A stretch of 64,000 bases of DNA, from positions 248,001 to 312,000 of the forward strand of contig NZ_JBEWSZ010000003.1 of assembly GCF_040537815.1 (NCBI RefSeq), in the 5' to 3' direction. A program made the position numbers and the translations under genes. Positions 1-64,000 of the stretch are shown here, piece after piece. The notes under the pieces are model-generated. The model worked only from the letters and a program-made list of their open reading frames with translations, had not been told where the DNA came from and did no database searches. The DNA is from Mesorhizobium shangrilense (lineage in GTDB: Bacteria; Pseudomonadota; Alphaproteobacteria; Rhizobiales; Rhizobiaceae). Every line of letters starts with the position of its first letter. Within the stretch, counting starts at the first letter, position 1.

Positions 1-1
1 T

Positions 2-82
2 TCGTACAGCCGAGCCTATCTCGAGGAGGTCTCTGCCGACGAGGTCGGCGCTGATGTCATCGAGGACCGCGGGGCCGCCTGA
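2..82 (+). CDS. C-terminal end of an unidentified protein (5' end outside window)
   Basis: An open frame enters from the left edge and gives 26 residues ending in DRGAA before TGA at 80-82. The composition is acidic (EEV, DEV, IED), as at the tail of a soluble plasmid protein. It is followed at once by a hairpin that would suit a transcript end, which supports it being a real gene terminus. Too little is present to assign a family. Confidence 0.35.
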   Translation, partial: SYSRAYLEEVSADEVGADVIEDRGAA

Positions 83-109
83 CGTCTTCACCGTTTAGAA
101 CCAACCGAC

Positions 110-147
110 ACAGGCCCGGGATCGGCACAAGCGATCGCCGGGCCTGT
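110..147 (+). terminator. Hairpin after the first partial gene
   Basis: ACAGGCCCGG (110-119) pairs with CCGGGCCTGT (138-147) around an 18-base loop. No clean T-run follows, so it may be a weak terminator or a processing hairpin. Similar GC-rich hairpins follow several genes of this block. Confidence 0.45.
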
Positions 148-167
148 TCCGTTTCATGGAGATCGAC

Positions 168-560
168 ATGTTCGACTGGAACAGAAGCTGCTCCTATGAC
201 GAGCAGCAGAAAAGACGCTTTCACACGACAGCGCGTTCATGGCTGAAGAAACTCGCCGCGGAGCTGGCGCTGCCGCCGGGCAGCTATATCGTCCGATCCA
301 ACAAGGCCGGGGTTGCCATCTCGGGTGAGGTTACCCTGCACCACGACGGCGTCTACATCCAGTTCGGCCAGTTCGGCCTGTCCTCGGGTCACGGCATTCT
401 GATCCGGACCTGCAAGGGCCGCAAGGACTATATCGGTGGGCCCAACCACTTCGTCGCGCTGACCATGCTCGACGATATTCCGGCCCTCGCCGCGGCCGTC
501 CGCGCCATCACCGGTGTCGGTCGTGATGCCGCACTTTCCGCGGATCGCCGCGCCGCTTGA
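168..560 (+). CDS. Conserved hypothetical protein of rhizobial plasmids
   Basis: About 130 residues, no signal peptide and no membrane segment, so likely cytoplasmic. I do not recognise a named domain. The middle part is beta-rich with many aromatic and Gly residues (QFGQFGLSSGHG), and the tail is Ala/Arg-rich. The start at 168 is preferred over the ATG at 156 because GGAG at 157-160 sits 7 bases upstream of it and nothing suitable precedes 156. It lies 90 bases before the DUF1419 gene on the same strand, inside the plasmid establishment block, so a role in element maintenance is possible, but that is inference from position only. Confidence 0.6.
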   Translation: MFDWNRSCSYDEQQKRRFHTTARSWLKKLAAELALPPGSYIVRSNKAGVAISGEVTLHHDGVYIQFGQFGLSSGHGILIRTCKGRKDYIGGPNHFVALTMLDDIPALAAAVRAITGVGRDAALSADRRAA

Positions 561-650
561 ACCCCCGCCCCCGCCGATCCCGTCATCCCCCGACGGTCAC
601 TCGCCGCAGCGCAGCCGCGGCGGGTGGCCCGGCCATTCCGGAGAAACTTC

Positions 651-1283
651 ATGTCCAACCATCCACCGTTCAGAAAAGTGTTCGAGGGCGTCGTGACGCG
701 CGAGCAAATGTTCGCCCTCTTCAATCGCCACAGCGATACTCCCGGTGTCGATCCCCTGTCCGACAAACCATATGCGTCGGAATGGTTCGAAATCGAGGCC
801 TCCTCGTACCATTTCATGCTCGGTCTTCTGCCACCGCTGTTTCAGCGAACCGGCATGTTCGGCATGTCCGAATATAAGGCGGGCTACGTAACCAGCGTCT
901 TCTTCGCGATCAGGATCCGCAGCCGCGAACGGTGGTTCCATGGGTTCTGCGATCTCTCCGACAAGCGCAGTCCTGACGCCATGCGTGCGGCGATCATTGC
1001 TCACGAGACGGGCGCCATCGACAGCATGACGCGTGAGGAAAAGCTCGAAGCGATCTGGTCCGCGACGCATGCCGACTTCAAGAGCATCGCCGGCGAGGCC
1101 AATCCCGAAGCCTGGCCCGTCGAACACCACGGCAAGCGGACCATCCTGGTCAACGCCGGCGAACAGGGGACCGGCCTCAAGCTCCTGGAGGATCTGTCCG
1201 ACGAAGAGATCGACAGCCGCATGTCGGCAGCCCGCGCACGACGCGTGAGAAGGGGAGGGGGCGACGATGCGGACCCATCGTAA
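651..1283 (+). CDS. DUF1419 family protein
   Basis: A soluble 210-residue protein. The N-terminal segment PPFRKVFEGVVTREQMFALF is the part I recognise as typical of DUF1419, a family of unknown function common on Rhizobiales and Sphingomonadales plasmids. The C-terminus is basic (RARRVRRGG), which could contact nucleic acid. The start at 651 is chosen because GGAGA precedes it by about 8 bases and because the family pattern begins there; the longer frame from 624 adds an unlikely MARPFRRNF leader. It stands in the same order with the large helicase, Toprim and SLOG genes as on other conjugative plasmids of this group. Function unknown. Confidence 0.75.
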   Translation: MSNHPPFRKVFEGVVTREQMFALFNRHSDTPGVDPLSDKPYASEWFEIEASSYHFMLGLLPPLFQRTGMFGMSEYKAGYVTSVFFAIRIRSRERWFHGFCDLSDKRSPDAMRAAIIAHETGAIDSMTREEKLEAIWSATHADFKSIAGEANPEAWPVEHHGKRTILVNAGEQGTGLKLLEDLSDEEIDSRMSAARARRVRRGGGDDADPS

Positions 1284-1499
1284 GCGGCCACTCCAGGCGG
1301 GCAAGCGCACCCGCGAGATTCATCCGTCGTGGTCCGTGGCGCCAAAGAAAGGTGACGGGGAGCCGCTTGTTCGAGATCTCTTCGCCGCCCTTTCCTCCAC
1401 GTCGCTGGAGGGAGAGCGGGGCCGGAAGGAATGCGGCCTTGCCGGGGCGCAGAGAGCGTGCCGGCGGGGCGGACACTCACTTCCGCGAAGGACATATCC

Positions 1500-4400
1500 A
1501 TGAACATCGTCACGACCTCATCGGCCGTCGCCCCGACGGCCGCTCCCCTTGCCAACCCGACGCCTGACGCCATCGATACGGCGCAGGCGATCCACCAGGC
1601 GGCCACACAGCTTCTGCCCTTCCTGGAACAGGGCAAGCCCATCACCACCGCGACATTACGCACGGCCATGACCGACAATTTCGGCGGCACCGATGCACAA
1701 GGCTTCTGGATTTGGAAGGACGCCTACGAGGCGTTCGAAGCCGCCCAAGTCCTGTTTCTCCACCGCTTCGGATCCGCGATCCTGTCCCGATCGGCCTCGC
1801 CGCAGGCGACGCTGGCGATGATGAAACGCATCGCCGAACTCGTTCCCACCCACACGCGCCGCTCCGACGAGAGCCAGGCCATGCAGCAGCTGTCGACGCC
1901 GCTCCCGCTCGCTTTCGTCACCGCCCACGCCGCCGCGATCGCCGCTTCAGACCTCGTTCTCGAACCCTCGGCCGGCACCGGCCTTCTCGCCGTCCATGCC
2001 GAGATCGCAAGGGCATCGCTTGCCCTCAACGAGCTTGCCGCGACACGCGCCGATCTGCTCGGCCTGCTGTTTCCGCGGGTTCCCATTTCCCGGCATGACG
2101 CAGCCCATATCGACGATCATCTCGATCCCGCCATCGAGCCGTCCGTCGTTCTGATGAACCCGCCCTTTACCGTGGGCGCCTATGTGGACGGCCATGTCGC
2201 CGATGCGGCATGGCGGCATCTCTCCTCCGCGTTCGCACGCCTTCGCGCCGACGGCCGTCTTGTCGCGATCACGGGCACCGATCTTTCGCCCGAAAACCCC
2301 AAATGGCGGCCCGCCTTTGAGCGGCTACAGCAGCAGGGCAGGATCGTCTTTACCGCGGCAATCGACGGCCGCATCTATGCCCGCCATGGCACGACCGCCG
2401 AAACCCGCCTGACGATCATCGACAAGACCGCCGCCGCCGACCCATCCATGTTCGTCACCTCGCCGGGCAAGACTCCGAATGTCGAGACGCTGCTCTCCTG
2501 GATCTCTGACCTGCCGCCCCGGACACCGGGCGGCTTTCGGGACTCGATCGGCGCGCTGTCGAACGGGATCCTGCGCAAGACAGCAATGCAGATGGCCGGT
2601 CGGTCCGCGGTAAGCATCGCACTCATCCCCGCCTCGGCGGCTGCCCCGAAGACCATCCGGCCAGCCCACCCGGTTGCCCGGACGAAGCCCGCCCGACCAG
2701 CCATGGCCAGCAGCGCGCCTGTCCTCCCGCTTGCCTATAAGCTGCGCGACTGGATGCCGGAGGAGGGCGGCCGGCTCATCGACACGATCTATGAGCCCTA
2801 TGCGCTCCAGTCGATCCACATCTCGCGCGCCAAGCCGCATCCGACACCGCTGGTGCAGTCGGCGGCCATGGCCTCGGTCGCGCCGCCGAAGCCGTCCTAC
2901 CGACCCCTCCTGCCTGATGCGATCATCGACGACGGCTTGCTGTCCGACGCCCAGATCGAGAGCGTGATCTATGCCGGCGAAGCCCACTCCGGCCATCTCG
3001 CAGGAGCCTGGACTGTCAACGAAACCTGCGATGTGGTCGCGGCCGCCCCTGAAGGCGCCGAGAATGCGGTCCGCTTCCGCCGTGGATGGTTTCTTGGTGA
3101 CGGAACCGGCTGCGGCAAGGGCCGACAGGTCGCCGGCATCATCCTCGACAATTGGCTGCAGGGCCGCCGCCGCGCCATCTGGATTTCCAAGTCGGACAAG
3201 CTGCTCGAAGACGCCCAGCGCGATTGGGCAGCACTTGGCCAGGAACGTCTCCTCGTCCAGCCGCTCTCGCGCTATCGGCAGGGCACGCCCATCCGCCTTG
3301 CCGAAGGCATCCTCTTCACCACCTATGCGACGCTCCGCCCGCAGGAGCGCGATGGCAAGAAGTCCCGGATCGCCCAGATCCTCGACTGGGTCGGCCAAGA
3401 GGCGGGGAGGGCTGCAGGCCCGACTGGGACTGAGGAAAAGGTAACGAGGAGCGGCGAGGCCGCGACAGGGACCAAAAAGCACTTTGATGGCGTCATCGTT
3501 TTCGACGAGGCGCACGCCATGGCGAACGCAGCCGGCGGCAAAGGCGAGCGTGGCGACGTCGCCCCGTCACAGCAAGGCAAGGCCGGACTGCGATTGCAGC
3601 ACGCCCTCCCAGACGCCCGCGTCGTCTACGTGTCGGCGACTGGAGCGACGGCGGTCGAGAACCTGGCCTACGCCCAGCGGCTCGGCATCTGGGGCAGCGA
3701 GGACTTTCCGTTCGCCAACCGGGCCGAGTTCGTCGCGGCCATCGAGGACGGAGGCGTGGCAGCAATGGAGGTCCTCGCCCGCGACCTCAAATCGCTCGGC
3801 CTCTACATGTCGCGCTCGCTCTCCTATGACGGCGTCAAATACGACCTCCTCGAGCATGAGCTGACCGAGGAACAAATCCGCATCTACAATTCCTATGCCG
3901 ACGCCTTCCAGGTCATCCACAACAACCTGAATGCCGCGCTCGAGGCCGCCAACATCACCAGCGATTCCGCAACGCTGAACCGCAACGCCAAATCGGCGGC
4001 GCGGTCGGCCTTCGAGAGCACCAAGCAGCGCTTCTTCAGCCATCTGATAACCTCGATGATGACGCCGACGCTGATCGGCGCCATCGAGCAGGACCGCGCC
4101 GAAGGCCATTCGGCGGTCGTGCAGATCGTCTCGACCGGCGAAGCGCTGATGGAACGGCGGCTGGCCGAGCTCCCGACCGAAGAATGGGCGGATCTGCATG
4201 TCGACGTGACGCCGCGCGAATACGTCGGCGGGTATCTGATGCATTCCTTCCCGACACAGCTGTTCGAGGAATATTCAGACGCCGAGGGCAACGTCTATTC
4301 GCGGCCGGTCCACGATGCCGACGGCAACCCGGTCCAGTGCCGGGAGGCAGTTCGCCGGCGCGACGGAATGATCGAAAAACTCGCATCGCTGCCGCCGGTC

Positions 4401-6038
4401 GGCAGCGCACTCGACCAGATTCTCCACCATTTCGGTACCGACACCGTCGCCGAGGTGACAGGCCGCTCGCGGCGGATCGTCAGGAAGACCGGCCGCGACG
4501 GCGTCGACCGGCTTGCAGTCGAGAACCGTCCGGGCTCAGCCAATCTCGCCGAGACGCAGAGTTTTATGGACGACGACAAGGGCGTGCTGATCTTTTCCGA
4601 CGCCGGCGGCACCGGCCGCTCTTATCACGCCGATCTCGGGGCTCGAAACCAGAGACTGCGCAAGCACTATCTGCTTGAAGCCGGCTGGCGCGCCGACAAC
4701 GCCATCCAGGGTCTCGGGCGGACCCACCGTACCAATCAGGCGCAGCCGCCACTGTTCCGGCCCATGGCCGCCAATGTGAAGGCCGGCAAGCGCTTCCTGT
4801 CGACCATCGCGCGGCGGCTCGACACGCTGGGTGCAATCACGCGCGGCCAGCGCCAGACCGGCGGGGCAGGGCTGTTCAGGTCGGAGGATAATCTCGAAAG
4901 CCCGTATGCACGCGCCGCCCTACGCCAGTTCTACTATCTTCTGCATCAAGGCAAGATCGACGGCTGCTCGCTCACGACCTTCGAAGCCGTCACCGGCCTG
5001 TCGCTGACGACAGACGAGGGCGGCTTGCGCGATGAGTTGCCGCCGATCACGACCTGGTTGAACCGCCTGCTGGCACTGCGCATCGAAACCCAGAACCTTT
5101 TATTCGAGGTGTTCGAGCAGCTGATGGCGGCGAAGGTCGAGGGCGCAATCGCCGCAGGCAACTACGACAGGGGTCTGGAGACGATCACGGCGGAAAGCAT
5201 CGCCGTCACCAATCGGCGCACCGTCTATACGTATCCGGTCTCGGGCGCGCAGTCGCATGTGCTGACCATCGCGCGCAAGGACCGCATCCGGCCGCTCGGT
5301 CTGGTAGACGCGCTGGCCATTGCCCGCGCGGAACCGCAATCGGTTCTGCTGGTCAACACCCGGTCGAACCGCGGGGCAATCCAACTGGCGACAGCAAGCC
5401 TGATGCTCGACGACGGCGCAATAGAACACCGCGTACGCCTGCTGCGGCCAACCGACGAGCTGCGCTTTGGCCTCGACGCCCTTGCCGAAACCCATTGGCA
5501 GCCGGCTGACAGAAAACTGTTCTGCGAGCTGTGGCAGGCTGAAGTGATCGCCGTCCCGGAGTTCACCACCAGCACATTCCACATCGTCACCGGCCTTCTG
5601 CTGCCGATCTGGCGGCGGCTGCCGGACCATGACTGCCAAGTCTACCGCCTCCAGACCGATACGGGCGAACGCATTATCGGGCGCCACGTCGCGCCAACGC
5701 TGGTCGCGACGATGTTGCGCAATCTCGGTCTCCACGATGTGCCGACGCTTGCACCGGACGAAGCTTGGAAGGGTCTGGTCGACGGACGGATAGGGTTGCA
5801 GCTTGCCGACGGCCTGGTCCTGCGCCGCAGCCGGGTCATGAACGACTACCGTGTCGAGCTGATCGGCTTCACCGACGCGATGGCCCCCCGGTTGAAGGCC
5901 TTGGGCCTGATCTCCGAAATCATCTCCTGGAAGCTCAGGCTATTCATTCCGACCTCTACGCAGGGCTCTGCCATGCTTGCTTCGCTGCTTGAGCGCCATA
6001 CGCTGGTTGGGGTCACCGATCGCACAGCCGCGGCGTGA
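1500..6038 (+). CDS. DarB-like protein: N6-adenine methyltransferase fused to strawberry-notch helicase
   Basis: 1512 residues with two visible modules. The N-terminal module is an S-adenosylmethionine-dependent methyltransferase: motif I EPSAGTG at about 155-161 and catalytic NPPF at 220-223, the signature of adenine-N6 enzymes. The second module is a superfamily-2 helicase of the strawberry-notch type: Walker A GDGTGCGKG at 533-541, DEAH at 669-672 and motif VI-like GRTHRT at 1073-1078, with a long C-terminal extension. This architecture matches DarB of phage P1, which protects incoming DNA from type I restriction, and related polyvalent proteins of conjugative elements. By inference it protects or remodels element DNA on entry. 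The start at 1500 follows GAAGGA at a suitable distance; the frame extends upstream only as low-quality sequence. Both active sites look intact. It precedes the Toprim gene by 12 bases. Confidence 0.85.
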   Translation: MNIVTTSSAVAPTAAPLANPTPDAIDTAQAIHQAATQLLPFLEQGKPITTATLRTAMTDNFGGTDAQGFWIWKDAYEAFEAAQVLFLHRFGSAILSRSASPQATLAMMKRIAELVPTHTRRSDESQAMQQLSTPLPLAFVTAHAAAIAASDLVLEPSAGTGLLAVHAEIARASLALNELAATRADLLGLLFPRVPISRHDAAHIDDHLDPAIEPSVVLMNPPFTVGAYVDGHVADAAWRHLSSAFARLRADGRLVAITGTDLSPENPKWRPAFERLQQQGRIVFTAAIDGRIYARHGTTAETRLTIIDKTAAADPSMFVTSPGKTPNVETLLSWISDLPPRTPGGFRDSIGALSNGILRKTAMQMAGRSAVSIALIPASAAAPKTIRPAHPVARTKPARPAMASSAPVLPLAYKLRDWMPEEGGRLIDTIYEPYALQSIHISRAKPHPTPLVQSAAMASVAPPKPSYRPLLPDAIIDDGLLSDAQIESVIYAGEAHSGHLAGAWTVNETCDVVAAAPEGAENAVRFRRGWFLGDGTGCGKGRQVAGIILDNWLQGRRRAIWISKSDKLLEDAQRDWAALGQERLLVQPLSRYRQGTPIRLAEGILFTTYATLRPQERDGKKSRIAQILDWVGQEAGRAAGPTGTEEKVTRSGEAATGTKKHFDGVIVFDEAHAMANAAGGKGERGDVAPSQQGKAGLRLQHALPDARVVYVSATGATAVENLAYAQRLGIWGSEDFPFANRAEFVAAIEDGGVAAMEVLARDLKSLGLYMSRSLSYDGVKYDLLEHELTEEQIRIYNSYADAFQVIHNNLNAALEAANITSDSATLNRNAKSAARSAFESTKQRFFSHLITSMMTPTLIGAIEQDRAEGHSAVVQIVSTGEALMERRLAELPTEEWADLHVDVTPREYVGGYLMHSFPTQLFEEYSDAEGNVYSRPVHDADGNPVQCREAVRRRDGMIEKLASLPPVGSALDQILHHFGTDTVAEVTGRSRRIVRKTGRDGVDRLAVENRPGSANLAETQSFMDDDKGVLIFSDAGGTGRSYHADLGARNQRLRKHYLLEAGWRADNAIQGLGRTHRTNQAQPPLFRPMAANVKAGKRFLSTIARRLDTLGAITRGQRQTGGAGLFRSEDNLESPYARAALRQFYYLLHQGKIDGCSLTTFEAVTGLSLTTDEGGLRDELPPITTWLNRLLALRIETQNLLFEVFEQLMAAKVEGAIAAGNYDRGLETITAESIAVTNRRTVYTYPVSGAQSHVLTIARKDRIRPLGLVDALAIARAEPQSVLLVNTRSNRGAIQLATASLMLDDGAIEHRVRLLRPTDELRFGLDALAETHWQPADRKLFCELWQAEVIAVPEFTTSTFHIVTGLLLPIWRRLPDHDCQVYRLQTDTGERIIGRHVAPTLVATMLRNLGLHDVPTLAPDEAWKGLVDGRIGLQLADGLVLRRSRVMNDYRVELIGFTDAMAPRLKALGLISEIISWKLRLFIPTSTQGSAMLASLLERHTLVGVTDRTAAA

Positions 6039-6050
6039 AGGGAGGCGAGC

Positions 6051-7121
6051 ATGACAGGCTCGGCCTCCGAGCTGGCGCGCCGTCTCGGCGACGATGCCGA
6101 GGCGGTGTGCCGCGAATATCTCTCCAACGGCCATCGCTCGGGCAATCACTGGATCGTCGGCGATGTCCGCAATACGCGCGGCCGCTCCATGCATGTGCGC
6201 CTGAACGCCAACGCGAAGGGCCCGGCTGGCAAGTGGGTCGACGAACAAAGCGGGGAACATGGTGATCTGCTCGATGTCATCCGCGAAAGCTGCGGCCTTG
6301 TCGATTTCCGCGATGTCGCGGATGAAGCGCGTCGCTTCCTTACCATGCCGCGAGCACAGTGGCCGACCTCCCGCGCGCAGCCCCAGCGTGCCGTGGCACG
6401 CGGCTCTCCCGGCGCCGCGGGTCGCCTGTTTGCCATGTCGCAGCCGATCGCGGGCACGCTTGCCGAACGCTACCTTGCCCGTCGCGGCATCCTGCTCGCC
6501 GCGCGCGAGCGCGCTCTGCGCTTCCATCCCGGCTGCTACTACCGGGATCTCGTGACCGGCGAGACGCAGACGCTTCCCGCCATGATCGCCGCCGTCACCG
6601 GCCTCGACGGGCGCATCACCGGCCTGCAGCGCACTTACCTGTCCCCTGGCCTCTCCCCTGGGCTCGACCCGAGCGGCAAGGTCGGCAAGGCGCAGCTCAT
6701 CGATCCCCGTCGCTCGCTCGGTCATCTTCTCGGCAACGCCATCTGGTTGGGCCTCGAACCCGGTGCCCCCATTCCGGTCATGGCCGCCGGCGAGGGCTTC
6801 GAGACGATGGCCTCGTTGCGGACGGTGATGCCGGCACTGCCGGTGGCCGCGGCCACCTCGGCCAATCACCTCGCCGGCCTGACCTTCCCGCCCGGCTGCC
6901 GTCGCCTCTACATCGCGGCCGATGCGGACGCCGCCGGCCGGCATGGCATCGAGCGTCTCAGCCAGCTCGCAGGCGAGGCCAGGATCGAAGCTCTCGTGTT
7001 GCGGCCGGAGCTCGGCGACTTCAACGACGATCTGCGCCATCTCGGCGCGGACCACCTCGCCGCATGGCTGCGAGATCAGCTCTTTCCGGAAGATGCCCGT
7101 CTGTTCCTGCCGTCCGGATGA
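6051..7121 (+). CDS. Toprim-domain primase-like protein (DUF7146 plus Toprim)
   Basis: 356 residues, cytoplasmic. The N-terminal half is a primase-associated region (WVDEQSGEHGDLLDVI, followed by FRDVADEARRF). The C-terminal half, about residues 240-340, is a Toprim fold: acidic motif AAGEGFETM, then YIAADADAAGRHG, where the DxD pair binds metal, then GDFNDD. Such proteins are thought to prime synthesis on transferred single strands or to act in plasmid replication. GGGAGG at 6039-6044 places the start at 6051, 12 bases after the helicase gene, so the two are likely co-transcribed. No mutation of the metal-binding acids is visible. Confidence 0.85.
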   Translation: MTGSASELARRLGDDAEAVCREYLSNGHRSGNHWIVGDVRNTRGRSMHVRLNANAKGPAGKWVDEQSGEHGDLLDVIRESCGLVDFRDVADEARRFLTMPRAQWPTSRAQPQRAVARGSPGAAGRLFAMSQPIAGTLAERYLARRGILLAARERALRFHPGCYYRDLVTGETQTLPAMIAAVTGLDGRITGLQRTYLSPGLSPGLDPSGKVGKAQLIDPRRSLGHLLGNAIWLGLEPGAPIPVMAAGEGFETMASLRTVMPALPVAAATSANHLAGLTFPPGCRRLYIAADADAAGRHGIERLSQLAGEARIEALVLRPELGDFNDDLRHLGADHLAAWLRDQLFPEDARLFLPSG

Positions 7122-7292
7122 CCGGCTCGGGCCGGCAGGCGGGCAGGGGCGGCGTCACTGAAAGCCTCGCAGGCATGGAGGTGGTCCGGCGGGAGGCCGC
7201 GCCCGCGGCCTGCCTGAGAGGCGATCCCTGCCACCCCCCGGTCACGGCCGCAACGGCTGCGCCGTCCTCCGCTTTGCTCCGGCCTTCGGTGC

Positions 7293-7313
7293 GGCCGCGC
7301 CCAGGGCGCGGCC
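7293..7313 (+). terminator. GC-rich hairpin after the Toprim gene
   Basis: GGCCGCGC (7293-7300) and GCGCGGCC (7306-7313) form a perfect 8-bp stem with loop CCAGG, followed by GGGTTTCG. It sits between the Toprim stop (7121) and the SLOG start (7367). The short T-run makes it a possible, not certain, terminator. Confidence 0.4.
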
Positions 7314-7366
7314 GGGTTTCGCTGTCAGGCCGCGATGAGCGCGGCCGCAACCGACGGAGACACGCC

Positions 7367-8308
7367 ATGACCTACGAGCTTCCTTTCGACGACGCCTACG
7401 AGCCCTACAACGCCTCCTCGCCGACCGATCGCGTCATCCTCGAACTGCAGATGTACGGCCACCGTCCGCATCAGGACGAGCCCGATCCTCGCCCGCTGCC
7501 CGACGACGAGGTGATCCGCGCCGGCCTCGCCGGAATCGTGGAGACATTCGCCGGCATGCTCGGCGATACCAGGCTCGAACCCGACCTCGACGACCTGCTC
7601 TGGAGCTTCGCGAACGTCTTCCACCGCGCCGCCGAGCGCGTCGCTCGCAGCCTCGATCGCAATGAGGAGGCCCAGCGCTCGAGCCAGAACGAGCAGGATG
7701 GCTCCGAGGTGAAGTCCGTCGAGCTGGAACGGCTCACGGCCGAGGGCATCACCTACATCGAGCGCCGCAACGTTCTGGAAATCATGCGCGACGAGGCGGC
7801 CGACCTCTACGAGGCACAGACGGGCTCAGCATGGCGGCCGCGCACCGGTTCCAAGGTTTCCCATCAGGCGATCACCGCGGCGGTGATCGACAGCCGGGAC
7901 TTCCTCGCGGCACGCCGTCGCGCCGAAACCGAGGTGCTGGTCCCGGCCGGCACCAAGATCGCCTTCGCTGGCGGTCTCGACTGCAACGAGCACGACAGGA
8001 TTTGGGAGGCGCTCGACAAGGCCCGCGAGAAGCACTCGGACATGGTCCTGCTCCACGGTGGCAGCCCGCGCGGCGCCGAGCGGATCGCCGCCTGCTGGGC
8101 CGAGAATCGCAAGGTCACCCAGATCGCCTTCAAGCCGGACTGGAACCGGCACGCCAAGGCCGCTCCGTTCCGCCGCAACGACCAGCTGCTCTCGGTAATG
8201 CCTTACGGGCTGATCGTCTTCCCCGGTTCCGGCATTACCGAAAACCTCGCCGATAAGGCCCGCCGCCTCGGCATTCCGGTCTGGCGGTTCGCGGAGGGTG
8301 GCGCGTGA
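7367..8308 (+). CDS. DUF2493 / SLOG-superfamily nucleotide-binding protein
   Basis: 313 residues. The C-terminal third carries the Rossmann-like SLOG pattern of DUF2493: KIAFAGGLDCNEHDRIWEAL (about 198-217), then LHGGSPRGAERIAACWA, then a late GSGITENLADKARRLGIPVWR. SLOG domains bind nucleotides or nucleotide-derived signals and often act as sensors in conflict systems. The N-terminal 190 residues are acidic and helical, with no domain I can name. The start at 7367 follows GGAG at 7356-7359; the longer open frame upstream (from 6359) is only antisense-like overlap with the Toprim gene. A 14-bp stem terminator follows at once. The role on the plasmid is unknown; sensing host nucleotides during establishment is a guess. 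Confidence 0.85.
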   Translation: MTYELPFDDAYEPYNASSPTDRVILELQMYGHRPHQDEPDPRPLPDDEVIRAGLAGIVETFAGMLGDTRLEPDLDDLLWSFANVFHRAAERVARSLDRNEEAQRSSQNEQDGSEVKSVELERLTAEGITYIERRNVLEIMRDEAADLYEAQTGSAWRPRTGSKVSHQAITAAVIDSRDFLAARRRAETEVLVPAGTKIAFAGGLDCNEHDRIWEALDKAREKHSDMVLLHGGSPRGAERIAACWAENRKVTQIAFKPDWNRHAKAAPFRRNDQLLSVMPYGLIVFPGSGITENLADKARRLGIPVWRFAEGGA

Positions 8309-8331
8309 GCGCCCCCTTCCTTTACCACGTC

Positions 8332-8363
8332 GAAGAACCCGACCGTTCGCGGTCGGGTTCTTC
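8332..8363 (+). terminator. Strong hairpin after the SLOG gene
   Basis: Perfect 14-bp stem (8332-8345 with 8350-8363) closed by a TTCG tetraloop. It begins 24 bases after the SLOG stop. The T-rich 3' arm (GGTTCTTC) gives a terminator-like end, and the hairpin is symmetric enough to work in both directions. Confidence 0.75.
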
Positions 8364-8604
8364 GTGTGCACACATCCGTTCCAGCCGCCGAATTCAGCGC
8401 GGCCAGGCGACAGGTGCGCCAGATGCTCATTTATCTTCCGACCGGTCCGGGCGCGCCGGCCTGCGGCCGACCGGGCTCTACTCGCGGCGTGCCGCCGCTC
8501 CCCGAGCCGGCTTCGCCGTCTTGGCCTTCGGTGACGATCCCGCGCGCGAGGGGGAGAGCTGGGCCGGAGCGGGGCGGGGTGCATTGAGAGAAAGGAAAGC
8601 GACC

Positions 8605-9138
8605 ATGGCGATGATATTCCTCGGCGGTTCACGCGACATCTTCGAACTGCCAGTCCCCGCGATCGAGCGTATCGGCGGAATCGTCGCGGCCGAGCACGGC
8701 GTGCTGATCGGCGACGCGCCAGGAGCCGATGCCGAGATGTAGGGCCTGCTCGCGGGCTACAATTACGAGCATGTCGGCGTCTTCCATGCCCGGGCCGAAC
8801 CGCGCAACAATCTCGGTGATTGGGCCGCTTACCACGTTCCTCCGCCGGGCGGCGCACAAGGCTTTGCCGTCCACGCCGAGAAGGACCGGGAAATGGCCCG
8901 CCGCGCCCAGTTCGGGCTGATGGTCTGGGACGGCGCGTCGCCGGGCACCTGCCTCAACATATTGCGTCTCGCCGTGATCGGCAGCTCCTGCGTCGTCTAC
9001 GACATGATGCGCGGCAGGGTGGCGACCGTTCAGAACACCGCGGACTGGCGCGCCATGCTGCACATTGCGGGCCCTGACGTTCTCCGCGAGGTTGAAGCCC
9101 GCATGACGGCGGAGGACCGCCTGGCACTGCCCGCCTGA
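8605..9138 (+). pseudogene. Second SLOG-like gene interrupted by an in-frame TAG
   Basis: The frame starts at 8605 after AAAGGAAAG and reads MIFLGGSRDIFELP, then GVLIGDAPGADAEM, the usual beta-strand/GxGxD pattern of short SLOG proteins. TAG at 8740-8742 (codon 46) stops it. The same frame then continues open and protein-like for 131 more codons (LLAGYNYEHVGVFHARAEPR, FGLMVWDGASPGTCLNILRL) to TGA at 9138. A single change, for example CAG to TAG, would restore a 177-residue protein. So this is a recent nonsense mutation, a sequencing error or, less likely, readthrough. GGAAAG spacing supports the start. Confidence 0.8.
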
Positions 9139-9848
9139 TCGCCGCGAGCCCGCCGGCACTGGGCGGCGCAAGCGCCCGCTTTGACCCGGCCGAAGCCGAC
9201 CCCGGCGCTTGTGATGACCGCGGCGATCGTTGCTTGCTCCTTTCGAAGCCAGCCCCTCGCGAGGCCGGCCCTTGCGGCCCCCGGCAATCCTCAGGAGCAT
9301 CCTGCCCGTCTGTCGCGCCAGGGGCAGGGCAGTTGCGGATCAGGCAGGGCATTCCCGGCTGCCGCGCCTGACCGGGCGAGCCCCGCCCGTGTCGGAACAG
9401 AGCGCCACCTGCCGGCTCCGATGTCGAAACCGGGCGCATGACGGAAGACGGGGCAGGGGACCTCCTCGATGGATCGTGGGGTCCGGAGGGTGATGGAGAG
9501 CAGATCCGCAGGCGGGGCAAACGCTTGACTGCGGCCGCCGCACCCGGCGTGATGGATCTGCGATGGTGGCCGGAGGCATCGCCTTCGCTCACATCCGGAC
9601 CAATCCCTTGTCATGTCGCCTTTGTAGACGACCGCCTGCTTTGTGCGGTCAACCCCCGTTGGGGGTACACTCGGCGAAAATTCAGGAAAATTCGATTTCT
9701 GTTTTTTGTCCGCGGACAGGCGAAGGGCCTGCCCGCTGTTTTCGGCAAATAGAATTTTCCAGAATTTTCGCCGAGATGACCGCAGCAGGACGGCCCTCTC
9801 CTTTGGCGCCATCGGGAATGGTCCCGATGCAACCGAAGGAGAACTACC
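9139..9848. other. 710-bp intergenic region holding a complex inverted-repeat structure
   Basis: No convincing gene was found on either strand. The first 500 bases are GC-rich without recognisable protein signal. The last 200 bases shift to AT-rich words (AAAATTC, TTTTTT) and contain the inverted repeats listed separately. It separates the broken SLOG-like gene from the DUF736 gene and could be a replication, transfer or control region of the element. Confidence 0.6.
9652..9775. repeat. Nested inverted repeats upstream of the DUF736 gene
   Basis: A 24-base left arm (9670-9693) pairs with a right arm (9752-9775) with a single mismatch. Each arm itself holds two GAAAATTC words, so the region shows four copies in mirrored order. 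The 58-base loop contains a T6 run, the palindrome GTCCGCGGAC (9708-9717) and AGGC/GCCT pairing. Just left lies another hairpin, ACCCCC (9652-9657) with GGGGGT (9661-9666). The DUF736 start is 73 bases to the right. The layout suggests binding sites of a dimeric regulator, or an origin or oriT-type structure. Confidence 0.8.
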
Positions 9849-10172
9849 ATGGCCACCACGATCGCAAACCTCACCACCAAGGCCGACGGCTCGATGGAAG
9901 GCGTCTTTGCCACGCTCCGGGTCAACGCCCCGATCACGCTCATCCCGAACACCAACAAGTCGCGCGAGGATGCACCCGACTACCGCATCGTCAACAAGCG
10001 CACGGGCTTCGAGATCGGAGCCGGCTGGAACCGCATCTCGCAGCGTTCGGGCGAGGAATACCTCTCGGTCAAGATCGAGGCCCCCGAGATCGGCGTGATC
10101 TTCGGCAACCTCGCCCCCGCCCCCGGCGGCGACGAGAGCAAGAAGGTGATCCTCTGGAACAACCCGCAGTGA
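9849..10172 (+). CDS. DUF736 family protein
   Basis: 107 residues matching the DUF736 pattern: an N-terminal beta segment after the start, then APITLIPNTNKSREDAPDYR and GFEIGAGWNR, with LSVKIEAPEIGVIFGNL near the end. These small soluble proteins are frequent on alphaproteobacterial plasmids; the fold is beta-rich and the function unknown. AAGGAGAA ideally precedes ATG 9849. It is followed by a hairpin with T-rich tail. The mirrored repeats upstream make it the best candidate for a tightly regulated gene in this block. Confidence 0.85.
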   Translation: MATTIANLTTKADGSMEGVFATLRVNAPITLIPNTNKSREDAPDYRIVNKRTGFEIGAGWNRISQRSGEEYLSVKIEAPEIGVIFGNLAPAPGGDESKKVILWNNPQ

Positions 10173-10179
10173 GCTTCGG

Positions 10180-10211
10180 GGGCCGGTCTCGAAGGGCCGG
10201 CCCTTCCTTTT
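10180..10211 (+). terminator. Terminator after the DUF736 gene
   Basis: GGGCCGG (10180-10186) pairs with CCGGCCC (10197-10203), followed by TTCCTTTT. It lies 7 bases after the DUF736 stop, typical of a rho-independent site. Confidence 0.7.
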
Positions 10212-10231
10212 CAGACGATCAGGAGGTTTTA

Positions 10232-10561
10232 ATGAGCCGCTACACCATCACCGTCACCGGCAAAGGCCGCTCCGATCCCGACGCCATCATTGGCTACGAT
10301 CCGCCGCTGCGGACCCTCTTCCTTCAGGCTTTCCCTCACGAGGTGACCGACGATCCTGCGCTGTGGCTCGGCACGAGGGACCGCGAATATGAAACCGTCG
10401 ACGCCCTGCGTGCAGCAGCTCTTGCCAGAGGCTTCGACTTCATGCCCCTGCCGGCCGCCCTCGCCGCGAAACTTATCGAGGACAAAGCCGCAGCGGCCGG
10501 CTGGGCGCCACGCGATGGGCGTCTCGCTGAATTTCTGAAACGACTCAACCTGTCCGACTAG
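10232..10561 (+). CDS. Small conserved plasmid protein of unknown function
   Basis: 109 residues, soluble. AGGAGG at 10221-10226 fixes the start at ATG 10232. The protein opens with a beta strand (YTITVTGKG), has YDPPLRTLFLQAFP and a conserved-looking WLGTRDREYETVDALRAAA, and ends in a helical segment. I do not recognise the family. It is boxed between two terminators and so forms its own transcription unit, or is reached by readthrough from the DUF736 gene 59 bases upstream. Confidence 0.65.
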   Translation: MSRYTITVTGKGRSDPDAIIGYDPPLRTLFLQAFPHEVTDDPALWLGTRDREYETVDALRAAALARGFDFMPLPAALAAKLIEDKAAAAGWAPRDGRLAEFLKRLNLSD

Positions 10562-10579
10562 ACGGACGCACCATTCACA

Positions 10580-10618
10580 GGGCCGGAGGCGGAGCGATCC
10601 GTCCCCGGCCCTTTTTTT
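10580..10618 (+). terminator. Rho-independent terminator
   Basis: GGGCCGG (10580-10586) pairs with CCGGCCC (10605-10611), extended by CGGA/TCCG inside, and is followed directly by T7. It lies 18 bases after the previous stop. One of the clearest terminators in the window. Confidence 0.9.
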
Positions 10619-10743
10619 GTATGACGACGATCATGAACACCAATACCCGCTTGACCCAAGCGCGACAGCTCCAACCAGACCGAGGACCCGGACAGTTTCC
10701 GTTCCAAGCCTGGCTCCCGTCGCCCCAGCGGCTACCCTGTCAA

Positions 10744-11019
10744 CTAGACGGGATCGCTTCTGCGCGTCGGGTAGGCGGATCGCGGCTGATAGCCGCGCAT
10801 CCGCTTGGCGCGCAGAAGCTCGAGGAAAAGCTCGACGGCTTCGCCCTCGGTATCGAAGGAGTGCTGTACCGTGCGGCCGGTGGTTCCGATCCGGCCCCAA
10901 CGGCGGACCAGGCAGGTCTGGCCGAACAGGGTCTCCTCGATCGACAGCGCATAGAAGCGCGCCATGTTCCGATCCGCGTCGCGGCGTTCGATCCAGAGGC
11001 GATAGAGCTGCGCGATCAT
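10744..11019 (-). CDS. WGR-domain protein
   Basis: 91 residues. After an N-terminal helix (LYRLWIERRDADRN) comes the WGR core: FYALSIEETLFG, then the diagnostic RRWGRIGTTGR, then HSFDTEGEAVELFLELLRAK. WGR domains are compact beta-sandwich folds found next to DNA-repair and nucleic-acid enzymes, and single-domain versions are common on Rhizobiales plasmids. It is transcribed against the upstream block and faces away from the ParA operon. The exact start is uncertain; ATG 11019 gives the usual length. Confidence 0.8.
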   Translation of the reverse strand: MIAQLYRLWIERRDADRNMARFYALSIEETLFGQTCLVRRWGRIGTTGRTVQHSFDTEGEAVELFLELLRAKRMRGYQPRSAYPTRRSDPV

Positions 11020-11233
11020 TGCGGACAGAATCGCGCAGCCGGACGCGCGCGTCCAATGAATGGTTTGAATCAGCGGACGCAGATCGATTCACTCTCGTGA
11101 TGGATAGAACCGAACGTTAGTCGTTCAGCAGCGTCTTTGATGGCCTTCCCTGGAGAGATGTAGCCAATCCTCGTTGGGCCCGAGTCATGGGCGGTCGGTC
11201 GTAACGAAAATTGACGCTGATTGGCGCGTCTGG

Positions 11234-11575
11234 CTACTTCGGCTGCCGAGCAAGGAATTCCGTTATCAGGCCCTGCACCACCTCCTGCATGGTTGTTCTA
11301 TTGCGCGCGCAATGGACCTGCAGCTCGATCATCTGCGATACCGGAATGCGTGTATGCAGCCGGGCTGTCCCGCCGTCTGCCTTTGGCCTTTCGAGCTTCG
11401 CTTTCGCCGCTCCGGCAGACTGGGTTCTCGTCTGCTGCTCGAGGCTGTCCGTTTCGCTGATGCTGGACTCCACTATGGCAGCCATGTTGCGTGAGAACGG
11501 ATCATCCGAACGGGCACGCGGTTTCAAGGCGGGCAGCGGCAGCTGGTTTGCGGTCCGATCGCTTTTCTCGTTCAT
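11234..11575 (-). CDS. Ribbon-helix-helix partner of ParA
   Basis: 113 residues: a basic, low-complexity N-terminal arm (about 1-70) followed by a short ribbon-helix-helix-like unit, RLHTRIPVSQMIELQVHC then NRTTMQEVVQGLITEFLAR. This is the usual build of the small centromere-binding proteins that replace ParB in many class Ib partition systems. Its ATG (11575) overlaps the ParA stop in ATGA, so the two are translationally coupled. Expected role: bind the partition site and stimulate ParA, and repress the operon. The assignment depends on pattern and position. Confidence 0.7.
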   Translation of the reverse strand: MNEKSDRTANQLPLPALKPRARSDDPFSRNMAAIVESSISETDSLEQQTRTQSAGAAKAKLERPKADGGTARLHTRIPVSQMIELQVHCARNRTTMQEVVQGLITEFLARQPK

Positions 11576-12264
11576 TGGGGGGTGGCTCCGTTCAGTTTGC
11601 TGATGATCTCGGCGGTCAGGGCATTCGTCTGGTCGCGAGCACCCTGCACGGCCTTGTTCACAGGCTGGACTTCGTAAAGCGTCCCGGCGGTTGCGATTGA
11701 GGCGAAGGTCGGCCGCTGCGACAAAAAGGTCTCAAGCACGCTGGCATCAGCCTGCCGCAGCAACTGGATCGCTGTGCGGAAGGCCATCGTGTTGTGCTCG
11801 ATCCCGGAAACCATGTTGAGCATCACCGCGTAGGGAATTTCGCGGTGGCGTCCGCCAAGCGAGCGGATGTGCCGGATCAGACCGAGGCATTGCTTGACAT
11901 CGAAGACGTGCGCTTTCGTCGGGATCAGCACGAAGTCGGCGTTGGCGACGGCCGGTCCGAGGGCGGCCACGGCCGTACCCTGGACATCGACCAGCAGCAG
12001 GTCCTCGGCGTCGGATTGCGCGAGGCGATCGATAAGTTCGTCGGTCGAGCTGATCGGGATGACGTCGATGTTTGAAAGAGCGTATCCCGCGCGGCGGCTG
12101 TTTTTGCTCCATTCCACCGCGGACAGTTGCGGATCGGTGTCGAGCACCGTCACCCGATGACCCGCGGCGGCGAACTCGCCAGCGAGCAGGATGGTGGTCA
12201 TGGTCTTGCCTACCCCGCCTTTGGGAGAGGCCACTGTGATTTGCACCGCTCGTTGTTCCGGCAT
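11572..12264 (-). CDS. parA: ParA-family partition ATPase
   Basis: About 230 residues. Deviant Walker A PKGGVGKTMTT lies near the N-terminus, then VTVLDTDPQLSAVEW (Walker A') and LLLVDVQG (Walker B). It drives segregation of the replicon by ATP-dependent binding to nucleoid DNA. The chosen start (12264, MPEQRAVQ) places the ATPase motif where short ParA proteins have it; the frame runs back to 12381 but there it crosses repeat sequences that look regulatory. The gene is divergent from the mobilization pair and coupled to a ribbon-helix-helix gene. Repeats at 12305-12420 just upstream are candidate operator or parS sites. Confidence 0.88.
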   Translation of the reverse strand: MPEQRAVQITVASPKGGVGKTMTTILLAGEFAAAGHRVTVLDTDPQLSAVEWSKNSRRAGYALSNIDVIPISSTDELIDRLAQSDAEDLLLVDVQGTAVAALGPAVANADFVLIPTKAHVFDVKQCLGLIRHIRSLGGRHREIPYAVMLNMVSGIEHNTMAFRTAIQLLRQADASVLETFLSQRPTFASIATAGTLYEVQPVNKAVQGARDQTNALTAEIISKLNGATPQ

Positions 12265-12304
12265 TGTTTTTTCCCAATGTTCGCGTTCGACTTTGGCGTC
12301 AAGG

Positions 12305-12420
12305 CACATAGGCGATTTGGCGCCAAAGTGACTTTCTTGCATTATGCCTATGCGCCGATGCAACAAAGTGCGAAGGCGCATAAGTGCCTATGTGATAATA
12401 TGAATTTGCGCATCGGTGCA
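12305..12420. promoter_or_regulatory. Inverted repeats between parA and the mobilization genes
   Basis: Two families of repeats are interleaved. CACATAGGC (12305-12313) is mirrored by GCCTATGTG (12386-12394), and a third GCCTATG lies at 12346. GATGCA in GCGCCGATGCA (12352-12362) is mirrored by GCGCATCGGTGCA (12408-12420). The block is more AT-rich than its surroundings and sits directly upstream of parA. This layout suits a partition site or operator bound by the ribbon-helix-helix partner, and oriT could also lie here. Confidence 0.6.
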
Positions 12421-12592
12421 ATGTTCCCGGATGCATAATTGGTTCCGGACTGGCGAGTCATCGGATCAGTATAATGTTGCATGGTGAATTGACAAGATAC
12501 GCAATTTGGGTCCAAATTGGCTGAGCAGGTCATCGCTTCGCTTTGACCTGGACCGTCTTCGACGGGAGGCCCATGCGCCATAGCGAGGAATT

Positions 12593-13003
12593 TTGGACAC
12601 CAGCGCCGCCCACAAGGACACCCGAAAGCGCTCCCGGATCGATATCGGGCCGGAGACGGGCGCGCTCCTGGATGAGGCCTGCAAGGTGTTCCAGCTTGAC
12701 CAAGCGGAGACGTTGCGGCGCATTATCCGGGCCAGTCTGGATGTCGGTCCCGCTCTGTCAGCTGAGAATTCACGCACTGTCGCGGCGTTGGCCTCGCAAG
12801 TCCGGATGGTCGGCCGAAACCTCAGCCAGCTTCTCCATGCCATTCATTCCGGCCACGCTGCCCCCATGGAGGCGGCGTTGCCGATATGGGAAGCACTGGA
12901 TGAGAGGCTGAAAGCTGTCGACGCCGAATTGACGGCGATGACGATCGCGCATGGCCTGAAACTTCGGAAGGCGGCGCATCTGCTGGATGGTGAGAACGCG
13001 TGA
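12593..13003 (+). CDS. MobC-like relaxosome accessory protein
   Basis: 136 residues. A basic N-terminus (RKRSRIDIGPETGALLDEA) leads into a ribbon-helix-helix unit (about 15-55), followed by a helical region with NSRTVAALASQVRMVGRNLS, a pattern of plasmid mobilization proteins that bind oriT and help the relaxase. Translation appears to start at TTG 12593, with GAGGAA 5 bases ahead; no better ATG exists in frame near the ribbon-helix-helix. The stop overlaps the relaxase start in GTGA, so the two are coupled. The length is normal for the family. Confidence 0.75.
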   Translation: MDTSAAHKDTRKRSRIDIGPETGALLDEACKVFQLDQAETLRRIIRASLDVGPALSAENSRTVAALASQVRMVGRNLSQLLHAIHSGHAAPMEAALPIWEALDERLKAVDAELTAMTIAHGLKLRKAAHLLDGENA

Positions 13004-15270
13004 TCCTCGACGAGTCCTCTATACAGGCTATCGCCGATCGGATTCGCGCGAGCGCAGCTTTTGAAGACGAGAACCGCAAGCGCCGGCATCAGGCTATGTT
13101 GTCCTTTGCTGGAAATGACGATGATTGGTTGCTCAAGACGATTCGCGGCCGGAAGGGGGAGGGCGGTTTCGGGGCAAGCCAACCACCTGAGCCGGCCGTG
13201 CCGCGCTCGTCTCCCGGGGAGCTGGAGCCGCCGCGCGGTAAAGCCGGGCGACTAAACCTCGCCCTGCCAACGAAGCGGCGCAAGCTCGCCGGCGGACCTG
13301 CACCGAGGGCCGCTGCCGACAAACTGGCGGCCGGGTATCAGCCGGCCGTTCTGAAGGTGATTTCCTACGGGCATGGCGTCACAAGGGCAGCCGCCATCGG
13401 TCAATATATCCAGAAGGAGGGCGTCGCGCTCGAGACGCATGACGCGCGTATCCTGGCAACGCAGGGAGCCGTTGCCGAGGAAATGAAACAGTGGGGCAAG
13501 GGTTTCGACAAGCGGCGGGAGAGCGAGGATGTGGCGACGTTTCAGCTTTCGCTGGCAGGGCAGGAGAATGCCGAGCGCCTTTCACAGGCAGTTCAGGCAG
13601 GTTTCGCCGGCCACGGTTTCGCCTATCGTATCGACACACTGCAGGACGGATCGAGCGTCGCGCGCGTCGTCGCGACCATGGCCGGACACAGCGTCGTGAA
13701 AGGTGAGAACGGGGACGACAAGGTGAAGCATCGGTTTCACCTTTCCGATCGGCGCCAGCAGGATCGCCAGTTCTCGGCCCCCACCCGGGTCATGATTGCC
13801 TCGCGAATCTCCGAGGCGCTTGGGGTCAAGGAGGATGCCGTTTCGGTGAAGCCAATTGGGGAACCCAGCCACGGCAAAGCCGGTGTCGTGTTCCAGCTCT
13901 CGCGCCTTACCCATGACGGAGCGGCGATCGACGCCGACGGCGCCGCGATCGCGTCTGAGGAGGCGGTTCGGCAGACCGCGCAGTCCTGGGACAAGACCCT
14001 GAATTCCTACAAGCCTCGCGACACCATGCACATGATCCTGTCGGCCAAGGCGGGCGAGGACAGGCAAGCTCTGGTGAGGGCCGCACGTGGGTTCCTGCAT
14101 GAGCAGTTCCCCAATCACAAATTCGCCTTCGGCATGCATGCCGATATGGCCGATGAGGGCGGCCATATTCATGTGCATGCCATCGTCGCCGTGAAGGGTG
14201 AGGACGGAGAGCGCTTGCGACCAGGCCCGGCCCAGCTTCGCGAATGGCGAGCGCTCTATGCCCAGCACGCACAAGCTCAGGGCATGAAAATCGTCGCGAC
14301 TTCCGCGGCTTATCGGGCGTCATCGCAAAGCTATGGTCCGCGCGACAAGCCGATAGTGGCCACGGCCGAGAAGCCGCGGCCGGGCAGGGAGGCGCGGGAC
14401 CGCGCCTACGCCCGTGCAAACCCGCACGTCATCGAGAAAGCCCGCCAGCGGATCAACTACGCAAAGGCCAACCCGATAAAGATTCCGATTTCGGCGCGCC
14501 AGCTGCAGGCCACCCAGACAGGCCTTCAGGAATGGCACTCGGTCGCCGCATCTCAGCCGGATAACACGATAGCGAGTCACTTCAATGATCGGATGACGCA
14601 AGCCGTCCGATCCGGTACTGTTGTGGTCGCTATCCGAGATGGAAAGGGTGTTCAAATGAGTTCAGATGCCACCGCGGACCAGATGCGGGAAAACCTAAAA
14701 GAGATCAACGAGACCGTTAACAAGACAGCGGCCATGATGAACGGCCAGACGAAAGCGGAGTTCTTACGGCGCGCAGCGCCCACCATGGAGCTGCTTGCGA
14801 TCCGGACGGATCTCAAATCCCTGCAGGAAGGTGGCGTCACGCATGTCAGTGAAGACCAGGCCCATCGGGTTGCCGGCGCGCGCGCCGAAGCTTTGATCCA
14901 TCGCGCCCAGGAGATCGAGGCCGCTGAGCGGCTTGAGGCCGATCGCGCTCGCGAGATCCGCAACCGCGCCATCGAGCAGGAGATCCGCGACGAACGAGCT
15001 GGATCGGCTGATCCGACCTCGCTTGAGCAGGTCGCACAAGACCGCGAAATGGTGCGCAACGCCGAAAGCATCGCTGCGAAGGAAGCCCGCGAGGCACAAG
15101 CCGCAAGCGAAGCCGTGCGTTCATTGGCGCAGAATCCTAACGAGCGGCTTGATCCCGAGATCGTCAAAGGCGAACGGCTCCAAGAACTGCAGCGCCTGCA
15201 GTCGAGGAGCATCAACACCGCTCCGGTCGAAGGCGAAGAGCCGGATTCACAGAAGCCGCAAAAGCAGTAG
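13000..15270 (+). CDS. Relaxase (mobilization nuclease)
   Basis: 756 residues starting at GTG 13000. The metal-binding histidine motif HIHVH is at 389-393, preceded by NHKFAFGMHADMADEGG, typical of a MOB relaxase of the VirD2/MobP type. It nicks oriT and stays covalently on the 5' end of the transferred strand. In this build the nuclease core is in the middle: the first 330 residues contain another folded part (about 115-160, 180-260), and the last 230 residues are a charged helical tail (AEALIHRAQEIEAAERLEA) that may dock on VirD4. The catalytic tyrosine cannot be assigned with certainty; candidates lie around SYGHGV (about 123). It is coupled to the MobC-like gene and lies beside the VirB/VirD4 cluster that would export it. 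Confidence 0.85.
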   Translation: MILDESSIQAIADRIRASAAFEDENRKRRHQAMLSFAGNDDDWLLKTIRGRKGEGGFGASQPPEPAVPRSSPGELEPPRGKAGRLNLALPTKRRKLAGGPAPRAAADKLAAGYQPAVLKVISYGHGVTRAAAIGQYIQKEGVALETHDARILATQGAVAEEMKQWGKGFDKRRESEDVATFQLSLAGQENAERLSQAVQAGFAGHGFAYRIDTLQDGSSVARVVATMAGHSVVKGENGDDKVKHRFHLSDRRQQDRQFSAPTRVMIASRISEALGVKEDAVSVKPIGEPSHGKAGVVFQLSRLTHDGAAIDADGAAIASEEAVRQTAQSWDKTLNSYKPRDTMHMILSAKAGEDRQALVRAARGFLHEQFPNHKFAFGMHADMADEGGHIHVHAIVAVKGEDGERLRPGPAQLREWRALYAQHAQAQGMKIVATSAAYRASSQSYGPRDKPIVATAEKPRPGREARDRAYARANPHVIEKARQRINYAKANPIKIPISARQLQATQTGLQEWHSVAASQPDNTIASHFNDRMTQAVRSGTVVVAIRDGKGVQMSSDATADQMRENLKEINETVNKTAAMMNGQTKAEFLRRAAPTMELLAIRTDLKSLQEGGVTHVSEDQAHRVAGARAEALIHRAQEIEAAERLEADRAREIRNRAIEQEIRDERAGSADPTSLEQVAQDREMVRNAESIAAKEAREAQAASEAVRSLAQNPNERLDPEIVKGERLQELQRLQSRSINTAPVEGEEPDSQKPQKQ

Positions 15271-15403
15271 TTGCCTCGTCATGCAGCACTGCGTGGGCTC
15301 GTTGTTCCCTAAGCCGGGCTCTGGCTGGGCTCCGTTCGGCACTCGCTCGCGTCAAAACGCAAAATGTGCTCCGAGGAAAGACGAGGGATTTGACACTTCG
15401 TGA
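15271..15403. other. Short gap between relaxase and antitoxin genes
   Basis: The relaxase (+) and the toxin-antitoxin operon (-) converge here. I see no T-run hairpin; the stretch holds no gene. Confidence 0.5.
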
Positions 15404-15685
15404 TTATGCAGCCTCTTTTACCCGGATTTCTATATCCAGGTGTGCGGAGGCCGCGATGTTGACAAGTGCGTCAAGCGAGAATTTGGCGAGCTTACCGCGC
15501 AGCAGATCATTGGTGCGAGGCCGCGTCAGGCCGAGCCGCTTGGCGGCTTCCTCCTGAGGAATGTCCCAACGCTGGACTGCCTTACGGATTTCGTAGAGCA
15601 GCGCCGAGCGCGCTTTAAGGTTTGCTGCCTCCTGTTCGGTGTCCGCCAGGGCATCCCAAACGTTCTCATAGATTTCTACGTTCAT
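15404..15685 (-). CDS. HigA-type XRE antitoxin
   Basis: 93 residues. It starts MNVEIYENVWDAL, then an XRE helix-turn-helix DIPQEEAAKRLGLTRPRTND followed by LLRGKLAKFSLDALVNIA. This is the antitoxin of the HigBA family with phage Gp49-like toxins: it binds the toxin and represses the operon. The ATG (15685) overlaps the stop of the upstream toxin gene in ATGA, giving the toxin-first gene order typical of HigBA. The antitoxin looks intact although the toxin is frameshifted, so it may now serve only as a DNA-binding regulator. Confidence 0.85.
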   Translation of the reverse strand: MNVEIYENVWDALADTEQEAANLKARSALLYEIRKAVQRWDIPQEEAAKRLGLTRPRTNDLLRGKLAKFSLDALVNIAASAHLDIEIRVKEAA

Positions 15686-16004
15686 CGTTCTGCCTTCCAT
15701 CGTTTTAGCCGTTGAGCCGCTAGATCGAGGTCTTTCCTGGATGTGGCCTGTGTCTTCTTCTGGAACGCATGAAGCACCAAAACACGGTCCTCTAGTGTTG
15801 CCAGATAGATGACGCGAAACGCTCCCGATGCCTCCCGAACCCTGATTTCCCTGACGCCGGCCCCTACGATCTGCATAGGTTTCCAGTCGTCGGCATCGTC
15901 GCCGCGCTGGACAAGTTCGAGCTGCCAGCCGGCCTCTATCGCGCATCGTCAGGAAACGCTCGAACATCCGCTCTGCTGCTTCCAAGCCATTCAATCACCT
16001 TCAT
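15682..16004 (-). pseudogene. HigB/Gp49-like toxin, frameshifted
   Basis: From ATG 16004 the frame reads KVIEWLGSSRADVRAFPDDAR, the standard N-terminus of the Gp49-like RelE-fold toxins, then hits TAG. One base shift (around 15930-15934) restores AGWQLELVQRGDDADDWKPM and GVREIRVREASGAFRVIYLA to the stop at 15682. A single-base deletion therefore splits an otherwise complete toxin of about 107 residues. Such toxins cleave mRNA on ribosomes; the broken gene should be harmless. Sequence error is the alternative. Confidence 0.8.
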
Positions 16005-16013
16005 CGCGCGCAA

Positions 16014-16031
16014 TGTATCGGTATTGATACA
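16014..16031 (-). promoter_or_regulatory. Candidate operator of the HigBA operon
   Basis: TGTATC (16014-16019) and GATACA (16026-16031) form an inverted repeat with a 6-base spacer, 10 bases upstream of the toxin start. Position and symmetry fit autoregulation by the XRE antitoxin. Confidence 0.55.
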
Positions 16032-16267
16032 GGTTGGCTAGAGTGAAAATCAATCGCATTTTACGGACCAGCAATCAGCTCACGTCCCCACCAAGAACCG
16101 GATTTGCCGATCCTGCCTGATCCTCGCCAGCGGGCTCACACATACCACCGAGGACTCAAGGAAACCGTTCGATGCGCCCGTAATATCGGATAGGGAACCC
16201 TTCGTTTTGTTCTCACACTCGACATCGGCACCGAACGTACGAATCGATCTTAGTATTCAACTGAATT
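16032..16267. other. Gap between toxin-antitoxin operon and virD4 end
   Basis: 236 bases between the promoter side of the toxin operon and the 3' end of virD4. No open frame with coding character and no clear terminator hairpin was seen. Confidence 0.5.
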
Positions 16268-18601
16268 TCACGTTCGGCGATCGCCGTGACGTCTAATTTG
16301 ATCCTGCAACGCCTCAATAGCGGCTGACGGCACCCCGTCGACATCTTCGCTATCCACTGACGGCGACAGTGAACGAGCGTCGGCCTCCACCTCCTGATCG
16401 AGCGATGCGAGCAACGCGGTGATAGACATGGGCTTGTTTCCCGGCCGGACTTGGAATTGCAAGACACCGGCGTTGCCCACAGACGCACTCGGGTCGGACG
16501 TGTTTGATGCCGCCGGCGCCGATCGCCGGCCAAGGGTGGGAAGCGGCCGCGGCGCATCATCGGCCGTCTGATCGGTCCGCTTCGATTTCAACTCCGTAGC
16601 ATGAGCGGTGTCCTCACTCTTTGCTTCAGCCTCACCACCCGCTCGACGGCCTGGGCTTGGCAGCGCCCGCGGTGCGTCCGAGCTGTCGCTATTCACTTTC
16701 GGCTTTGACTCGACAGGATCAACCCCTTTAGCCGCCGCACCAGTCGCCGGCGGCACCGCATCGGCATTGGCTGTATCGCCCGAAACCGGCGCTTCGACGG
16801 TATCGGGTTCCCGCAACTCGAAAGGCGCCGCTGGCGCGGTGTTAGCCGCCGCTTCGACGTCCGCCATGGAGCGCAGCGGAAGATCCTGCCATTGGGAGAG
16901 AGGCGGAACCTTTAAGCGCCGGTGCCGAAATTGCTGATATGTCGCCTTATATGGCGCGTCCTGATAATAGGTCACCTTGCGCACCATGAAACCAGGTGCG
17001 CTCGGGACCAGAACCACGGCCTGCTTCGCTGGCATCTGTCGAAGCTCTGCCGCCGTCCGCAGCGGCCTTTCCTGATAACTCAAACTCTTGTCTCGGGCGC
17101 CCAATATACCTTGACCGGCTCTGATAATCGGTGTGGTCACCTCGATCGTGGTCGGTCCCAGCATTACAGAGACATATTCCGACGTCTCCACGTCGTTTAT
17201 GCGGATGAAAAGCTTCACCTGGCACGCGGACACCGTGGTCTGCCGCGTCGCTTTTCCATAGACCTCGTCGAGCTGGGCGAGGTCCTGCAGGACAAGGACC
17301 ATGCGAAAGCCATACCCCGCGTTGATCGCCAGCTTGGACACGATAGACTCCATTTTGCCGAGCTGGCGAAACTCGTCGATCATCACCAGGACCTGATAGG
17401 GCTCATCCGGGCCAGGCAAGGAAGCCATCAGCACATCATGGATTTGCTGAACCAAGATTTTGATGATGGGCCGGAACACGTCGAGCTGCGCCACCGAGCA
17501 GCCGATGAAGAGAGCCGTCGGGTCCTTGCGAAGCTTCGAGATATCGAAATCCGTCGACGCCGTAGCGGCCGCAACGAGGTCATTGGTCCAGGGATTGAGA
17601 GCCGCCGTCAGGTTGAAGTAGGCCGAGTTTCGCGTTTCCTTTTCCAGCGCAATGAACTGGTTGAGCCCCTGCACGACCCACGAAGGCAGATATTTTTCCT
17701 CGTCATTGCGGATATTCGTCAGCACCCTCAGAAAGTCTACGCCGGTCGAAAGAAGCATCGCGACGGCGCGCAAATGACGCTGCCCCTCATTGCGTGGTGA
17801 CGTCAGCACATAGCCGATCATGGCCGAAAGCAGCTGCCGGCCGGCGCGCGCCCAGATCTCGGAACTTCCTGTCGCCTCCGGGATGATGAAGGAGGAGACC
17901 ACCGCGCAGTCCGTCGGCATGCGGGCATCGCGCCGGATGAAATCCAGCGGATTATAGCGATGCGAATCCCGCTCGCCGGGAGAAAAGAAAAAGACCTTGT
18001 CGCCGAGAGCCTGCCGGTGTGCACCGAACGCCTCGAAGTTCTCCCGCTTCGGATCGAACCACACCGAGGATCCTCGCCACATATAACCGTTCGGAATCAC
18101 AAAGCTGACGCCCTTGCCGGATCGGGTCGGCCCGACCACCAGGACGTGCGCGGGATCATCCGAGCGGATCGTCGCCCCACCCATCTTGCCGAGGATCAAG
18201 CCTTGCTTTGCCAGCAGGTTTTTCTTTTCGGCGTCCATGATCGTGCCGAACCGCGCATCGCCGTAGTGCTTTGGCTTGCGGTTGATCAGGCTTGCAAAGA
18301 TCAGGCCGACGCCGATTGCCACGACAACCGCGGCCGCGATCGCGCCGCGGATGATCGTCTCGCCCTGCGTGGGATGATAGGCCAGGCGCTGGCTGAAATG
18401 CTGCCAGGCAACGAACAGGCCGCTTAGGCTGCGTTGCGCGTTCTGGTACTTTAGAAGCCCCCAGCGTGAGGCGCCTTCAGAGGGGAGGGCGGGATTCCAC
18501 CGCCATGTCGCCACCAACTCGTAGGCCAGGCTCCAAAGGGCGAAGAAGGCGAGGAGGGCGATGAGACCGAGGAAAAGCCTATAAGCGAATACGCGAGACA
18601 T
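16268..18601 (-). CDS. virD4: VirD4/TraG-type coupling protein
   Basis: 777 residues. Two N-terminal membrane segments (about 7-30 and 85-105) are followed by a cytoplasmic ATPase: Walker A GPTRSGKG at 157-164 and Walker B MIDEF with acids at 409-410. It recruits the relaxase-DNA complex to the secretion channel at the inner membrane. The last 190 residues are an unusual Pro/Ser/Ala-rich, charged tail (ALPSPGRRAGGEAEAKSED, PLPTLGRRSAPA) ending in a short conserved-looking segment; VirD4 proteins are often about 600-670 residues, so this is a long version. The start overlaps the virB11 3' end by 23 bases, making it the last gene of the operon. Confidence 0.93.
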   Translation of the reverse strand: MSRVFAYRLFLGLIALLAFFALWSLAYELVATWRWNPALPSEGASRWGLLKYQNAQRSLSGLFVAWQHFSQRLAYHPTQGETIIRGAIAAAVVVAIGVGLIFASLINRKPKHYGDARFGTIMDAEKKNLLAKQGLILGKMGGATIRSDDPAHVLVVGPTRSGKGVSFVIPNGYMWRGSSVWFDPKRENFEAFGAHRQALGDKVFFFSPGERDSHRYNPLDFIRRDARMPTDCAVVSSFIIPEATGSSEIWARAGRQLLSAMIGYVLTSPRNEGQRHLRAVAMLLSTGVDFLRVLTNIRNDEEKYLPSWVVQGLNQFIALEKETRNSAYFNLTAALNPWTNDLVAAATASTDFDISKLRKDPTALFIGCSVAQLDVFRPIIKILVQQIHDVLMASLPGPDEPYQVLVMIDEFRQLGKMESIVSKLAINAGYGFRMVLVLQDLAQLDEVYGKATRQTTVSACQVKLFIRINDVETSEYVSVMLGPTTIEVTTPIIRAGQGILGARDKSLSYQERPLRTAAELRQMPAKQAVVLVPSAPGFMVRKVTYYQDAPYKATYQQFRHRRLKVPPLSQWQDLPLRSMADVEAAANTAPAAPFELREPDTVEAPVSGDTANADAVPPATGAAAKGVDPVESKPKVNSDSSDAPRALPSPGRRAGGEAEAKSEDTAHATELKSKRTDQTADDAPRPLPTLGRRSAPAASNTSDPSASVGNAGVLQFQVRPGNKPMSITALLASLDQEVEADARSLSPSVDSEDVDGVPSAAIEALQDQIRRHGDRRT

Positions 18602-19625
18602 TCTGGGGAACCTTTCTGGCGGCTCTCCATTCGGTCATACGGTTGAACCAGATCGCCGAAGTACCGCGCCAGCCGCCCCGGCGCGTCTGTTGGATCACAA
18701 TGGGCAGGACAGACCGCACGTAATCGATGATCTCTGCCTTGCTCAGCCCGAGCCCAGCCTGCATGACCATCAAGGCTAGCTGCTCGAACGCACCGGTCGG
18801 GCTGTCCGCATGGATCGTCGTGATCGATCCCGGATGGCCCGTGTTGACGGCGCGCAAGAACGAATAGGCTTCCGCTCCCCGGATCTCGCCCAGGAAGATT
18901 CGATCGGGCCGCAACCGCATGGCCGCCTGCAGCAGCGTTTCAACGGTCACGCGCGCCAGGCCCTGGTCGCCCTTTGACGCGACGAGGGGCAGATAGTTGG
19001 GCTGGTGTGGTTTGACCTCTCGCGTATCCTCAATGGTGAGGATCCGCTCATCCGAAGGCACCTCGTGCAAAATCGCGTTCAGAAAGGTCGTTTTGCCCGA
19101 CGATGTGCCTCCTGAAAGCAACATCGAATACCGTTCCCGCACGGCCAAGCCGATGAAATCCTCAATCTTGCCGGCGTCGAGATATTCGCAAAGGGCGCTG
19201 TCGGTCTCGCTCAATTCGCCGGGATCCTGGACGGAGATCGTATCGAACGCCCCCCGTTTCCGGTAATCCTCAAGGCGCATATCCTTCACGACCTGCTTGC
19301 GGATCGCGAAGGCGCCCCCTGTCGGGGTTGCCGGCGCAAGCACGCCCTGAAAACGTTCGCCGTCGGGGAGGGCGGCCGAAAGCAATGGATTTTCCTCGCT
19401 GACCGATTGCGACGATGACGCCGCTATACGTTCCATGAGGTATGTGATCGCGGCGCGGTCCAGCTCGGGCACGTCGAAGGGCTCCATATGGGTGGAGCCG
19501 ACGATTTCGACCCACACCCGTCCAGGGCCGTTCGCACAGATTTCGACCACGCGCTCGTCATCGAGCCAGCGCCGCACTGGCTCCAGCGCCCTATTTAGAA
19601 AGACGGTTCTTTGCTGCCCGCTCAC
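18579..19625 (-). CDS. virB11: VirB11 traffic ATPase
   Basis: 348 residues, a hexameric ATPase of the type IV secretion inner membrane. Motifs: Walker A GGTSSGKT (172-179), Asp box TIEDTREV, Walker B IFLGEIRG (about 243-250) and His box GHPGSITTIHAD (263-274). All are intact, with family-typical length. The start lies inside the virB10 3' end (35-base overlap), so expression is linked to virB10. With VirB4 and VirD4 it powers pilus assembly and DNA transfer. Confidence 0.95.
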   Translation of the reverse strand: MSGQQRTVFLNRALEPVRRWLDDERVVEICANGPGRVWVEIVGSTHMEPFDVPELDRAAITYLMERIAASSSQSVSEENPLLSAALPDGERFQGVLAPATPTGGAFAIRKQVVKDMRLEDYRKRGAFDTISVQDPGELSETDSALCEYLDAGKIEDFIGLAVRERYSMLLSGGTSSGKTTFLNAILHEVPSDERILTIEDTREVKPHQPNYLPLVASKGDQGLARVTVETLLQAAMRLRPDRIFLGEIRGAEAYSFLRAVNTGHPGSITTIHADSPTGAFEQLALMVMQAGLGLSKAEIIDYVRSVLPIVIQQTRRGGWRGTSAIWFNRMTEWRAARKVPQNVSRIRL

Positions 19626-20949
19626 GTCGTATCTCCGTCAACGCCTCGCGTACCGGGTCCGGATAGAACTCGGAAAAATCGAGGTCGCGGCGCACGAACA
19701 CCATGATCCGCGACCCCTGATCGACATGGATCGTGGGCGCGATATTGATCGAATTGCGAAGCGCCTCTTCAGCAATGCGGTTGAGGCTTTGTGAGACCTG
19801 TTGCGCGCCGATCTGGCGCGCGTTCTGCATGTACTGGTTGGGTTGCGTCTGGATTGTCACCGTCTGTCCGGTCTGCGGATCAGTATCGGTCTGATTGGTG
19901 TTCGACCCGTTCTGGTCGTTGCCAAGGTTGGCGATGAGCTGCGTCGCGCCACCCACGACACTTAAAAGGATCGCCGAGCCGAACCGCTCGAAATAATGGT
20001 TGTCGACCTCGCCCGGCATGCCGCTGCGACCGAGCTCGTCGGTGCCGGTCGAACCGAGCTGCACCGACATGCCGTCCGATCGAAGCAGGCGTGTCCACAC
20101 AATGAACACCCGCGTTTGGCCGGTTGCGAGGCCACTGCGATATTCACCGATAAGGCGGGAGCCACCGGGGATCAAAACCCTGCGACCGTCGAACGACCAC
20201 ACATCCTCCGACACGACGGCCCGAACCATACCGGCAAGATCGCTCTGGATCGCGGTCTCGATTACGCCCTTGATCATCGTCCCTTGGGCGACCAGAGCGT
20301 CCGTGCGCGGGTTCATCGTGGCCTTCGATGTATCCGCTCCGCTCTGGCTCGCCCGTGCCAAAAAACGCCGGTTGGGATCCTCCTCGCCCTCGCTTGTGTT
20401 CCCGGCCGCCGTTGCATTCGTTCCATTGCCGCCCAGTGCTGATGCACTGCCAGGCGCATCGCCGCTATCGACGACGAGTTGCTTGGCGCGCAGGCGCTCC
20501 CATTTGCGCCGCTCCTCTTCTTCCTGCCTTCGTCGTTCTTCCTCAGCCAGACGCCTTGCTTCGGAATCGTCCTGGACCTGCGGTGGAGCTGCAGGCGGTT
20601 GCAATGCTGGCGGAGGCGGAGGGGGAGCCTCAATCGTTGACGGCGGCTGCGCCGGCGCGGCCGGCGGCTCCTCGGGAGCCGTCGGAATTTTCAGGGTCCC
20701 GTTATCAAGCTGGGGACGCGGCGTATCGAGCCCAGGTGCGGGAAACTGTGTGGTGTGAAACTCCTCGCCATCCGACGCCGTCAACAGCGGCTTGTCTGGC
20801 GCACGCGTCGCCGCATAGATCATCCAGCCGGCGAAGACCACCGCGCCCAGCGGCACCGCGATCTTGAAGAATGTGCTCGCCCCGAATTTTGGCGCGGCGA
20901 CCGCCGTGCCTTCCTCAGCGAGCATTCTGTACTCATTGGGAGATGGCAT
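19591..20949 (-). CDS. virB10: VirB10 (TrbI family) scaffold
   Basis: 452 residues. A cytoplasmic N-tail is followed by one membrane segment (about 28-46), a periplasmic Pro-rich stretch (about 88-125, APPPPPPA type), a charged coiled-coil-like segment (RRLAEEERRRQEEEERRKWE) and the C-terminal TrbI/VirB10 beta-barrel domain (about 215-430, FIVWTRLLRSDGMSVQLGS). It spans both membranes and senses energy from VirB11/VirD4. Its start overlaps the end of virB9 by 17 bases. Normal in length and build. Confidence 0.94.
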   Translation of the reverse strand: MPSPNEYRMLAEEGTAVAAPKFGASTFFKIAVPLGAVVFAGWMIYAATRAPDKPLLTASDGEEFHTTQFPAPGLDTPRPQLDNGTLKIPTAPEEPPAAPAQPPSTIEAPPPPPPALQPPAAPPQVQDDSEARRLAEEERRRQEEEERRKWERLRAKQLVVDSGDAPGSASALGGNGTNATAAGNTSEGEEDPNRRFLARASQSGADTSKATMNPRTDALVAQGTMIKGVIETAIQSDLAGMVRAVVSEDVWSFDGRRVLIPGGSRLIGEYRSGLATGQTRVFIVWTRLLRSDGMSVQLGSTGTDELGRSGMPGEVDNHYFERFGSAILLSVVGGATQLIANLGNDQNGSNTNQTDTDPQTGQTVTIQTQPNQYMQNARQIGAQQVSQSLNRIAEEALRNSINIAPTIHVDQGSRIMVFVRRDLDFSEFYPDPVREALTEIRRERAAKNRLSK

Positions 20950-21769
20950 CGGGTCCCCTCACTTTCGGAACAGTCCCACCGCCGACACGCTGTGGCTCGT
21001 AAGGTTCAAGCCCGGTCGGTTCGTTCACATTGTTCAGTCTCAGATTGAAGACGCAGGTTGCTTCGTCGCCGTTGCGCAGGGTCCACTGATAATTGACCTT
21101 GTCGACGACGATGTACGCGCCCTCGCGGCGATAATTCACAAGGGTCTCATTGCGCTCGCTATCGACGACATAGATCGCCGGCACTTCCCTTGCCGGATCG
21201 AAGCGGAACCAGGTCTTCACGCCGTCGTCGTAGATCACGAGCGGCTTATTTGCCGACGACCCCTTATAGGCATAGGACGAGTTGGCGTTTTCGGCCTTGA
21301 AGCCTTGCCGGTTCGGTTGTGCTGCCCTGGCCCGGGCTTCGTCCATCAGCGCCGCGTCCGAAGCCTCTTCGGGATAGCGGAACTTGATCGCATAGACTTG
21401 TAGCGCAACCGGCCGAAACTCGCCTTTCAGGAAGAACACATAGCTGCGCTTGTTCGTCAGGACGTTGAGATTCCCTCCCGCATTCTTCTCGATCGGCTTC
21501 ACAAAGAGCACGTTGCCCTTCTTGTTGGGCTCGATGCTCCAGGCCGGGACGTCGCCAGCGCCGAGGGTTTCGATTTTCTCGTCATCACCGAATTCGATCA
21601 TGGTCGAGGCGCCATAGCTGGCCGGCACCGACACCACATCGTCCTTCTGATACCAGACGAAGCGAATGCGGCTGTCACGAGATCCCGCCCGAGGGGTCTG
21701 TTCGGCAAGGGCAGGCTGGACCGCGCAAACGGCGAGCCCGATTGCCGTCAGGATGCCAGCGACCTTCAT
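20933..21769 (-). CDS. virB9: VirB9 (TrbG family) outer-membrane-complex protein
   Basis: 278 residues with a signal peptide (KVAGILTAIGLAVCAVQPALA) and the two-lobed VirB9 fold: N-lobe RIRFVWYQKDDVV to VYAIKFRYPEE, C-lobe DGVKTWFRFDPAREVPAIYVV to the end. With VirB7 and VirB10 it builds the outer-membrane core. The start at 21769 is set by the ATGA overlap with the virB8 stop; upstream in-frame sequence is the virB8 overlap. No anomaly seen. Confidence 0.93.
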   Translation of the reverse strand: MKVAGILTAIGLAVCAVQPALAEQTPRAGSRDSRIRFVWYQKDDVVSVPASYGASTMIEFGDDEKIETLGAGDVPAWSIEPNKKGNVLFVKPIEKNAGGNLNVLTNKRSYVFFLKGEFRPVALQVYAIKFRYPEEASDAALMDEARARAAQPNRQGFKAENANSSYAYKGSSANKPLVIYDDGVKTWFRFDPAREVPAIYVVDSERNETLVNYRREGAYIVVDKVNYQWTLRNGDEATCVFNLRLNNVNEPTGLEPYEPQRVGGGTVPKVRGPDAISQ

Positions 21770-22497
21770 TGCGGGCTCTCCGGGGTGGGTGCCGGCGCCG
21801 TCTCCTGATCGCGCCGATATTCGAGCACCTGGAAACCGAGCGGATTTTGAAAGCGGATCTCGTTTTTGGCTGGCGCGCCGGTGTAGCGGAACCGGATCAA
21901 TGACACCCAATGCCGCTGCACCGTATTAGCCTGGCTCTTTTCCTCCGTCATGAACCGGACCAGGGCGGTCCTTTGGTTGGGAAATGTCACGGACTTCACG
22001 GTCACAGCCACGACGGTGTTTCGCCCGTAGAGCACGACGGGGTTCGTCACCTTGTTCGCCGGGCTGAAAAGCTCGACGAGCTCCCTCGAGGCATCGCCGG
22101 TGCTCAGCAATTGCGCGAGATCGAAGTTGTCCTTCAGCGCCTTCGGATCGTAGGTCTCGCGAGCCTTCACATAACGGACGATATCGAACATCCCCATCGA
22201 CTCGTCCTGCTGCAAAGGACCGTCAGCCAGCGGCCGCTTCACCTCGACAAACCCCGTGGATTTGTCGACCACCACCATGTAGGGCTCATAAGTCTTGAGC
22301 GGCAGCGCAAGGATCAGCGCTCCCACGGCTGCCACGGCAATGACCGAGGCGACAGTTGCCACACACCACGCCAGAGATCGCGACCAGCGATTGCGCCGCG
22401 CGATATCTTTTTCCCAGATTGCCGCATCCACGTAGTACGGCAATGGAGACTCGATTTCCTTCGCCGGTCTCCCAGCGCTTTCCTTCACATCGCTCAT
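21766..22497 (-). CDS. virB8: VirB8 assembly factor
   Basis: 243 residues. One N-terminal membrane segment (about 43-67, VATVASVIAVAAVGALILAL) is followed by the periplasmic VirB8 domain: YEPYMVVVDKSTGFVEV, YVKARETYDPKALKDNFD, VVLYGRNTVVAVTV and RHWVSLIRFRY. It is an inner-membrane nucleation factor that contacts VirB10. The stop overlaps the virB9 start in ATGA. It lies 13 bases after virB6. Confidence 0.93.
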   Translation of the reverse strand: MSDVKESAGRPAKEIESPLPYYVDAAIWEKDIARRNRWSRSLAWCVATVASVIAVAAVGALILALPLKTYEPYMVVVDKSTGFVEVKRPLADGPLQQDESMGMFDIVRYVKARETYDPKALKDNFDLAQLLSTGDASRELVELFSPANKVTNPVVLYGRNTVVAVTVKSVTFPNQRTALVRFMTEEKSQANTVQRHWVSLIRFRYTGAPAKNEIRFQNPLGFQVLEYRRDQETAPAPTPESPQ

Positions 22498-22510
22498 TGG
22501 TGCCCCAAAC

Positions 22511-23581
22511 CTATGCGGGATCCGTCAGCTTTCGAGAAAGCCGCGCATATTCCGCTGAATTCTCGTACTTTCTCTGTGCGAGGCTCACGCGCGCCCGCTC
22601 GCGACCCGCCAAGCGTTCCTGCCTCGTGCTCCAGCCCAAGCGTCCCATCAGCGTCCGCTGACCGGCTTGGCCCATTGTTCCGAAAGCGCCGCCGTAGAAC
22701 CGCCCAAACGAGGGCGTTCCAATACCAATTCCGCCTGCGAGCGAGGCGGCAACGTTCGTGATTTGCGACAGCAGCAGCACGCCGACGAGGCAGATCAGGA
22801 TCAACGGCGCGGCTTCAGTCAAAGTCGTTGTCGCAGCACCGTTCGACCGGTTGACCGCGTCGAAATAGGTCTGGGTGATCGAGATGAAGAAGGCGCAGAA
22901 GGCGTAGACCAGAATCTGCACACACATGTACTGAACGATCGCGGCTATCCAGCCAGCGAAGAACCGGGTCGTGTAGCCGAACAGCATGAGAATGATGAAC
23001 ACGGGCGCGAGCGCCAGCAAAAGCCAAAGAAAGATCTTGGACAGGATGATGAGGAAGATCGCATAACCGATGAGCAGCGCGCCGACGACAAGGATGATCG
23101 CCGCCAGCACGTAGCCGCCGAAGTTCAACACCCCAAGGCTCTTGATAAAGGCAGACGTGGAATTGGCGAGCGAATCCCAGATGTTTTGCAGGGCCGTCTG
23201 CACGGAGTTGACGGAGTTCAGCCCGGCTGATGTCCCGGTCACATTGGCCGAAACGCTCGTGAGAAGGCTGTTCCCGATCGCGGCAGGTGTCTCATTCGCG
23301 AACGAATAGGCATATGTTTGAAAGTCCCCCCAGCTCGTCGCCAGAGCGTAGATGACGAAGGCGCGGAACAGGCGCCAGACCATCTCTTTTCCCGATCCGG
23401 TCGAGGTTCCCTGCCAGATGCTGATGGCCCAGAATATCACGTACAGCGTCAGCATCAGGCCGGCGACACCCACCTGTCCCCCGCCGGTCAGGGCCGACGC
23501 GAGGTTCTGGTAGGCTTGCGATACATAGTTGTTGCCGAACTTGTCGACCTGTTGCAGAAGCGTCGTGATATTGAAGTTCAT
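22511..23581 (-). CDS. virB6: VirB6 (TrbL family) polytopic channel protein
   Basis: 356 residues with at least six hydrophobic segments (for example about 38-57, 155-180, 185-215, 220-240 and 265-285) and a soluble, basic C-tail (QERLAGRERARVSLAQRKYE). VirB6 forms part of the inner-membrane DNA path. The segment GGAFGTMGQAGQR near the C-terminus resembles the usual TrbL/VirB6 tail. The start is in ATGA overlap with the lipoprotein gene upstream. Family-typical length. Confidence 0.9.
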   Translation of the reverse strand: MNFNITTLLQQVDKFGNNYVSQAYQNLASALTGGGQVGVAGLMLTLYVIFWAISIWQGTSTGSGKEMVWRLFRAFVIYALATSWGDFQTYAYSFANETPAAIGNSLLTSVSANVTGTSAGLNSVNSVQTALQNIWDSLANSTSAFIKSLGVLNFGGYVLAAIILVVGALLIGYAIFLIILSKIFLWLLLALAPVFIILMLFGYTTRFFAGWIAAIVQYMCVQILVYAFCAFFISITQTYFDAVNRSNGAATTTLTEAAPLILICLVGVLLLSQITNVAASLAGGIGIGTPSFGRFYGGAFGTMGQAGQRTLMGRLGWSTRQERLAGRERARVSLAQRKYENSAEYARLSRKLTDPA

Positions 23582-23811
23582 TTTTTCGCCATCCCATCTG
23601 GAAACAGAGATGGATCGCTATTGAGTGCCTTCATCGGGCCACACTCGAATGGCTTCGCCGCTTCTGTTTTTGGGTCGAGCGCCGCGAACGCCAGTGGCTG
23701 CATCGGTCCCTCCTCACGAGAGCACGGAGCCTTGAGTGGCTTGTGGCTGCATCCCGAGGTCGCGACAGCGCCAATAATGGCGGCCGCTGATAGAAGAAAG
23801 CGCACCGTCAT
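23578..23811 (-). CDS. Small lipoprotein in the VirB7 position
   Basis: 77 residues. A hydrophobic signal (RFLLSAAAIIGAVATSG) ends at Cys21, a plausible lipidation site though the lipobox (TSGC) is weak. The mature part is short with two more Cys. It sits between virB5 and virB6, where many rhizobial systems carry a small lipoprotein (EexN or VirB7-like). It may be the VirB7 equivalent stabilising VirB9 or an entry-exclusion lipoprotein; sequence alone does not decide. It is coupled by ATGA overlaps at both ends. Confidence 0.7.
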   Translation of the reverse strand: MTVRFLLSAAAIIGAVATSGCSHKPLKAPCSREEGPMQPLAFAALDPKTEAAKPFECGPMKALNSDPSLFPDGMAKK

Positions 23812-24521
23812 TGGCCCGACTTGTATTCGAGCCCCCGCGAGGCCTGCGTGATCAGGTTCATACGATCGATGTTTTCCTGATTGGCTGCAGCCGTAGCGGT
23901 GTTCACCGCGCCGATCAGCTCGTTCACGGTCAGACCGGTTTGCACCATGATCTGGCTGTTCTGATCGATCGAGCCCTTGATGTCCTGTGCGGTGCCGATC
24001 CGCTGAGCGCCCGACTGAAAAGCGCTGGAACGGGTCTTCACCCCGTTTTGCGAGGAGTCCACCAGCCCGGTGACCGTGGCCGCGACGTTCACCAGGGCGC
24101 TGTAGTTCTTATCCATCTGCGTCGTCTGGCCATTGATCAGACCCGAAATGGTTTTCACCAGCTGCAAGCCGTTGATCATGTTCGAAACGATGCCCTGCGA
24201 TCCATTGCCGAGGCTTGCGAACGACAACGAGCCGCCCGAGATCACGCTACCAAGCGAAGGCGCGCTCCCCATTGAGAAGCCGCCATTGCCCAAGGCCATC
24301 TGCGCGAGCTGGCCCGCCTGGCTCGACCGGTCGCCCGTGACGGCCTGGAGCGTCTTTTGCGTATAGTTCATGATGTTGCGGTCGGTGCTGAGGATCTCGC
24401 TCGTGGCCGATGCAATCTGCCGAGCCTGTTCCAGATTAGCCTCGTCGATCGTAGGCACCTGCGCAAAGGCGATGCCGCCAAGGCCAAGCAAGAGTGCCGC
24501 TGTTAACGGAATTCCACGCAT
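23808..24521 (-). CDS. virB5: VirB5-family minor pilus protein
   Basis: 237 residues with a cleavable signal peptide (IPLTAALLLGLGGIAFA) and a helical secreted body. The order of segments (AQMALGNGGFSMG, SGGSLSFASL, DKNYSALVNVAATVTGLV, then a C-terminal TAAANQENIDRMNLITQASRG) fits the VirB5/TraC type that caps the pilus tip and helps recipient contact. Its stop overlaps the lipoprotein start in ATGA. It is preceded at 11 bases by a second exported protein of VirB5-like character. Confidence 0.75.
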   Translation of the reverse strand: MRGIPLTAALLLGLGGIAFAQVPTIDEANLEQARQIASATSEILSTDRNIMNYTQKTLQAVTGDRSSQAGQLAQMALGNGGFSMGSAPSLGSVISGGSLSFASLGNGSQGIVSNMINGLQLVKTISGLINGQTTQMDKNYSALVNVAATVTGLVDSSQNGVKTRSSAFQSGAQRIGTAQDIKGSIDQNSQIMVQTGLTVNELIGAVNTATAAANQENIDRMNLITQASRGLEYKSGQ

Positions 24522-24532
24522 AGCGCTTTCTC

Positions 24533-25414
24533 CTATTGAGCCTGATATTGCTTGACGGCCGACCTCAGTTCGTCGGTCGTCATGGTGACGGGGGCGCTGT
24601 TCGCGTCCCTTTGGATTTGCGAAAGCATGGGCGAGACGTTTTCAACCGTGTCGGTCGTGCGCGGCGCCGTGCATACGCTGTCCGTCGACGGGCAGCACGA
24701 GTTGCCGGCCGTGCCGCCGCCGCTCGTACCCCCGGGGCAGCTCGTCGAGCCACCCGAGCCAGGCGGCGGGGGCGGGGGAGTGGGCACCACCAGGCCGGAG
24801 GATCCCCGACTTGTCAGTGTGGCAGTGCCGATGTTTCGCACGTTGAAAGCTTGGGCGAAGAACCCGGTTGCCTGGATCACCTCGTTGAAGGTCAGCCCGC
24901 CTTGGGCGCGAATCCCGCTGTTGCGGTCGAAGGCTTCCATGACCGTTTTGTCGGTCCCGATATCCTGACCCATGGTCTCGAAGGACTGCTTATTGGGGGC
25001 CACCGTTGACATGCTGCCGTTCATGCCCCCTAGAACCTGACCGATGATATCCAACTGGCCCCTTTCGCCGGCATTGCCGCCGACAGCGCCCGATCCCGAC
25101 CCGGTCGAGGCGAACGCTGAAGAGCCGTTGATGTCCGGATTGGCCTGTTCCAGGGACGCCCTGCCACTCGCCGGATCGACCGAAGCCTTCGGGCTCTTCA
25201 CATTCTGCGCCTTTTTGGGTGTCGTTACCGAGCAATTGACGCCCTGCATGGCGGACTTCGTATCCTCCTGGATGAGCTTGATCTGAACCTTGTCGGCCTT
25301 GTCCTCGCTCCGCTGCGACAAGATCGGGCTGTCAGAAACCGGCACGGCCGCCATGGCCGTCGATGCCGCGAAAATCGTCACAAGGGCGACCATCGCGCCC
25401 ATGATGGTCTTCAT
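24533..25414 (-). CDS. Second exported VirB5-like protein with proline- and cysteine-rich C-terminus
   Basis: 293 residues. The start at 25414 is fixed by ATGA overlap with the virB4 stop. A signal peptide (MGAMVALVTIFAASTAMA) is followed by a Gly/Ser-rich body, a helical segment TFNEVIQATGFFAQAFNVRN, then a TPPPPPPPG run and a Gly-rich stretch with four Cys (SCPGG, NSCCP, SVCTA). The C-terminus NVSPMLSQIQRDANSAP is helical. It occupies the place between virB4 and virB5 where a single VirB5 is usual. It could be a second pilus-tip protein or an adhesin-like add-on. I do not know a named family for it. Confidence 0.65.
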   Translation of the reverse strand: MKTIMGAMVALVTIFAASTAMAAVPVSDSPILSQRSEDKADKVQIKLIQEDTKSAMQGVNCSVTTPKKAQNVKSPKASVDPASGRASLEQANPDINGSSAFASTGSGSGAVGGNAGERGQLDIIGQVLGGMNGSMSTVAPNKQSFETMGQDIGTDKTVMEAFDRNSGIRAQGGLTFNEVIQATGFFAQAFNVRNIGTATLTSRGSSGLVVPTPPPPPPGSGGSTSCPGGTSGGGTAGNSCCPSTDSVCTAPRTTDTVENVSPMLSQIQRDANSAPVTMTTDELRSAVKQYQAQ

Positions 25415-27828
25415 TCCGGGTCCCTCCCAAGAAAGATTGGCAACCAAACCTCGGGATCGTCGCCCACGCGCGCGCGCAACGCGTCGAGCTCCTGAACCGT
25501 CTCAATTCGACCGGAGAGGATCTTGATCGCGTCAGGCATCGCGCCCAGATTGAGGCGCGCAATGACGCTGTCCTGATCATGCTTAATCAGGAATTTGCGG
25601 GCTTCCGGCGGGGTTTCACGGATCCATTTGATCTCACGCTCCGACAGCCCGAACGCCCTGTGCGATTCCTCGTCGGCCTTCGGGTTGGGGAAAAAAATAT
25701 TGGTCGGCGTCTGTTCGATCAGCGTGTTGGCGATCGATGACTTCACAATATCCGCCGCTGACTGCGTGCCGAAGCCAATGATGCCATTCAACTTACGAAT
25801 GGTTTTCAGCTTGTCCTTGATGAAGTAGCTGAAAATATCATTGTCCAGGAGCTTCCAGCCTTCATCGAGGAAGATCATGACCGGTTGCCCGTCAAGCAGC
25901 TCCTCGATGCGATGGAATATATAGAGCAAGGCCGCCGTACTGGTCGTTGCGTCGCTCAACACGCTCGTCATGTCGAAGCCGAAAATGGACGACATCGAAA
26001 ACGAGTCTTCCGCGTTGTTGAACAACCAACCTCGCTGATCCGGCCTCATCCATGGCTGAAGGCGCGAATAGAGGTCGTCATCGCCGGCGCGCATCGCACC
26101 GCGCAACAGCTCCGCGAACTCCTCCATGGTCCGACCTCCGGGCGGCGCGCTCGCCACCTGGGCGATCGCGTTGCGGATGACTTGCTCCTCGCGCGTCGAG
26201 TGCGCGTGTCCGTCGGCTCGACGCAGCATGAAACTGAAAAGCTGGAAGAGAAATTCCCGATTGCGCGGCATATCGGGCAGGCGCAACGGATTGAAGCCGG
26301 AAGGCTCACCGGCCTTCAGAACCTCATAGCGGCCGCCAAGCGCCCGCACGAAGATATCCAGGCCCCTATCCTTGTCGATCATCACCAGCTTGGGGCGCGG
26401 CGTGATGCGCTGCGCCTGTGCGGCAAGAAAGCCGAGCAGCACCGTCTTGCCCGAGCCCGAGGGACCGTTCAGGGTGAAGTTGCCGAGGTCTCGAACATGG
26501 AAGTTGAAGAAGTAGGCCGTTTGCGACGTCGTCTCGAGGACGCTTATCGGCGTCTCCCAATGAACCCCGCCAGTCCGGCCGCTGGGATAGTTATGGAAGG
26601 CCGAGAAGCCCGCCATGTTCTTTGATGAGATCATGGACTTGCGCGCCACATAGGCGAAATTGCCAGGCAGGGTGGCCCAGAACGCAGGTTCACAATTCAG
26701 GTCCTCGCGAACCCACAGGGCGGACACCTCCGTCAGTGCCGTGCCGACATCGGTTACGCAGCGTGCCACGTCGTCCATGGTTTTCCCGAGGCACAGCACC
26801 GTCAGATGATGCAAGCCGTAGAGCGCTTCCGAGGACAGAAGCTCATTGCGCGCTTCACCGAGCTGATCACCCACGATCGAGCCTGCTTCATCCGACATGT
26901 CGATCTTGCGCCCGACCCGCTCCATCTGGGTGAGCGCCTGGGGCTTGTCGATGATGGCGAAGGATTGCGTCACGATGAATTCGTGCGGCACCTTCAGCAT
27001 TGGGTTGAGCATCCCCGGTCCCGTAATGGAGGGGTACTCGCCTACCGAAATGATGGCGCCGTATCGCGTTTCGCTAGGGAACGCCCCGCGAATTTCCAGT
27101 GCATTCGGGCCGAAGAACACCCGCTTCGTCGCCAACGCCTCCGCGAGCTTCATGCGCGGCAGTGCCATCGGCCGCGGAAACCCGCCATTCACAAGTTGCA
27201 CCAGGAATTCCAGCGGCTCGGAATGCCAAACGTCATTGCGCTGGACGACGGAGAGAACCCGCGCGCCATACGCCTGCAGGCTCTCTCGGACGGCTTTCAT
27301 CACGTCGGTGAGTTCGATCAGCGCCCGCTCCTCGCTCGAAGAGCGACCGTCCGCCGCCCTGCGTCCCAAAAGCTTGCGGATCACAAGATCCGCTGTCCCG
27401 ACCGTGCCCTGCAGCTCGCGCCGCACGATCGTCAGGTAAATATCGTTCACAAACATGCGCTGTGTGCGAAGGGCCGCCGTATATCGCGCGTCCAGCTCTT
27501 GGCAGAACTTATTTTCGAAGCTCGACTCGATCGCCGGCTTCACCTCGCGGCGCACGATGTGCGAGTAGATCGCATAGCGGGAATTCGCCAATCCCCGGAT
27601 AAGGTCGTTGCGGCCGAGCAGGCGCGAATTGATCTCCGCGATATCGATCGTCTCGAAGCACAGGCCGCTCATGTGAACGAAGGACATCAACATGCCGTCC
27701 TGCGTCTTGACCACCTCGTCGGATATATGCCGTGAATAGGGTATGTGAGCCGAAACGGGGTTTTCCCGACGAGATACGGCCCCGAAACTCAGTTCATCAC
27801 GAAGAGCCCGCGCGATTGCCACGGTCAC
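25411..27828 (-). CDS. virB4: VirB4 ATPase
   Basis: 805 residues, the largest and most conserved mating-pore ATPase. Walker A GPSGSGKT at 455-462 and Walker B FLDEGWKLL with acids at 655-656; the N-terminal CagE/TrbE/VirB4 domain spans about 180-390. It energises pilin extraction and substrate transfer at the inner membrane. Start and stop are both in 4-base overlaps with virB3 and the VirB5-like gene. Length and motifs are complete. Confidence 0.95.
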   Translation of the reverse strand: MTVAIARALRDELSFGAVSRRENPVSAHIPYSRHISDEVVKTQDGMLMSFVHMSGLCFETIDIAEINSRLLGRNDLIRGLANSRYAIYSHIVRREVKPAIESSFENKFCQELDARYTAALRTQRMFVNDIYLTIVRRELQGTVGTADLVIRKLLGRRAADGRSSSEERALIELTDVMKAVRESLQAYGARVLSVVQRNDVWHSEPLEFLVQLVNGGFPRPMALPRMKLAEALATKRVFFGPNALEIRGAFPSETRYGAIISVGEYPSITGPGMLNPMLKVPHEFIVTQSFAIIDKPQALTQMERVGRKIDMSDEAGSIVGDQLGEARNELLSSEALYGLHHLTVLCLGKTMDDVARCVTDVGTALTEVSALWVREDLNCEPAFWATLPGNFAYVARKSMISSKNMAGFSAFHNYPSGRTGGVHWETPISVLETTSQTAYFFNFHVRDLGNFTLNGPSGSGKTVLLGFLAAQAQRITPRPKLVMIDKDRGLDIFVRALGGRYEVLKAGEPSGFNPLRLPDMPRNREFLFQLFSFMLRRADGHAHSTREEQVIRNAIAQVASAPPGGRTMEEFAELLRGAMRAGDDDLYSRLQPWMRPDQRGWLFNNAEDSFSMSSIFGFDMTSVLSDATTSTAALLYIFHRIEELLDGQPVMIFLDEGWKLLDNDIFSYFIKDKLKTIRKLNGIIGFGTQSAADIVKSSIANTLIEQTPTNIFFPNPKADEESHRAFGLSEREIKWIRETPPEARKFLIKHDQDSVIARLNLGAMPDAIKILSGRIETVQELDALRARVGDDPEVWLPIFLGRDPE

Positions 27829-28142
27829 ACCCGATAACTGCGCGCACCCCAGAAGCTAGCGCTTCGGGGCGGCGTCTTTCGTGAACGGATGAACATGATC
27901 TCGATGAACATGGGATCGCGCATGATCGCGATCCTGGCGACCGCATAGAGCGGCCCGCAGATACAGAGCATGACCAGATTATGGGTTGCGAGGAACACGA
28001 CGGCCGTCAGCACGCCGATGAACCCCGCAAGCTCGTAGGGAATGCCGAACACCGTCGGCGCTCGGGTCAAGCCCTTGACGAGCGGAGTGATCAACAATTT
28101 GGGCTCGCCAGGATCGATCCGGCCGTCTGCCATCCCGATCAC
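27825..28142 (-). CDS. virB3: VirB3 inner-membrane protein
   Basis: 105 residues with LTRAPTVFGIPYELAG and one long hydrophobic hairpin (about 40-75), the VirB3/TrbD pattern. It works with VirB4 in pilin handling. The likely start is GTG 28142, which overlaps the virB2 stop as GTGA; ATG 28133 is the alternative. Normal size. Confidence 0.9.
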   Translation of the reverse strand: MIGMADGRIDPGEPKLLITPLVKGLTRAPTVFGIPYELAGFIGVLTAVVFLATHNLVMLCICGPLYAVARIAIMRDPMFIEIMFIRSRKTPPRSASFWGARSYRV

Positions 28143-28450
28143 CTACCGACCGCGGATTGAAAGAATTCGACGATCTGGGCCGAGCCGAAGACCAGCACGA
28201 TACCCAAAACCCAGCTTCCGGCCACAAACCATGACAGGCGTGCCGCCCAGGCCATAAAGCCCATGAAAATGCAGAACAGAACCGCCAAAGCCGTCGCGAT
28301 CGGACCGGTCAAGGTCTGCACCAACGTCTGCAGCGTGCTTTGCACCGGCTGGAGATTTCCGCCCCCGGCTATGGCCTGCGTTGCCAAGAGCATGAGCGGC
28401 ATCGCCAAACCGGCGCTGCGTGCAGCAATCATCTTCAACAAGGTCATCAA
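28139..28450 (-). CDS. virB2: VirB2 pilin
   Basis: 103 residues: a long signal sequence (about 1-29, ending ATQAIAGGG), then two hydrophobic helices (about 45-70 and 76-95) separated by a short basic turn, the layout of VirB2/TrbC pilins. It is processed and polymerised into the conjugative pilus. It follows virB1 by 9 bases, and its stop overlaps virB3. Confidence 0.92.
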   Translation of the reverse strand: MMTLLKMIAARSAGLAMPLMLLATQAIAGGGNLQPVQSTLQTLVQTLTGPIATALAVLFCIFMGFMAWAARLSWFVAGSWVLGIVLVFGSAQIVEFFQSAVGR

Positions 28451-28459
28451 AGCTTCTCC

Positions 28460-29308
28460 TCAGTCAAAATTTTGCACCATCCCGCCCTGCCAGACCGGCG
28501 CCGTCGCTTCGCGAGACTTCGTGGTGCTGCCATTGCGGGAGTTGATGCGGGATGTCGGATCATTTCGTTGATCCGCTGCACCGGCCGCAGCCGATCTGGC
28601 CAGGTCAAGGCTTACCGCCCCTGCGGGCATCACTGCCTCAGACGCGACCGATGGCCATTGGTAGAAATCATTGATGACGTTAGCGACGTAGCCGACCGTC
28701 TCGGAGTAGGGCGGCACGCCCTTATATTTGAGAACCGCGACCTCGCCGGCATTGTACGCGGCGAGCATGTATATCGGGTTCGGAAACTTGCGATGCAGAT
28801 CCCGCAGAAAGCCTATCCCACCTTTCACATTATCCGCGGGATCGCAGATATCGACACCGTAGCTTGCTGCCGTGGACGGCAGAAGCTGCATCAGGCCATA
28901 GGCCCCTTTGGGCGATAGAGCACCGGAATCAAAGCGGCTTTCGGCCCGGGCAACCGCGAGAACAAGCGGCGGGGCAAAGCCTTGCTGGCGCGCGACCGTT
29001 TCGACGATCCGCTGTCCTTCTTCCTTCGAAAGGGCAGCGACGCCGGGGCAGGGGTTGTCAGCCTTGGTCGATTTCACCGTAGCGGCCGCGCCGTCAGTGC
29101 TTTCCGCCGTACCGATCCGTTGCACGTCTTGGCTCTCAACCTGATAGGCCGGCATCACCCGGCCATTCACGTCGACGGCAGCATTAACGCTGCGCGTGGC
29201 AGGTGCCGTAACTTGGTCCTGGAATTTCTGCGAAGCTTCCTTCGCAAACGCCACTTGGCACACCACCAGGGCCGCCGCCGCCAGTACCGTTTTGCGGGAT
29301 CGAATCAC
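28460..29308 (-). CDS. virB1: VirB1-like lytic transglycosylase
   Basis: 282 residues with a signal peptide and an SLT (goose-lysozyme-like) domain at about 105-215: catalytic Glu123 in ARAESRFD, GAYGLMQLLPSTA (about 136-148), then MLAAYNAGEVAVLKYKGVPPYSETVGYVANV. It opens the peptidoglycan for secretion-channel assembly. First gene of the - strand operon; the promoter should lie in the 89-bp gap shared with the divergent trbM gene. The C-terminal 45 residues are unstructured-looking. Confidence 0.92.
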   Translation of the reverse strand: MIRSRKTVLAAAALVVCQVAFAKEASQKFQDQVTAPATRSVNAAVDVNGRVMPAYQVESQDVQRIGTAESTDGAAATVKSTKADNPCPGVAALSKEEGQRIVETVARQQGFAPPLVLAVARAESRFDSGALSPKGAYGLMQLLPSTAASYGVDICDPADNVKGGIGFLRDLHRKFPNPIYMLAAYNAGEVAVLKYKGVPPYSETVGYVANVINDFYQWPSVASEAVMPAGAVSLDLARSAAAGAADQRNDPTSRINSRNGSTTKSREATAPVWQGGMVQNFD

Positions 29309-29343
29309 TAAAATAATCCTGCGCCGTTGCCGATTTTACGATA

Positions 29344-29365
29344 TCGAATTAATACAATGATTCGA
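29344..29365. promoter_or_regulatory. Inverted repeat in the divergent virB1/trbM promoter region
   Basis: TCGAAT (29344-29349) and ATTCGA (29360-29365) are separated by 10 bases in an AT-rich gap between virB1 (-) and trbM (+). One site could control both directions. Confidence 0.5.
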
Positions 29366-29397
29366 TGAACTGCAATCCCGAAATTGAGGCTGGCACA

Positions 29398-29937
29398 ATG
29401 AAAATGAGCAGGGTTCTTCCCGTTGTGGTGATTTTGCCGACCTTGGCGGCTCTGTCCCCGGCGCCGGCCTATGCTGATGATTTTGGCTGCAAGGTCTTGC
29501 TGTGCATCCTCAACCCGCAGGGTTGGGCGAGCGTCGGGGAATGTGTGCCTCCGGTCGAGCGCGCTTTCCGTGTGGTCGCGCATGGCGAGCCCTGGCCTCA
29601 GTGCCCCGAGGCCGGCAGTTCCGGTCGTATCGGATATGAGGAATTCAAACCTTGCCCGGACGGCACGATCGCCGTCTCGCCCGATGCGGAATCGAGCGGG
29701 AGCGACAACAGCTCTCGCTCACAAACTGTCTACAAGCCCGACAGCAACGGCGCATTCTGCGCTCCGCGGAATGCGCTGAATGCCTCTTGGGGCACGAACC
29801 CGAGAGGTTCGGGTTACGGAACGCGTCCAACATCGGCCGTGACGCCGCGTGAGCAGAGGACGGAGCCAAACTATCTCGATCTCACGACGACCGACGGCAA
29901 ACAACGGTTCTGGTTCAATCTGAGCAGGTACCAATAA
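29398..29937 (+). CDS. trbM: TrbM/KikA-like conjugation protein
   Basis: 179 residues, exported (signal peptide RVLPVVVILPTLAALSPAPAYA). The mature start DDFGCKVLLCILNPQGWASVGECVPPVER is the signature of the TrbM/KikA family, periplasmic factors of conjugation with paired Cys. The start 29398 has GAGG 11 bases upstream; the extension to 29365 lacks a ribosome site. The TAA stop overlaps the next ATG by one base, so the next gene is co-translated. The exact role is not established; some family members are needed for transfer and affect host killing. Confidence 0.8.
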   Translation: MKMSRVLPVVVILPTLAALSPAPAYADDFGCKVLLCILNPQGWASVGECVPPVERAFRVVAHGEPWPQCPEAGSSGRIGYEEFKPCPDGTIAVSPDAESSGSDNSSRSQTVYKPDSNGAFCAPRNALNASWGTNPRGSGYGTRPTSAVTPREQRTEPNYLDLTTTDGKQRFWFNLSRYQ

Positions 29938-30536
29938 TGCAGCCGGGCTTCACGGCCGTTGGCATTCTCGCGGCCTTCCTCGCCAGTGTTCCGGCACTGG
30001 CCGAGGACAAACCCAATCCCTGGTTTCCGATCCCCGCCACAGCATCTTTCAGCACCGGCGACACCTGGACCTATACCGGCGAGACCCACCGTCTCTACGG
30101 TGTTCAAGCCTGCTTGCGAGGCACTTATTTCACAAATGGGGCAGGGGGGCGTGTCGATTGCGGGGAGGCAAGCCTTGCCATGCTCGTCTCTTTTATCAGG
30201 GATCTCAAACCTCAGTGCTACACGGCCGCCTGGCAGGCCGCGACCAAAACGCGCTTCGTCGTCTGCGTCGCACAGCCTACTTCAGGATCCGCGGCCGGTT
30301 CTCGCATCGATCTCGGCACGGCGCTGATCTCGACCGGCTGGGCGTTCGCCGCCGTCACTCCGAACGGCGCTCCGGTCCATGCTCCCTATATCGTCGCGCA
30401 GGAGGTCGCTAAAAAGCAGCACCTTGGCCTGTGGCAGTTTGCCGACGTGCCCGATCCGAATGCCATCATCCTCCGCGATATCCGAAACGCATCTAACCAG
30501 GCTGGTCAGTCTTCGAATCCGCCTGCAAATCGATAA
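29937..30536 (+). CDS. Exported thermonuclease-fold protein with altered active site
   Basis: 199 residues with a signal peptide (GILAAFLASVPALA). The core follows the staphylococcal-nuclease pattern: GDTWTYTGETHRLYGVQACL, then CGEASLAMLVSFI, VVCVAQ, SRIDLGTALISTGWAFA and EVAKKQHLGLWQF. The Arg of the RLYG turn is kept, but the usual IDAPE segment reads VQACLR, so the catalytic Glu appears lost, and the second Arg motif is not recognisable. Added Cys suggest disulphides. It is coupled to trbM. A structural or inhibitory periplasmic role seems more likely than nuclease activity. A relative lies at 37465-38049. Confidence 0.7.
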   Translation: MQPGFTAVGILAAFLASVPALAEDKPNPWFPIPATASFSTGDTWTYTGETHRLYGVQACLRGTYFTNGAGGRVDCGEASLAMLVSFIRDLKPQCYTAAWQAATKTRFVVCVAQPTSGSAAGSRIDLGTALISTGWAFAAVTPNGAPVHAPYIVAQEVAKKQHLGLWQFADVPDPNAIILRDIRNASNQAGQSSNPPANR

Positions 30537-30777
30537 CCGGTCCCCGGCGCGTTGGATCATACTGTACATTCTGCAGAGGCCGTCGCCGGACCACGAACGC
30601 GACGGCTAGCGCAATCGCCGAAATCAAGCCAAGGACAATAGCCGAGATCAGCCCCGGCTCTCGCCAAAACGATAGACTGTCCCACTGGTTCAAAAGCCGG
30701 GCGCCGGACAGCACCAAAATGAGGACTGTTGCGATGACAATGCCCGTTCCCGGATCCATGTCGAATTTCTTCAGCAT
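30493..30777 (-). CDS. Small two-helix membrane protein
   Basis: 94 residues, with AGGAGG ahead of ATG 30777 (the upstream extension is less likely). Hydrophobic segments at about 12-28 and 41-62, then a basic stretch VVRRRPLQ and a polar tail. Its 3' end overlaps the 3' end of the + strand nuclease-fold gene by 44 bases. No family recognised; location in the conjugation accessory region suggests an exclusion or envelope function, unproven. Confidence 0.55.
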   Translation of the reverse strand: MLKKFDMDPGTGIVIATVLILVLSGARLLNQWDSLSFWREPGLISAIVLGLISAIALAVAFVVRRRPLQNVQYDPTRRGPVIDLQADSKTDQPG

Positions 30778-30819
30778 CGCTTCCTCCTTTTCGCACTCCC
30801 TGGTCACGGCCCCGGTCAA

Positions 30820-31310
30820 CGGTCGCTTCTAGCGCAAACACCGGCGCCAGGCGCAAGCCCCTAGGCTCAGCCTGCCCTCTGGGTACGCCAGCCGTCGCCC
30901 GCGCTTCGTCGCTCTCACGGACCCTCGCCAACCGCATCCAATCATTGCCGTCATCTGGTCTTTCGCTTGCTCACGTTTTTTATTTCCTGGCTGGGTCCAA
31001 TTACTGCGCAGCCCCGCACGCGCTTCGGCTTTTCAGTTGTTCGGTCGATATTCCAAAGCCTGCCTGCCGGGCGGAGCCGAAAGCCGCTGCTGTTTGCCCG
31101 GTAGCGCCGGTCGGGATTGCCAGGCGCCAGTGGTCGTTGACGATGAGCCGGCAGTGGTACTGGGCGCATGAAGCCTTTTGGAACTCGGGACGTCGCCTTG
31201 CGCAAAAGCGTCCAATCATTTGCGTTACCTATCAGGCAGATCGCAGACCTGATGAAACAGGCGGACGGTCTGTGCGCGTGATTGAGCGGTTCCTGGCGCG
31301 GTGGGGACTG
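30820..31310. other. About 490 bp without a supported gene
   Basis: Open frames exist on both strands (for example a 162-codon frame on +), but none starts with a ribosome site or shows family-like sequence, and they antisense each other. I see no repeats or terminators here. Confidence 0.4.
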
Positions 31311-31652
31311 TTAGAGTTTGAAGCGGCCAAGGCGCCGATCGTTGAGGCGGTACTGCCAGATGAGGTTCGGATCCTTGGGGTTGACGCCGGATGTCGACCA
31401 AGGGGAGCGATCGGGCTTTGCAGCGTCATGTAAAGGAAGATCGTCATCACAGCGCGACAGCTGTAACGAGGGGGGAAGACGATAGCGTCCTAGTTTGTGC
31501 GTCAGAAACGCGATGACGCAGACTCCGGCGAGGGACAGGATCAAGAATGCTGTGGAAAAGCCGAGCATGTGAAGGCCAGCTTCCTGATCGGGCAGGGCGA
31601 AGTAGGCGAGCACGCCGCCGGCAAATATTGTGAACGCTAGCTTCATGAGCAT
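31311..31652 (-). CDS. Small membrane protein preceded by a perfect palindrome
   Basis: 113 residues from ATG 31652 (GGAGGAG about 8 bases upstream). Two hydrophobic segments (about 4-18 and 27-50) are followed by a soluble Ser/Pro-rich tail ending YRLNDRRLGRFKL. Not recognised. A 13-bp perfect inverted repeat lies 29 bases upstream of the start, implying tight regulation. Its position opposite the XRE gene 544 bases away makes that regulator a candidate controller, by inference only. Confidence 0.55.
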   Translation of the reverse strand: MLMKLAFTIFAGGVLAYFALPDQEAGLHMLGFSTAFLILSLAGVCVIAFLTHKLGRYRLPPSLQLSRCDDDLPLHDAAKPDRSPWSTSGVNPKDPNLIWQYRLNDRRLGRFKL

Positions 31653-31680
31653 GACAATGGCTCCTCCTAATTCCCGACGT

Positions 31681-31723
31681 TGATCATTATAATACCCCGA
31701 ACGGAAAGTCATTATAATGATCA
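31681..31723 (-). promoter_or_regulatory. Perfect 13-bp inverted repeat, candidate operator
   Basis: TGATCATTATAAT (31681-31693) and ATTATAATGATCA (31711-31723) are exact mirror copies separated by 17 bases. Each arm contains the 4-bp palindrome TGATCA-like core and a TATAAT box, so the promoter itself may be embedded in the operator. It lies just upstream of the membrane-protein gene on -. Confidence 0.75.
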
Positions 31724-31754
31724 GCGGGGACAGGATGGCGCCCGTATGTATCAC

Positions 31755-32195
31755 GCGTTTTGTGACTGGGGTATGGTGCCGCTCTTAGTGGCATCAGATC
31801 AGAGTGCGGCATAATTTGCCCGGCGTGGTTTCGGGCTCGAAAAGGACAAAGATTGGGTTCTCGCCGACTCTGCGGGACGAAGCCTTGTCGGCTCGTTTTG
31901 AGCGTGATCGGCAGTGCAAAACGCGAGTTTTTGCCGCTTTACCTAGTTTGCCAGGCCGCCGCAAGAGGCCGGCTCTTGAACCGAGGGTGTTGTGGCGCCT
32001 TCAAGTTTCGCTATGGGGCGACCCAGCGGGGGACCAAAAGCTATATGTTCACTTTTTGGAGGGTATTAGGAAGGAGCCGCGACACTTTGATGGCGTAGCG
32101 CGCCATCATCTCGTCCGACTCAGGGGCCAGGCCGACCACTGGACTTTTTAATAAAATTTGGGCTTTATCCTGGTCGAATAAGGCAGGAGTGCACC
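31755..32195. other. About 440 bp upstream of the XRE gene without a supported gene
   Basis: A 115-codon + frame from 31804 lacks a ribosome site and family-like sequence. The stretch presumably holds the promoter of the XRE gene; no clear box was identified. Confidence 0.4.
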
Positions 32196-32651
32196 GTGCC
32201 AATTTTTAAAAACAAGACAGAAGACAGCGATGGTTGGCTTTCGATCCTACTCGCGCTGCGACTTCGCCAAATCGAGAACGAATACGCGGACTATGCGAGT
32301 TTTGCCGACGCCACTGGGCTCTCACGTGGCACGCTCTACCAGTTGCGGACGGGGAAGGGGAACCCGACGTTCGTTACTCTTGAGCGTCTGGCACGGCATC
32401 TGAAGGTGCCGGTGTGGACGCTGATCGGTCGGACTGGTGACGACGACAGCGTGAAGCGGGACATCGAGACGTTATTCGGCTTCAACTTCAACGAGATTGC
32501 GCGGCATATTGAGGCCACGCGTGCTGTGAAGCGCTCAATGACGGAGTTCAGTGGTGTACTTTCTTTGAAAGAGGCAGCCAACCCCGCTGGGGCAACCTCC
32601 CAGAAGAAGCGGCTACCTCCGGCCAAAAAGGGACGCAGGAAAAGCCAGTAG
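32196..32651 (+). CDS. XRE-family transcriptional regulator
   Basis: 151 residues from GTG 32196, with GGAG 8 bases upstream. The N-terminal Cro/C1-type helix-turn-helix spans about 20-75: LRLRQIENEYADYASFADATGLSRGTLYQLRTGKGNPTF then LERLARHLKVPVWTLIG. A charged C-tail (QKKRLPPAKKGRRKSQ) is basic. Probably a local regulator of conjugation or of the neighbouring membrane protein. No partner toxin is apparent next to it. Confidence 0.8.
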   Translation: MPIFKNKTEDSDGWLSILLALRLRQIENEYADYASFADATGLSRGTLYQLRTGKGNPTFVTLERLARHLKVPVWTLIGRTGDDDSVKRDIETLFGFNFNEIARHIEATRAVKRSMTEFSGVLSLKEAANPAGATSQKKRLPPAKKGRRKSQ

Positions 32652-32796
32652 CATACGAGAAAAGTAGAAGATGCTAAACAATGGGCGTAGATTTATTTGC
32701 TACGATAAGCAGCAAATCTATTTTATATTTCTTTGACGGGCATCAGAAAATCCACCAGCGTCGATGCAGTGGCATCATTTTGCTGAAGGGTCCACG

Positions 32797-33129
32797 ATGC
32801 AGGCGAATATCTGGCAAGTGGCAGGAGACGACGCGCTCTATAGGGAGGCGGCAGCGTTCGTCGATTGCCACCCGAAACCATGGGTTGAAGAGGTTTCGGA
32901 ATTTCTGCGGACGAAAGGCAAGCCCGAGACGATCACGTTGGTGATCGGACAGTTCATCGTGGCGGCTCTGTTCGAAGGACGACACGCGGATCTGTTGTAC
33001 TGGTCGTTGGTTGCGGCCGAAGTGAACTGCGTTGCGATGGAGCAATGGCCAGATGATGTGCGCCAGGAGCTGGCGAGCCATCTGAAACGGGGATTTGGCA
33101 AGCTCTCGTCGCGAAATCTCTCTCATTGA
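32797..33129 (+). CDS. Hypothetical protein
   Basis: About 110 residues (WQVAGDDALYREAAAFVDCH, then AALFEGRHADLLYWSLVAAE). Soluble and helical. The start is uncertain between ATG 32764 and ATG 32797; neither has a strong ribosome site. Coding likelihood comes from natural composition and lack of a better antisense frame. Function unknown. Confidence 0.45.
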   Translation: MQANIWQVAGDDALYREAAAFVDCHPKPWVEEVSEFLRTKGKPETITLVIGQFIVAALFEGRHADLLYWSLVAAEVNCVAMEQWPDDVRQELASHLKRGFGKLSSRNLSH

Positions 33130-33172
33130 AGGCTGCGGCCGGATGGCGTAGCCTTCAAACGGGAAGATGGGG

Positions 33173-33883
33173 TTACACCTGACCAGAGGCGACATTGATA
33201 TCGTTGCCTGTCGGGCCAGGAGCGGCAGAGGCGAGTTTTGTGTCGCCTCCTGTATTGAAATCCCCCGGCCCCAAGCACGCGGCCGTTTCACCTTCCTGGC
33301 AGCTGGCGTCGGCCATGGAGCGGGCATTCTTCGCCATGTCGCAGATCGTTGTCCCGTTACTATCGGAGAATCCGCTACAGCGGCCTGAGCGAACCATCTG
33401 CTGGCAATTGCCAGTCCCCAATTGAATGCAGGCGGCAATAAATGAGGCATCGACCTTCTGACCGTCGAAGGTCTCCATCTGGATGAGCTGCTTGACGGGC
33501 GCGGAGTTATAGCCGTCGTTTGTAAGCTTGGCCCAGGTGTCAACCTGAAACTGGAGGGATTGGCAGCCAAACTCGGAACGCGACATGCCTGCGTAGTTTT
33601 TGATGTTGGTATTGTTCAGCTGGAAAATGCCGGTGCAGCAAGAGCCATTGTAGACGCCTTTGTTGCCGCCGGATTCGAAGCGGCCGAGGCCGCCGAGGCT
33701 GCACGATGTGGTTTTCAGCTCGTCGTGCAGGGACGAATTCTTCACGGCATCTGTGATGTCCTGTGCGGAGTAGTCGGTGCGCTCGCAATATTGTGCGCCG
33801 GCTGCATATACTGCCGCCACCGAATTGCAGACTAGAAGGCCGGCGGCAAGGACGCGGCTGAGTTTGGAATAGAGACGATGCAT
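33173..33883 (-). CDS. Exported cysteine-rich lysozyme-like protein (VirB1-like)
   Basis: 236 residues with a signal peptide (RVLAAGLLVCNSVAAVYA). A short lytic-transglycosylase-like core reads GRFESGGNKGVYNGSCCTGIFQLNNTNI: Glu in FESGG would be catalytic and GIFQLN matches the GLMQ-type motif. At least twelve Cys in the mature part point to a periplasmic, disulphide-bonded protein. It may be a second wall-opening enzyme of the secretion system, adapted to a harsh or extracellular setting. The start 33883 is chosen at the signal peptide; the frame upstream is antisense of the next gene. It leads a minus-strand accessory set with 33894-34427. Confidence 0.7.
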   Translation of the reverse strand: MHRLYSKLSRVLAAGLLVCNSVAAVYAAGAQYCERTDYSAQDITDAVKNSSLHDELKTTSCSLGGLGRFESGGNKGVYNGSCCTGIFQLNNTNIKNYAGMSRSEFGCQSLQFQVDTWAKLTNDGYNSAPVKQLIQMETFDGQKVDASFIAACIQLGTGNCQQMVRSGRCSGFSDSNGTTICDMAKNARSMADASCQEGETAACLGPGDFNTGGDTKLASAAPGPTGNDINVASGQV

Positions 33884-33893
33884 AGGATGTGCC

Positions 33894-34427
33894 TCACGGA
33901 AGCTTGACGCTGGTTGTGCATCGAGGCCAATTCGTGCCGCCGACGAAGGAACGAAAATGGATCTCTTTGGCGTTCGCTTTGACGTCGATTTCGGTTCGAT
34001 CGTCACGATTGGCCTGGGGTCGATCGTCATCGGACAGATCGACGTAGCATGCTTCCGCGCGTGCAACGATTTTGCCGCTGACTGGATCAATGATGCGCGC
34101 CTCGCATAGGCCAGGCTCTATGGAAGAGCTGGCGTTGTTTGCGCCAGTCTCGCATTTGCGGGTCGAGGCGATCGAGACGATGAAGGTATGCGATCCGACT
34201 TTGATGGGCTTCGACAGGATATCGAGTGGCGGTATCTGCCCGGCCGGAATGGTTCTGTGCAGCTCGTCACGCCAATAGGCAGCATTCGAGGCGATGATAT
34301 CGGACCATGCGGTCTGTATGGCCGGTTGCGCGTCTGTGGTCGTGAGCGACTGGTAGCCTAGAGGCTCCCATGCGTGTGCGGAGATGGCAGACATGGGGAT
34401 AATCGCGAGGGCGGCAAGCGTGGACAT
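33894..34427 (-). CDS. Exported protein of unknown function
   Basis: 177 residues. A perfect AGGAGG stands 6 bases before ATG 34427. The signal peptide (LAALAIIPMSAISAHA) is followed by WEPLGYQSLTTTDAQPAI and a beta-rich body with three Cys (RKCETG, GLCEARI, PRCTTS) and EACYVDLSD. Ten bases separate it from the lysozyme-like gene, so they are likely one operon. Not recognised as a named family. Confidence 0.65.
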   Translation of the reverse strand: MSTLAALAIIPMSAISAHAWEPLGYQSLTTTDAQPAIQTAWSDIIASNAAYWRDELHRTIPAGQIPPLDILSKPIKVGSHTFIVSIASTRKCETGANNASSSIEPGLCEARIIDPVSGKIVARAEACYVDLSDDDRPQANRDDRTEIDVKANAKEIHFRSFVGGTNWPRCTTSVKLP

Positions 34428-34638
34428 GGTAAACCTCCTGAGCTTCACACCGTCGTGGCCGCCGCCAGGAGCCGCGGTCAAGGCCGCGCATCGCGCGCCG
34501 CCAGGGAAGCATTGATCCGTTGGCGATGGCCGGTGGCAGGCTGGTGTCCTGAATAACGTCAGGTTCTCCATGTCGATCATGATTGCGCTCCTTCGGGATA
34601 TCGAGGTTGCCGAAACACAATGGCGTGGGCTGCTTCCT

Positions 34639-35229
34639 CTAGGGTTGCGGGACAGGGACCCGGAATTGGCATTCCGGGGCGATTTCACCTTGGAATACGA
34701 TGCCAGCGCGAATGGTTTTGGCCTGAACATCATATGCACCCATCGCACCATTCCGAGCGAGGTCGGGGCGGACGTTGTTCGGTTGCGCGCCATATTCGAT
34801 GAAACAGCCGGAGCCAGCGTCGGCGACCGTGGATCGGCCATTCTGATAGATCGCCAAGCGCATGGGGCATCGTTTTAGCGTGGCATTGCCGACGGGGTCC
34901 GTGCGGATGGGCGAGCAGCCGGCAAGCGTGTGCAGGACCGAGAGGACGACGGTTTTCGTCGGGCTGCGCACGACGATGTGACTCTCGGAAGCCGGCGCGT
35001 TGGCGACCACAAAGCGCGTATCGCCTTTGGCCGCGTAGACGTCGTTGTTCTTCTTCAGCCGGTCGGCCCATAGCGAGGCGTAGGGCACAGCTTCCGAGTT
35101 CGGGAGCTCGAGATCGGCATAGGCAACGGCGCGCCAGGCGTTCGGATCATGCGTGAGCGACTGAGCCGAAGCGTGGGGCGCCAAGGTAAGGGCAGCCGCG
35201 ACTACGACAAATGTCAGGCGTTCGTGCAT
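34639..35229 (-). CDS. Exported protein of unknown function
   Basis: 196 residues with a signal peptide (TFVVVAAALTLAPHASA). The body has RAVAYADLELPNSEAVPYAS near the N-terminus, LHTLAGCSPIR in the middle and a C-terminal ECQFRVPVPQP; two or three Cys could form disulphides. It lies upstream of the previous exported genes on the same strand (211-bp gap without gene). Likely a periplasmic or surface accessory of the element. Family unknown. Confidence 0.6.
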   Translation of the reverse strand: MHERLTFVVVAAALTLAPHASAQSLTHDPNAWRAVAYADLELPNSEAVPYASLWADRLKKNNDVYAAKGDTRFVVANAPASESHIVVRSPTKTVVLSVLHTLAGCSPIRTDPVGNATLKRCPMRLAIYQNGRSTVADAGSGCFIEYGAQPNNVRPDLARNGAMGAYDVQAKTIRAGIVFQGEIAPECQFRVPVPQP

Positions 35230-35296
35230 TCCTTGCCTCGCTTTTGTCTCCTATGATTAAATCAATGTATCAGTAATTGTCGAGCGTGATATTTAG

Positions 35297-36367
35297 ATGA
35301 AACAAGAAACTCGCCTATCGGGGCTGGATGAATTGCGAGGTCTGGCGATCGGGCTGGTGGTGCTGTCGCATGTCGGGCCGGTCTTCGGAGAAGGCGGGAC
35401 GGCCGCCCCTCTGTTGTTTGCGCCGGCATGGAGCGTCGGGGTCGACCTGTTCTTTGTGATTTCCGGCCTGGTGGTGGAACGCTCATTACAAAGCCTGCGG
35501 CATGAGCGCGGAGCGCTCGAAGCAGCCTCGGCCTTCTATATCAGGCGTGCCATGCGGATCGTGCCACTGGCCTGGTGCGTTGGCACCATCCTCTCGATCG
35601 GATTGATCATGCCGGGAAGCGGCATTGAGCCTGAAGATGCGAAGGCGGCCTTCGCGTTCATCTCGAATTTGCATTGGGCGCGCTGTTTCGGGGGCGCCGC
35701 AGGATGCGGGAACGCCTTTGCGTTCGCGCCATTCTGGTCGGTCGCTGCGGAGGTGCAATTCTATCTGCTGGCTCCGCTCCTGGTGTTCCTGCTACCGCGG
35801 CCCGCGCTTGTCGCGCTGGCCGGGCTCGTCCTCGTGGTCGGGGCGTTCACGCTCCGGCCATGGGGCGGGACGCTTTGGACGTTCCGCATCGATGCAATCG
35901 CGGTCGGGCTGGCGATCGGAGCAATCATGGGGACGAGCTCATGGCCGCGTCTGGCGGAACACCTGCGGGCGATCGGCAACATGGAAGCGGCGTTCTGGAT
36001 GTCGGTCGCGGCCTTCATGTTGGCGATCTTGCCGCCGGCGACGCATGGCGTGGCGACTGCCATGCTGGCGTTGATGTGCGGGTGGATCGTGGCAAGGGCG
36101 ACCCTGCGAGCCGGTTCCGTGACCTGGCCAGGGCGGATGCTGCACCGACTAGGAGGTATCTCATATGCCCTCTACCTGATCCATCTGCCGGTGCTGGCGC
36201 TGTACAACTGCTCGCTTGGCCAATTCCTGGGTGCCCCGGCGACCGCAACGCTCTCGATCGCGACGGCGATCGGGATGTCTCATGTGCTGACGGCGGTCAT
36301 GGGAGATCCGCTCCACCAGCTCGGTCGCCAATGGTCAAATCGAACAGTACGGGAGGTGTCGCCGTGA
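35297..36367 (+). CDS. Acyltransferase 3 family membrane protein (OafA/YrhL type)
   Basis: 356 residues with about ten hydrophobic helices. The N-terminus LDELRGLAIGLVVLSHVG carries the conserved RG and His25 of the family, and SVGVDLFFVISGLVV is the second hallmark. These integral enzymes transfer acyl groups to surface sugars, for example O-acetylation of LPS O-antigen or exopolysaccharide. On a conjugative element this could change the cell surface after entry (phage or plasmid exclusion), by inference. The stop overlaps the next GTG start as GTGA. Confidence 0.85.
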   Translation: MKQETRLSGLDELRGLAIGLVVLSHVGPVFGEGGTAAPLLFAPAWSVGVDLFFVISGLVVERSLQSLRHERGALEAASAFYIRRAMRIVPLAWCVGTILSIGLIMPGSGIEPEDAKAAFAFISNLHWARCFGGAAGCGNAFAFAPFWSVAAEVQFYLLAPLLVFLLPRPALVALAGLVLVVGAFTLRPWGGTLWTFRIDAIAVGLAIGAIMGTSSWPRLAEHLRAIGNMEAAFWMSVAAFMLAILPPATHGVATAMLALMCGWIVARATLRAGSVTWPGRMLHRLGGISYALYLIHLPVLALYNCSLGQFLGAPATATLSIATAIGMSHVLTAVMGDPLHQLGRQWSNRTVREVSP

Positions 36368-36633
36368 CGGAAGAAAATCGTCAATGGTCGCTTGGTGGTG
36401 TAGATGTCGATCAGATTCCGCGAGGGGTGAGAGCGCTGGCGGAGCAGCTATTGACGGAGAACGACGGCAATGCCTTGGCAGCGCTCGTCGGGGCATGCTG
36501 CGTCATTGGAGCCATGCGCCCGGCGATATCGAGGGGCATGGTACGCAATGCATCCTCGTCAGGGGTCGATATAGCGCAAGTGCTGGATGTGTTCGTGCGA
36601 AGCGAGCACCAGCCAGAAGAGCAGGACCGGTAA
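36364..36633 (+). CDS. Small hypothetical protein coupled to the acyltransferase
   Basis: 89 residues from GTG 36364, overlapping the acyltransferase stop. Soluble; reads LGGVDVDQIPRGVRALAEQLL and ALVGACCVIGAMRPAISRG. No domain recognised. The overlap suggests it is a functional partner rather than a random frame. Confidence 0.5.
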   Translation: MTEENRQWSLGGVDVDQIPRGVRALAEQLLTENDGNALAALVGACCVIGAMRPAISRGMVRNASSSGVDIAQVLDVFVRSEHQPEEQDR

Positions 36634-36679
36634 TGGTGAATTGCGTGTAGCTGCTAGAATTTATCCGCGACCGCCTGGG

Positions 36680-36711
36680 AAAAAATAGGCTCGGCGAGAG
36701 CATCGCCGAGC
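36680..36711 (-). terminator. Terminator of the ssb-nuclease-lipoprotein operon
   Basis: Perfect 9-bp stem GCTCGGCGA (36689-36697) with TCGCCGAGC (36703-36711). Read on the - strand it is followed by TATTTTTT, a standard rho-independent end for the genes 38381 down to 36842. Confidence 0.85.
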
Positions 36712-36841
36712 GGTCATCGGCCGATAGCGAGAGAGACGTGGTAGTAAATCGGCAAGCTGCGTGACGACACATCCGTAGCGTCGCAGAAGCCAGTAGCGAA
36801 AGCTTTGGTTTTGCTCGACCATTGGAGTGTGACGGCGCCGC

Positions 36842-37450
36842 TTAATAGCGGTCGCCGAACCAACCCTTGCTCTTTGGGGGCGAGGGTTCCTGATAAGCCC
36901 ACGGTACGGACTTGTAGGACGGTCTTGGATCTTGGACGCGCCAAGCCTTCTGCCAGTAGTAGAAATTGAGGGGTACTCGGGCCAGCACGCGGCCATCGTC
37001 CGACAGGAGGTCGCAAGCGCAGGCGACGACGGGGCCGTTGTAATATTGCACGCGGCCGGAATAGCCGTTGAGCGCTCCTGGCCGGCAGGCAAAGACGCGG
37101 ACGCCTGCAGCAATCATGTCCGGGGCTTCTGCAGGGACGGAGATCATCTTTATGCCTTCCTTCGTGAGCGATCGCAAAGGCACGGAGCTCCAACGCGAAC
37201 GGCGCAAAGCGTTGTTCGCCTGGGCTTCTGTTGGGTAGCCGGTGAGCCGGGTCACGATCGGCGGGAAGCGGCCCCAGTCGGGGGCATATTCCTGCCTGCT
37301 GCGGCTGACCCAACCCGGCTTCCAATAGGGGTCTGTGACCGCAACGGGGCTGGCGAAGGCAGAATGTGAAGCATCCGGCGAAAGCCCGGCGCAGCCGGCG
37401 AGCAACGCCGCGGATGCGACGACGGGAAGGATATGGCGAAAGGGACGCAT
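36842..37450 (-). CDS. Exported lipoprotein of unknown function
   Basis: 202 residues. The signal sequence ends in a good lipobox LLAGC (Cys about residue 19). The mature part has WKPGWVSRSRQEYAPDWGRF, several Trp/Tyr and a C-terminal KGWFGDRY. GGAG 8 bases before ATG 37450 favours this start; an ATG at 37468 overlaps the upstream stop as ATGA. Last gene of a three-gene operon with the thermonuclease-fold and SSB-like genes. Function unknown. Confidence 0.6.
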   Translation of the reverse strand: MRPFRHILPVVASAALLAGCAGLSPDASHSAFASPVAVTDPYWKPGWVSRSRQEYAPDWGRFPPIVTRLTGYPTEAQANNALRRSRWSSVPLRSLTKEGIKMISVPAEAPDMIAAGVRVFACRPGALNGYSGRVQYYNGPVVACACDLLSDDGRVLARVPLNFYYWQKAWRVQDPRPSYKSVPWAYQEPSPPKSKGWFGDRY

Positions 37451-37464
37451 GTCGTGCTCCGGGG

Positions 37465-38049
37465 TCATGGATTTGGCGAGGATTTCCGGTACAGCCAAGG
37501 CATCTGGAAGGCGCTGGCCCAAATACCGCGATAGGATTTGCGAGCCTCACGCTCGAGCTGGGCGTAGATTGGGATGCGACGATCGGGATCGTCGGGGAGG
37601 GTGATGGCTATACCGGCTTTCAGCATTTCGCCTGCGACGTCGGCCATTTCGCCGGTTGCACAACGCGCGACGATGACAGCCTCGTCTTTCCGGACCGGCA
37701 AGCAGACAACCCATTTATTCAAGGTGGCGTTCACGAGCCATGCCACGGCGACAACGCCACATGGCCATGTTTGCTTTCCAAGCCTCGCGGTCTGGCTTAG
37801 GTCGCAGGCGTCAACATAGAGCCGGTACTTTTGTTTGGTTTCGACATCCTGGAACGTCGTGGGGGAGAGGACCACGACGCGCATCGGATTGCTCGCTGCG
37901 CGGTCGCCCGGGGTATAGACATCGGGCGCCGTGGGGGTGTCCAACGTGGGGATCTGCGCTGGCGCGACTGGCGGCATTGTCAGGGCGAGGCCGCAAGATG
38001 TCGCCGCGATCGCAAGCGCAACGCCAATGGTTTTACGCGCCGGCTTCAC
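37465..38049 (-). CDS. Second exported thermonuclease-fold protein
   Basis: 194 residues with a signal peptide and linker (APAQIPTLDTPTAPDV), then a nuclease-like fold: QKYRLYVDACDLSQTARLGK, WPCGVVAVAWLVNATL, WVVCLPV, EMLKAGIAITLPD and EREARKSYRGIWAS. As in the protein at 29937, the RLYG/V turn is kept but the catalytic Glu position is occupied by other residues and Cys pairs are added. The two are probably distant paralogues. Coupled by ATGA overlap to the SSB-like gene. Confidence 0.65.
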   Translation of the reverse strand: MKPARKTIGVALAIAATSCGLALTMPPVAPAQIPTLDTPTAPDVYTPGDRAASNPMRVVVLSPTTFQDVETKQKYRLYVDACDLSQTARLGKQTWPCGVVAVAWLVNATLNKWVVCLPVRKDEAVIVARCATGEMADVAGEMLKAGIAITLPDDPDRRIPIYAQLEREARKSYRGIWASAFQMPWLYRKSSPNP

Positions 38050-38381
38050 TGATCAGGTCTCGGGCTGGCGGGAGCGAACAGATCGATGTCTTCGGCGATC
38101 ACGTCCGTGGTGGAGTGGATGACGCCGTCCTTCTGATGCATGCTTTCCGACACGCGCGCCTGGACGAGCACCTTGTCGCCTTGGTGAATCTGGCGCGGCA
38201 CGAATTCGGCCACCTTTCCCTCGAAGAAGGTGACCGTCACCCAATCGGCGACTGATTTTCTTTGACCCTCGTCGTCAAGCCATGACTGGTTGGTGGCGAC
38301 ACTGAGCTTGACTGCCTTGCCGACCTGGCACGGTTCCCGACCGACATTTCCAGGAAGCAAAAGCTGACTGCTGGTTCCCAT
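38046..38381 (-). CDS. Single-stranded-DNA-binding-protein-like protein
   Basis: 111 residues with an OB-fold pattern of SSB: GNVGREPCQVGKAVKLSVATN near the start, SVADWVTVTFFEGKVAEFVPR, GDKVLVQARV and VIAEDIDLF. It lacks the long acidic tail of housekeeping SSB. Conjugative plasmids often carry their own SSB to coat the entering strand. First gene of the operon; the divergent side has 480 bp of non-coding sequence. Confidence 0.75.
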   Translation of the reverse strand: MGTSSQLLLPGNVGREPCQVGKAVKLSVATNQSWLDDEGQRKSVADWVTVTFFEGKVAEFVPRQIHQGDKVLVQARVSESMHQKDGVIHSTTDVIAEDIDLFAPASPRPDQ

Positions 38382-38868
38382 GACGAACTTCTCTCCAGAT
38401 TCATTGGATCAATAAACTATCTCACAAATCGCTGTGCAAGAGAATGTCGTCTCCCTGCTCGTTTCCAAACGGGGGCAGGGCGAAGCGCGTGTGACGATGA
38501 CGGATTTGCTGGCCACGCGCTGCGCGGCAGGAAGTTCGCGGCGCGTTTGATTCCGACGTCTTTAATCAGGTGATTTTCGACAGCGTGAATGCGGCCAGCG
38601 AAGTCGAAGCTACGGACTTGAACGCTGACGTTGATCTGATGCGCTGACTAGGCCGGCTAGCGTCGGCGGCAGAGATGGAGACAAGGTTGACCGGCATCCT
38701 GTCCCGCCTTTTTGGTGACATCTCAGGCGAAAAACGCAACAGATGAGACCGCAGTTTACCGAGAAAATCCACAACTTCATAAAGGGCGGTTTGAGCGAAA
38801 AAAGCAACAGCCGAAAAACCGCCTGCAAGTTCCATAAGCTATCTTATGCAACTTTAAGCTGTAGCAGG
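38382..38868. other. Non-coding stretch between the ssb-like gene and the IS30 element
   Basis: An AT-rich promoter-like segment follows the ssb start (38400-38440), with TTGGATCAATAAACTATC. The remainder shows no convincing frame; short frames at 38566-38835 lack start signals. It likely marks the boundary of the conjugative module. Confidence 0.45.
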
Positions 38869-39986
38869 GTGCGTTCTATCTTGAAGTGCGACTGCGCAGC
38901 GATACCAATGGCTTATCGCATGCAAGGATCCGCACATGAAACGCACCTACACTCCAGATCGATTTGGATGAACGCCGCAAGATCGAGCGCTGGCGCCAGG
39001 CTGGTGTCAGTGTCGATGCGATTGCTGAGAAGCTTGGCCGCCATCGCTCGACGATTTTCCGAGAGATTGAGCGGAACAAGTTCGAGGATCGGGAGATGCC
39101 CGATCTCAGCGGCTATTTCTGTGTGGCGGCCAACCATCGGGCCAAAGGACGTCGCGGCCGTTATCGTAAGCTGGTTCGGCATCCGAAGCTTTGCGCATCG
39201 ATCATCGAGCGCATCAAGCATGGCTGGTCGCCCGAGCAGATCGCCGGTCGATTGGCTTATGAACGCAGCAGCGTCCGCGTCTGCCACGAGACGATCTATC
39301 GCTTTGCCTATTCGGCCGACGGTCAGGAGATAAAGCTGTGGCGCTATCTTCCGGAGAGCCGCGCCCGACGCCGGCCGAGGCACGCCAGACGGCGTCATGG
39401 CCGTCGATTCAGCGCAGAACTAAGCATTTTGCACCGTCCGGACATCGTTCGGGACAGAAAACAGCTCGGACACTGGGAGTGCGACCTGATCCAGTTCCGC
39501 AAGAGATTCGGCAAGGCGAACGTTACTTCGCTCGTTGAACGGGTGAGCCGCTTCACGGTCTTCCTGCGCAATAACGACCGGCAGTCGCGCGCCATCATGG
39601 ACGGCTTGATCGATGTGCTTGGTCCCCTTCCCCTTTCCGCACGTCGATCGATCACCTTCGACCGCGGCACAGAATTCACAGACTGGCCCTACCTTCAGGC
39701 CGGTCTCGGCGTTCAGATATGGTTCTGCGATCCGCAGGCGCCGTGGCAGAAAGGCACGGTGGAAAACACCAACCGCCGCGCTCGCAAATGGCTTCCGCGA
39801 GACACCGATCCACTATCGATCGAGCATCGAGACCTTCACCAGGTGTGCGCCCATCTCAACTCGACGCCCCGCAAATGCCTCGACTTCCGAACACCGGCCG
39901 AAGTCTTCCGTCAGAAGATACTGTCGGCCAATCGGTGAACGCGCTAACCTGCCGCACTGCCGGGTCGCACTTCAGCTGGAACTCAC
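38869..39986. mobile_element. IS30-family insertion sequence
   Basis: Imperfect terminal inverted repeats: left 38869-38892 (GTGCGTTC...GAAGTGCGAC) and right 39964-39986 (GTCGCACTTC...GAACTCAC read forward). They share ten and eight bases around a variable middle with one gap. The enclosed gene is an IS30-type DDE transposase. The total of about 1.1 kb fits the family. True ends may extend a few bases; a target duplication could not be confirmed. Confidence 0.75.
38936..39938 (+). pseudogene. IS30 transposase with one-base insertion near the N-terminus
   Basis: The expected start ATG 38936 gives MKRTYTPDRFG and then a stop. Dropping one C at 38953-38954 gives MKRTYTQIDLDERRKIERWR, the normal IS30 N-terminus, in frame with the remaining 324 codons. 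Those carry the N-terminal helix-turn-helix (VSVDAIAEKLGRHRSTIFRE), GHWECDLIQF (first catalytic Asp), TFDRGTEF (second Asp) and WQKGTVENTN (Glu). A shorter product could start at TTG 38964, losing only about ten residues, so activity is not excluded. Confidence 0.85.
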
Positions 39987-40089
39987 AATGCGACACTTCC
40001 CGCTTCCGAGGCTGGTCAACATGAAGCTGGAAAGGAAGGCTGGCGACTTCAAATGCCTGGCGTGAGACCGGGTGCATTGCGGAGCCATC

Positions 40090-40660
40090 ATGCCTTCGGT
40101 CACCTTGTCGCAAAAAGAGCTGTTCGTGACCGACGGCGGAGCGTCGTCCAGGCGGCGGAGCTGCTGCACCTCAGTCGAAGTCAGGTTCATCGGCTGTTGC
40201 AGGCCTATGACCAGGACGGCCCCGGCGACCTGGCCTCGATGAAGCGCGGCCGGCCGAGCAATCGAGGCCATGATGATGACTTCCGCAACACCGCGCTGGA
40301 TCTGGTGCGCGATCGCTACCGGAACTTCGGCCCGACACTTGCGCGCGAGAAGCTGCTTGAATGGCCCAGATTGCCGGTCAGCACCGAGACGCTGCGCAAA
40401 TGGATGACGGAAGCTGGCATTTGGACATCGCGCCGGGAGCGCAAGAGGCGCGACTGCCTCGGCGAGTTGGTTCAGATCGCCGGCTCGCACCATTGGTGGT
40501 TCGAGAACCGCGGCCCCAAATGCGCCCTGCTCGTTTACATCGACGACGCGACGGGCAAGCTACTGCATCTTCGGTTTGCCGCGTCGGAGAACACGTTCGA
40601 CTACCTGATCGCCTTCGTCGGCGACTGTCGGGCCAGAGTCCCTCCACGGGATAATCGAAT
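40090..40660 (+). pseudogene. Truncated ISNCY-family transposase
   Basis: ATG 40090 reads PSVTLSQKELFVTDG and then needs a frame change to continue as RSVVQAAELLHLSRSQVHRL (helix-turn-helix), GRPSNRG, FGPTLAREKLL, VSTETLRKWMTEAGIW, GSHHWWFENRGPKCALLVYI (start of the catalytic domain, Asp in DDATGK) and ENTFDYLIAF. The gene then ends abruptly at about 40620; the second half of the catalytic domain is missing. A dead remnant next to the IS30 element. Confidence 0.75.
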
Positions 40661-40796
40661 CCGCCGCAAACTGCGGCATCCGCCTGAACATCAGCGGCAC
40701 ATCGCATTACTGGTGTCCGGCTCCGGCAACGTAGGTATCGGTATCAATCCTACCACTAACCTCGAAGTCTCCGGTATGATCGCCCGGGCGCATTAG
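40661..40796 (+). other. Scrap resembling a phage tail or surface repeat protein
   Basis: The end of this stretch reads VSGSGNVGIGINPTTNLEVS followed by GMIARAH and a stop. The pattern GNVGIG..P...LEV.G is a hallmark of tail-fibre and autotransporter-like C-terminal regions. Upstream in another frame lies NISGTSHYW, which would join it after one base shift. It has no start and is fused to the transposase relic, so it is a fragment only. Confidence 0.45.
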
Positions 40797-40869
40797 GCTG
40801 CCAATTTCTTTATCCGTTCGCTTCCGCGGCGTACCGAGGCAGCTTGCAGCGTCGTCGAACAGCCGACAC

Positions 40870-41631
40870 TCAGTGCAGGCCGAACTCGCGCAACAGTTCC
40901 TCGCGATAGCGCACGAAGCGGCTTTCGCTGCGTTCGCGGGGGCGTGGCAGGTCGACGGTGATCAGCCGTGCCGCGCCGCCTCTGTCCTTGGGCAGGATCA
41001 GCACCCGGTCGGCGAGATAGATCGCCTCCTCCAAGTCGTGGGTGACCATGACCATGGTGACGTTCTCCTCGCTCCAGATGCGCGCCAGTTCTTCCTGCAT
41101 CGAGATCTTGGTCATGGCGTCGAGGGCGCCGAGTGGTTCGTCCAGCAGCAGGATCTCGGGCTGAACGGTCAGCGCCCTGGCGATGCCGACGCGCTGCGCC
41201 ATGCCGCCCGAAAGCTGCCGCGGATAGGCATCGCTGAACTCGGCAAGGCCAACCAGCGCGATGTAGAAGCGCGCCCTCACCTCGGCCTCCGACCTGGGCA
41301 CGCCGCGAACTTCGAGACCGAAGGCGACATTGCCGAGCACGGTGAGCCAAGGCAGCAGCCGCGGCTCCTGGAAGATCACCGCCCGTTCCTCCCCGACGCC
41401 GTCAACCTGCTTGCCGTCGATCGCGACTGCACCGCCGTCGGCGGCCTCCAGCCCGGCAAGGATGCGCAGCAGCGTCGTCTTGCCGGACCCGCTGGCGCCG
41501 ACGATGACCAGGCATTCGCCGGAGCGGATGTCGAGGTTGAGCGAGCGCAGCACGGCAAGCTGGCGCCCGCCGAGTGCGAAGGATTTCGACAGGTCGCGTA
41601 TCCTGACCTCGCCGCCGCGTGCGGTAGCCAT
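40870..41631 (-). CDS. ABC transporter ATPase for sulfonate/organosulfur (SsuB-like)
   Basis: 253 residues. Walker A GASGSGKTT (about 45-53), Q-loop FQEPRLLPW, signature LSGGMAQRVGIARAL, Walker B LLLDEPLGALD and H-loop VTHDLEEA. The class is that of nitrate/taurine/sulfonate importers. It ends a five-gene operon with solute-binding protein and permease genes (gaps of 14 and 39 bases) and the flavin enzymes upstream, which set its substrate class as organosulfur. All motifs intact. Confidence 0.88.
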   Translation of the reverse strand: MATARGGEVRIRDLSKSFALGGRQLAVLRSLNLDIRSGECLVIVGASGSGKTTLLRILAGLEAADGGAVAIDGKQVDGVGEERAVIFQEPRLLPWLTVLGNVAFGLEVRGVPRSEAEVRARFYIALVGLAEFSDAYPRQLSGGMAQRVGIARALTVQPEILLLDEPLGALDAMTKISMQEELARIWSEENVTMVMVTHDLEEAIYLADRVLILPKDRGGAARLITVDLPRPRERSESRFVRYREELLREFGLH

Positions 41632-41645
41632 GCGCGCGATCCTCC

Positions 41646-42644
41646 TCAGTTGATCTTGGTTTCGCCTGGACGGTAGAGGATGTCGGCCGCCTTGAGCTTG
41701 CGTTTCGGCAAACGGCCGTCACGCTCGAGAATGCTCACCCAAAAGTCGACGTCGTGGTCGGTCGCCACCGCCTTCTCGCGCAGGCCGAAGCCGGTCCAGT
41801 AACGCGCCAGATCGCCATTCTCGCCGCGTTTGTTCAGGACGTCGGCGACCACCTTGCGCGCCTCGTCCGGATTCTGCCGCGACCAGTCGGCGGCACGCGC
41901 CGATTGCTCGACGAAGTTGCGGGCAGCGTCGGGATTGGCGGCGATGAAGTCCCGCCGCAACACGACGAAACCGCCGGCGATTTCGCCGAGCACATCGGTG
42001 TCGTTGAACACGCCGCGAACCCCGCCATTGCTGACCAAGGCGCCAGCGAAGGTCGCCTGCCAGTAGCCGAGCCCCGCGACGTCGACCTGGCGCGAGCGCA
42101 AGGTCTGTTCGAGCTGCGGCCCCGGCACCACGACGAGCTTGGCGGCATCCGGCGGCAGGCCGACGCTGTGCAGTGCTTCGCGCACCGTATAGTCGAGATG
42201 GGCGCCGAGCGTGTTGACCGAGATGGTCTTGCCGGCAATGTCGGCGATCGATTTGATCGGGCTGTCTTCCAGCACGTAGAAGACGCTTTTCACGTCCTTG
42301 TTGATGCCGTTGCTCGGGTAGGCCGCGACGAAGTCGTTGCCGCCTGCGATCGAGTTGATCACGGCTGGCGTAGCCGCCGAACCCAAATCGACGCTGCCGG
42401 AGGCCAGCGCGAACAGCGATTCCGGACCGCCGCCGGCATAGCCGACATTTTCGAGCTCGATGCCGAGGCCCTCGAAATAGCCGAGCGCGTCGGCGAGCTC
42501 ATGCGGGGAGATGCCGCCGCGGCCGGCGAGATAGCGAATTTTGACGGAAGCAGCCTGCGACCGCGCGATGGCAGGCAGGCCGGCGGCGATAATGCCGGCG
42601 GCGATGGGAGCACGCAAAAGAAGCGAACGGCGAGTGATGGTCAT
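41646..42644 (-). CDS. Sulfonate/nitrate-type solute-binding protein (SsuA-like)
   Basis: 332 residues. A TRRSLLLR twin-arginine-like leader with hydrophobic core (PIAAGIIAAGLPAIA) is followed by the NMT1/THI5-like fold: KIRYLAGRGGISPHELADA, GYFEGLGIELENVGY, ALASGSVDLGSAATPAVINS and KTISVNTLGAHLDYTVREAL. It captures an organosulfur compound in the periplasm; the exact ligand cannot be read from sequence. The start 42644 (MTITRRS) is preferred over 42659. Confidence 0.85.
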   Translation of the reverse strand: MTITRRSLLLRAPIAAGIIAAGLPAIARSQAASVKIRYLAGRGGISPHELADALGYFEGLGIELENVGYAGGGPESLFALASGSVDLGSAATPAVINSIAGGNDFVAAYPSNGINKDVKSVFYVLEDSPIKSIADIAGKTISVNTLGAHLDYTVREALHSVGLPPDAAKLVVVPGPQLEQTLRSRQVDVAGLGYWQATFAGALVSNGGVRGVFNDTDVLGEIAGGFVVLRRDFIAANPDAARNFVEQSARAADWSRQNPDEARKVVADVLNKRGENGDLARYWTGFGLREKAVATDHDVDFWVSILERDGRLPKRKLKAADILYRPGETKIN

Positions 42645-42683
42645 GATCCGGGCTTTCACGGTTCGAGAAGGGGAGACGGCGTC

Positions 42684-43535
42684 TCAGACGGAAGTGTTCC
42701 AGCGGCAGAGCCGCCGCTGCATGGCAACCAGCACCTGGTTGGCGATCAGTCCGAGCGCAGCCAGGATGACGATCGCCGCGAACATCAGCGGGATCTGGAA
42801 ATTGTACTGGGCATTCATCACCTGGAAGCCGATACCCTTGTTGGCCCCGATCATTTCCGAGGCGATCAGGAGCAGCAGCGCGGTGGTCGCGCCCAGCCTC
42901 AGGCCAACGAAGATCGAAGGCACGGCTCCCGGCAACACGACGCGGCGGAATACCGTTAGCCGCCGGGCGCCATAGACCCGCGCCATTTCGAGCAGCTTCG
43001 GATCGACCTCCTTGACCCCGCTGATCGTGTTGAGCAGCAGCGGAAACAGCGTCGCCCAGAAGATGACGAATACCTTGGAGGCTTCCCCCAGCCCCAGAAG
43101 CAGGATGAAGACGGGGTAGAGCGCAAGCGCCGAGGTCTGGCGGAAAAGCTGCACGATCGGATCGAGCGCGGTTTCGACGGCGCGGACCTGGCCCATGACC
43201 AGACCGAGCGGGACGGCGACAACAACCGCCGCGGCGAAGGCGAAGCCGGCGCGCTGCAGGCTGATGGCGATGTCGCCGAGCAGGCCCCCGCCGGCGAGGC
43301 CCTTCCAGAGTGCCACGACGATCGCGTCGATCGGCGGCAGTACCGCCGCGTTGACCCAGCCGCTGCTCGCCGCCTCCTGCCAGAGCGCCAGGAAGCCCAG
43401 AAGCACGCCATAGCGCGACAGGATCCGCGCCGAGGTCCGGCCGGCCAGCCGCAAGGCCTCCTTGCCGAAGCCGTTGCCGCTTTCATGCCTGCCGATACCG
43501 ATCGACCGTTCGATGTGCTGCAAAGTCATCGTCAT
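42684..43535 (-). CDS. ABC transporter permease (SsuC-like)
   Basis: 283 residues from ATG 43535 (43529 is an alternative). Six hydrophobic helices with the permease coupling loop LLEMARVYGARRLTVFRRVVLPGAVPSIFVGLRLG. It pairs with the ATPase and binding protein just downstream. The longer open frame upstream is antisense of the monooxygenase 3' end and is not part of the gene. Confidence 0.87.
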   Translation of the reverse strand: MTMTLQHIERSIGIGRHESGNGFGKEALRLAGRTSARILSRYGVLLGFLALWQEAASSGWVNAAVLPPIDAIVVALWKGLAGGGLLGDIAISLQRAGFAFAAAVVVAVPLGLVMGQVRAVETALDPIVQLFRQTSALALYPVFILLLGLGEASKVFVIFWATLFPLLLNTISGVKEVDPKLLEMARVYGARRLTVFRRVVLPGAVPSIFVGLRLGATTALLLLIASEMIGANKGIGFQVMNAQYNFQIPLMFAAIVILAALGLIANQVLVAMQRRLCRWNTSV

Positions 43536-43554
43536 GCCTTTCGCTTCAAACGGG

Positions 43555-44919
43555 TCATTCGGCGGCGAGCACGGTCGAGCGCGCAACCGTCCACGGGTTC
43601 TCCGGCAGCCTGAGGCCGAGATTCTCGCGCAGCGTCCTGCCCTCATAGGCGGTGCGGAAAAGGCCACGGCGCTGCAGTTCGGGGATCACCAGGTCGACGA
43701 AATCGTCGAGCGCGCCGGGCAGCCATGGCGGCAGGATGTTGAAGCCGTCGGCGGCTTCGTTTGTGAACCATTCCTCCAGCTGATCGGCGACCTGGACGGC
43801 GCTGCCAATCACCGTGTAGTGGCCTCGGGCGGTTGCGACCCATTGATAGAGCTGGCGGATGGTGAAGTTGTGCTCGTCGGCGATCTGGCGGATCAGCGCC
43901 TGGCGGCTCTTCATGCCCTCCGTTTCCCTGCTCGGCGGCAGCGGCCCGTCGAGCGGATAGCCCCTGATGTCGAGCGTCTGGCCGGCAAGTGCATTGAGCA
44001 GCGCCACGCCATCCTCGGGCAGGATCAGGTCGTTCAATTGCTGGTATTTGGCGCGGGCCTCCTCTTCGGTGCGGCCGACGAACGGCGCTACGCCCGGCAT
44101 GATCAGCACCTGATCGGGATCGCGGCCGACAGCAGCTACGCGCGCCTTGATGTCGCGGTAGAATTCCTGCGCGGAGGAAAGATTCTGATGCGCGGTGAAG
44201 ATGACTTCGGCCGAGGCCGCCGCAAGCCCGCGCCCGTCCTCCGACTGCCCAGCCTGCACCACCACAGGATGACCCTGCACCGGGCGCGGCACGTTGAGCG
44301 GCCCCTTGACGCTGAAGTGCTCGCCCTTGTGGTCGATGTCGTGGAGCTTGTCCTTGTCGTAGAAGCGGCCCGTCTTCTTGTCGCGGATGAAGGCGTCGTC
44401 TTCCCAGCTGTCCCACAGCGCCTTGACCGTCTCGACATGCTCATGCGCCCGCGCATAGCGCTCGGCGTGGTTGGGTTGGACGTCGCGATTGAAGTTGCGC
44501 GCTGTCTCGTCGCCCGCCGAGGTCACGACATTCCAGCCCGCCCGGCCATTCGACAAAAGGTCGAGAGAAGCGAATTTACGGGCGAGCGTGTAAGGCTCCT
44601 CATAGGTGGTCGAGGCCGTGGCGATGAAGCCGAGATGGCTCGTCAGCGGGGCCAGCGCCGCAAACAGCGTCACCGGCTCGAAACCGGCGATCTTGCCATT
44701 GCCGCCCTCGCGGGCGCCGAGCCCGACCGTCAGATTGTCGGCGAGAAAATAGGCGTCGAACAGGCCGCGTTCGGCAGTCAGCGCGAGCTGCTTGTGAAAC
44801 TCGAAATTGGTTGCGCCGTCGGCCGGCGCCTCGGGATGGCGCCAGGCGGCGACATGCTGGCCGCCACCAGGCAGAAAGGCGCCGAGTTTGATCTGTCTGG
44901 ACTTGCCGGAGCTGGTCAT
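43555..44919 (-). CDS. LLM-class flavin-dependent monooxygenase (NtaA/SnaA/DszA/SoxA family)
   Basis: 454 residues. Characteristic segments: LGAFLPGGGQHVAAWRHPEA, AERGLFDAYFLADN, TASTTYEEPYTLARKFASLD, GRAGWNVVTSAGDETARNF, VQAGQSEDGRGLAAASAEVI and FVDLVIPELQRRGLFRT. These FMNH2-dependent enzymes oxidise substrates such as nitrilotriacetate, dibenzothiophene sulfone or alkyl sulfones. Next to an SsuABC-type importer and an FMN reductase it likely releases sulfite from an imported organosulfur compound. It needs FMNH2 from the reductase encoded 35 bases upstream. Confidence 0.9.
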   Translation of the reverse strand: MTSSGKSRQIKLGAFLPGGGQHVAAWRHPEAPADGATNFEFHKQLALTAERGLFDAYFLADNLTVGLGAREGGNGKIAGFEPVTLFAALAPLTSHLGFIATASTTYEEPYTLARKFASLDLLSNGRAGWNVVTSAGDETARNFNRDVQPNHAERYARAHEHVETVKALWDSWEDDAFIRDKKTGRFYDKDKLHDIDHKGEHFSVKGPLNVPRPVQGHPVVVQAGQSEDGRGLAAASAEVIFTAHQNLSSAQEFYRDIKARVAAVGRDPDQVLIMPGVAPFVGRTEEEARAKYQQLNDLILPEDGVALLNALAGQTLDIRGYPLDGPLPPSRETEGMKSRQALIRQIADEHNFTIRQLYQWVATARGHYTVIGSAVQVADQLEEWFTNEAADGFNILPPWLPGALDDFVDLVIPELQRRGLFRTAYEGRTLRENLGLRLPENPWTVARSTVLAAE

Positions 44920-44954
44920 AGGTGGGTCCTTTGTTCGAAACGGCTGCTTGGGAA

Positions 44955-45512
44955 TTAGGCGGCGAGACTGACGGCGCGCGCCGCCCCGACGATGCGGGAA
45001 ACCTCGGCGACCGCTTGCTGGGCGCGGGTGTGGATCGCTTCCGACACCAGGACGCCGTCGGCGAAGTCCTTGTCCGATGCGTAGATCGCGGTCGGCATTG
45101 TGAGTGCCTCGAAGAAGCCGAAGAGCGGCCGCAGCTGATGCTCGACGATCAGCGAATGGCGTTCGCCGCCGCCGGTCGCAGCAAGGATCACCGGCTTTCC
45201 GCGCAGCGATGACGGGGCGAGTAGATCGAACAAATGCTTGAAAAGCCCGGTATAACTCCCTTTGAAGGTCGGCGACCCGGCCACCAGCACATCGGCGCTG
45301 GCCAACTGTTCGATGATGGCGCGGGCCGCCGGATCGAGATCACCGAGGCGCCGTGCGGTTGGGAGCGACGGACCGAAATCTTCAATGTCGAATATCGCCG
45401 AGGTCGCCCCGATGCGGTTCGCCGTCTCGCCGGCGATGTGGCTGATGAATGCCTTGGTCTTCGACGGACGGGTCAGATTGCCAGATATTCCCACCACCAG
45501 CTTCTTCGACAT
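44955..45512 (-). CDS. NAD(P)H-dependent FMN reductase (SsuE/MsuE-like)
   Basis: 185 residues with a flavodoxin-like fold: VVGISGNLTRPSKTKAFI (phosphate-binding loop), ADVLVAGSPTFKGSYTGLFKHLFD, GKPVILAATGGGERHSLIVE. It supplies reduced FMN to the monooxygenase. AGGAGAGCC precedes ATG 45512; the frame extends to 45674 but without a ribosome site. First gene of the organosulfur operon, with an AT-rich promoter region carrying a GTAG-type palindrome. Confidence 0.87.
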   Translation of the reverse strand: MSKKLVVGISGNLTRPSKTKAFISHIAGETANRIGATSAIFDIEDFGPSLPTARRLGDLDPAARAIIEQLASADVLVAGSPTFKGSYTGLFKHLFDLLAPSSLRGKPVILAATGGGERHSLIVEHQLRPLFGFFEALTMPTAIYASDKDFADGVLVSEAIHTRAQQAVAEVSRIVGAARAVSLAA

Positions 45513-45543
45513 GCCAGGCTCTCCTCGCAGATGTTTATTCATT

Positions 45544-45571
45544 AAGACTACCGATTTTGTAGAATTAAATG
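45544..45571 (-). promoter_or_regulatory. AT-rich promoter region with GACTAC/GTAGAAT dyad
   Basis: GACTAC (45546-45551) faces GTAGAAT (45559-45565) upstream of the organosulfur operon. A related half-site, TTTTGTAGACTAAG (52022-52035), lies upstream of the AapJ-like gene. It could be the binding site of a shared regulator; low certainty. Confidence 0.35.
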
Positions 45572-45759
45572 AGCGAGAAGATTTCAAAACTGGCGGAATA
45601 GGGGGATTGAGTTTGCGTCGTCGCGCCGTCCATTGGTTCAGCTGATGCGGGTTTTCGAGCGTTGGTGTCGTCACCGCAGGCGTCGAACACCGATCCTTTC
45701 CGGTTTAGACTGAGGGGTCCCGCGCGCGAGGAAATCCTCTCCGGCAATCACGGACCAAT

Positions 45760-46015
45760 GTTAGTTCGGCTCGGCCTCGCTCCTCGCAGGATGCAGTTCT
45801 GGCGCATCCAGCCGTTGAACGGGGTCGCGCTAAGCATCGAGCGTCGAGCTGGCGATACCAGCCGCTGACGGACGGATAGCGTAGAGCGGCAGATTGCCGG
45901 CATTGTTGAAGGGCAGGAACGTCGCCGTTCGGAAATCGAAGTAGGACCCAATTTCCGACCAGCCATTTCCGCTCGGAAAGCTGCGCCTCGAGGATTGCCG
46001 CCGCTGGCACGGCGC
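45760..46015 (-). pseudogene. Glutathione S-transferase relic
   Basis: Reading the - strand with two frame changes joins ILEAQLSERKWLVGN, YFDFRTATFLPFNNAGNLPL and YPSVSGWYRQLDARCLARP, which together match the C-terminal helical domain of glutathione transferases. No intact frame exists and the N-terminal thioredoxin-like part was not found. A decayed gene fragment. Confidence 0.45.
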
Positions 46016-46204
46016 CACTGGCCTCCGTGGAGGCGGGCGTTCTCCGGCCCCCATATCGGCGCAGCCGCCGCGGACGCGACCACATAAAGGAAGGGCGTAC
46101 AGGCGGAAGCACCGAAATGTCCGCCGGCGGGACTAAGTCAGTTCGGTACTGGAAAAGTTCGTGGAGCGTGAATTCGGCATTGTCGAATATTGGCCCAGCG
46201 TCTC

Positions 46205-46500
46205 GTACCCCAGAGCCGGCCCCCAAGCCGGGAGTTAATCCTAAAAGGCCGGTGTTTCCGGACTACATCATCAGCCTTAAGGACGGGAGGCAATACAAGT
46301 CGCTTAAGCGCGATCTTGCGACCAGCCATGGGCTGACGCCTGATGAATATCGGTGGGTTTGGCGAAAGACTATCCCATGGTTGCGCCGAACTATTCGGCG
46401 ACCCGATCGGCTTTGGCAAAGTCGCTTGGCTTGGGAAGGAAGGCGCCTCCAACCAAGAAACCTGTGGCGAAACGCAAAGGCGAAGGCCTGAGGTGCGGCC
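46205..46500 (+). pseudogene. MucR/Ros-family regulator relic
   Basis: PDYIISLKDGRQYKSLKRDL then GLTPDEYRW is the DNA-binding domain of the MucR/Ros family. At about 46352-46356 the frame shifts: the next frame reads GLAKDYPMVAPNYSATRSAL followed by AKSLGLGRKAP, the standard C-terminus. The N-terminal domain is missing. The usual zinc ligands are replaced (Ser for Cys in ISLKDG, Asp for the first His in LKRDL), as in the zinc-free homologues known from Mesorhizobium. A one-base loss in a G-run explains the shift. Confidence 0.75.
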
Positions 46501-46619
46501 GCTGTCGCCTTCGGCATTCAACGCTACCCCGATGGGTGGCGTTGAGTTCCGTCGCGAACGTTACACGTGGATACGGCCGAGGTGGCGAGCCTCGCTGGCA
46601 TAGGTCGACAGTGGCTTGA

Positions 46620-47174
46620 TCCGAGATTTCACCAGCGACGATCAGGTTGACCCAGACATGCTGGATTGGAGTGTGTGGAAGCAGCCAGGCGGCGCTTCCT
46701 AAAAATGGGGTTCGGCGGCGTCTTGATCTGGACCGTAGCGGTCGCGGCTCTTCACTAGCGTGCTACGAAAACCGCCAAGGAAGTGGCTGCCATGCTGGCG
46801 AAGGCCGGTTTACCTCTGTCTCGGCGGTATGGTTGAGTACGAAAATCAAGGAGCGTGTCCACGCGATCGCTGCGATCCTTCCCCTTCTTTGACAGGAGCG
46901 ATCGCATCCGTCCCAGCGCTCCCTTGCAAATCGTGTCCTGAGGCCATCTCGTCGGCGGGCTCGAGTGCGGCATCATGTCAGGGGGCCCCAGCCTCCAGGC
47001 GCGCGAGGAATGCCGAGACCTCGGCCCCGATGTCAGCCCGTTCAGTCACCGTGGGCGACGTCCTGGCTACTCCCCCGATGTCCCCGATTTAAATCAAATC
47101 CGTCTGTGGATATTGACGATTGCGCGACCCTCACCTCGTAGACGACTGACGCGGGCGGCTACTGAAAGGGTCAC
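46620..47174. other. About 550 bp without a supported gene
   Basis: Short frames on both strands show no start signals or family-like sequence. The region lies between the MucR relic and a small ORF and probably represents decayed sequence. Confidence 0.4.
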
Positions 47175-47366
47175 ATGACAAGCGATTTTTCCGCCGCCCG
47201 AGTGCATTTAGATCGAGCGTATCATTACCTTCGTGGCGATGACCCGATGAGCCGGAGGGGACGCGAAGCCTTGGACCTGTTGATTGAGGCGGTTGCCGTC
47301 GAAGAGTTCAAGCAGCCACGCCAAAACGCCAAGGTGCTAAGGTTTCCGATTGGGCGCCGCTTTTGA
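47175..47366 (+). CDS. Small hypothetical protein
   Basis: 63 residues, charged and helical (RVHLDRAYHYLRGDDPMSRR, then LDLLIEAVAVEEF) with a basic end. AAAGGG precedes ATG 47175. The sequence looks coding and resembles short proteins seen in Mesorhizobium genomes, but I cannot name it. Confidence 0.5.
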   Translation: MTSDFSAARVHLDRAYHYLRGDDPMSRRGREALDLLIEAVAVEEFKQPRQNAKVLRFPIGRRF

Positions 47367-47550
47367 GGCGATCTCCATGGCCGCATAGCGGCATTGGAAA
47401 AACACGGCCCGGATGCCCTTGCTTCGTGGTCTGCATACCTTGAAATTGACCGGCGATTGCCAGGATCCGTCATTGATGTGGTACGAGATTTCGCAATAGG
47501 ACGCCGCCACAGAAATTGGCTCGGCAGCCCCACCCACCTTTGCGCGACAA

Positions 47551-48570
47551 TTATCCCGCGACCCGCACGATGAGCTTGCCGAAATTCTTGCCCTCGAGAA
47601 GGCCAAGGAAGGCCTGTGGCGCGTTCTCTATTCCATCGACGATATCTTCCCTGTATCGAACGCGGCCGGACGCGATCCAGTCGGCCATGTCGCGGTAGAA
47701 TGCCGGGCGCGGGTCGACGAATTCGCGCTGGATGAACCCCCTTATCGTCAGGCTGCGTTGGAGCACTTGCTGCATCAGCGTCGGCAGGCGGTCGATGCCG
47801 GAATCCGCGATGACATTGTATTGCGCTATCAACCCGCAGACCGGCACACGCGCAAATTCGTTTAGCAGGGGAAACACCGCATCCCAGACGGGACCGCCGA
47901 CATTCTCGAAATAGATGTCGATGCCATCCGGGCAGGCTGCCTTCAACTGCCCGACAAAATCAGCGGCACGGTGATCGACGACCGCATCAAAGCCGAGTTC
48001 CTGACGCACAAAAGCGCACTTTTCGGCGCCGCCGGCGATGCCGACCGCACGTGCCCCCTTGATGCGCGCGATCTGGCCAACGGCCGACCCAACCGCGCCG
48101 CTCGTCGCCGCCACGACGACCGTCTCGCCAGGTCTTGGCTGCCCTATGGTGAGCAGACCGGCATAGGCGGTGAAGCCGGGCATGCCGAGCACGCCAAGTG
48201 CCGTGGTGACGGGTGCCGCCGCGGGGTCGAGCTTGCGCAGCCCAACACCGTCGGACAGCGCAAAACTCTGCCATCCCGAATGAGACAGGACGATATCCCC
48301 TTCCGCAAACTCCGGGTGGCGGGATTTGATGATGCGCGCAACGGTGCCGCCTTCCATCACAGCGTCGATCTCGACCGGCTTGGCGTAGGATTTGGCGGCG
48401 TTCATGCGTCCGCGCATATAGGGATCAAGCGACAGATAGAGGATCTGCAGCAGCAGTTCGCCCTCCCCCGGCTCGACAATTTCAACCGCTTCGATGCGGA
48501 AATCGCCGGGCTTCGGCCTCCCTTGCGGCCGCGCCGCGAGCACGACGCGAGTGTTTGTCTGGATTGGCAC
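47551..48570 (-). CDS. NADP-dependent oxidoreductase (zinc-independent MDR family, CurA-like)
   Basis: 339 residues from GTG 48570 (GCGAGG 7 bases upstream). N-terminal PxPGDFRIE then LSLDPYMRGRMN, the PTGR/CurA-type signature; the Rossmann part reads VVAATSGAVGSAVGQIARIKGARAVGIAGG; FENVGGPVWDAVFPLL and the IRGFIQREF segment follow. Such enzymes reduce enones or quinone-like aldehydes with NADPH. It lies 50 bases after the amino-acid permease gene on the same strand. Confidence 0.85.
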   Translation of the reverse strand: MPIQTNTRVVLAARPQGRPKPGDFRIEAVEIVEPGEGELLLQILYLSLDPYMRGRMNAAKSYAKPVEIDAVMEGGTVARIIKSRHPEFAEGDIVLSHSGWQSFALSDGVGLRKLDPAAAPVTTALGVLGMPGFTAYAGLLTIGQPRPGETVVVAATSGAVGSAVGQIARIKGARAVGIAGGAEKCAFVRQELGFDAVVDHRAADFVGQLKAACPDGIDIYFENVGGPVWDAVFPLLNEFARVPVCGLIAQYNVIADSGIDRLPTLMQQVLQRSLTIRGFIQREFVDPRPAFYRDMADWIASGRVRYREDIVDGIENAPQAFLGLLEGKNFGKLIVRVAG

Positions 48571-48620
48571 TGGGATACCTCGCTGCAAACGGATGTTGTA
48601 CTCGAAAATCGCGTTGAGGT

Positions 48621-49703
48621 TCAGCGGCGCTCCGACCGACGCAGGTATTTCTCCAGCCACAGGCTGTAACGCGATCCACCGAAGCACAGCACGAAATAGA
48701 TCAAGGCGGCGAACAGATAGGCCTCGTCGTAATAGCCGAGCCATTGCGGATCGGTCGCCGAGGATCGCGCGGCATTGAGCAGATCGAAAATACCGATGAC
48801 GGCGAGCAGCGACGTCGCCAGCAGGAAACCGATCGCCAGATTAACCATGCCGGGAATGACCAGGCGCAGCGCCTGTGGCAGGACGACGAGCTGCATCATC
48901 CGCCAGTAGCCGAGGCCAAGAGCCGTCGCTGCTTCATACTGGCCTGCCGGGATCGCCTGGAGACCGGCGCGAACGACTTCGGCGACATAGGCCGACCAGA
49001 ACAGCGTGATCATGATCATCGCCCGGACGTTCTTGTCGATCAATTGGCCACTGGGCATAGCCATGGGCAGGATGAGCATCGCCACATAGAGGATGGCCAC
49101 CATTGGCGTGCCGCGCATCAGTTCTATGAAGGCGATCGCGAGCGTGCGCAGGCCACCCATGCTGGAACGCCGCGCCAGTGCCAGCAGGATCGCCAGCGGC
49201 ATCGCCAGGCCGAAGCAGACCGACCAGACGAACAACGTCACCGCCAGTCCGCCCCATTGGTTTGAAGGAATGGCCGGAGGCGTCAGCGTGCCGGACATCA
49301 GGGTCCAACTGACGGCGATCACGACAGGCCAGGCGACGAGCAGTCCCTTGCGCCAGAATCGCGGTTGCGCGGTGATGACGAGCAGCCCCAGCAACAGCAC
49401 CATGACGGCCAGCGGCCGCCATTGCAGCGCCGGCGGGTAGAAGGCGAACAGGATGAAACGGAATTTTGTTCCCACGAACGCCCAGCATGCACCCGATGCA
49501 GCCGCGCAATCGGCCGACGTTCCCGTCCACGTCGCGTCGAGAATGCCCCAGCGCAGCAGCGGCGGTATGATCCAACCTAGCAGCGCCACCGTGACGACGG
49601 TGATGGCAGAATTGAGCGGCGTGCCGAAAAGCCCGGTCTTCAGCGTCCGCAGTGTTACCGACGACCGCCATGTTCGCACGTCAAGAGCCTCGGCAATGGT
49701 CAT
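48621..49703 (-). CDS. Amino-acid ABC permease, AapM-like
   Basis: 360 residues. A large N-terminal part precedes the permease domain, as in the general L-amino-acid transporter of rhizobia. The domain carries LRTLAIAFIELMRGTPMVAILYV and the coupling region AGLQAIPAGQYEAATALGLGYWRMMQLVVLPQALRLVIPG. The start 49703 overlaps the AapQ-like stop as ATGA. The ATPase gene (aapP) that normally follows is absent; the oxidoreductase stands there instead. Confidence 0.85.
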   Translation of the reverse strand: MTIAEALDVRTWRSSVTLRTLKTGLFGTPLNSAITVVTVALLGWIIPPLLRWGILDATWTGTSADCAAASGACWAFVGTKFRFILFAFYPPALQWRPLAVMVLLLGLLVITAQPRFWRKGLLVAWPVVIAVSWTLMSGTLTPPAIPSNQWGGLAVTLFVWSVCFGLAMPLAILLALARRSSMGGLRTLAIAFIELMRGTPMVAILYVAMLILPMAMPSGQLIDKNVRAMIMITLFWSAYVAEVVRAGLQAIPAGQYEAATALGLGYWRMMQLVVLPQALRLVIPGMVNLAIGFLLATSLLAVIGIFDLLNAARSSATDPQWLGYYDEAYLFAALIYFVLCFGGSRYSLWLEKYLRRSERR

Positions 49704-50893
49704 ATCCCAGCAGTTCCCCTGAGCGCGACGCGCCGGTTGTAGAGGTTCATGGCCGCCGAGACCGACAGGTTGATCGCCAGGTAGATGGCGATCAGCAGCG
49801 TCAGCGCTTCCAGCGACTGACCGGTCGTGTTGGCCGTGGTGTTGATGATGCTGACAAGGTCGGGGTAGCCGATGGCGACGGCAAGACTGGAATCCTTGGT
49901 CAGGTCCAGGTAGCTGGAGGTCGTCAACGGCGTGATGACACGCAACGCCTGCGGCAGCACGACGAGGCGCATGATCTGGCCGTTGTGCAGGCCAAGCGCC
50001 CTCGAGGCCTCCCACTGACCGCGATCGACCGACTGGATGCCGGCCCGCACGATCTCGGCGATTGCCGCCGAGAATTTTACCACCAGTCCAGTCAGGAGTG
50101 CCGCGAATTCCGGCGTCAGATTGTAGCCGCCACGGATGTTGAAGCCGGCCAGCACCGGTATCTCCCAGGCGGCGCCGGCGCCTGTCAACGGAAAGGCAAG
50201 CACGACGCCGCCAAGCAGGGCGACGGTTGCCAGGCCGAGCCGCCTGGCAGGCAAGCCGCAATGGCGCCGCGCCCACACAAGGAAAGCCAGATAGGCGATG
50301 GCGAGGCCGCCAAGCAGCCAGAGCGTTGGCGCCGACACATTGTGGAAGCCGAGCCCTGGAACGAACACGCCTCGGTTGGTGAGGAAGAAACTGTCGAAGG
50401 CCGAGAGCGCCTGGCGTGGCGACGGAAAGGATTTTGCCAGCGAGATCCAGAAGAACAACTGCAGCAGAAGCGGCGTGTTCCGGACGATCTCGACATACCA
50501 GCGCACCAGCCCGGCCAGCAGCAGATTGCCGGAGAGGCTGGCCACGCCAAGCGCGACGCCGAGGATGGTGGCCAGCACGCAGCCAAGTGCTGCCGCTTTC
50601 AACGTATTCAGAAGACCGGCGAGAATGGCAAGCGCATAGGGATCGCCCGCCTTGAAGGCGATCGGCGCCTCGCCGATCTCGAAATTCGCGGGACGGCCGA
50701 GGAAGTCGAAGCCCGGCGTGATGCCGATGCGCGTCATCGTCTCGGCCGTGTTGTGGCCGAGCAGCCAGAACAGCGCGATGACCGCCGCGATCGCGGCGAC
50801 CTGCGTCAGCGGCCAGCTGCCCCACCACTGGGCGATCTTGCCGATTGTGCCGGGTCCGTCTGGACCCGGCATGGCTTCAACCGTCGAGGACAT
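49700..50893 (-). CDS. Amino-acid ABC permease, AapQ-like
   Basis: 397 residues. N-terminal helices, then LAGLVRWYVEIVRNTPLLLQLFFW and a long periplasmic insert with VSAPTLWLLGGL, then the coupling loop AGIQSVDRGQWEASRALGLHNGQIMRLVVLPQALRVITP. Length and insert match AapQ. It pairs with the AapM-like protein to make the membrane channel. Confidence 0.86.
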   Translation of the reverse strand: MSSTVEAMPGPDGPGTIGKIAQWWGSWPLTQVAAIAAVIALFWLLGHNTAETMTRIGITPGFDFLGRPANFEIGEAPIAFKAGDPYALAILAGLLNTLKAAALGCVLATILGVALGVASLSGNLLLAGLVRWYVEIVRNTPLLLQLFFWISLAKSFPSPRQALSAFDSFFLTNRGVFVPGLGFHNVSAPTLWLLGGLAIAYLAFLVWARRHCGLPARRLGLATVALLGGVVLAFPLTGAGAAWEIPVLAGFNIRGGYNLTPEFAALLTGLVVKFSAAIAEIVRAGIQSVDRGQWEASRALGLHNGQIMRLVVLPQALRVITPLTTSSYLDLTKDSSLAVAIGYPDLVSIINTTANTTGQSLEALTLLIAIYLAINLSVSAAMNLYNRRVALRGTAGI

Positions 50894-50899
50894 CGGTTC

Positions 50900-51934
50900 T
50901 CAGCGGAACGGCGGCGAATAGAGCAGACCGCCATTGGTCCACAAATTGTTATAGCCGCGCTCCCAGCCGAGCGGCTTCAGGTTGCGGTCGTAGATCTCGC
51001 CGTAATTGCCGACCGTCTTGATGATGTTGTAGGCGAATTTCGGATCGAGGCCGATGGCCTGGCCAAGCGACGGGTCGACGCCGAGAAAGCGCTGGATGGC
51101 CGGGTCTGGCGACTTGAGGAACTCGTCGACATTCTTGCTGGTGATGCCCCATTCCTCGGCCTGGATGGTTGCGTTGACCGTCCAGTTGACGATTTCCAGC
51201 CAGCGGTCGTCGCCGCCGGCGATCGCCGGTGCGAGCGGTTCCTTCGACAGCCGCTCGGGCAGGATGATGTAGTCGTCGGGCTTCTTCAGCTGGGTGCGCT
51301 TGCCGACGAGATCGGACGAATCCTGCGTGATGGCATCGACGCGCGACGTTTCCAGCGCGTTGGTGAATTCGCCGGTGTCCTCGATCGTTACGGGCGTGAA
51401 TTTCTTGCCGGTCTTGCGGAAGAAGTCGGCGATGTTCAATTCGCCGGTGGTGCCGCTTTGAACGCCGATCGTGGCGCCGTCGAGGTCGGCCGCCTTGGTC
51501 ACCCCGAGATCCTTGCGCACCAGAATACCCTGCCCGTCATAGAAAACCGTCGGCCCGAAATGGAAGCCCAGCTGGAAGGCGCGCGTGATCGTCACGGTGA
51601 CGCCCGACAGCAGCACGTCGAATTCACCGGCCTGGAGCGCGGGCAGCCGCTGCTGCGGTGAGGAATTGGTGAACTCCACCTTGTCCGGATCGCCGAAGAC
51701 GGTGATCGACAGGGCGCGACCGTAGTCGACGAAGAAACCCTGCCAGCGACCGTTGCTGTCCGGCGAGAAGAAGCCTTGGGTCGTGCCGACGCCGACCTTG
51801 ATGGAGCCGCGCTGCTTGATCTTGTCGAGCGTCGGGCCGGCCTGGGTCGCGGTCGAGAACAATCCTGCCGCCACCACCAGCGTCGTCGCCAGTGCCGTCC
51901 TCCAACCGGCGCCAGGCCGCATTGCAATCGTCAT
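50900..51934 (-). CDS. Amino-acid ABC solute-binding protein, AapJ-like
   Basis: 344 residues, with signal peptide (ALATTLVVAAGLFSTATQA). The periplasmic family-3 fold reads GSIKVGVGTTQGFFSPDSNG, FGDPDKVEFTNSSPQQRLPALQAGEFDVLLSG, GVQSGTTGELNIADFFRKTG and FLGVDPSLGQAIGLDPKFAYNII. It captures L-amino acids. The start 51934 is chosen since AAGGAG lies 9 bases ahead; a TTG at 51943 is possible. Six bases before the AapQ-like gene. Confidence 0.86.
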   Translation of the reverse strand: MTIAMRPGAGWRTALATTLVVAAGLFSTATQAGPTLDKIKQRGSIKVGVGTTQGFFSPDSNGRWQGFFVDYGRALSITVFGDPDKVEFTNSSPQQRLPALQAGEFDVLLSGVTVTITRAFQLGFHFGPTVFYDGQGILVRKDLGVTKAADLDGATIGVQSGTTGELNIADFFRKTGKKFTPVTIEDTGEFTNALETSRVDAITQDSSDLVGKRTQLKKPDDYIILPERLSKEPLAPAIAGGDDRWLEIVNWTVNATIQAEEWGITSKNVDEFLKSPDPAIQRFLGVDPSLGQAIGLDPKFAYNIIKTVGNYGEIYDRNLKPLGWERGYNNLWTNGGLLYSPPFR

Positions 51935-52364
51935 GTCAGTCAACTCCTTAGGTTCATCGTTGTCAGCCGATCGCGGAACGTCCCCCGCTCTGTTCGACTG
52001 CCTCGAAGTTAACTCTATAATTTTTGTAGACTAAGAAACGGCAATCCAATTTTTTGCCCATCCGGAAAGCAGATTGCTTCCAAAATGCACATCGGCGGCG
52101 AATGCGAGCCGTCTTGTTTCCGAATGATTGAACCCTAGGAAAACGCCTTCCAGCGCCGCTGAGCAAGGGGCCGCCCGCCGGGCTCGAATGCGGCCCGGCC
52201 AAAAGAAGGTTAAAACCTTCAGAGGGGAACACCGTTCAGCCGAATGGGAGGAAACCGCTGAACGATTTTACCTGTTTGAGCTTATTTCAGGGCTTTGGCG
52301 ACGAAAAACGTTCCAAAGAAAGCGCGAAATGGCAAAAATTCGTGCTCCGCATCGCCCGCAGGCC

Positions 52365-52819
52365 TCACGAGCGCGCGGCTCCGGTTTCGAGAAGATCGGC
52401 ATAGTGGCGGCGTGCCACGTCCGGATGTGAACGCAGACGACTTTTCAGGACATTGGTGCCGACATCGCGGCAACGGGGTTGTCCGGATCGCTTGCCGGTC
52501 CGCGTGCCTCGGCCGCGAGTTCCTCCGGCAGACTGAGAAGCGGTATGGTCGTATCCGGCCGCGCGCTGAAGAAGAAAGGAACGGAAATCCGCTCGACGCC
52601 GGCAGGCGGTGTCACGACACGATGAACGGTGGCGCGCAGATAGCCATTCGAGGCCAGTTCGAGCAGTTCGCCAATGTTGACGACCAGCGTTCCGGGGAGC
52701 GGGTCCATGTTGACCCAGCCGCCATCATAGTCGACCTGTAGCCCCTTCTTGTCGTCTTGAAGCAGCAGGGTCAGGAAGCCCACATCCTTGTGCGCGCTGA
52801 GCGCTGCCGAACGGGGCAA
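52365..52819 (-). pseudogene. Isopenicillin-N-synthase-like dioxygenase fragment
   Basis: The frame reads ALSAHKDVGFLTLLLQDDKK (iron-binding HxD), VNIGELLELASNGYLRATVH (second His) and RISVPFFFSARPDTTI, typical of the C-terminal half of 2-oxoglutarate/isopenicillin-N-synthase dioxygenases. The N-terminal half is absent: the gene begins abruptly at about 52810. Near the end one base shift joins it to VLKSRLRSHPDVARRHYADL, the normal C-terminus. Truncated and frameshifted. Confidence 0.75.
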
Positions 52820-53207
52820 ACTCGTTCGCGACCATCTGCATCTCGTCGGCCTCGATCAATTCGCCAAAGCCTATCCCGCCCAATTGTCGGGCGGCATGGC
52901 GCAGCGTGCGGCGATCGCCCGCGCGCTCGTGACGAAGCCGCGCTTTCTGCTACTCGACGAGCTGCTGGGAGCCCTCGACGAGCTGACCCGGCTGCGCTTG
53001 CAGGACGAGCTTCAGCGGATCGTCCGGCACGACGGCACAACCGCCGTGCTCGTCACGCACGACGTCGATGAAGCAGTCTATCTCGGAGATCGGATCGTCA
53101 TAATGCATCCCCATCCTGGGCGGATAGCCACGATTCTGCCCGTGACCGACGCAGTGTCTCGCGATCGCTCCGATCCGAATTTCATTCGGCTTCGCGACGA
53201 CATCGGC
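52806..53207 (+). pseudogene. ABC transporter ATPase fragment (SsuB/TauB type)
   Basis: Open reading from 52788 gives VRDHLHLVGLDQFAKAYPAQ, signature LSGGMAQRAAIARAL, Walker B LLLDELLGALD (Pro replaced by Leu), H-loop VTHDVDEAVYLGD and the usual IATILPVTD tail. The Walker A half is missing because the gene starts at the junction with the dioxygenase fragment. It then fuses in frame with a DUF2130 fragment. It cannot hydrolyse ATP as it stands. Confidence 0.75.
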
Positions 53208-53996
53208 AACCAGGTGGCCGAGCAAATCAAGCTTGAGCGTGCCGAAATCGCGGTCGAGGAAGCCCGCAAGGCAAAACTGCTGCTTTCGGTAGAGCTGGAG
53301 GACAAGGATAACAAGCTTGCCGAGCTGGAGGCGATGTTGAAGGCGCGCGAGAAGCTCACCGAAGCCCAGCAGCAACAGGCGGAATTCCTGAAAAAGCAGC
53401 GTACGCTTGACGATGAAAAGCGGGAGATGGCGCTGACCATCGAAAGGAAGGGAAGGATTGGACGCCGTTCACGTGAAGGCGAGCTCCGAAGCCGAAGACG
53501 GCCTCAAAATGAAGGTTGCGGAAAAGAAGAACAGATCGCCGGCAGGGCGCTGATGGTCTCGGAAGCGTTGCCTTCCTGCGTGGAAACCTTCGATCTTGTG
53601 GCGGAGTCTATGTCGTCCATCCCAAATGTGCGATCCCGATCGCCATTATGCTTCGACAATCCATGATCGAGCTGGCGAACTCCCGCCTGGCCCAGGACGG
53701 CCAGGCTACCAAATGGAGCAGGTTTACGGCTATCTGACCGGTCCGCGGTTCCGCCGCCGCGTCGAGGCGATCGTGGAGAAATTCTCCGACATGCAGTAGG
53801 ACCTTGCCAAGGAACGCAAGGCCACGACACGCCTGTGGGCTAAGCAGGAGGCTCGAATACAAGGCGTAGTCGAGTCGACCGTCGGCATGAACTCGGCATG
53901 TATGGTGACTTGCAGGGTATCGCCGGAAAAGTGATGCAGGAGATTGAGGGGCTGGATGTGCTGGCGATTGAAGCCTCTTCGCCCGAAACCGAATAG
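53208..53996 (+). pseudogene. DUF2130 protein fragment, multiply broken
   Basis: From about 53214 the sequence turns into the coiled-coil part of a DUF2130 protein: AEQIKLERAEIAVEEARKAK, VELEDKDNKLAELEAMLKA. After several frame changes it resumes as GVYVVHPKCAIPIAIMLRQS, then MEQVYGYLTGPRFRRRVEAI and VEKFSDMQ followed by TAG, then DLAKERKATTRLWAKQEARI and a final LAIEASSPETE. A middle segment is deleted. The start of this gene has been lost by fusion to the ABC ATPase fragment. Confidence 0.75.
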
Positions 53997-54375
53997 GTGA
54001 ACCGAATAGACTGGTTGTGGACGTGAGGTGGAGAATTTTTCGGATACCGCGACGCCGAAGATTTGTGATCGGCCAAGGGACTCAGCACGTTGGTCGAATT
54101 TCAACAATGCGAAGGCATCGTGGCTGCGAAGCGCATTTTCGCCGTACACACGTCGAACGGCCTACGCTCGGTACCCCAACTACGGGGCCTATAGCCCTCA
54201 TGCCGGCTTCGAGGACTCTCCAGCATCGGCCATATTCGGATAGGCGTGAGCGAGACCGAGGCATCAGAAGGCACGCCCAAACGCTACCATGATGACGCGC
54301 CGTTGCCGAAGAGCGGTACCGTTACCTTCGTCACTATGCGGAACGCGGGGCGACCGCCGCTTCAGCCATAGGCCT
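53997..54375. other. About 380 bp without a supported gene
   Basis: A 71-codon + frame at 54028 contains Tyr/Gly/Pro-rich sequence (ARYPNYGAYSPHAGF) but lacks a start signal. Treated as decayed sequence. Confidence 0.35.
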
Positions 54376-54636
54376 TTAGATGTCATTCCCCATAGCGGAG
54401 TCGACCCCTCCCGACAAAAGCCTGACCTTTGCCAGTCTTCTACGGGCAAGCGTTCGCGCCAAAAGCTCAAAGCCGCGTCCGTAACATTCAACAATGAAAG
54501 CCAGCGTCATCAGATCGAGCAGAAAGTCATCGATCGCATGTCTGAGCGCGTCAGACCTTTCTTCAAGCTGATGCAGCAAGGTGCGCGCCTCTTCGATCGC
54601 GGCCCGGCAATCGTCTGCGTCTATTAGCGAATCCAT
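54376..54636 (-). CDS. Small helical hypothetical protein
   Basis: 86 residues from ATG 54636 (54654 also possible): DSLIDADDCRAAIEEARTLL, QLEERSDALRHAIDDFLLDL, then a basic segment. The amphipathic, acidic pattern looks like a real protein rather than noise, but no ribosome site is strong and I know no family. Confidence 0.35.
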   Translation of the reverse strand: MDSLIDADDCRAAIEEARTLLHQLEERSDALRHAIDDFLLDLMTLAFIVECYGRGFELLARTLARRRLAKVRLLSGGVDSAMGNDI

Positions 54637-54765
54637 CCTGTCAAAGATCTGCAAGCGTCCTCACTCTCCCCACACTCAGCGCATTGAACGCCGCTGGTCG
54701 GTGAGTTTTCAACGAAAGAAACATCGTCGCATCTCGCGAAAAGGCATCGCTCAGCAAAGTTCCCT

Positions 54766-54948
54766 TTGATGAAGCATGGTGCGTCAAACGACAAGCGAGA
54801 ATCCGGGCTCCCACAACTATGCACCTTGGATGACGTGGTCGAAGGCGAGATGAACCCTGTGCAGCAGCTCTCGGCCGCAAAACTCTGGTTAGATTCCATC
54901 TTTGCTTCTTTGGCTGAACCTAATGCATCCCGCCGGCTGGCGAGATGA
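54766..54948 (+). CDS. Possible small protein
   Basis: About 60 residues (from ATG 54769: KHGASNDKRESGLPQLCTL, DDVVEGEMNPVQQLSAAKLW). No clear ribosome site. It may be the remains of a larger gene; listed because the composition is protein-like. Confidence 0.25.
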   Translation: MMKHGASNDKRESGLPQLCTLDDVVEGEMNPVQQLSAAKLWLDSIFASLAEPNASRRLAR

Positions 54949-55226
54949 GCTTCACGATCGTTGATACGATCTGCTTGGCGTCCAATGTGAGTTCAGCCGG
55001 CTTTTGCGTTTATGTCGGAGCGCCGAAACCGACCGCTATGTCGGCAGCGCCGGGAGATGCCGGATTGGCTTTGGAAGCACGTATGGAAAGCCCCCCAGCC
55101 TAGCACCGAAGGTGGCATGAAGGGCCGGCCACAATGGGTGAAGGCGACCTGATCGGCCGTATCAGACACCTGCCAGGCGAACCGGACTTGCGCCACGCTT
55201 CGCTACTGGGGTTTTCTCGGCGAAAA

Positions 55227-55430
55227 CTAGCGCGCCGATTGTTTCCTGGCATAGGTGGCGACGGCGCAGAGGAAAGCCAAAGCAGCGGTGTCACACGCCG
55301 TTCGAGACGGCCCTCTTGCGAACAGTACTGCATCCGCAATCGGGAGAGTCAGGCCATGCTTTTTGGCGAAGGAGGTGAGCTCGTAAGGCTGATCGTCATC
55401 TTGATTGCGAATACCAAGTTCGTAGTCCAT
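55227..55430 (-). CDS. Small DUF3606-like protein
   Basis: 67 residues. GGGAGGAA precedes ATG 55430. The middle YELTSFAKKHGLTLPIADAV resembles the DUF3606 pattern (Y-x-x-x-x-FAKKHG-x-T-x-x-x-A), and the end LFARGPSRTACDTAALAFL is helical. DUF3606 proteins are small, common in rhizobia and of unknown function. It stands 60 bases from the broken small gene at 55490-55690 on the same strand. Confidence 0.55.
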   Translation of the reverse strand: MDYELGIRNQDDDQPYELTSFAKKHGLTLPIADAVLFARGPSRTACDTAALAFLCAVATYARKQSAR

Positions 55431-55489
55431 CGATCATTTCCTCCCAGGTTTCCGACCACCCCCTCTTTGGGTCCAAAATGATTAGCTGC

Positions 55490-55690
55490 CTATGCCAGGT
55501 TCTTGTAAAGAGCATCTTCTTCGAAAACGCCCATACCAAATAGGTCCATTGCTCGCATGGCCAACTGCTACGCTTCAGCAGTGTCTGCGCGGATACCTCT
55601 TTCTTGGCAGATCCGATCATAGATCCGCTTCAGCAACGCGAGATCGTCAGGGTAGGCTATGCCGCATGCGGATTTTTCGGAATTGGTCAT
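55490..55690 (-). pseudogene. Small conserved rhizobial protein with in-frame TAG
   Basis: GGAGGGAGCG precedes ATG 55690. The frame reads TNSEKSACGIAYPDDLALLK, RIYDRICQERGIRADTAEA, then TAG at 55568-55570, and continues in the same frame as QLAMRAMDLFGMGVFEEDAL followed by YKNLA to a second TAG. One substitution (for example CAG to TAG) splits a 66-residue protein. The N-terminal YPDDLALLKRIYDRIC resembles a family of short rhizobial proteins. Confidence 0.65.
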
Positions 55691-55994
55691 CGCTCCCTCC
55701 CTGTTTTAGCGCGGAAGCGCGACAATCGCTCTCAGCCGACCTTGTCACCGATGTAAAGAATGTACTCTCTTTTTTGGCCAAAGACATAGAAACAAATAAG
55801 GTCGCTCGAGGATTCATCGCGCCCTAGACTCCCGGATAATCTGGCACGCATGGGTCCGCTCCATTCCTCAGTGCCTCTGCGATCAGCCGGCTTTCTGCTG
55901 GCGTCGTCCAGGCATTGGTCAGCAAAACCGTCGATGTCCCGCTCAATGGCGCGTCGACCCGTTAAAAATTCCCGATCGGCAATGATCTCTCAAT

Positions 55995-56042
55995 TCTATC
56001 AGCCGCCACGATCCAGTCTCTATCAGCCGCCATGATCCAGTC
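55995..56042. repeat. 24-bp tandem repeat upstream of the MFS gene
   Basis: Two adjacent 24-base copies (55995-56018 and 56019-56042) differ at one base (CACGATCC versus CATGATCC). They lie 53 bases before the MFS start and could be operator half-sites or slippage products. Confidence 0.7.
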
Positions 56043-56094
56043 GAGATTACATGCGAGACACCGCTGCCAATAACGGAAAGCAAAGGCTCGCAAA

Positions 56095-57750
56095 ATGAGT
56101 AGGGTGGCTGGATCAAATGAAGATTTGGCTGCACCAACGACCTTTGCGCCACTCATGCAGCCGACCTTTCGTTCGATCTGGCTCGCCACGCAGGTCTCGA
56201 GCCTCGGTTGGTTGATGCAGACTGTTGCCATCAGCTGGCTGATGGCAACGATTTCGTCTTCCGATCTGATGGTTGCGCTGGTCCAGGCCTCGTCGAACCT
56301 GCCCGCTTTCATTTTGTCTGTGTTCGCCGGGGTTCTCGCTGATAATTTCAGCCGTCGCCGGGTCATGTTCGCCGGCCGCTGCCTTATGGTGATAGCCTCT
56401 GCGATGCTGACCGCTGTTGTGGCGCTGGGCTTTGTCAGTCCGTGGATGATCCTCGGCTTCAGCTTTTTGATCGCATCTGGAGGCGCTCTCAACGATCCCG
56501 CTTGGCAAGCTTCGGTTGGCGATATGGTGGATCGGCGCGATGTCCCCGCAGCCGTTACCCTGCTCTCCGTCGGCTTCAACACTGTCCGGACCGTGGGCCC
56601 GGCACTCGGCGGCATCGTGGTTGCCTCTTTTGGCCTTCTCACCGCTTTTACCGTGACCACCCTCGCCTATCTGGTACCGCTAGTCACCATATGGCGCTGC
56701 AAGTGGAAGGTTCGCTCTTCGCCTCTCCCGCGCGAGTCGATGAGAACGGCAATCTATGATGGGCTGCGCTTCACGGCGATGTCATCGGAAATAAAGGCAG
56801 CGATCGCCCGCGGAACCCTCTTTGGCCTGGCGAGCATCGCCATACTCGCGCTGCTGCCGCTGGTTGTCCGCGATCATTTGGGAGGAGGGCCGCTCGCCTA
56901 TGGCACGCTCATGGCCGGCTTTGGAACTGGCGCCGTCTTCGCCGGCATCTCCAACAGCACATTCAGACGGAGCTTGTCGCAAGAACGACTGATGAGGCTC
57001 TCCTGCGTCGCTTGCGCGGCATGCTCCCTGTCCCTGGCACTGACCTCTTCGATTACGGTGGCGGCAATCGCGCTTGCCTTGGGCGGCGCGGGTTGGGTCA
57101 CCGCCTGGTCCGGGGTTGGCATAAGCGTGCAGCTGGCGAGCCCGCGCTGGGTCGTGGGCCGCACCATCTCGATCTACTATGCTTTGATAGATGGCGGCAT
57201 CGCGGCCGGCAGCTGGTTGTGGGGCACGGTGACGCAGAACCATTCCCTGACCTTGGCGCTGGAGGGCTCCGCTGGAGCGCTGCTGCTCGTCGCTGCAGCC
57301 GGCGTGCTGTTTCCTCTCCGAGAACGTCGAGAATCTGAGCCGGATCCTTTGGAGGAATTCAACGCCCCGGCAGTCGCTCTCAATTTGAAGCCAAGAAGCG
57401 GCCCGATCTCGGTCAAGGTCGAATATCTGATACCCGAGAGAAATCTCGAGGCCTTCCTCGACCTTATGCGCGAGCGCCGGCACGTCCACAGCCGCGTCGG
57501 GGCTCGGAACTGGACGCTTCAGCGCAACCTTCAGAAGCCTATGCAATGGACAGAAACGTTCCGCACGCCGACCTGGACGGACTACCTTCGCCTCAACCAT
57601 CGTCTCACGGAAGTAGACAAGGAACTGGACGAGCGTGTCTTCCAGTTGCATGCGGGAGAGTGCCCTCCTCAAATGACGCTTTCGATTGAGCGGCCGACGA
57701 GCTCCGCCCGCAAGCCCTATCAGTCAATCCTTCACATTCCCCGTCATTGA
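56095..57750 (+). CDS. MFS exporter, MFS_3 (EntS-like) type with C-terminal antibiotic-monooxygenase-like domain
   Basis: 551 residues. About eleven or twelve membrane helices over residues 25-405, with the MFS_3 marks FRSIWLATQVSSLGWLMQ, DNFSRRRVMFAGR and NDPAWQASVGDMVDRRDVPA. Residues 430-535 form a soluble domain (VKVEYLIPERNLEAFLDLMR, RNWTLQRNLQKPMQWTETFR, LNHRLTEVDKELDE) of the kind fused to these exporters in rhizobia. The family includes enterobactin and drug exporters; the substrate is unknown. It is intact in a region full of broken genes. A 24-bp tandem repeat lies upstream. Confidence 0.87.
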   Translation: MSRVAGSNEDLAAPTTFAPLMQPTFRSIWLATQVSSLGWLMQTVAISWLMATISSSDLMVALVQASSNLPAFILSVFAGVLADNFSRRRVMFAGRCLMVIASAMLTAVVALGFVSPWMILGFSFLIASGGALNDPAWQASVGDMVDRRDVPAAVTLLSVGFNTVRTVGPALGGIVVASFGLLTAFTVTTLAYLVPLVTIWRCKWKVRSSPLPRESMRTAIYDGLRFTAMSSEIKAAIARGTLFGLASIAILALLPLVVRDHLGGGPLAYGTLMAGFGTGAVFAGISNSTFRRSLSQERLMRLSCVACAACSLSLALTSSITVAAIALALGGAGWVTAWSGVGISVQLASPRWVVGRTISIYYALIDGGIAAGSWLWGTVTQNHSLTLALEGSAGALLLVAAAGVLFPLRERRESEPDPLEEFNAPAVALNLKPRSGPISVKVEYLIPERNLEAFLDLMRERRHVHSRVGARNWTLQRNLQKPMQWTETFRTPTWTDYLRLNHRLTEVDKELDERVFQLHAGECPPQMTLSIERPTSSARKPYQSILHIPRH

Positions 57751-58245
57751 AGCCTGACCGTCACATATCTGGGCACCAGCGTTCGCTAAACGCATCGCGC
57801 TCAAATTGTTCGGGGCGGAGGCGGACCAACCACCGGGATTATTCAATGTCAGCGGCGAAGAAGAATAACAGGCTGCGAGCGCGATCGATCGGCCACACCT
57901 CGACGAGCATTGACAGCCAAACCGCCGCAAGTTGTCTATAAAACATGACTGCGAAGGACACATTCTCCGTCCGCATCGCTCAAAATCGCCGCATGGATCG
58001 TTTCTGGTCAGCTGGAGCGCTTAGCGACCTCAGTATTTGCTGCGCTCACCGAGCCAGACGGCCGGGCACAGGCAGTGGAGATGGGGTCGCGCCCAACACC
58101 ATCAAGCTCGCACGAAATCCTGTGTTCGCCATATAAAGGCGAAGACCGATTCAATCCGGCAGGACCTAGCTTCTGCAGCATGCCGGAAGGCTTGGCGGGG
58201 ATGCAAACTTTATTTGGGATGCATTTGTCGAACGTCGCGCGTCTT
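57751..58245. other. About 500 bp without a supported gene
   Basis: Short frames on both strands (57747-57941 +, 57724-57963 -) overlap each other and lack start signals. No repeats or terminator hairpins identified. Confidence 0.4.
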
Positions 58246-58347
58246 TTAAGCTACCCACCAGCTCGCGAATAGCACTGCCATGACGGTCACGACAATCCAA
58301 AACATGCATATCTGGTTGCTCCGGCTGGGGTCTTCATATTGCGACAA
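58246..58347 (-). CDS. Possible single-helix membrane peptide
   Basis: About 33 residues from TTG 58347 (AAGGGAG upstream): a polar start SQYEDPSRSN, then a hydrophobic helix ICMFWIVVTVMAVLFASWW and stop. It follows the diguanylate cyclase gene by 2 bases. Real status uncertain. Confidence 0.3.
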   Translation of the reverse strand: MSQYEDPSRSNQICMFWIVVTVMAVLFASWWVA

Positions 58348-58349
58348 TG

Positions 58350-59279
58350 CTAGCGCTCCCTTACGCACGTCCCGCCTTCATCCCGCACGATAAATCGCGC
58401 CACCAAGGCGACATGGCGGCGCTGCGGCCAGGCGAGATCACTGGCAGAAAGCGAATCCCCCGGTGAGGGAAAAAACAGCACGAATTCATCGCCGCCGATG
58501 CGGGCGAGCGTTGAGCCTTCCGGTGCTTCCTCCTCTATCCGGCGGGCGATCCTGACAAGCAGTTCATCACCGGTCCTGTGACCGTAGGTATCGTTGACGG
58601 ATTTGAACCCGTCCAGATCGATCAGCATTGCAACGAAGGGGCCGTCTGCGGTCTCGAACCGAGCGATAGCGTGTTCGAGGCCACACCTGTTGAGAAGGGC
58701 CGTCAGGTGGTCCCGCCCGGAACTGGCCTCCATTTCGGCCGCAAGCCGCTCGGCTTCATGCCTCAGGCGGCTCGCTGCGCGGAAGCGCGCTTGTCCAACA
58801 AACGAAGCTCGAACCAGGCCGCCCAGGAAGAGCAGAACGGCGAAAGCAAGAACGTACCCTTCAAAGTTGCCTTTCGCCAGCAAGCACCCCGCTGTGATGA
58901 GGAGTGGGGGTGTGATGAAGTTGGTCGCTGCCGCGGCATATCAACTGCCGTATGTAACAGCACCAGCTGAGATGCCTGCCAGAATAATCAGATGCAGAGG
59001 TGCGTGCGGTTTCGTGTATCCAACCGTAAGGACGGCAAGGAAGGACAAGGCAAACCCTGCCAGAAGAGCAAGGATGCCAAACCAGCGAAGCCGCGGCGAA
59101 ATCCCTGTCAGATCGTCCTGGCGTCCCGTTTGCTTTAGCTGGTAGCGGGCGAGTGCAAGGCGGCCGACATTTATCGCATTGACGACCAGGAACCAGATTG
59201 CGGCGCCAAAGCCGCCGCCGGAAAGGGCCTGCACCGTCAAAATAAGGCCTGATAGCATAGTGCTGATCGGCATTGACAC
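58350..59279 (-). pseudogene. Membrane-bound diguanylate cyclase (GGDEF) with in-frame TGA
   Basis: The N-terminal part (112 residues, at least three hydrophobic helices) ends at TGA 58941-58943 after AGAVTYGS. The same frame continues YAAAATNFITPPLLITAG, a further helix, then a GGDEF domain: RDHLTALLNRCGLEHAI, DLDGFKSVNDTYGHRTGDEL and ARIGGDEFVLFF. A TGG-to-TGA change would explain the stop. The intact form would make cyclic di-GMP at the membrane. A shorter protein from TTG near 58883 would hold the catalytic domain with one helix. Confidence 0.8.
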
Positions 59280-59479
59280 GAAGGGACCGGCCCTCAGATC
59301 AGCAAGCTGATCCTGACGGATTCTGGCCTGGTGCGGTGGCTCGTATGCCTCCTCTCAACATTGCCGGCTGATCATTGAGGTCTTGCCCGCGCCACGCCTT
59401 GATCCGCATCATTCCGAGCATCGCCAACGACACATGGACGCAGCGTTGCTAACGGCAGGAGTCGAGACTGTCTGTGATT

Positions 59480-60661
59480 TCATCGCCTAAGCATGGCCGA
59501 AATGCCATGGCGGACAAAGGGAAGATATTGAACAAAGCGAAGCCCCGCATGTCTTGCAAGCCGTGCCGCCAAGTGCTCTCCTGAGTAGAGTCCGACAAGT
59601 AAATTCGTAGCATTATAGAGCGGTGCAGCCGACCGGCGCAGGCAGCTTTCGTATCCGTGGAGCATGTCGGGATCGGCAATGTCGCGCCGGTCGCGATATG
59701 CCGTCAGGATTCTATGGGCGAGTTGCTTCTGGCCACTGAGGCTGATGTTAAAGCCATGCGCAGTCACCGGGTGCATACCAATGGCAGCGTCGCCGATGAG
59801 TGCGGCGCTCGGTGCCCAGAACTTGTGCGCCCACGTCGTGACCAGCGGATAGCTATGGCGGTTGCTTGCCAAGGTCATTTCTCCGAGGCGCCCTCGACAC
59901 CGGTTCGTCAATTCCCTCAGGAACAAATCGTCGTCCAAAGCAAGCAATCTATCGGCCTCGTTTAAGTGCAAAGTGAGAAGCAGCGACGACACGCCTTCCA
60001 TGAGCGGCAACATCGCTATCGTCTGACGGTGATCGAACCATTCGACTGCGATCTGGTGATGGGCGCGCTCGTGCCTCACCCGGCAAATCAGCATCGCCTT
60101 GCCGAGCCGATTGATATCGGCGCCGATGCCGAGCAGGTCGCGCGTTGCCGACAAACGCGAATCCGCCGCAACGAGAAGCCGAGCGGTCAACCGCCTGCCA
60201 TCAGAGAGCGTTATGACTGCTCCTTTATGGCTGGTTGCTGCATCGACGACCGAGTGGCCGCATATCAGCTGAGCATGATCCTGCAAGCGGATGATCTTGA
60301 ACAGGACATCGCGGATGCGACAATTTGGGACCAGAAATCCGAGTGGTTCCCCAGATCCTCTGGGAGAATCGAAGCACAGAGCGAAAGGGCTCGATCCGTT
60401 GAGCACACGCGCGCCTTGCAGTGGTGATTTGTGCGAAGCGGGGATGGCATCCCAGGCGCCGAGCTCGCGAAGGATTCTGATCGAGGCGTGGGTCAGCGCG
60501 ATCTCGCGACCGTCGAAAGCCGGATCCGCCAACCTTTCAAGGGGCTGCTGTTCAACAACTGCCACCTTCAGTTCGCTCTGCCCCAGCGACGCGGCGAAGG
60601 AAAGTCCGACCGGCCCGCCTCCGACGATAACGATGTCGAAACTGTCGTCGGAGCCGGCCAT
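59480..60661 (-). CDS. FAD-dependent ubiquinone-biosynthesis hydroxylase (UbiM-like)
   Basis: 393 residues. FAD-binding GGGPVG at 14-19, DGREIALTHASIRILRELGA, and the second FAD motif IGDAAIGMHPVTAHGFNISL. The MHPVTAHGFN variant is the one I associate with UbiM, a hydroxylase of the UbiH/F/I group used in ubiquinone synthesis in some Alpha-, Beta- and Gammaproteobacteria. Start ATG 60661 overlaps the upstream stop as TGATG, so it is coupled to the globin-like ORF. Together with fixIS nearby this hints at respiration under low oxygen. Confidence 0.8.
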   Translation of the reverse strand: MAGSDDSFDIVIVGGGPVGLSFAASLGQSELKVAVVEQQPLERLADPAFDGREIALTHASIRILRELGAWDAIPASHKSPLQGARVLNGSSPFALCFDSPRGSGEPLGFLVPNCRIRDVLFKIIRLQDHAQLICGHSVVDAATSHKGAVITLSDGRRLTARLLVAADSRLSATRDLLGIGADINRLGKAMLICRVRHERAHHQIAVEWFDHRQTIAMLPLMEGVSSLLLTLHLNEADRLLALDDDLFLRELTNRCRGRLGEMTLASNRHSYPLVTTWAHKFWAPSAALIGDAAIGMHPVTAHGFNISLSGQKQLAHRILTAYRDRRDIADPDMLHGYESCLRRSAAPLYNATNLLVGLYSGEHLAARLARHAGLRFVQYLPFVRHGISAMLRR

Positions 60662-61065
60662 CAGCGTGCCGCCATCGCGTCGGTTATCTGCGTGAGATGC
60701 AGGTGGAGTCGAGCTGCAAACCGTGGACCGATTGCGCTGGGTTCCAGTGCCCGCCGCATCGCTTCAAGCCACTGCGCATGAACGTCCGCATAAATGGGCA
60801 ACGACGGATGCAGTCTTATCAGGCACGGACGCAGCTGATCGCACCAGTCTTTGGGTCCGCCCAACCAGGCAGATAGCCAGCCGGCAAGCGAGATTCTCAC
60901 GCCGCCGGTTCCTGACCGGTGAAGCAGGGACTGCAAGATACCGTGCTTGCCAAGCTGGACGTGCTGGGTGGGGATGGTCCGTGTCAGCACCATCTCCAGC
61001 CGCTCGCGCCAGAATTGCCCCTCCAGCGCGACATCAACGACCCGAACCGGCTTGAACTCGTTCAT
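60661..61065 (-). CDS. Chimeric ORF: GH127 N-terminus fused to group II truncated-globin C-terminus
   Basis: 134 residues. Residues 1-46 read KPVRVVDVALEGQFWRERLE, then TRTIPTQHVQLGKHGILQSL, the start of GH127 beta-L-arabinofuranosidases. After about residue 47 the sequence changes to SLAGWLSAWLGGP, RLHPSLPIYADVHAQWLEAM and a final helix, the second half of a group II truncated hemoglobin (WLGGP and proximal-His RLH region). The junction (near 60925) is in frame. Neither half is a full domain, so a functional globin is doubtful, though translation would still couple to the UbiM-like gene. Confidence 0.65.
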   Translation of the reverse strand: MNEFKPVRVVDVALEGQFWRERLEMVLTRTIPTQHVQLGKHGILQSLLHRSGTGGVRISLAGWLSAWLGGPKDWCDQLRPCLIRLHPSLPIYADVHAQWLEAMRRALEPSAIGPRFAARLHLHLTQITDAMAAR

Positions 61066-61105
61066 TGGAACGCATCCGTTCCTGCAATGAAGCGCATTGG
61101 CGTGC

Positions 61106-61440
61106 TCACGGCTTCGACGATGCCCGCACGACCAGTGAACACAGCCGACGCCTGACGCCGCTCAGCTTCCCTTCGGCGATTGTCTCCAGCACGCTGTCAC
61201 CAGCCTCGTGTCCGAGCGCGCTCAGGTTCACATCGATGCTGGTCAGCTGCGGTCGCGCCGCAAGCACCATCACATCCCAGTTGTCAAATCCGACGATGGC
61301 GACGTCGGCAGGTATTGCCAGGCCAATCTCGCGCAGCGTGTTGCACGCGCCGCCGGTGATCTGATCGTTGCCGCAGAAGATCGCGTTCGGCGTTTGCGGT
61401 CCCGAGAACAATCTGGCCGCCGCGTCGCGCCCCAACGCCT
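61106..61440 (-). pseudogene. LacI-family regulator, C-terminal fragment
   Basis: AARLFSGPQTPNAIFCGNDQ, CNTLREIGLAIPADVAIVGF and DNWDVMVLAARPQLTSIDVN form the effector-binding C-terminus of a LacI regulator. The DNA-binding N-terminus and most of the core are gone; upstream sequence is unrelated. A LacI gene next to a GH127 start is a normal sugar-locus pair, so both fragments probably came from one deleted arabinoside locus. Confidence 0.7.
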
Positions 61441-61536
61441 CGGCTGACTTTTGGCTTTGGCCATTCTTCGTGTTGGTCTTGATCCAGACCGGTCGCCGAG
61501 GTGTTCGGCGGCGCGATCCATTGAAGGAGCCGACCA

Positions 61537-61602
61537 CTACCATGAAAAAATCCAAAACCCGCCAAGACGCTGGTAGTGACGACTAAACTGTCCGTTAGAC
61601 AT
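61537..61602 (-). other. 21-codon ORF with strong ribosome site behind a FixK-like box
   Basis: AAGGAG precedes ATG 61602. The frame SNGQFSRHYQRLGGFWIFSW ends at TAG beyond a T6 run. One extra T would extend it as FFMVVVGSFNGS, a possible membrane segment. It may be the start of a lost low-oxygen-induced gene. Confidence 0.3.
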
Positions 61603-61655
61603 GCGTTCTCCTTTGAAAGGCTAGTCGACGAAACCACGCCGATGAGGAGATAACC

Positions 61656-61669
61656 TTGATCTGGATCAG
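61656..61669 (-). promoter_or_regulatory. FixK/FNR-type box
   Basis: TTGAT-CTGG-ATCAG matches the anaerobox TTGAT-N4-ATCAA with one mismatch. It lies 54 bases upstream of ATG 61602 on the - strand, which suits activation at about -41.5. Confidence 0.5.
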
Positions 61670-61747
61670 CCAGACACGACAAATCCGAGCGACGCAGTCC
61701 TTCGAGCGACAGGGGCTTTTCACAAATCTACGTCAAGCGCGGCTTAG

Positions 61748-61996
61748 CTAAGCCAGCTGTGGAGCCTCTGTAGGTTGTTCCCGAGCAAGCCGACTCGGCT
61801 GACGACCGGCATCCGCACGGTCGTCGGCACAGCGATCTGGGTCAGATTCCGGCTTGTCGTCCAGGTCGATGAGGATGCGCTCGGCGGCCCCGTGAAGATC
61901 CTCATATTGACCACTCCTCAAGGCCCACAGAAAGCCGGACAGCCCCAGCGCGCCAAGGAACAGAGCTGCTGGTATGAGGTAGACGAGCGTCGTCAT
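61748..61996 (-). CDS. fixS: FixS/CcoS, cbb3 oxidase assembly protein
   Basis: 82 residues. One membrane helix (LVYLIPAALFLGALGLSGFLWAL) then SGQYEDLHGAAERILIDLDD, the CcoS/FixS signature. FixS is needed for maturation of the cbb3 cytochrome oxidase. The usual protein is about 50-60 residues; here an acidic/Gln-rich tail of about 30 residues is added. ATG 61996 overlaps the fixI stop as ATGA, the standard fixGHIS arrangement. Confidence 0.9.
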   Translation of the reverse strand: MTTLVYLIPAALFLGALGLSGFLWALRSGQYEDLHGAAERILIDLDDKPESDPDRCADDRADAGRQPSRLAREQPTEAPQLA

Positions 61997-64000
61997 GACG
62001 GCTGCACCGATGCGCGAATGCCCGAACGCGTTGCCGAGGGAGCCCTCGTCACCTCGGCGAGCACAAAACCCTGCAGGCGCAACGCATTTCCGATGACAAG
62101 CAGCGACGAAGCAGACATGGCAATCGCCGCGATCAGCGGCGTGACCTGCCCCAGAATGGCGATCGGCACGGCGACAGCGTTGTAGACGATCGCGATCGCG
62201 ATGTTCTGGCGGATCAGCCGTCCGGCCTTCCGTGAGACGTCCAGGGCAAGGGGTACGGCCAAAAGGCTTTCGCGCAGGAAGACGAAGTCCGCGGCGTTGC
62301 GGCCAATGTCGGCGGCGGTGGCCGGAGCGATCGAGACGTGCGCTGCGCCCAGCGCAGGCGTATCGTTGAGCCCGTCGCCAACCATTAGAACCTTGTGGCC
62401 GGCTCTCGCCAGCGTTTCGATGCACTCGACTTTGTCCGAAGGAAGCAGCGCCGGAACGAAGTCGTCGATACCCAACGTTGCCGCGACTTCGCCACAGGCG
62501 CCCGCGGTATCGCCGGACAGCATCTCCACGGACACCCGGGCATCGTTCAACTGCACAATGGCCGCCCTGGCATCGGCACGCAGCGCATCCTCGAAAACGA
62601 AGGACGCGACAATGATCCCGTCTTTCGTCAGAACCGTCCCGCCAAATTTGCTTTCGCCACCGGTTCGAGCCTTGCATCCAGCCCATCCGCGCCGGCCCAG
62701 TCGCCAAGTGCTGCCCGCGGCTGTGGCTTCGATCCCGAAGCCCGGGTGCTCGCTGACGGATTCGAGTTTCGGCTGACCGGCAAAGCCCGCCAAGCCGGCT
62801 ATGGCTCTTGAGAACGGGTGGCGGGAGTGCGCGGCCATATCGGCTGCTATTGCCAGCATCGCCGGATCGATAGATGACGCGTTGACCAGCCGGGGCTGTC
62901 CGAGCGTAACCGTTCCGGTCTTGTCGAATATCGCCGTATCGATTGCCGCCAGGCGCTCCATGGCGGAACCATCCTTGACCATGATGCCATTTTCGAACAG
63001 CCGGCGCGCGGCGACCACCTGCACGATCGGCACGGCGAGGCCGAGCGCACATGGGCATGTGATGATGAGAACGGCGATGGCGATCGTTATTGCCCTGTGC
63101 CAGTCGCCGGTTGCGGCCATCCAGCCAAGGAACGTCACGAAGGCGGTCAGATGAACCACAGGAGCATAGAGCGCCGAAACCCGGTCGGCGATCCGGCGAT
63201 AATGCGCCCGGCCGCCCTCGGCGGCCTCCATCAGGCGAACCATTTCGGCCAGGAACGAATCTTTCGCGGCCGCTGTCGCCTGGACCGTCAGCGGACCGGT
63301 AAGGTTGAGCACGCCGGCCTGCACGGGCTCGCCTGGCGCCACGGTTCTGGGTGTGCTCTCTCCGGAAGCCAGGGAACAGTCGAGATCCGAAGAGCCTTGT
63401 ATGATCTTGCCGTCGACAGGAATCCTTTCGCCGGCCGCGATCAGCAGATGCATGCCCGGTTCGATCTCGTCAACCGGCAGGTAATCGCGCGAACCATCCG
63501 CGCGCAGCACCATGGCGCCACGCGCGGCCAGCTGTGACAGGCCTTTCACCGCGGCCCGGGCACGCTCCCGCATCACATGATCCAGTGTGCGGCCGATCAA
63601 CAGGAAGAACAGCAAGGATACCGACGCGTCGAAATAGGCGTGGTCGCCATGGTTGATGGTCTCGTAGAGGCTCATGCCGTAGGCGAGCGAGACGCCGACG
63701 GCGATCGGCACGTCCATGTTCATGCGGCCGTGACGCAGCGCATTCCAGGCCGAACGGAAGAAGATGCCGCCGGCGCAGGCAAGCGCGGGGACGGCGATCA
63801 GCGCCGAGACCCAATGGAACAGGTCGCGGGTCGCGCCTTCGGCGCCTGACCAGACCGACACCGAAAGCAGCATGATGTTGCCGGCCGCAAAGCCGGCAAC
63901 CGCGACGGCGCGGATCAGCTCTGAAAGCGTCCTGTCCTTTTCATCGATCTCGGCAGCGAACAGGTGCGCCTGGTAGCCGAGCCGCCCAAGCGCGGCGACG
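61993..64000 (-). CDS. fixI: FixI/CcoI copper-transporting P-type ATPase (5' end outside window)
   Basis: 669 residues visible; the frame stays open to the right edge (VAALGRLGYQAHLFAAEIDE at the border), so the N-terminal metal-binding part lies beyond. Seen motifs: membrane metal site ITCPCALGLAV, phosphorylation site FDKTGTVTLG, actuator loop SLASGESTP, and MVGDGLNDTPALGAAHVSIA. It delivers copper for the cbb3 oxidase of micro-oxic respiration, used in symbiotic nitrogen fixation. Coupled to fixS. fixG and fixH are expected further right, probably with a FixK-controlled promoter. Confidence 0.93.
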   Translation of the reverse strand, partial: VAALGRLGYQAHLFAAEIDEKDRTLSELIRAVAVAGFAAGNIMLLSVSVWSGAEGATRDLFHWVSALIAVPALACAGGIFFRSAWNALRHGRMNMDVPIAVGVSLAYGMSLYETINHGDHAYFDASVSLLFFLLIGRTLDHVMRERARAAVKGLSQLAARGAMVLRADGSRDYLPVDEIEPGMHLLIAAGERIPVDGKIIQGSSDLDCSLASGESTPRTVAPGEPVQAGVLNLTGPLTVQATAAAKDSFLAEMVRLMEAAEGGRAHYRRIADRVSALYAPVVHLTAFVTFLGWMAATGDWHRAITIAIAVLIITCPCALGLAVPIVQVVAARRLFENGIMVKDGSAMERLAAIDTAIFDKTGTVTLGQPRLVNASSIDPAMLAIAADMAAHSRHPFSRAIAGLAGFAGQPKLESVSEHPGFGIEATAAGSTWRLGRRGWAGCKARTGGESKFGGTVLTKDGIIVASFVFEDALRADARAAIVQLNDARVSVEMLSGDTAGACGEVAATLGIDDFVPALLPSDKVECIETLARAGHKVLMVGDGLNDTPALGAAHVSIAPATAADIGRNAADFVFLRESLLAVPLALDVSRKAGRLIRQNIAIAIVYNAVAVPIAILGQVTPLIAAIAMSASSLLVIGNALRLQGFVLAEVTRAPSATRSGIRASVQPS

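Follow-up and report, generated by a model that had tools for sequence, protein, structure and literature searches.

A conserved fold-back leader of DUF736 genes in rhizobial conjugative elements, a probable single-stranded-DNA promoter

Organization of the locus

We have analyzed a 64-kb stretch of DNA from Mesorhizobium shangrilense (64,000 nucleotides; the window, in whose numbering positions are given), with emphasis on a 252-base leader (9597-9848) in front of a DUF736 gene (PF05284 by domain scan; 9849-10172, plus strand). Its product is predicted to be small and all-beta, and it has no clear relative by structure. To the left of the leader lie several genes oriented towards a nick-type motif: the leading-side genes for DUF1419 (624-1283) and DUF7146/Toprim_3 (6051-7121, plus strand), a strawberry-notch-type gene named by its position in relatives (1431-6038), and a YAcAr gene (7364-8308). 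The motif itself, GTATCTTG^T behind the inverted repeat AATTTGGACCCAAATT, is found on the minus strand at 12492-12500. A WGR-domain gene (PF05406; 10744-11019, minus strand) lies between DUF736 and the motif, and a relaxase gene (PF03432; 13000-15270, plus strand) lies on the far side. The gene directly left of the element (8605-9138, plus strand) contains an in-frame TAG at 8740-8742; its counterpart in the related locus L077 is an unbroken annotated CDS of 534 nt (7207-7740).

The mirrored repeat and its fold

The initial annotation, made from the letters alone, had described a large mirrored repeat in front of the DUF736 gene, and that description was confirmed. Two 24-base arms (9670-9693 and 9752-9775) pair with a single mismatch, the A/T centre, and each carries the word GAAAATTC twice; the loop holds a T6 run and the palindrome TGTCCGCGGACA, and the hairpin ACCCCCGTTGGGGGT adjoins at 9652-9666. 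An inverted-repeat tool extends the arms to 29 nt with 93% complementarity (9670-9698 and 9747-9775). The two-word pattern occurs at these two places only in the window when up to 3 mismatches are allowed (0 occurrences in 100 shuffles), and with up to 2 mismatches it is unique to this site in the 8.35-Mb assembly. The fold of 9640-9790 has a z-score of -9.4 as DNA and -8.3 as RNA, with none of 200 shuffles equally stable in either case. The mirrored repeat is real, conserved and far beyond chance.

This repeat is the middle of the larger fold-back leader of the DUF736 gene, parts of which had been missed. The arms are enclosed by further stems at 9645-9651/9777-9783 (P1), 9630-9640/9784-9795 (the lower stem) and, outermost, 9597-9608/9813-9824, and a hairpin at 9797-9842 is predicted to mask the Shine-Dalgarno sequence. 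On the minus strand, which folds better and is the presumptive transferred strand, the first half of the leader in the 5' to 3' direction is the template arm, with the lower stem (9784-9795) and the 5' arm of P1 (9777-9783), and leads into the AT-rich hairpin P3 formed by the extended arms. After P3 come the GC hairpin P2 (ACCCC..GGGGT; 9652-9666), which sits at a three-way junction, the sequence TTGACC, the partners of P1 (its 3' arm, 9645-9651) and of the lower stem with a bulge on this non-template arm (9641-9644, 4 bases in the window), and finally CTACAA.

Distribution and sampling of the leader

The suggestion that this DNA would prove conserved and linked to DUF736 is borne out. A blastn search with 9400-10250 matched 314 of 72,556 plasmid records. 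Most of these are named as Rhizobium, Sinorhizobium, Agrobacterium or Mesorhizobium, and Rhizobiales predominate; the narrower query 9640-9860 matched 304. Of 297 genomes sampled from the family of the window, 40 match. One copy was found per element.

For comparative analysis 82 leaders were taken, after matches without a nearby ATG or with less than 300 nt upstream had been dropped. Omission of six copies of the window (L062-L064, L075, L076 and L091) left 76 leaders, all with the core, and removal of those more than 95.5% identical gave a non-redundant set of 36. Because these 36 are related by descent, and similarity of the leader or the gene led to most of them, their conservation is in part a product of how they were selected. 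Conservation of the arms in relatives, by which the first description of the repeat was to be judged, was examined in this set: the AT-rich P3 arms are kept in 29 of 36 leaders, the other 7 having a shorter, GC-rich P3, and P1 is paired in 99.2% of cells.

Covariation and strand bias

The 36 leaders were aligned on the minus strand. The consensus returned by the tool has 37 pairs, 13 of them with two-sided change; a fuller consensus has 82 pairs (95.7% of cells paired), 26 with two-sided change. Shuffles give 12.5 such pairs and slid pairings no more than 9, although template-switch correction may also give two-sided change in a quasi-palindrome. The consensus is more stable on the minus strand than on the plus strand (-113 vs -100 kcal/mol with DNA parameters, -156 vs -141 with RNA parameters), and single leaders fold lower on the minus strand in 36/36 cases with DNA parameters and in 30/36 with RNA parameters. 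At the 75 pairs predicted on both strands, read on the minus strand, there are 67 G.T cells vs 11 A.C cells, although C-to-T decay of the transferred strand might produce a similar excess. Mean G+T on this strand is 0.498, so the excess is not explained by composition. Taken singly, the window has an unremarkable strand difference of -2.2 kcal/mol, with values as negative or more so in 39 of 102 control windows, and its 330-nt leader has a z-score of -10.0 on the minus strand and -9.3 on the plus strand relative to 30 shuffles.

These observations bear on one of the functions first considered for the repeat, that of the operator of a plasmid master regulator. The symmetric part changes two-sidedly and with a strand bias, neither of which a protein-binding palindrome needs, and the AT-rich arms are absent in 7 of 36 relatives.

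The presumptive transferred strand and leading region

An origin of transfer inside the element had also been considered. No nick-type motif was found within it; the one with its inverted repeat at 12492-12500 lies 2.6 kb away. Of the 76 loci, 39 have 2 kb or more of downstream sequence, many of them close relatives. In 25 of the 39 a nick-type motif follows an inverted repeat of at least 6; it is always on the minus strand, 2.1-5.4 kb past the start of DUF736, and 0 of the 39 have one on the plus strand or upstream of DUF736. Eighteen of the 25 are of the MOBP kind and 7 of the Ti/RSF1010 kind (TTGCG^CCCTC), the nick bases being assigned from the MOBP and MOBQ nick motifs. An RSF1010 nick motif gave no clear match in a first search. 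The patterns were fixed after viewing the window, L077 and L090 (P type) and the traC-traA gaps of L078, L079, L081 and L083 (Q type); L004 and L020 had been matched earlier with a nearly identical pattern, and the other 13 P-type and 3 Q-type loci were unseen beforehand. Thirteen of the 14 loci that lack the motif have 2.4-4.0 kb of downstream sequence, and L006 has 5.8 kb. In L026 the motif with its inverted repeat occurs twice downstream of DUF736, at about 6821 and 6922, 101 nt apart.

Since these motifs all lie on the minus strand and downstream, DUF736 should enter a recipient early, and its template strand should be the entering strand. Judged from the motifs, DUF736 should thus belong to the leading region and the folding strand should be the transferred strand. 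With the nick so placed, the leader has the position of Frpo/ssi promoters: it belongs to the leading region and precedes a gene whose transcription, templated by the transferred strand, runs towards oriT.

The order strawberry notch, toprim, DUF2493, DUF736, WGR, transfer genes is whole in L077, L078 and L090, present under other names in L081 and partial in L079 and L083. The neighbourhood of DUF736 adjoins two unlike transfer systems, one ParA/MobC/VirD2-like and the other a Ti-type TraG-TraD-TraC/TraA system. The WGR gene is downstream of DUF736 in 12 of 16 annotated DUF736 stretches examined; in L085 it is upstream.

Putative promoter boxes

The non-template arm carries two putative promoter boxes on the minus strand, TTGACC as the -35 box (9647-9652) and CTACAA as the -10 box (9622-9627, partly inside an internal loop). 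The TTG is invariant in the 36 leaders (TTGACC 23, TTGGCC 5, TTGACG 5, TTGCCC 2, TTGGTC 1). At -10, CTA is found in 30 of 36 (20 are CTACAA, and one of the 30 spans an alignment gap), the others being TTAGAA in 5 and CCACAA in 1. Spacing between the boxes, taken from alignment columns, differs between the arms: along the template arm it is 16 nt in 33 of 36 leaders, 15 in 2 and 17 in 1, and along the non-template arm it is 18 in 22, 19 in 13 and 17 in 1. The promoter consensus given for S. meliloti in PMC2873474 is CTTGAC-N17-CTATAT, which equals TTGACN-N16-CTATAT, so that the 16 nt of the template arm match the Sinorhizobium optimum as it is stated there. We infer that the bulge, which shortens the helical distance from -35 to -10, would bring the boxes to the consensus distance only in the folded strand.

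The right arm is the one that would drive DUF736 in duplex DNA. There, on the plus strand, the first T of the TTG is replaced by G in 16 leaders, A in 13 and C in 7, before TGA or TGC, and is T in 0 of 36. The main worries for a single-strand promoter are the weak -10 match (CTACAA vs CTATAT) and the -35 box, which straddles the three-way junction with its first T unpaired with the template arm. A scan of 9300-10250 for E. coli-type promoters found none on either strand.

A proposed promoter formed by the entering strand

The leader is probably, at about two chances in three, an Frpo/ssi-type promoter that works as single-stranded DNA and belongs to the leading region of a conjugative element of rhizobia. 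The reading draws together the covarying fold, its strand bias, the orientation of the nick-type motifs and the conservation and spacing of the boxes. During conjugation the minus strand would enter the recipient 5' end first and the leader would fold into a branched hairpin composed of the outer stems, P1, P2 and P3, with P2 possibly stacked on P1. The 3' arm of this fold would act as the non-template strand, presenting TTGACC at the P2/P1 junction and CTACAA partly in the internal loop, and the 5' arm as the template, which runs directly into DUF736. RNA polymerase bound here would start near 9808-9812 (plus strand), a site predicted from the pairing map about 7 nt past the -10 box as read on the partner arm, and just past an anti-Shine-Dalgarno sequence at 9795-9805. 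In duplex DNA the good promoter faces the other way from DUF736, and neither box is present in the right arm, so that the gene would be silent.

If correct, this reading would identify a gene that these plasmids express soon after reaching a new host and give DUF736 a testable role in establishment. It would also supply a search rule for similar promoters, namely covariation on the transferred strand together with boxes on one arm only.

Predicted masking of the ribosome-binding site

The Shine-Dalgarno sequence of DUF736 is GGAG at 9838-9841. In predicted folds of window transcripts its unpaired probability depends on where the transcript begins: it is about 0 for starts from 9600 to 9795, where the 9797-9842 hairpin hides it, 0.26 for a start at 9480, and 0.36-0.58 for starts at 9800-9815. 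Over the 36 leaders the mean freedom of the Shine-Dalgarno sequence is 0.48 in the short transcript and 0.06 in one 35 nt longer, the short one being higher in 35 of 36. Compared with the whole leader (mean 0.26) the short transcript is higher in only 27 of 36; long leaders thus mask less evenly. A translational interlock on the DUF736 mRNA is likely on these predictions. Because the proposed start lies past the anti-Shine-Dalgarno sequence, the short mRNA would be translatable, and longer read-through mRNAs would be masked.

Such masking could also belong to a cis-acting RNA leader, in which a ligand, a protein (perhaps DUF736 itself) or temperature opens a plus-strand mRNA that hides its own Shine-Dalgarno sequence. 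The hiding of GGAG in transcripts from 9600-9795 and the stability of the RNA fold (z -8.3) would suit this explanation, but G.T is favoured on the minus strand and not on the plus strand (67 vs 11), and no Rfam family reaches its gathering score in the window (three sub-threshold matches lie in the region). It also leaves the invariant TTG, the spacing along the template arm and the place beside oriT unexplained. We regard it as unlikely in place of a single-strand promoter, although it may exist as a second layer. In known Shine-Dalgarno-masking leaders, as here, an anti-Shine-Dalgarno hairpin stands immediately before the gene; unlike in those leaders, it is the transcript start and not a ligand that would decide masking in the rhizobial element.

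Comparison with known single-strand promoters

PMC9849209 describes how Frpo of the F plasmid folds as a single strand and so re-forms -10 and -35 boxes. The rhizobial leader resembles F Frpo1 and Frpo2 and the ColIb-P9 ssi promoters, as they are presented there, in lying ahead of a leading gene within the leading region and in the folding of a single strand. It differs from these promoters in having a GC hairpin of its own and a three-way junction at -35, boxes of the alphaproteobacterial consensus, a place before DUF736, and an anti-Shine-Dalgarno sequence upstream of the predicted start. It was found once per element, whereas the account of F gives two copies. Of the three most stable 180-nt windows of F Frpo2, one is an AT-rich hairpin on the matching strand; for Frpo1 the stability maxima of the stretch were in other places. 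The rhizobial leaders have no detectable sequence similarity to the two F Frpo stretches (best E 0.14), so they would be Frpo-like in working and not homologues. By this comparison the leader is Frpo-like in layout and probably so in working. The lack of similarity, together with spacing that follows the rhizobial consensus, would then suggest that expression before second-strand synthesis arose more than once.

Frpo-like candidates have been reported widely by Samuel et al. 2024, who searched with TTGACA/TATAAT and with BLAST against known Frpo sequences (PMC11541004). Their candidates, in anti-defence islands, are defined as this one is, by an intergenic position in a leading region, a fold and a box consensus; rhizobia and DUF736 are absent from the main text of that paper. 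The single-strand promoter experiments related in the accounts of PMC9849209 and PMC11541004 concern F and ColIb-P9, and we found no report of a single-stranded-DNA promoter in rhizobia in the literature searched.

The same fold, on the same strand and in the same place, would serve equally as a single-strand initiation site, which primes synthesis of the second strand and has no role in DUF736 expression. Nothing points to the replication origin that had been proposed for the repeat, and second-strand priming of this sort is possible. The title of a 1997 paper by Masai and Arai reportedly calls Frpo both a promoter and a primer site, and the two roles are compatible with each other. Priming to the exclusion of the promoter is improbable, somewhat more so than the RNA leader: in all 36 leaders the fold extends into the ribosome-binding site, and the gene to which this site belongs is always the same.

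A possible origin from an inverted copy of DUF736

Inverted matches to the DUF736 coding region lie to the left of the element in 13 of 36 leaders, among them L050 (377 nt at 70.6%), L110 (67.9%) and L039 (71.3%). The window has a protein match of 39% (E 7.5e-4) and a match of 34 nt, at 82%, to coding positions 146-179; we read the latter, at 9408-9440 on the minus strand, as the remnant of an inverted DUF736 copy. The left flanks of the remaining leaders match the leader only, the first gene bases, weakly, or not at all. Open stretches of at least 60 aa with an inverted DUF736 match occur in just 4 of 36, so the inverted copy has decayed in most relatives. In L009, where such a stretch covers residues 12-107 at 32%, a living inverted copy may persist.

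The matches within the coding region, the open stretches with a possible living left gene in L009, and the TTGACC-CTACAA pair that points left in double-stranded form could instead reflect an ordinary double-stranded divergent promoter or operator inherited from a divergent pair of DUF736 genes. This is very improbable. No such open stretch was found in the other 32 of 36 leaders, and still every leader retains the TTG that points left; the intact right gene has no TTG on its side; the linear spacing of 18-19 is long; and 26 of 82 pairs covary. Retention of this TTG in leaders with no visible left gene is consistent with a promoter that acts on the right gene by folding. Least credible of all is a counter-transcript, in which an RNA transcribed from the minus strand would fold and repress DUF736: the minus strand is indeed the better folder, but such an RNA requires a promoter inside the DUF736 coding region, where none of E. 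coli type was found, and an RNA from TTGACC/CTACAA would run leftward, outside most of the fold.

Returning to the single-strand promoter, we propose tentatively, at somewhat less than even odds, that plasmids built it from an inverted and since decayed copy of the very gene that it drives. The bulge and the three-way junction would set the distance between -35 and -10 only in the folded strand, and the RNA interlock would restrict translation to mRNAs begun on single-stranded DNA, so that the protein would be made only in the minutes after entry. If true, this would be an early-gene switch common to rhizobial symbiosis plasmids and related elements.

Leaders of more distant DUF736 genes

The 330 nt before four distant DUF736 genes, of Variovorax (L142), Mesorhizobium NBSH29 (L143), Shinella (L144) and Hydrogenophaga (L145), fold back too. 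Their z-scores are -3.7, -1.8, -2.8 and -6.4, respectively, on the T-side strand and -4.0, -0.3, -4.8 and -6.8 on the plus strand, the T-side strand being no better in three of the four. A TTG followed by a CTA box is absent from these four leaders; L144 has a lone TTGACC. In L146, which was found through protein similarity, both boxes are present.
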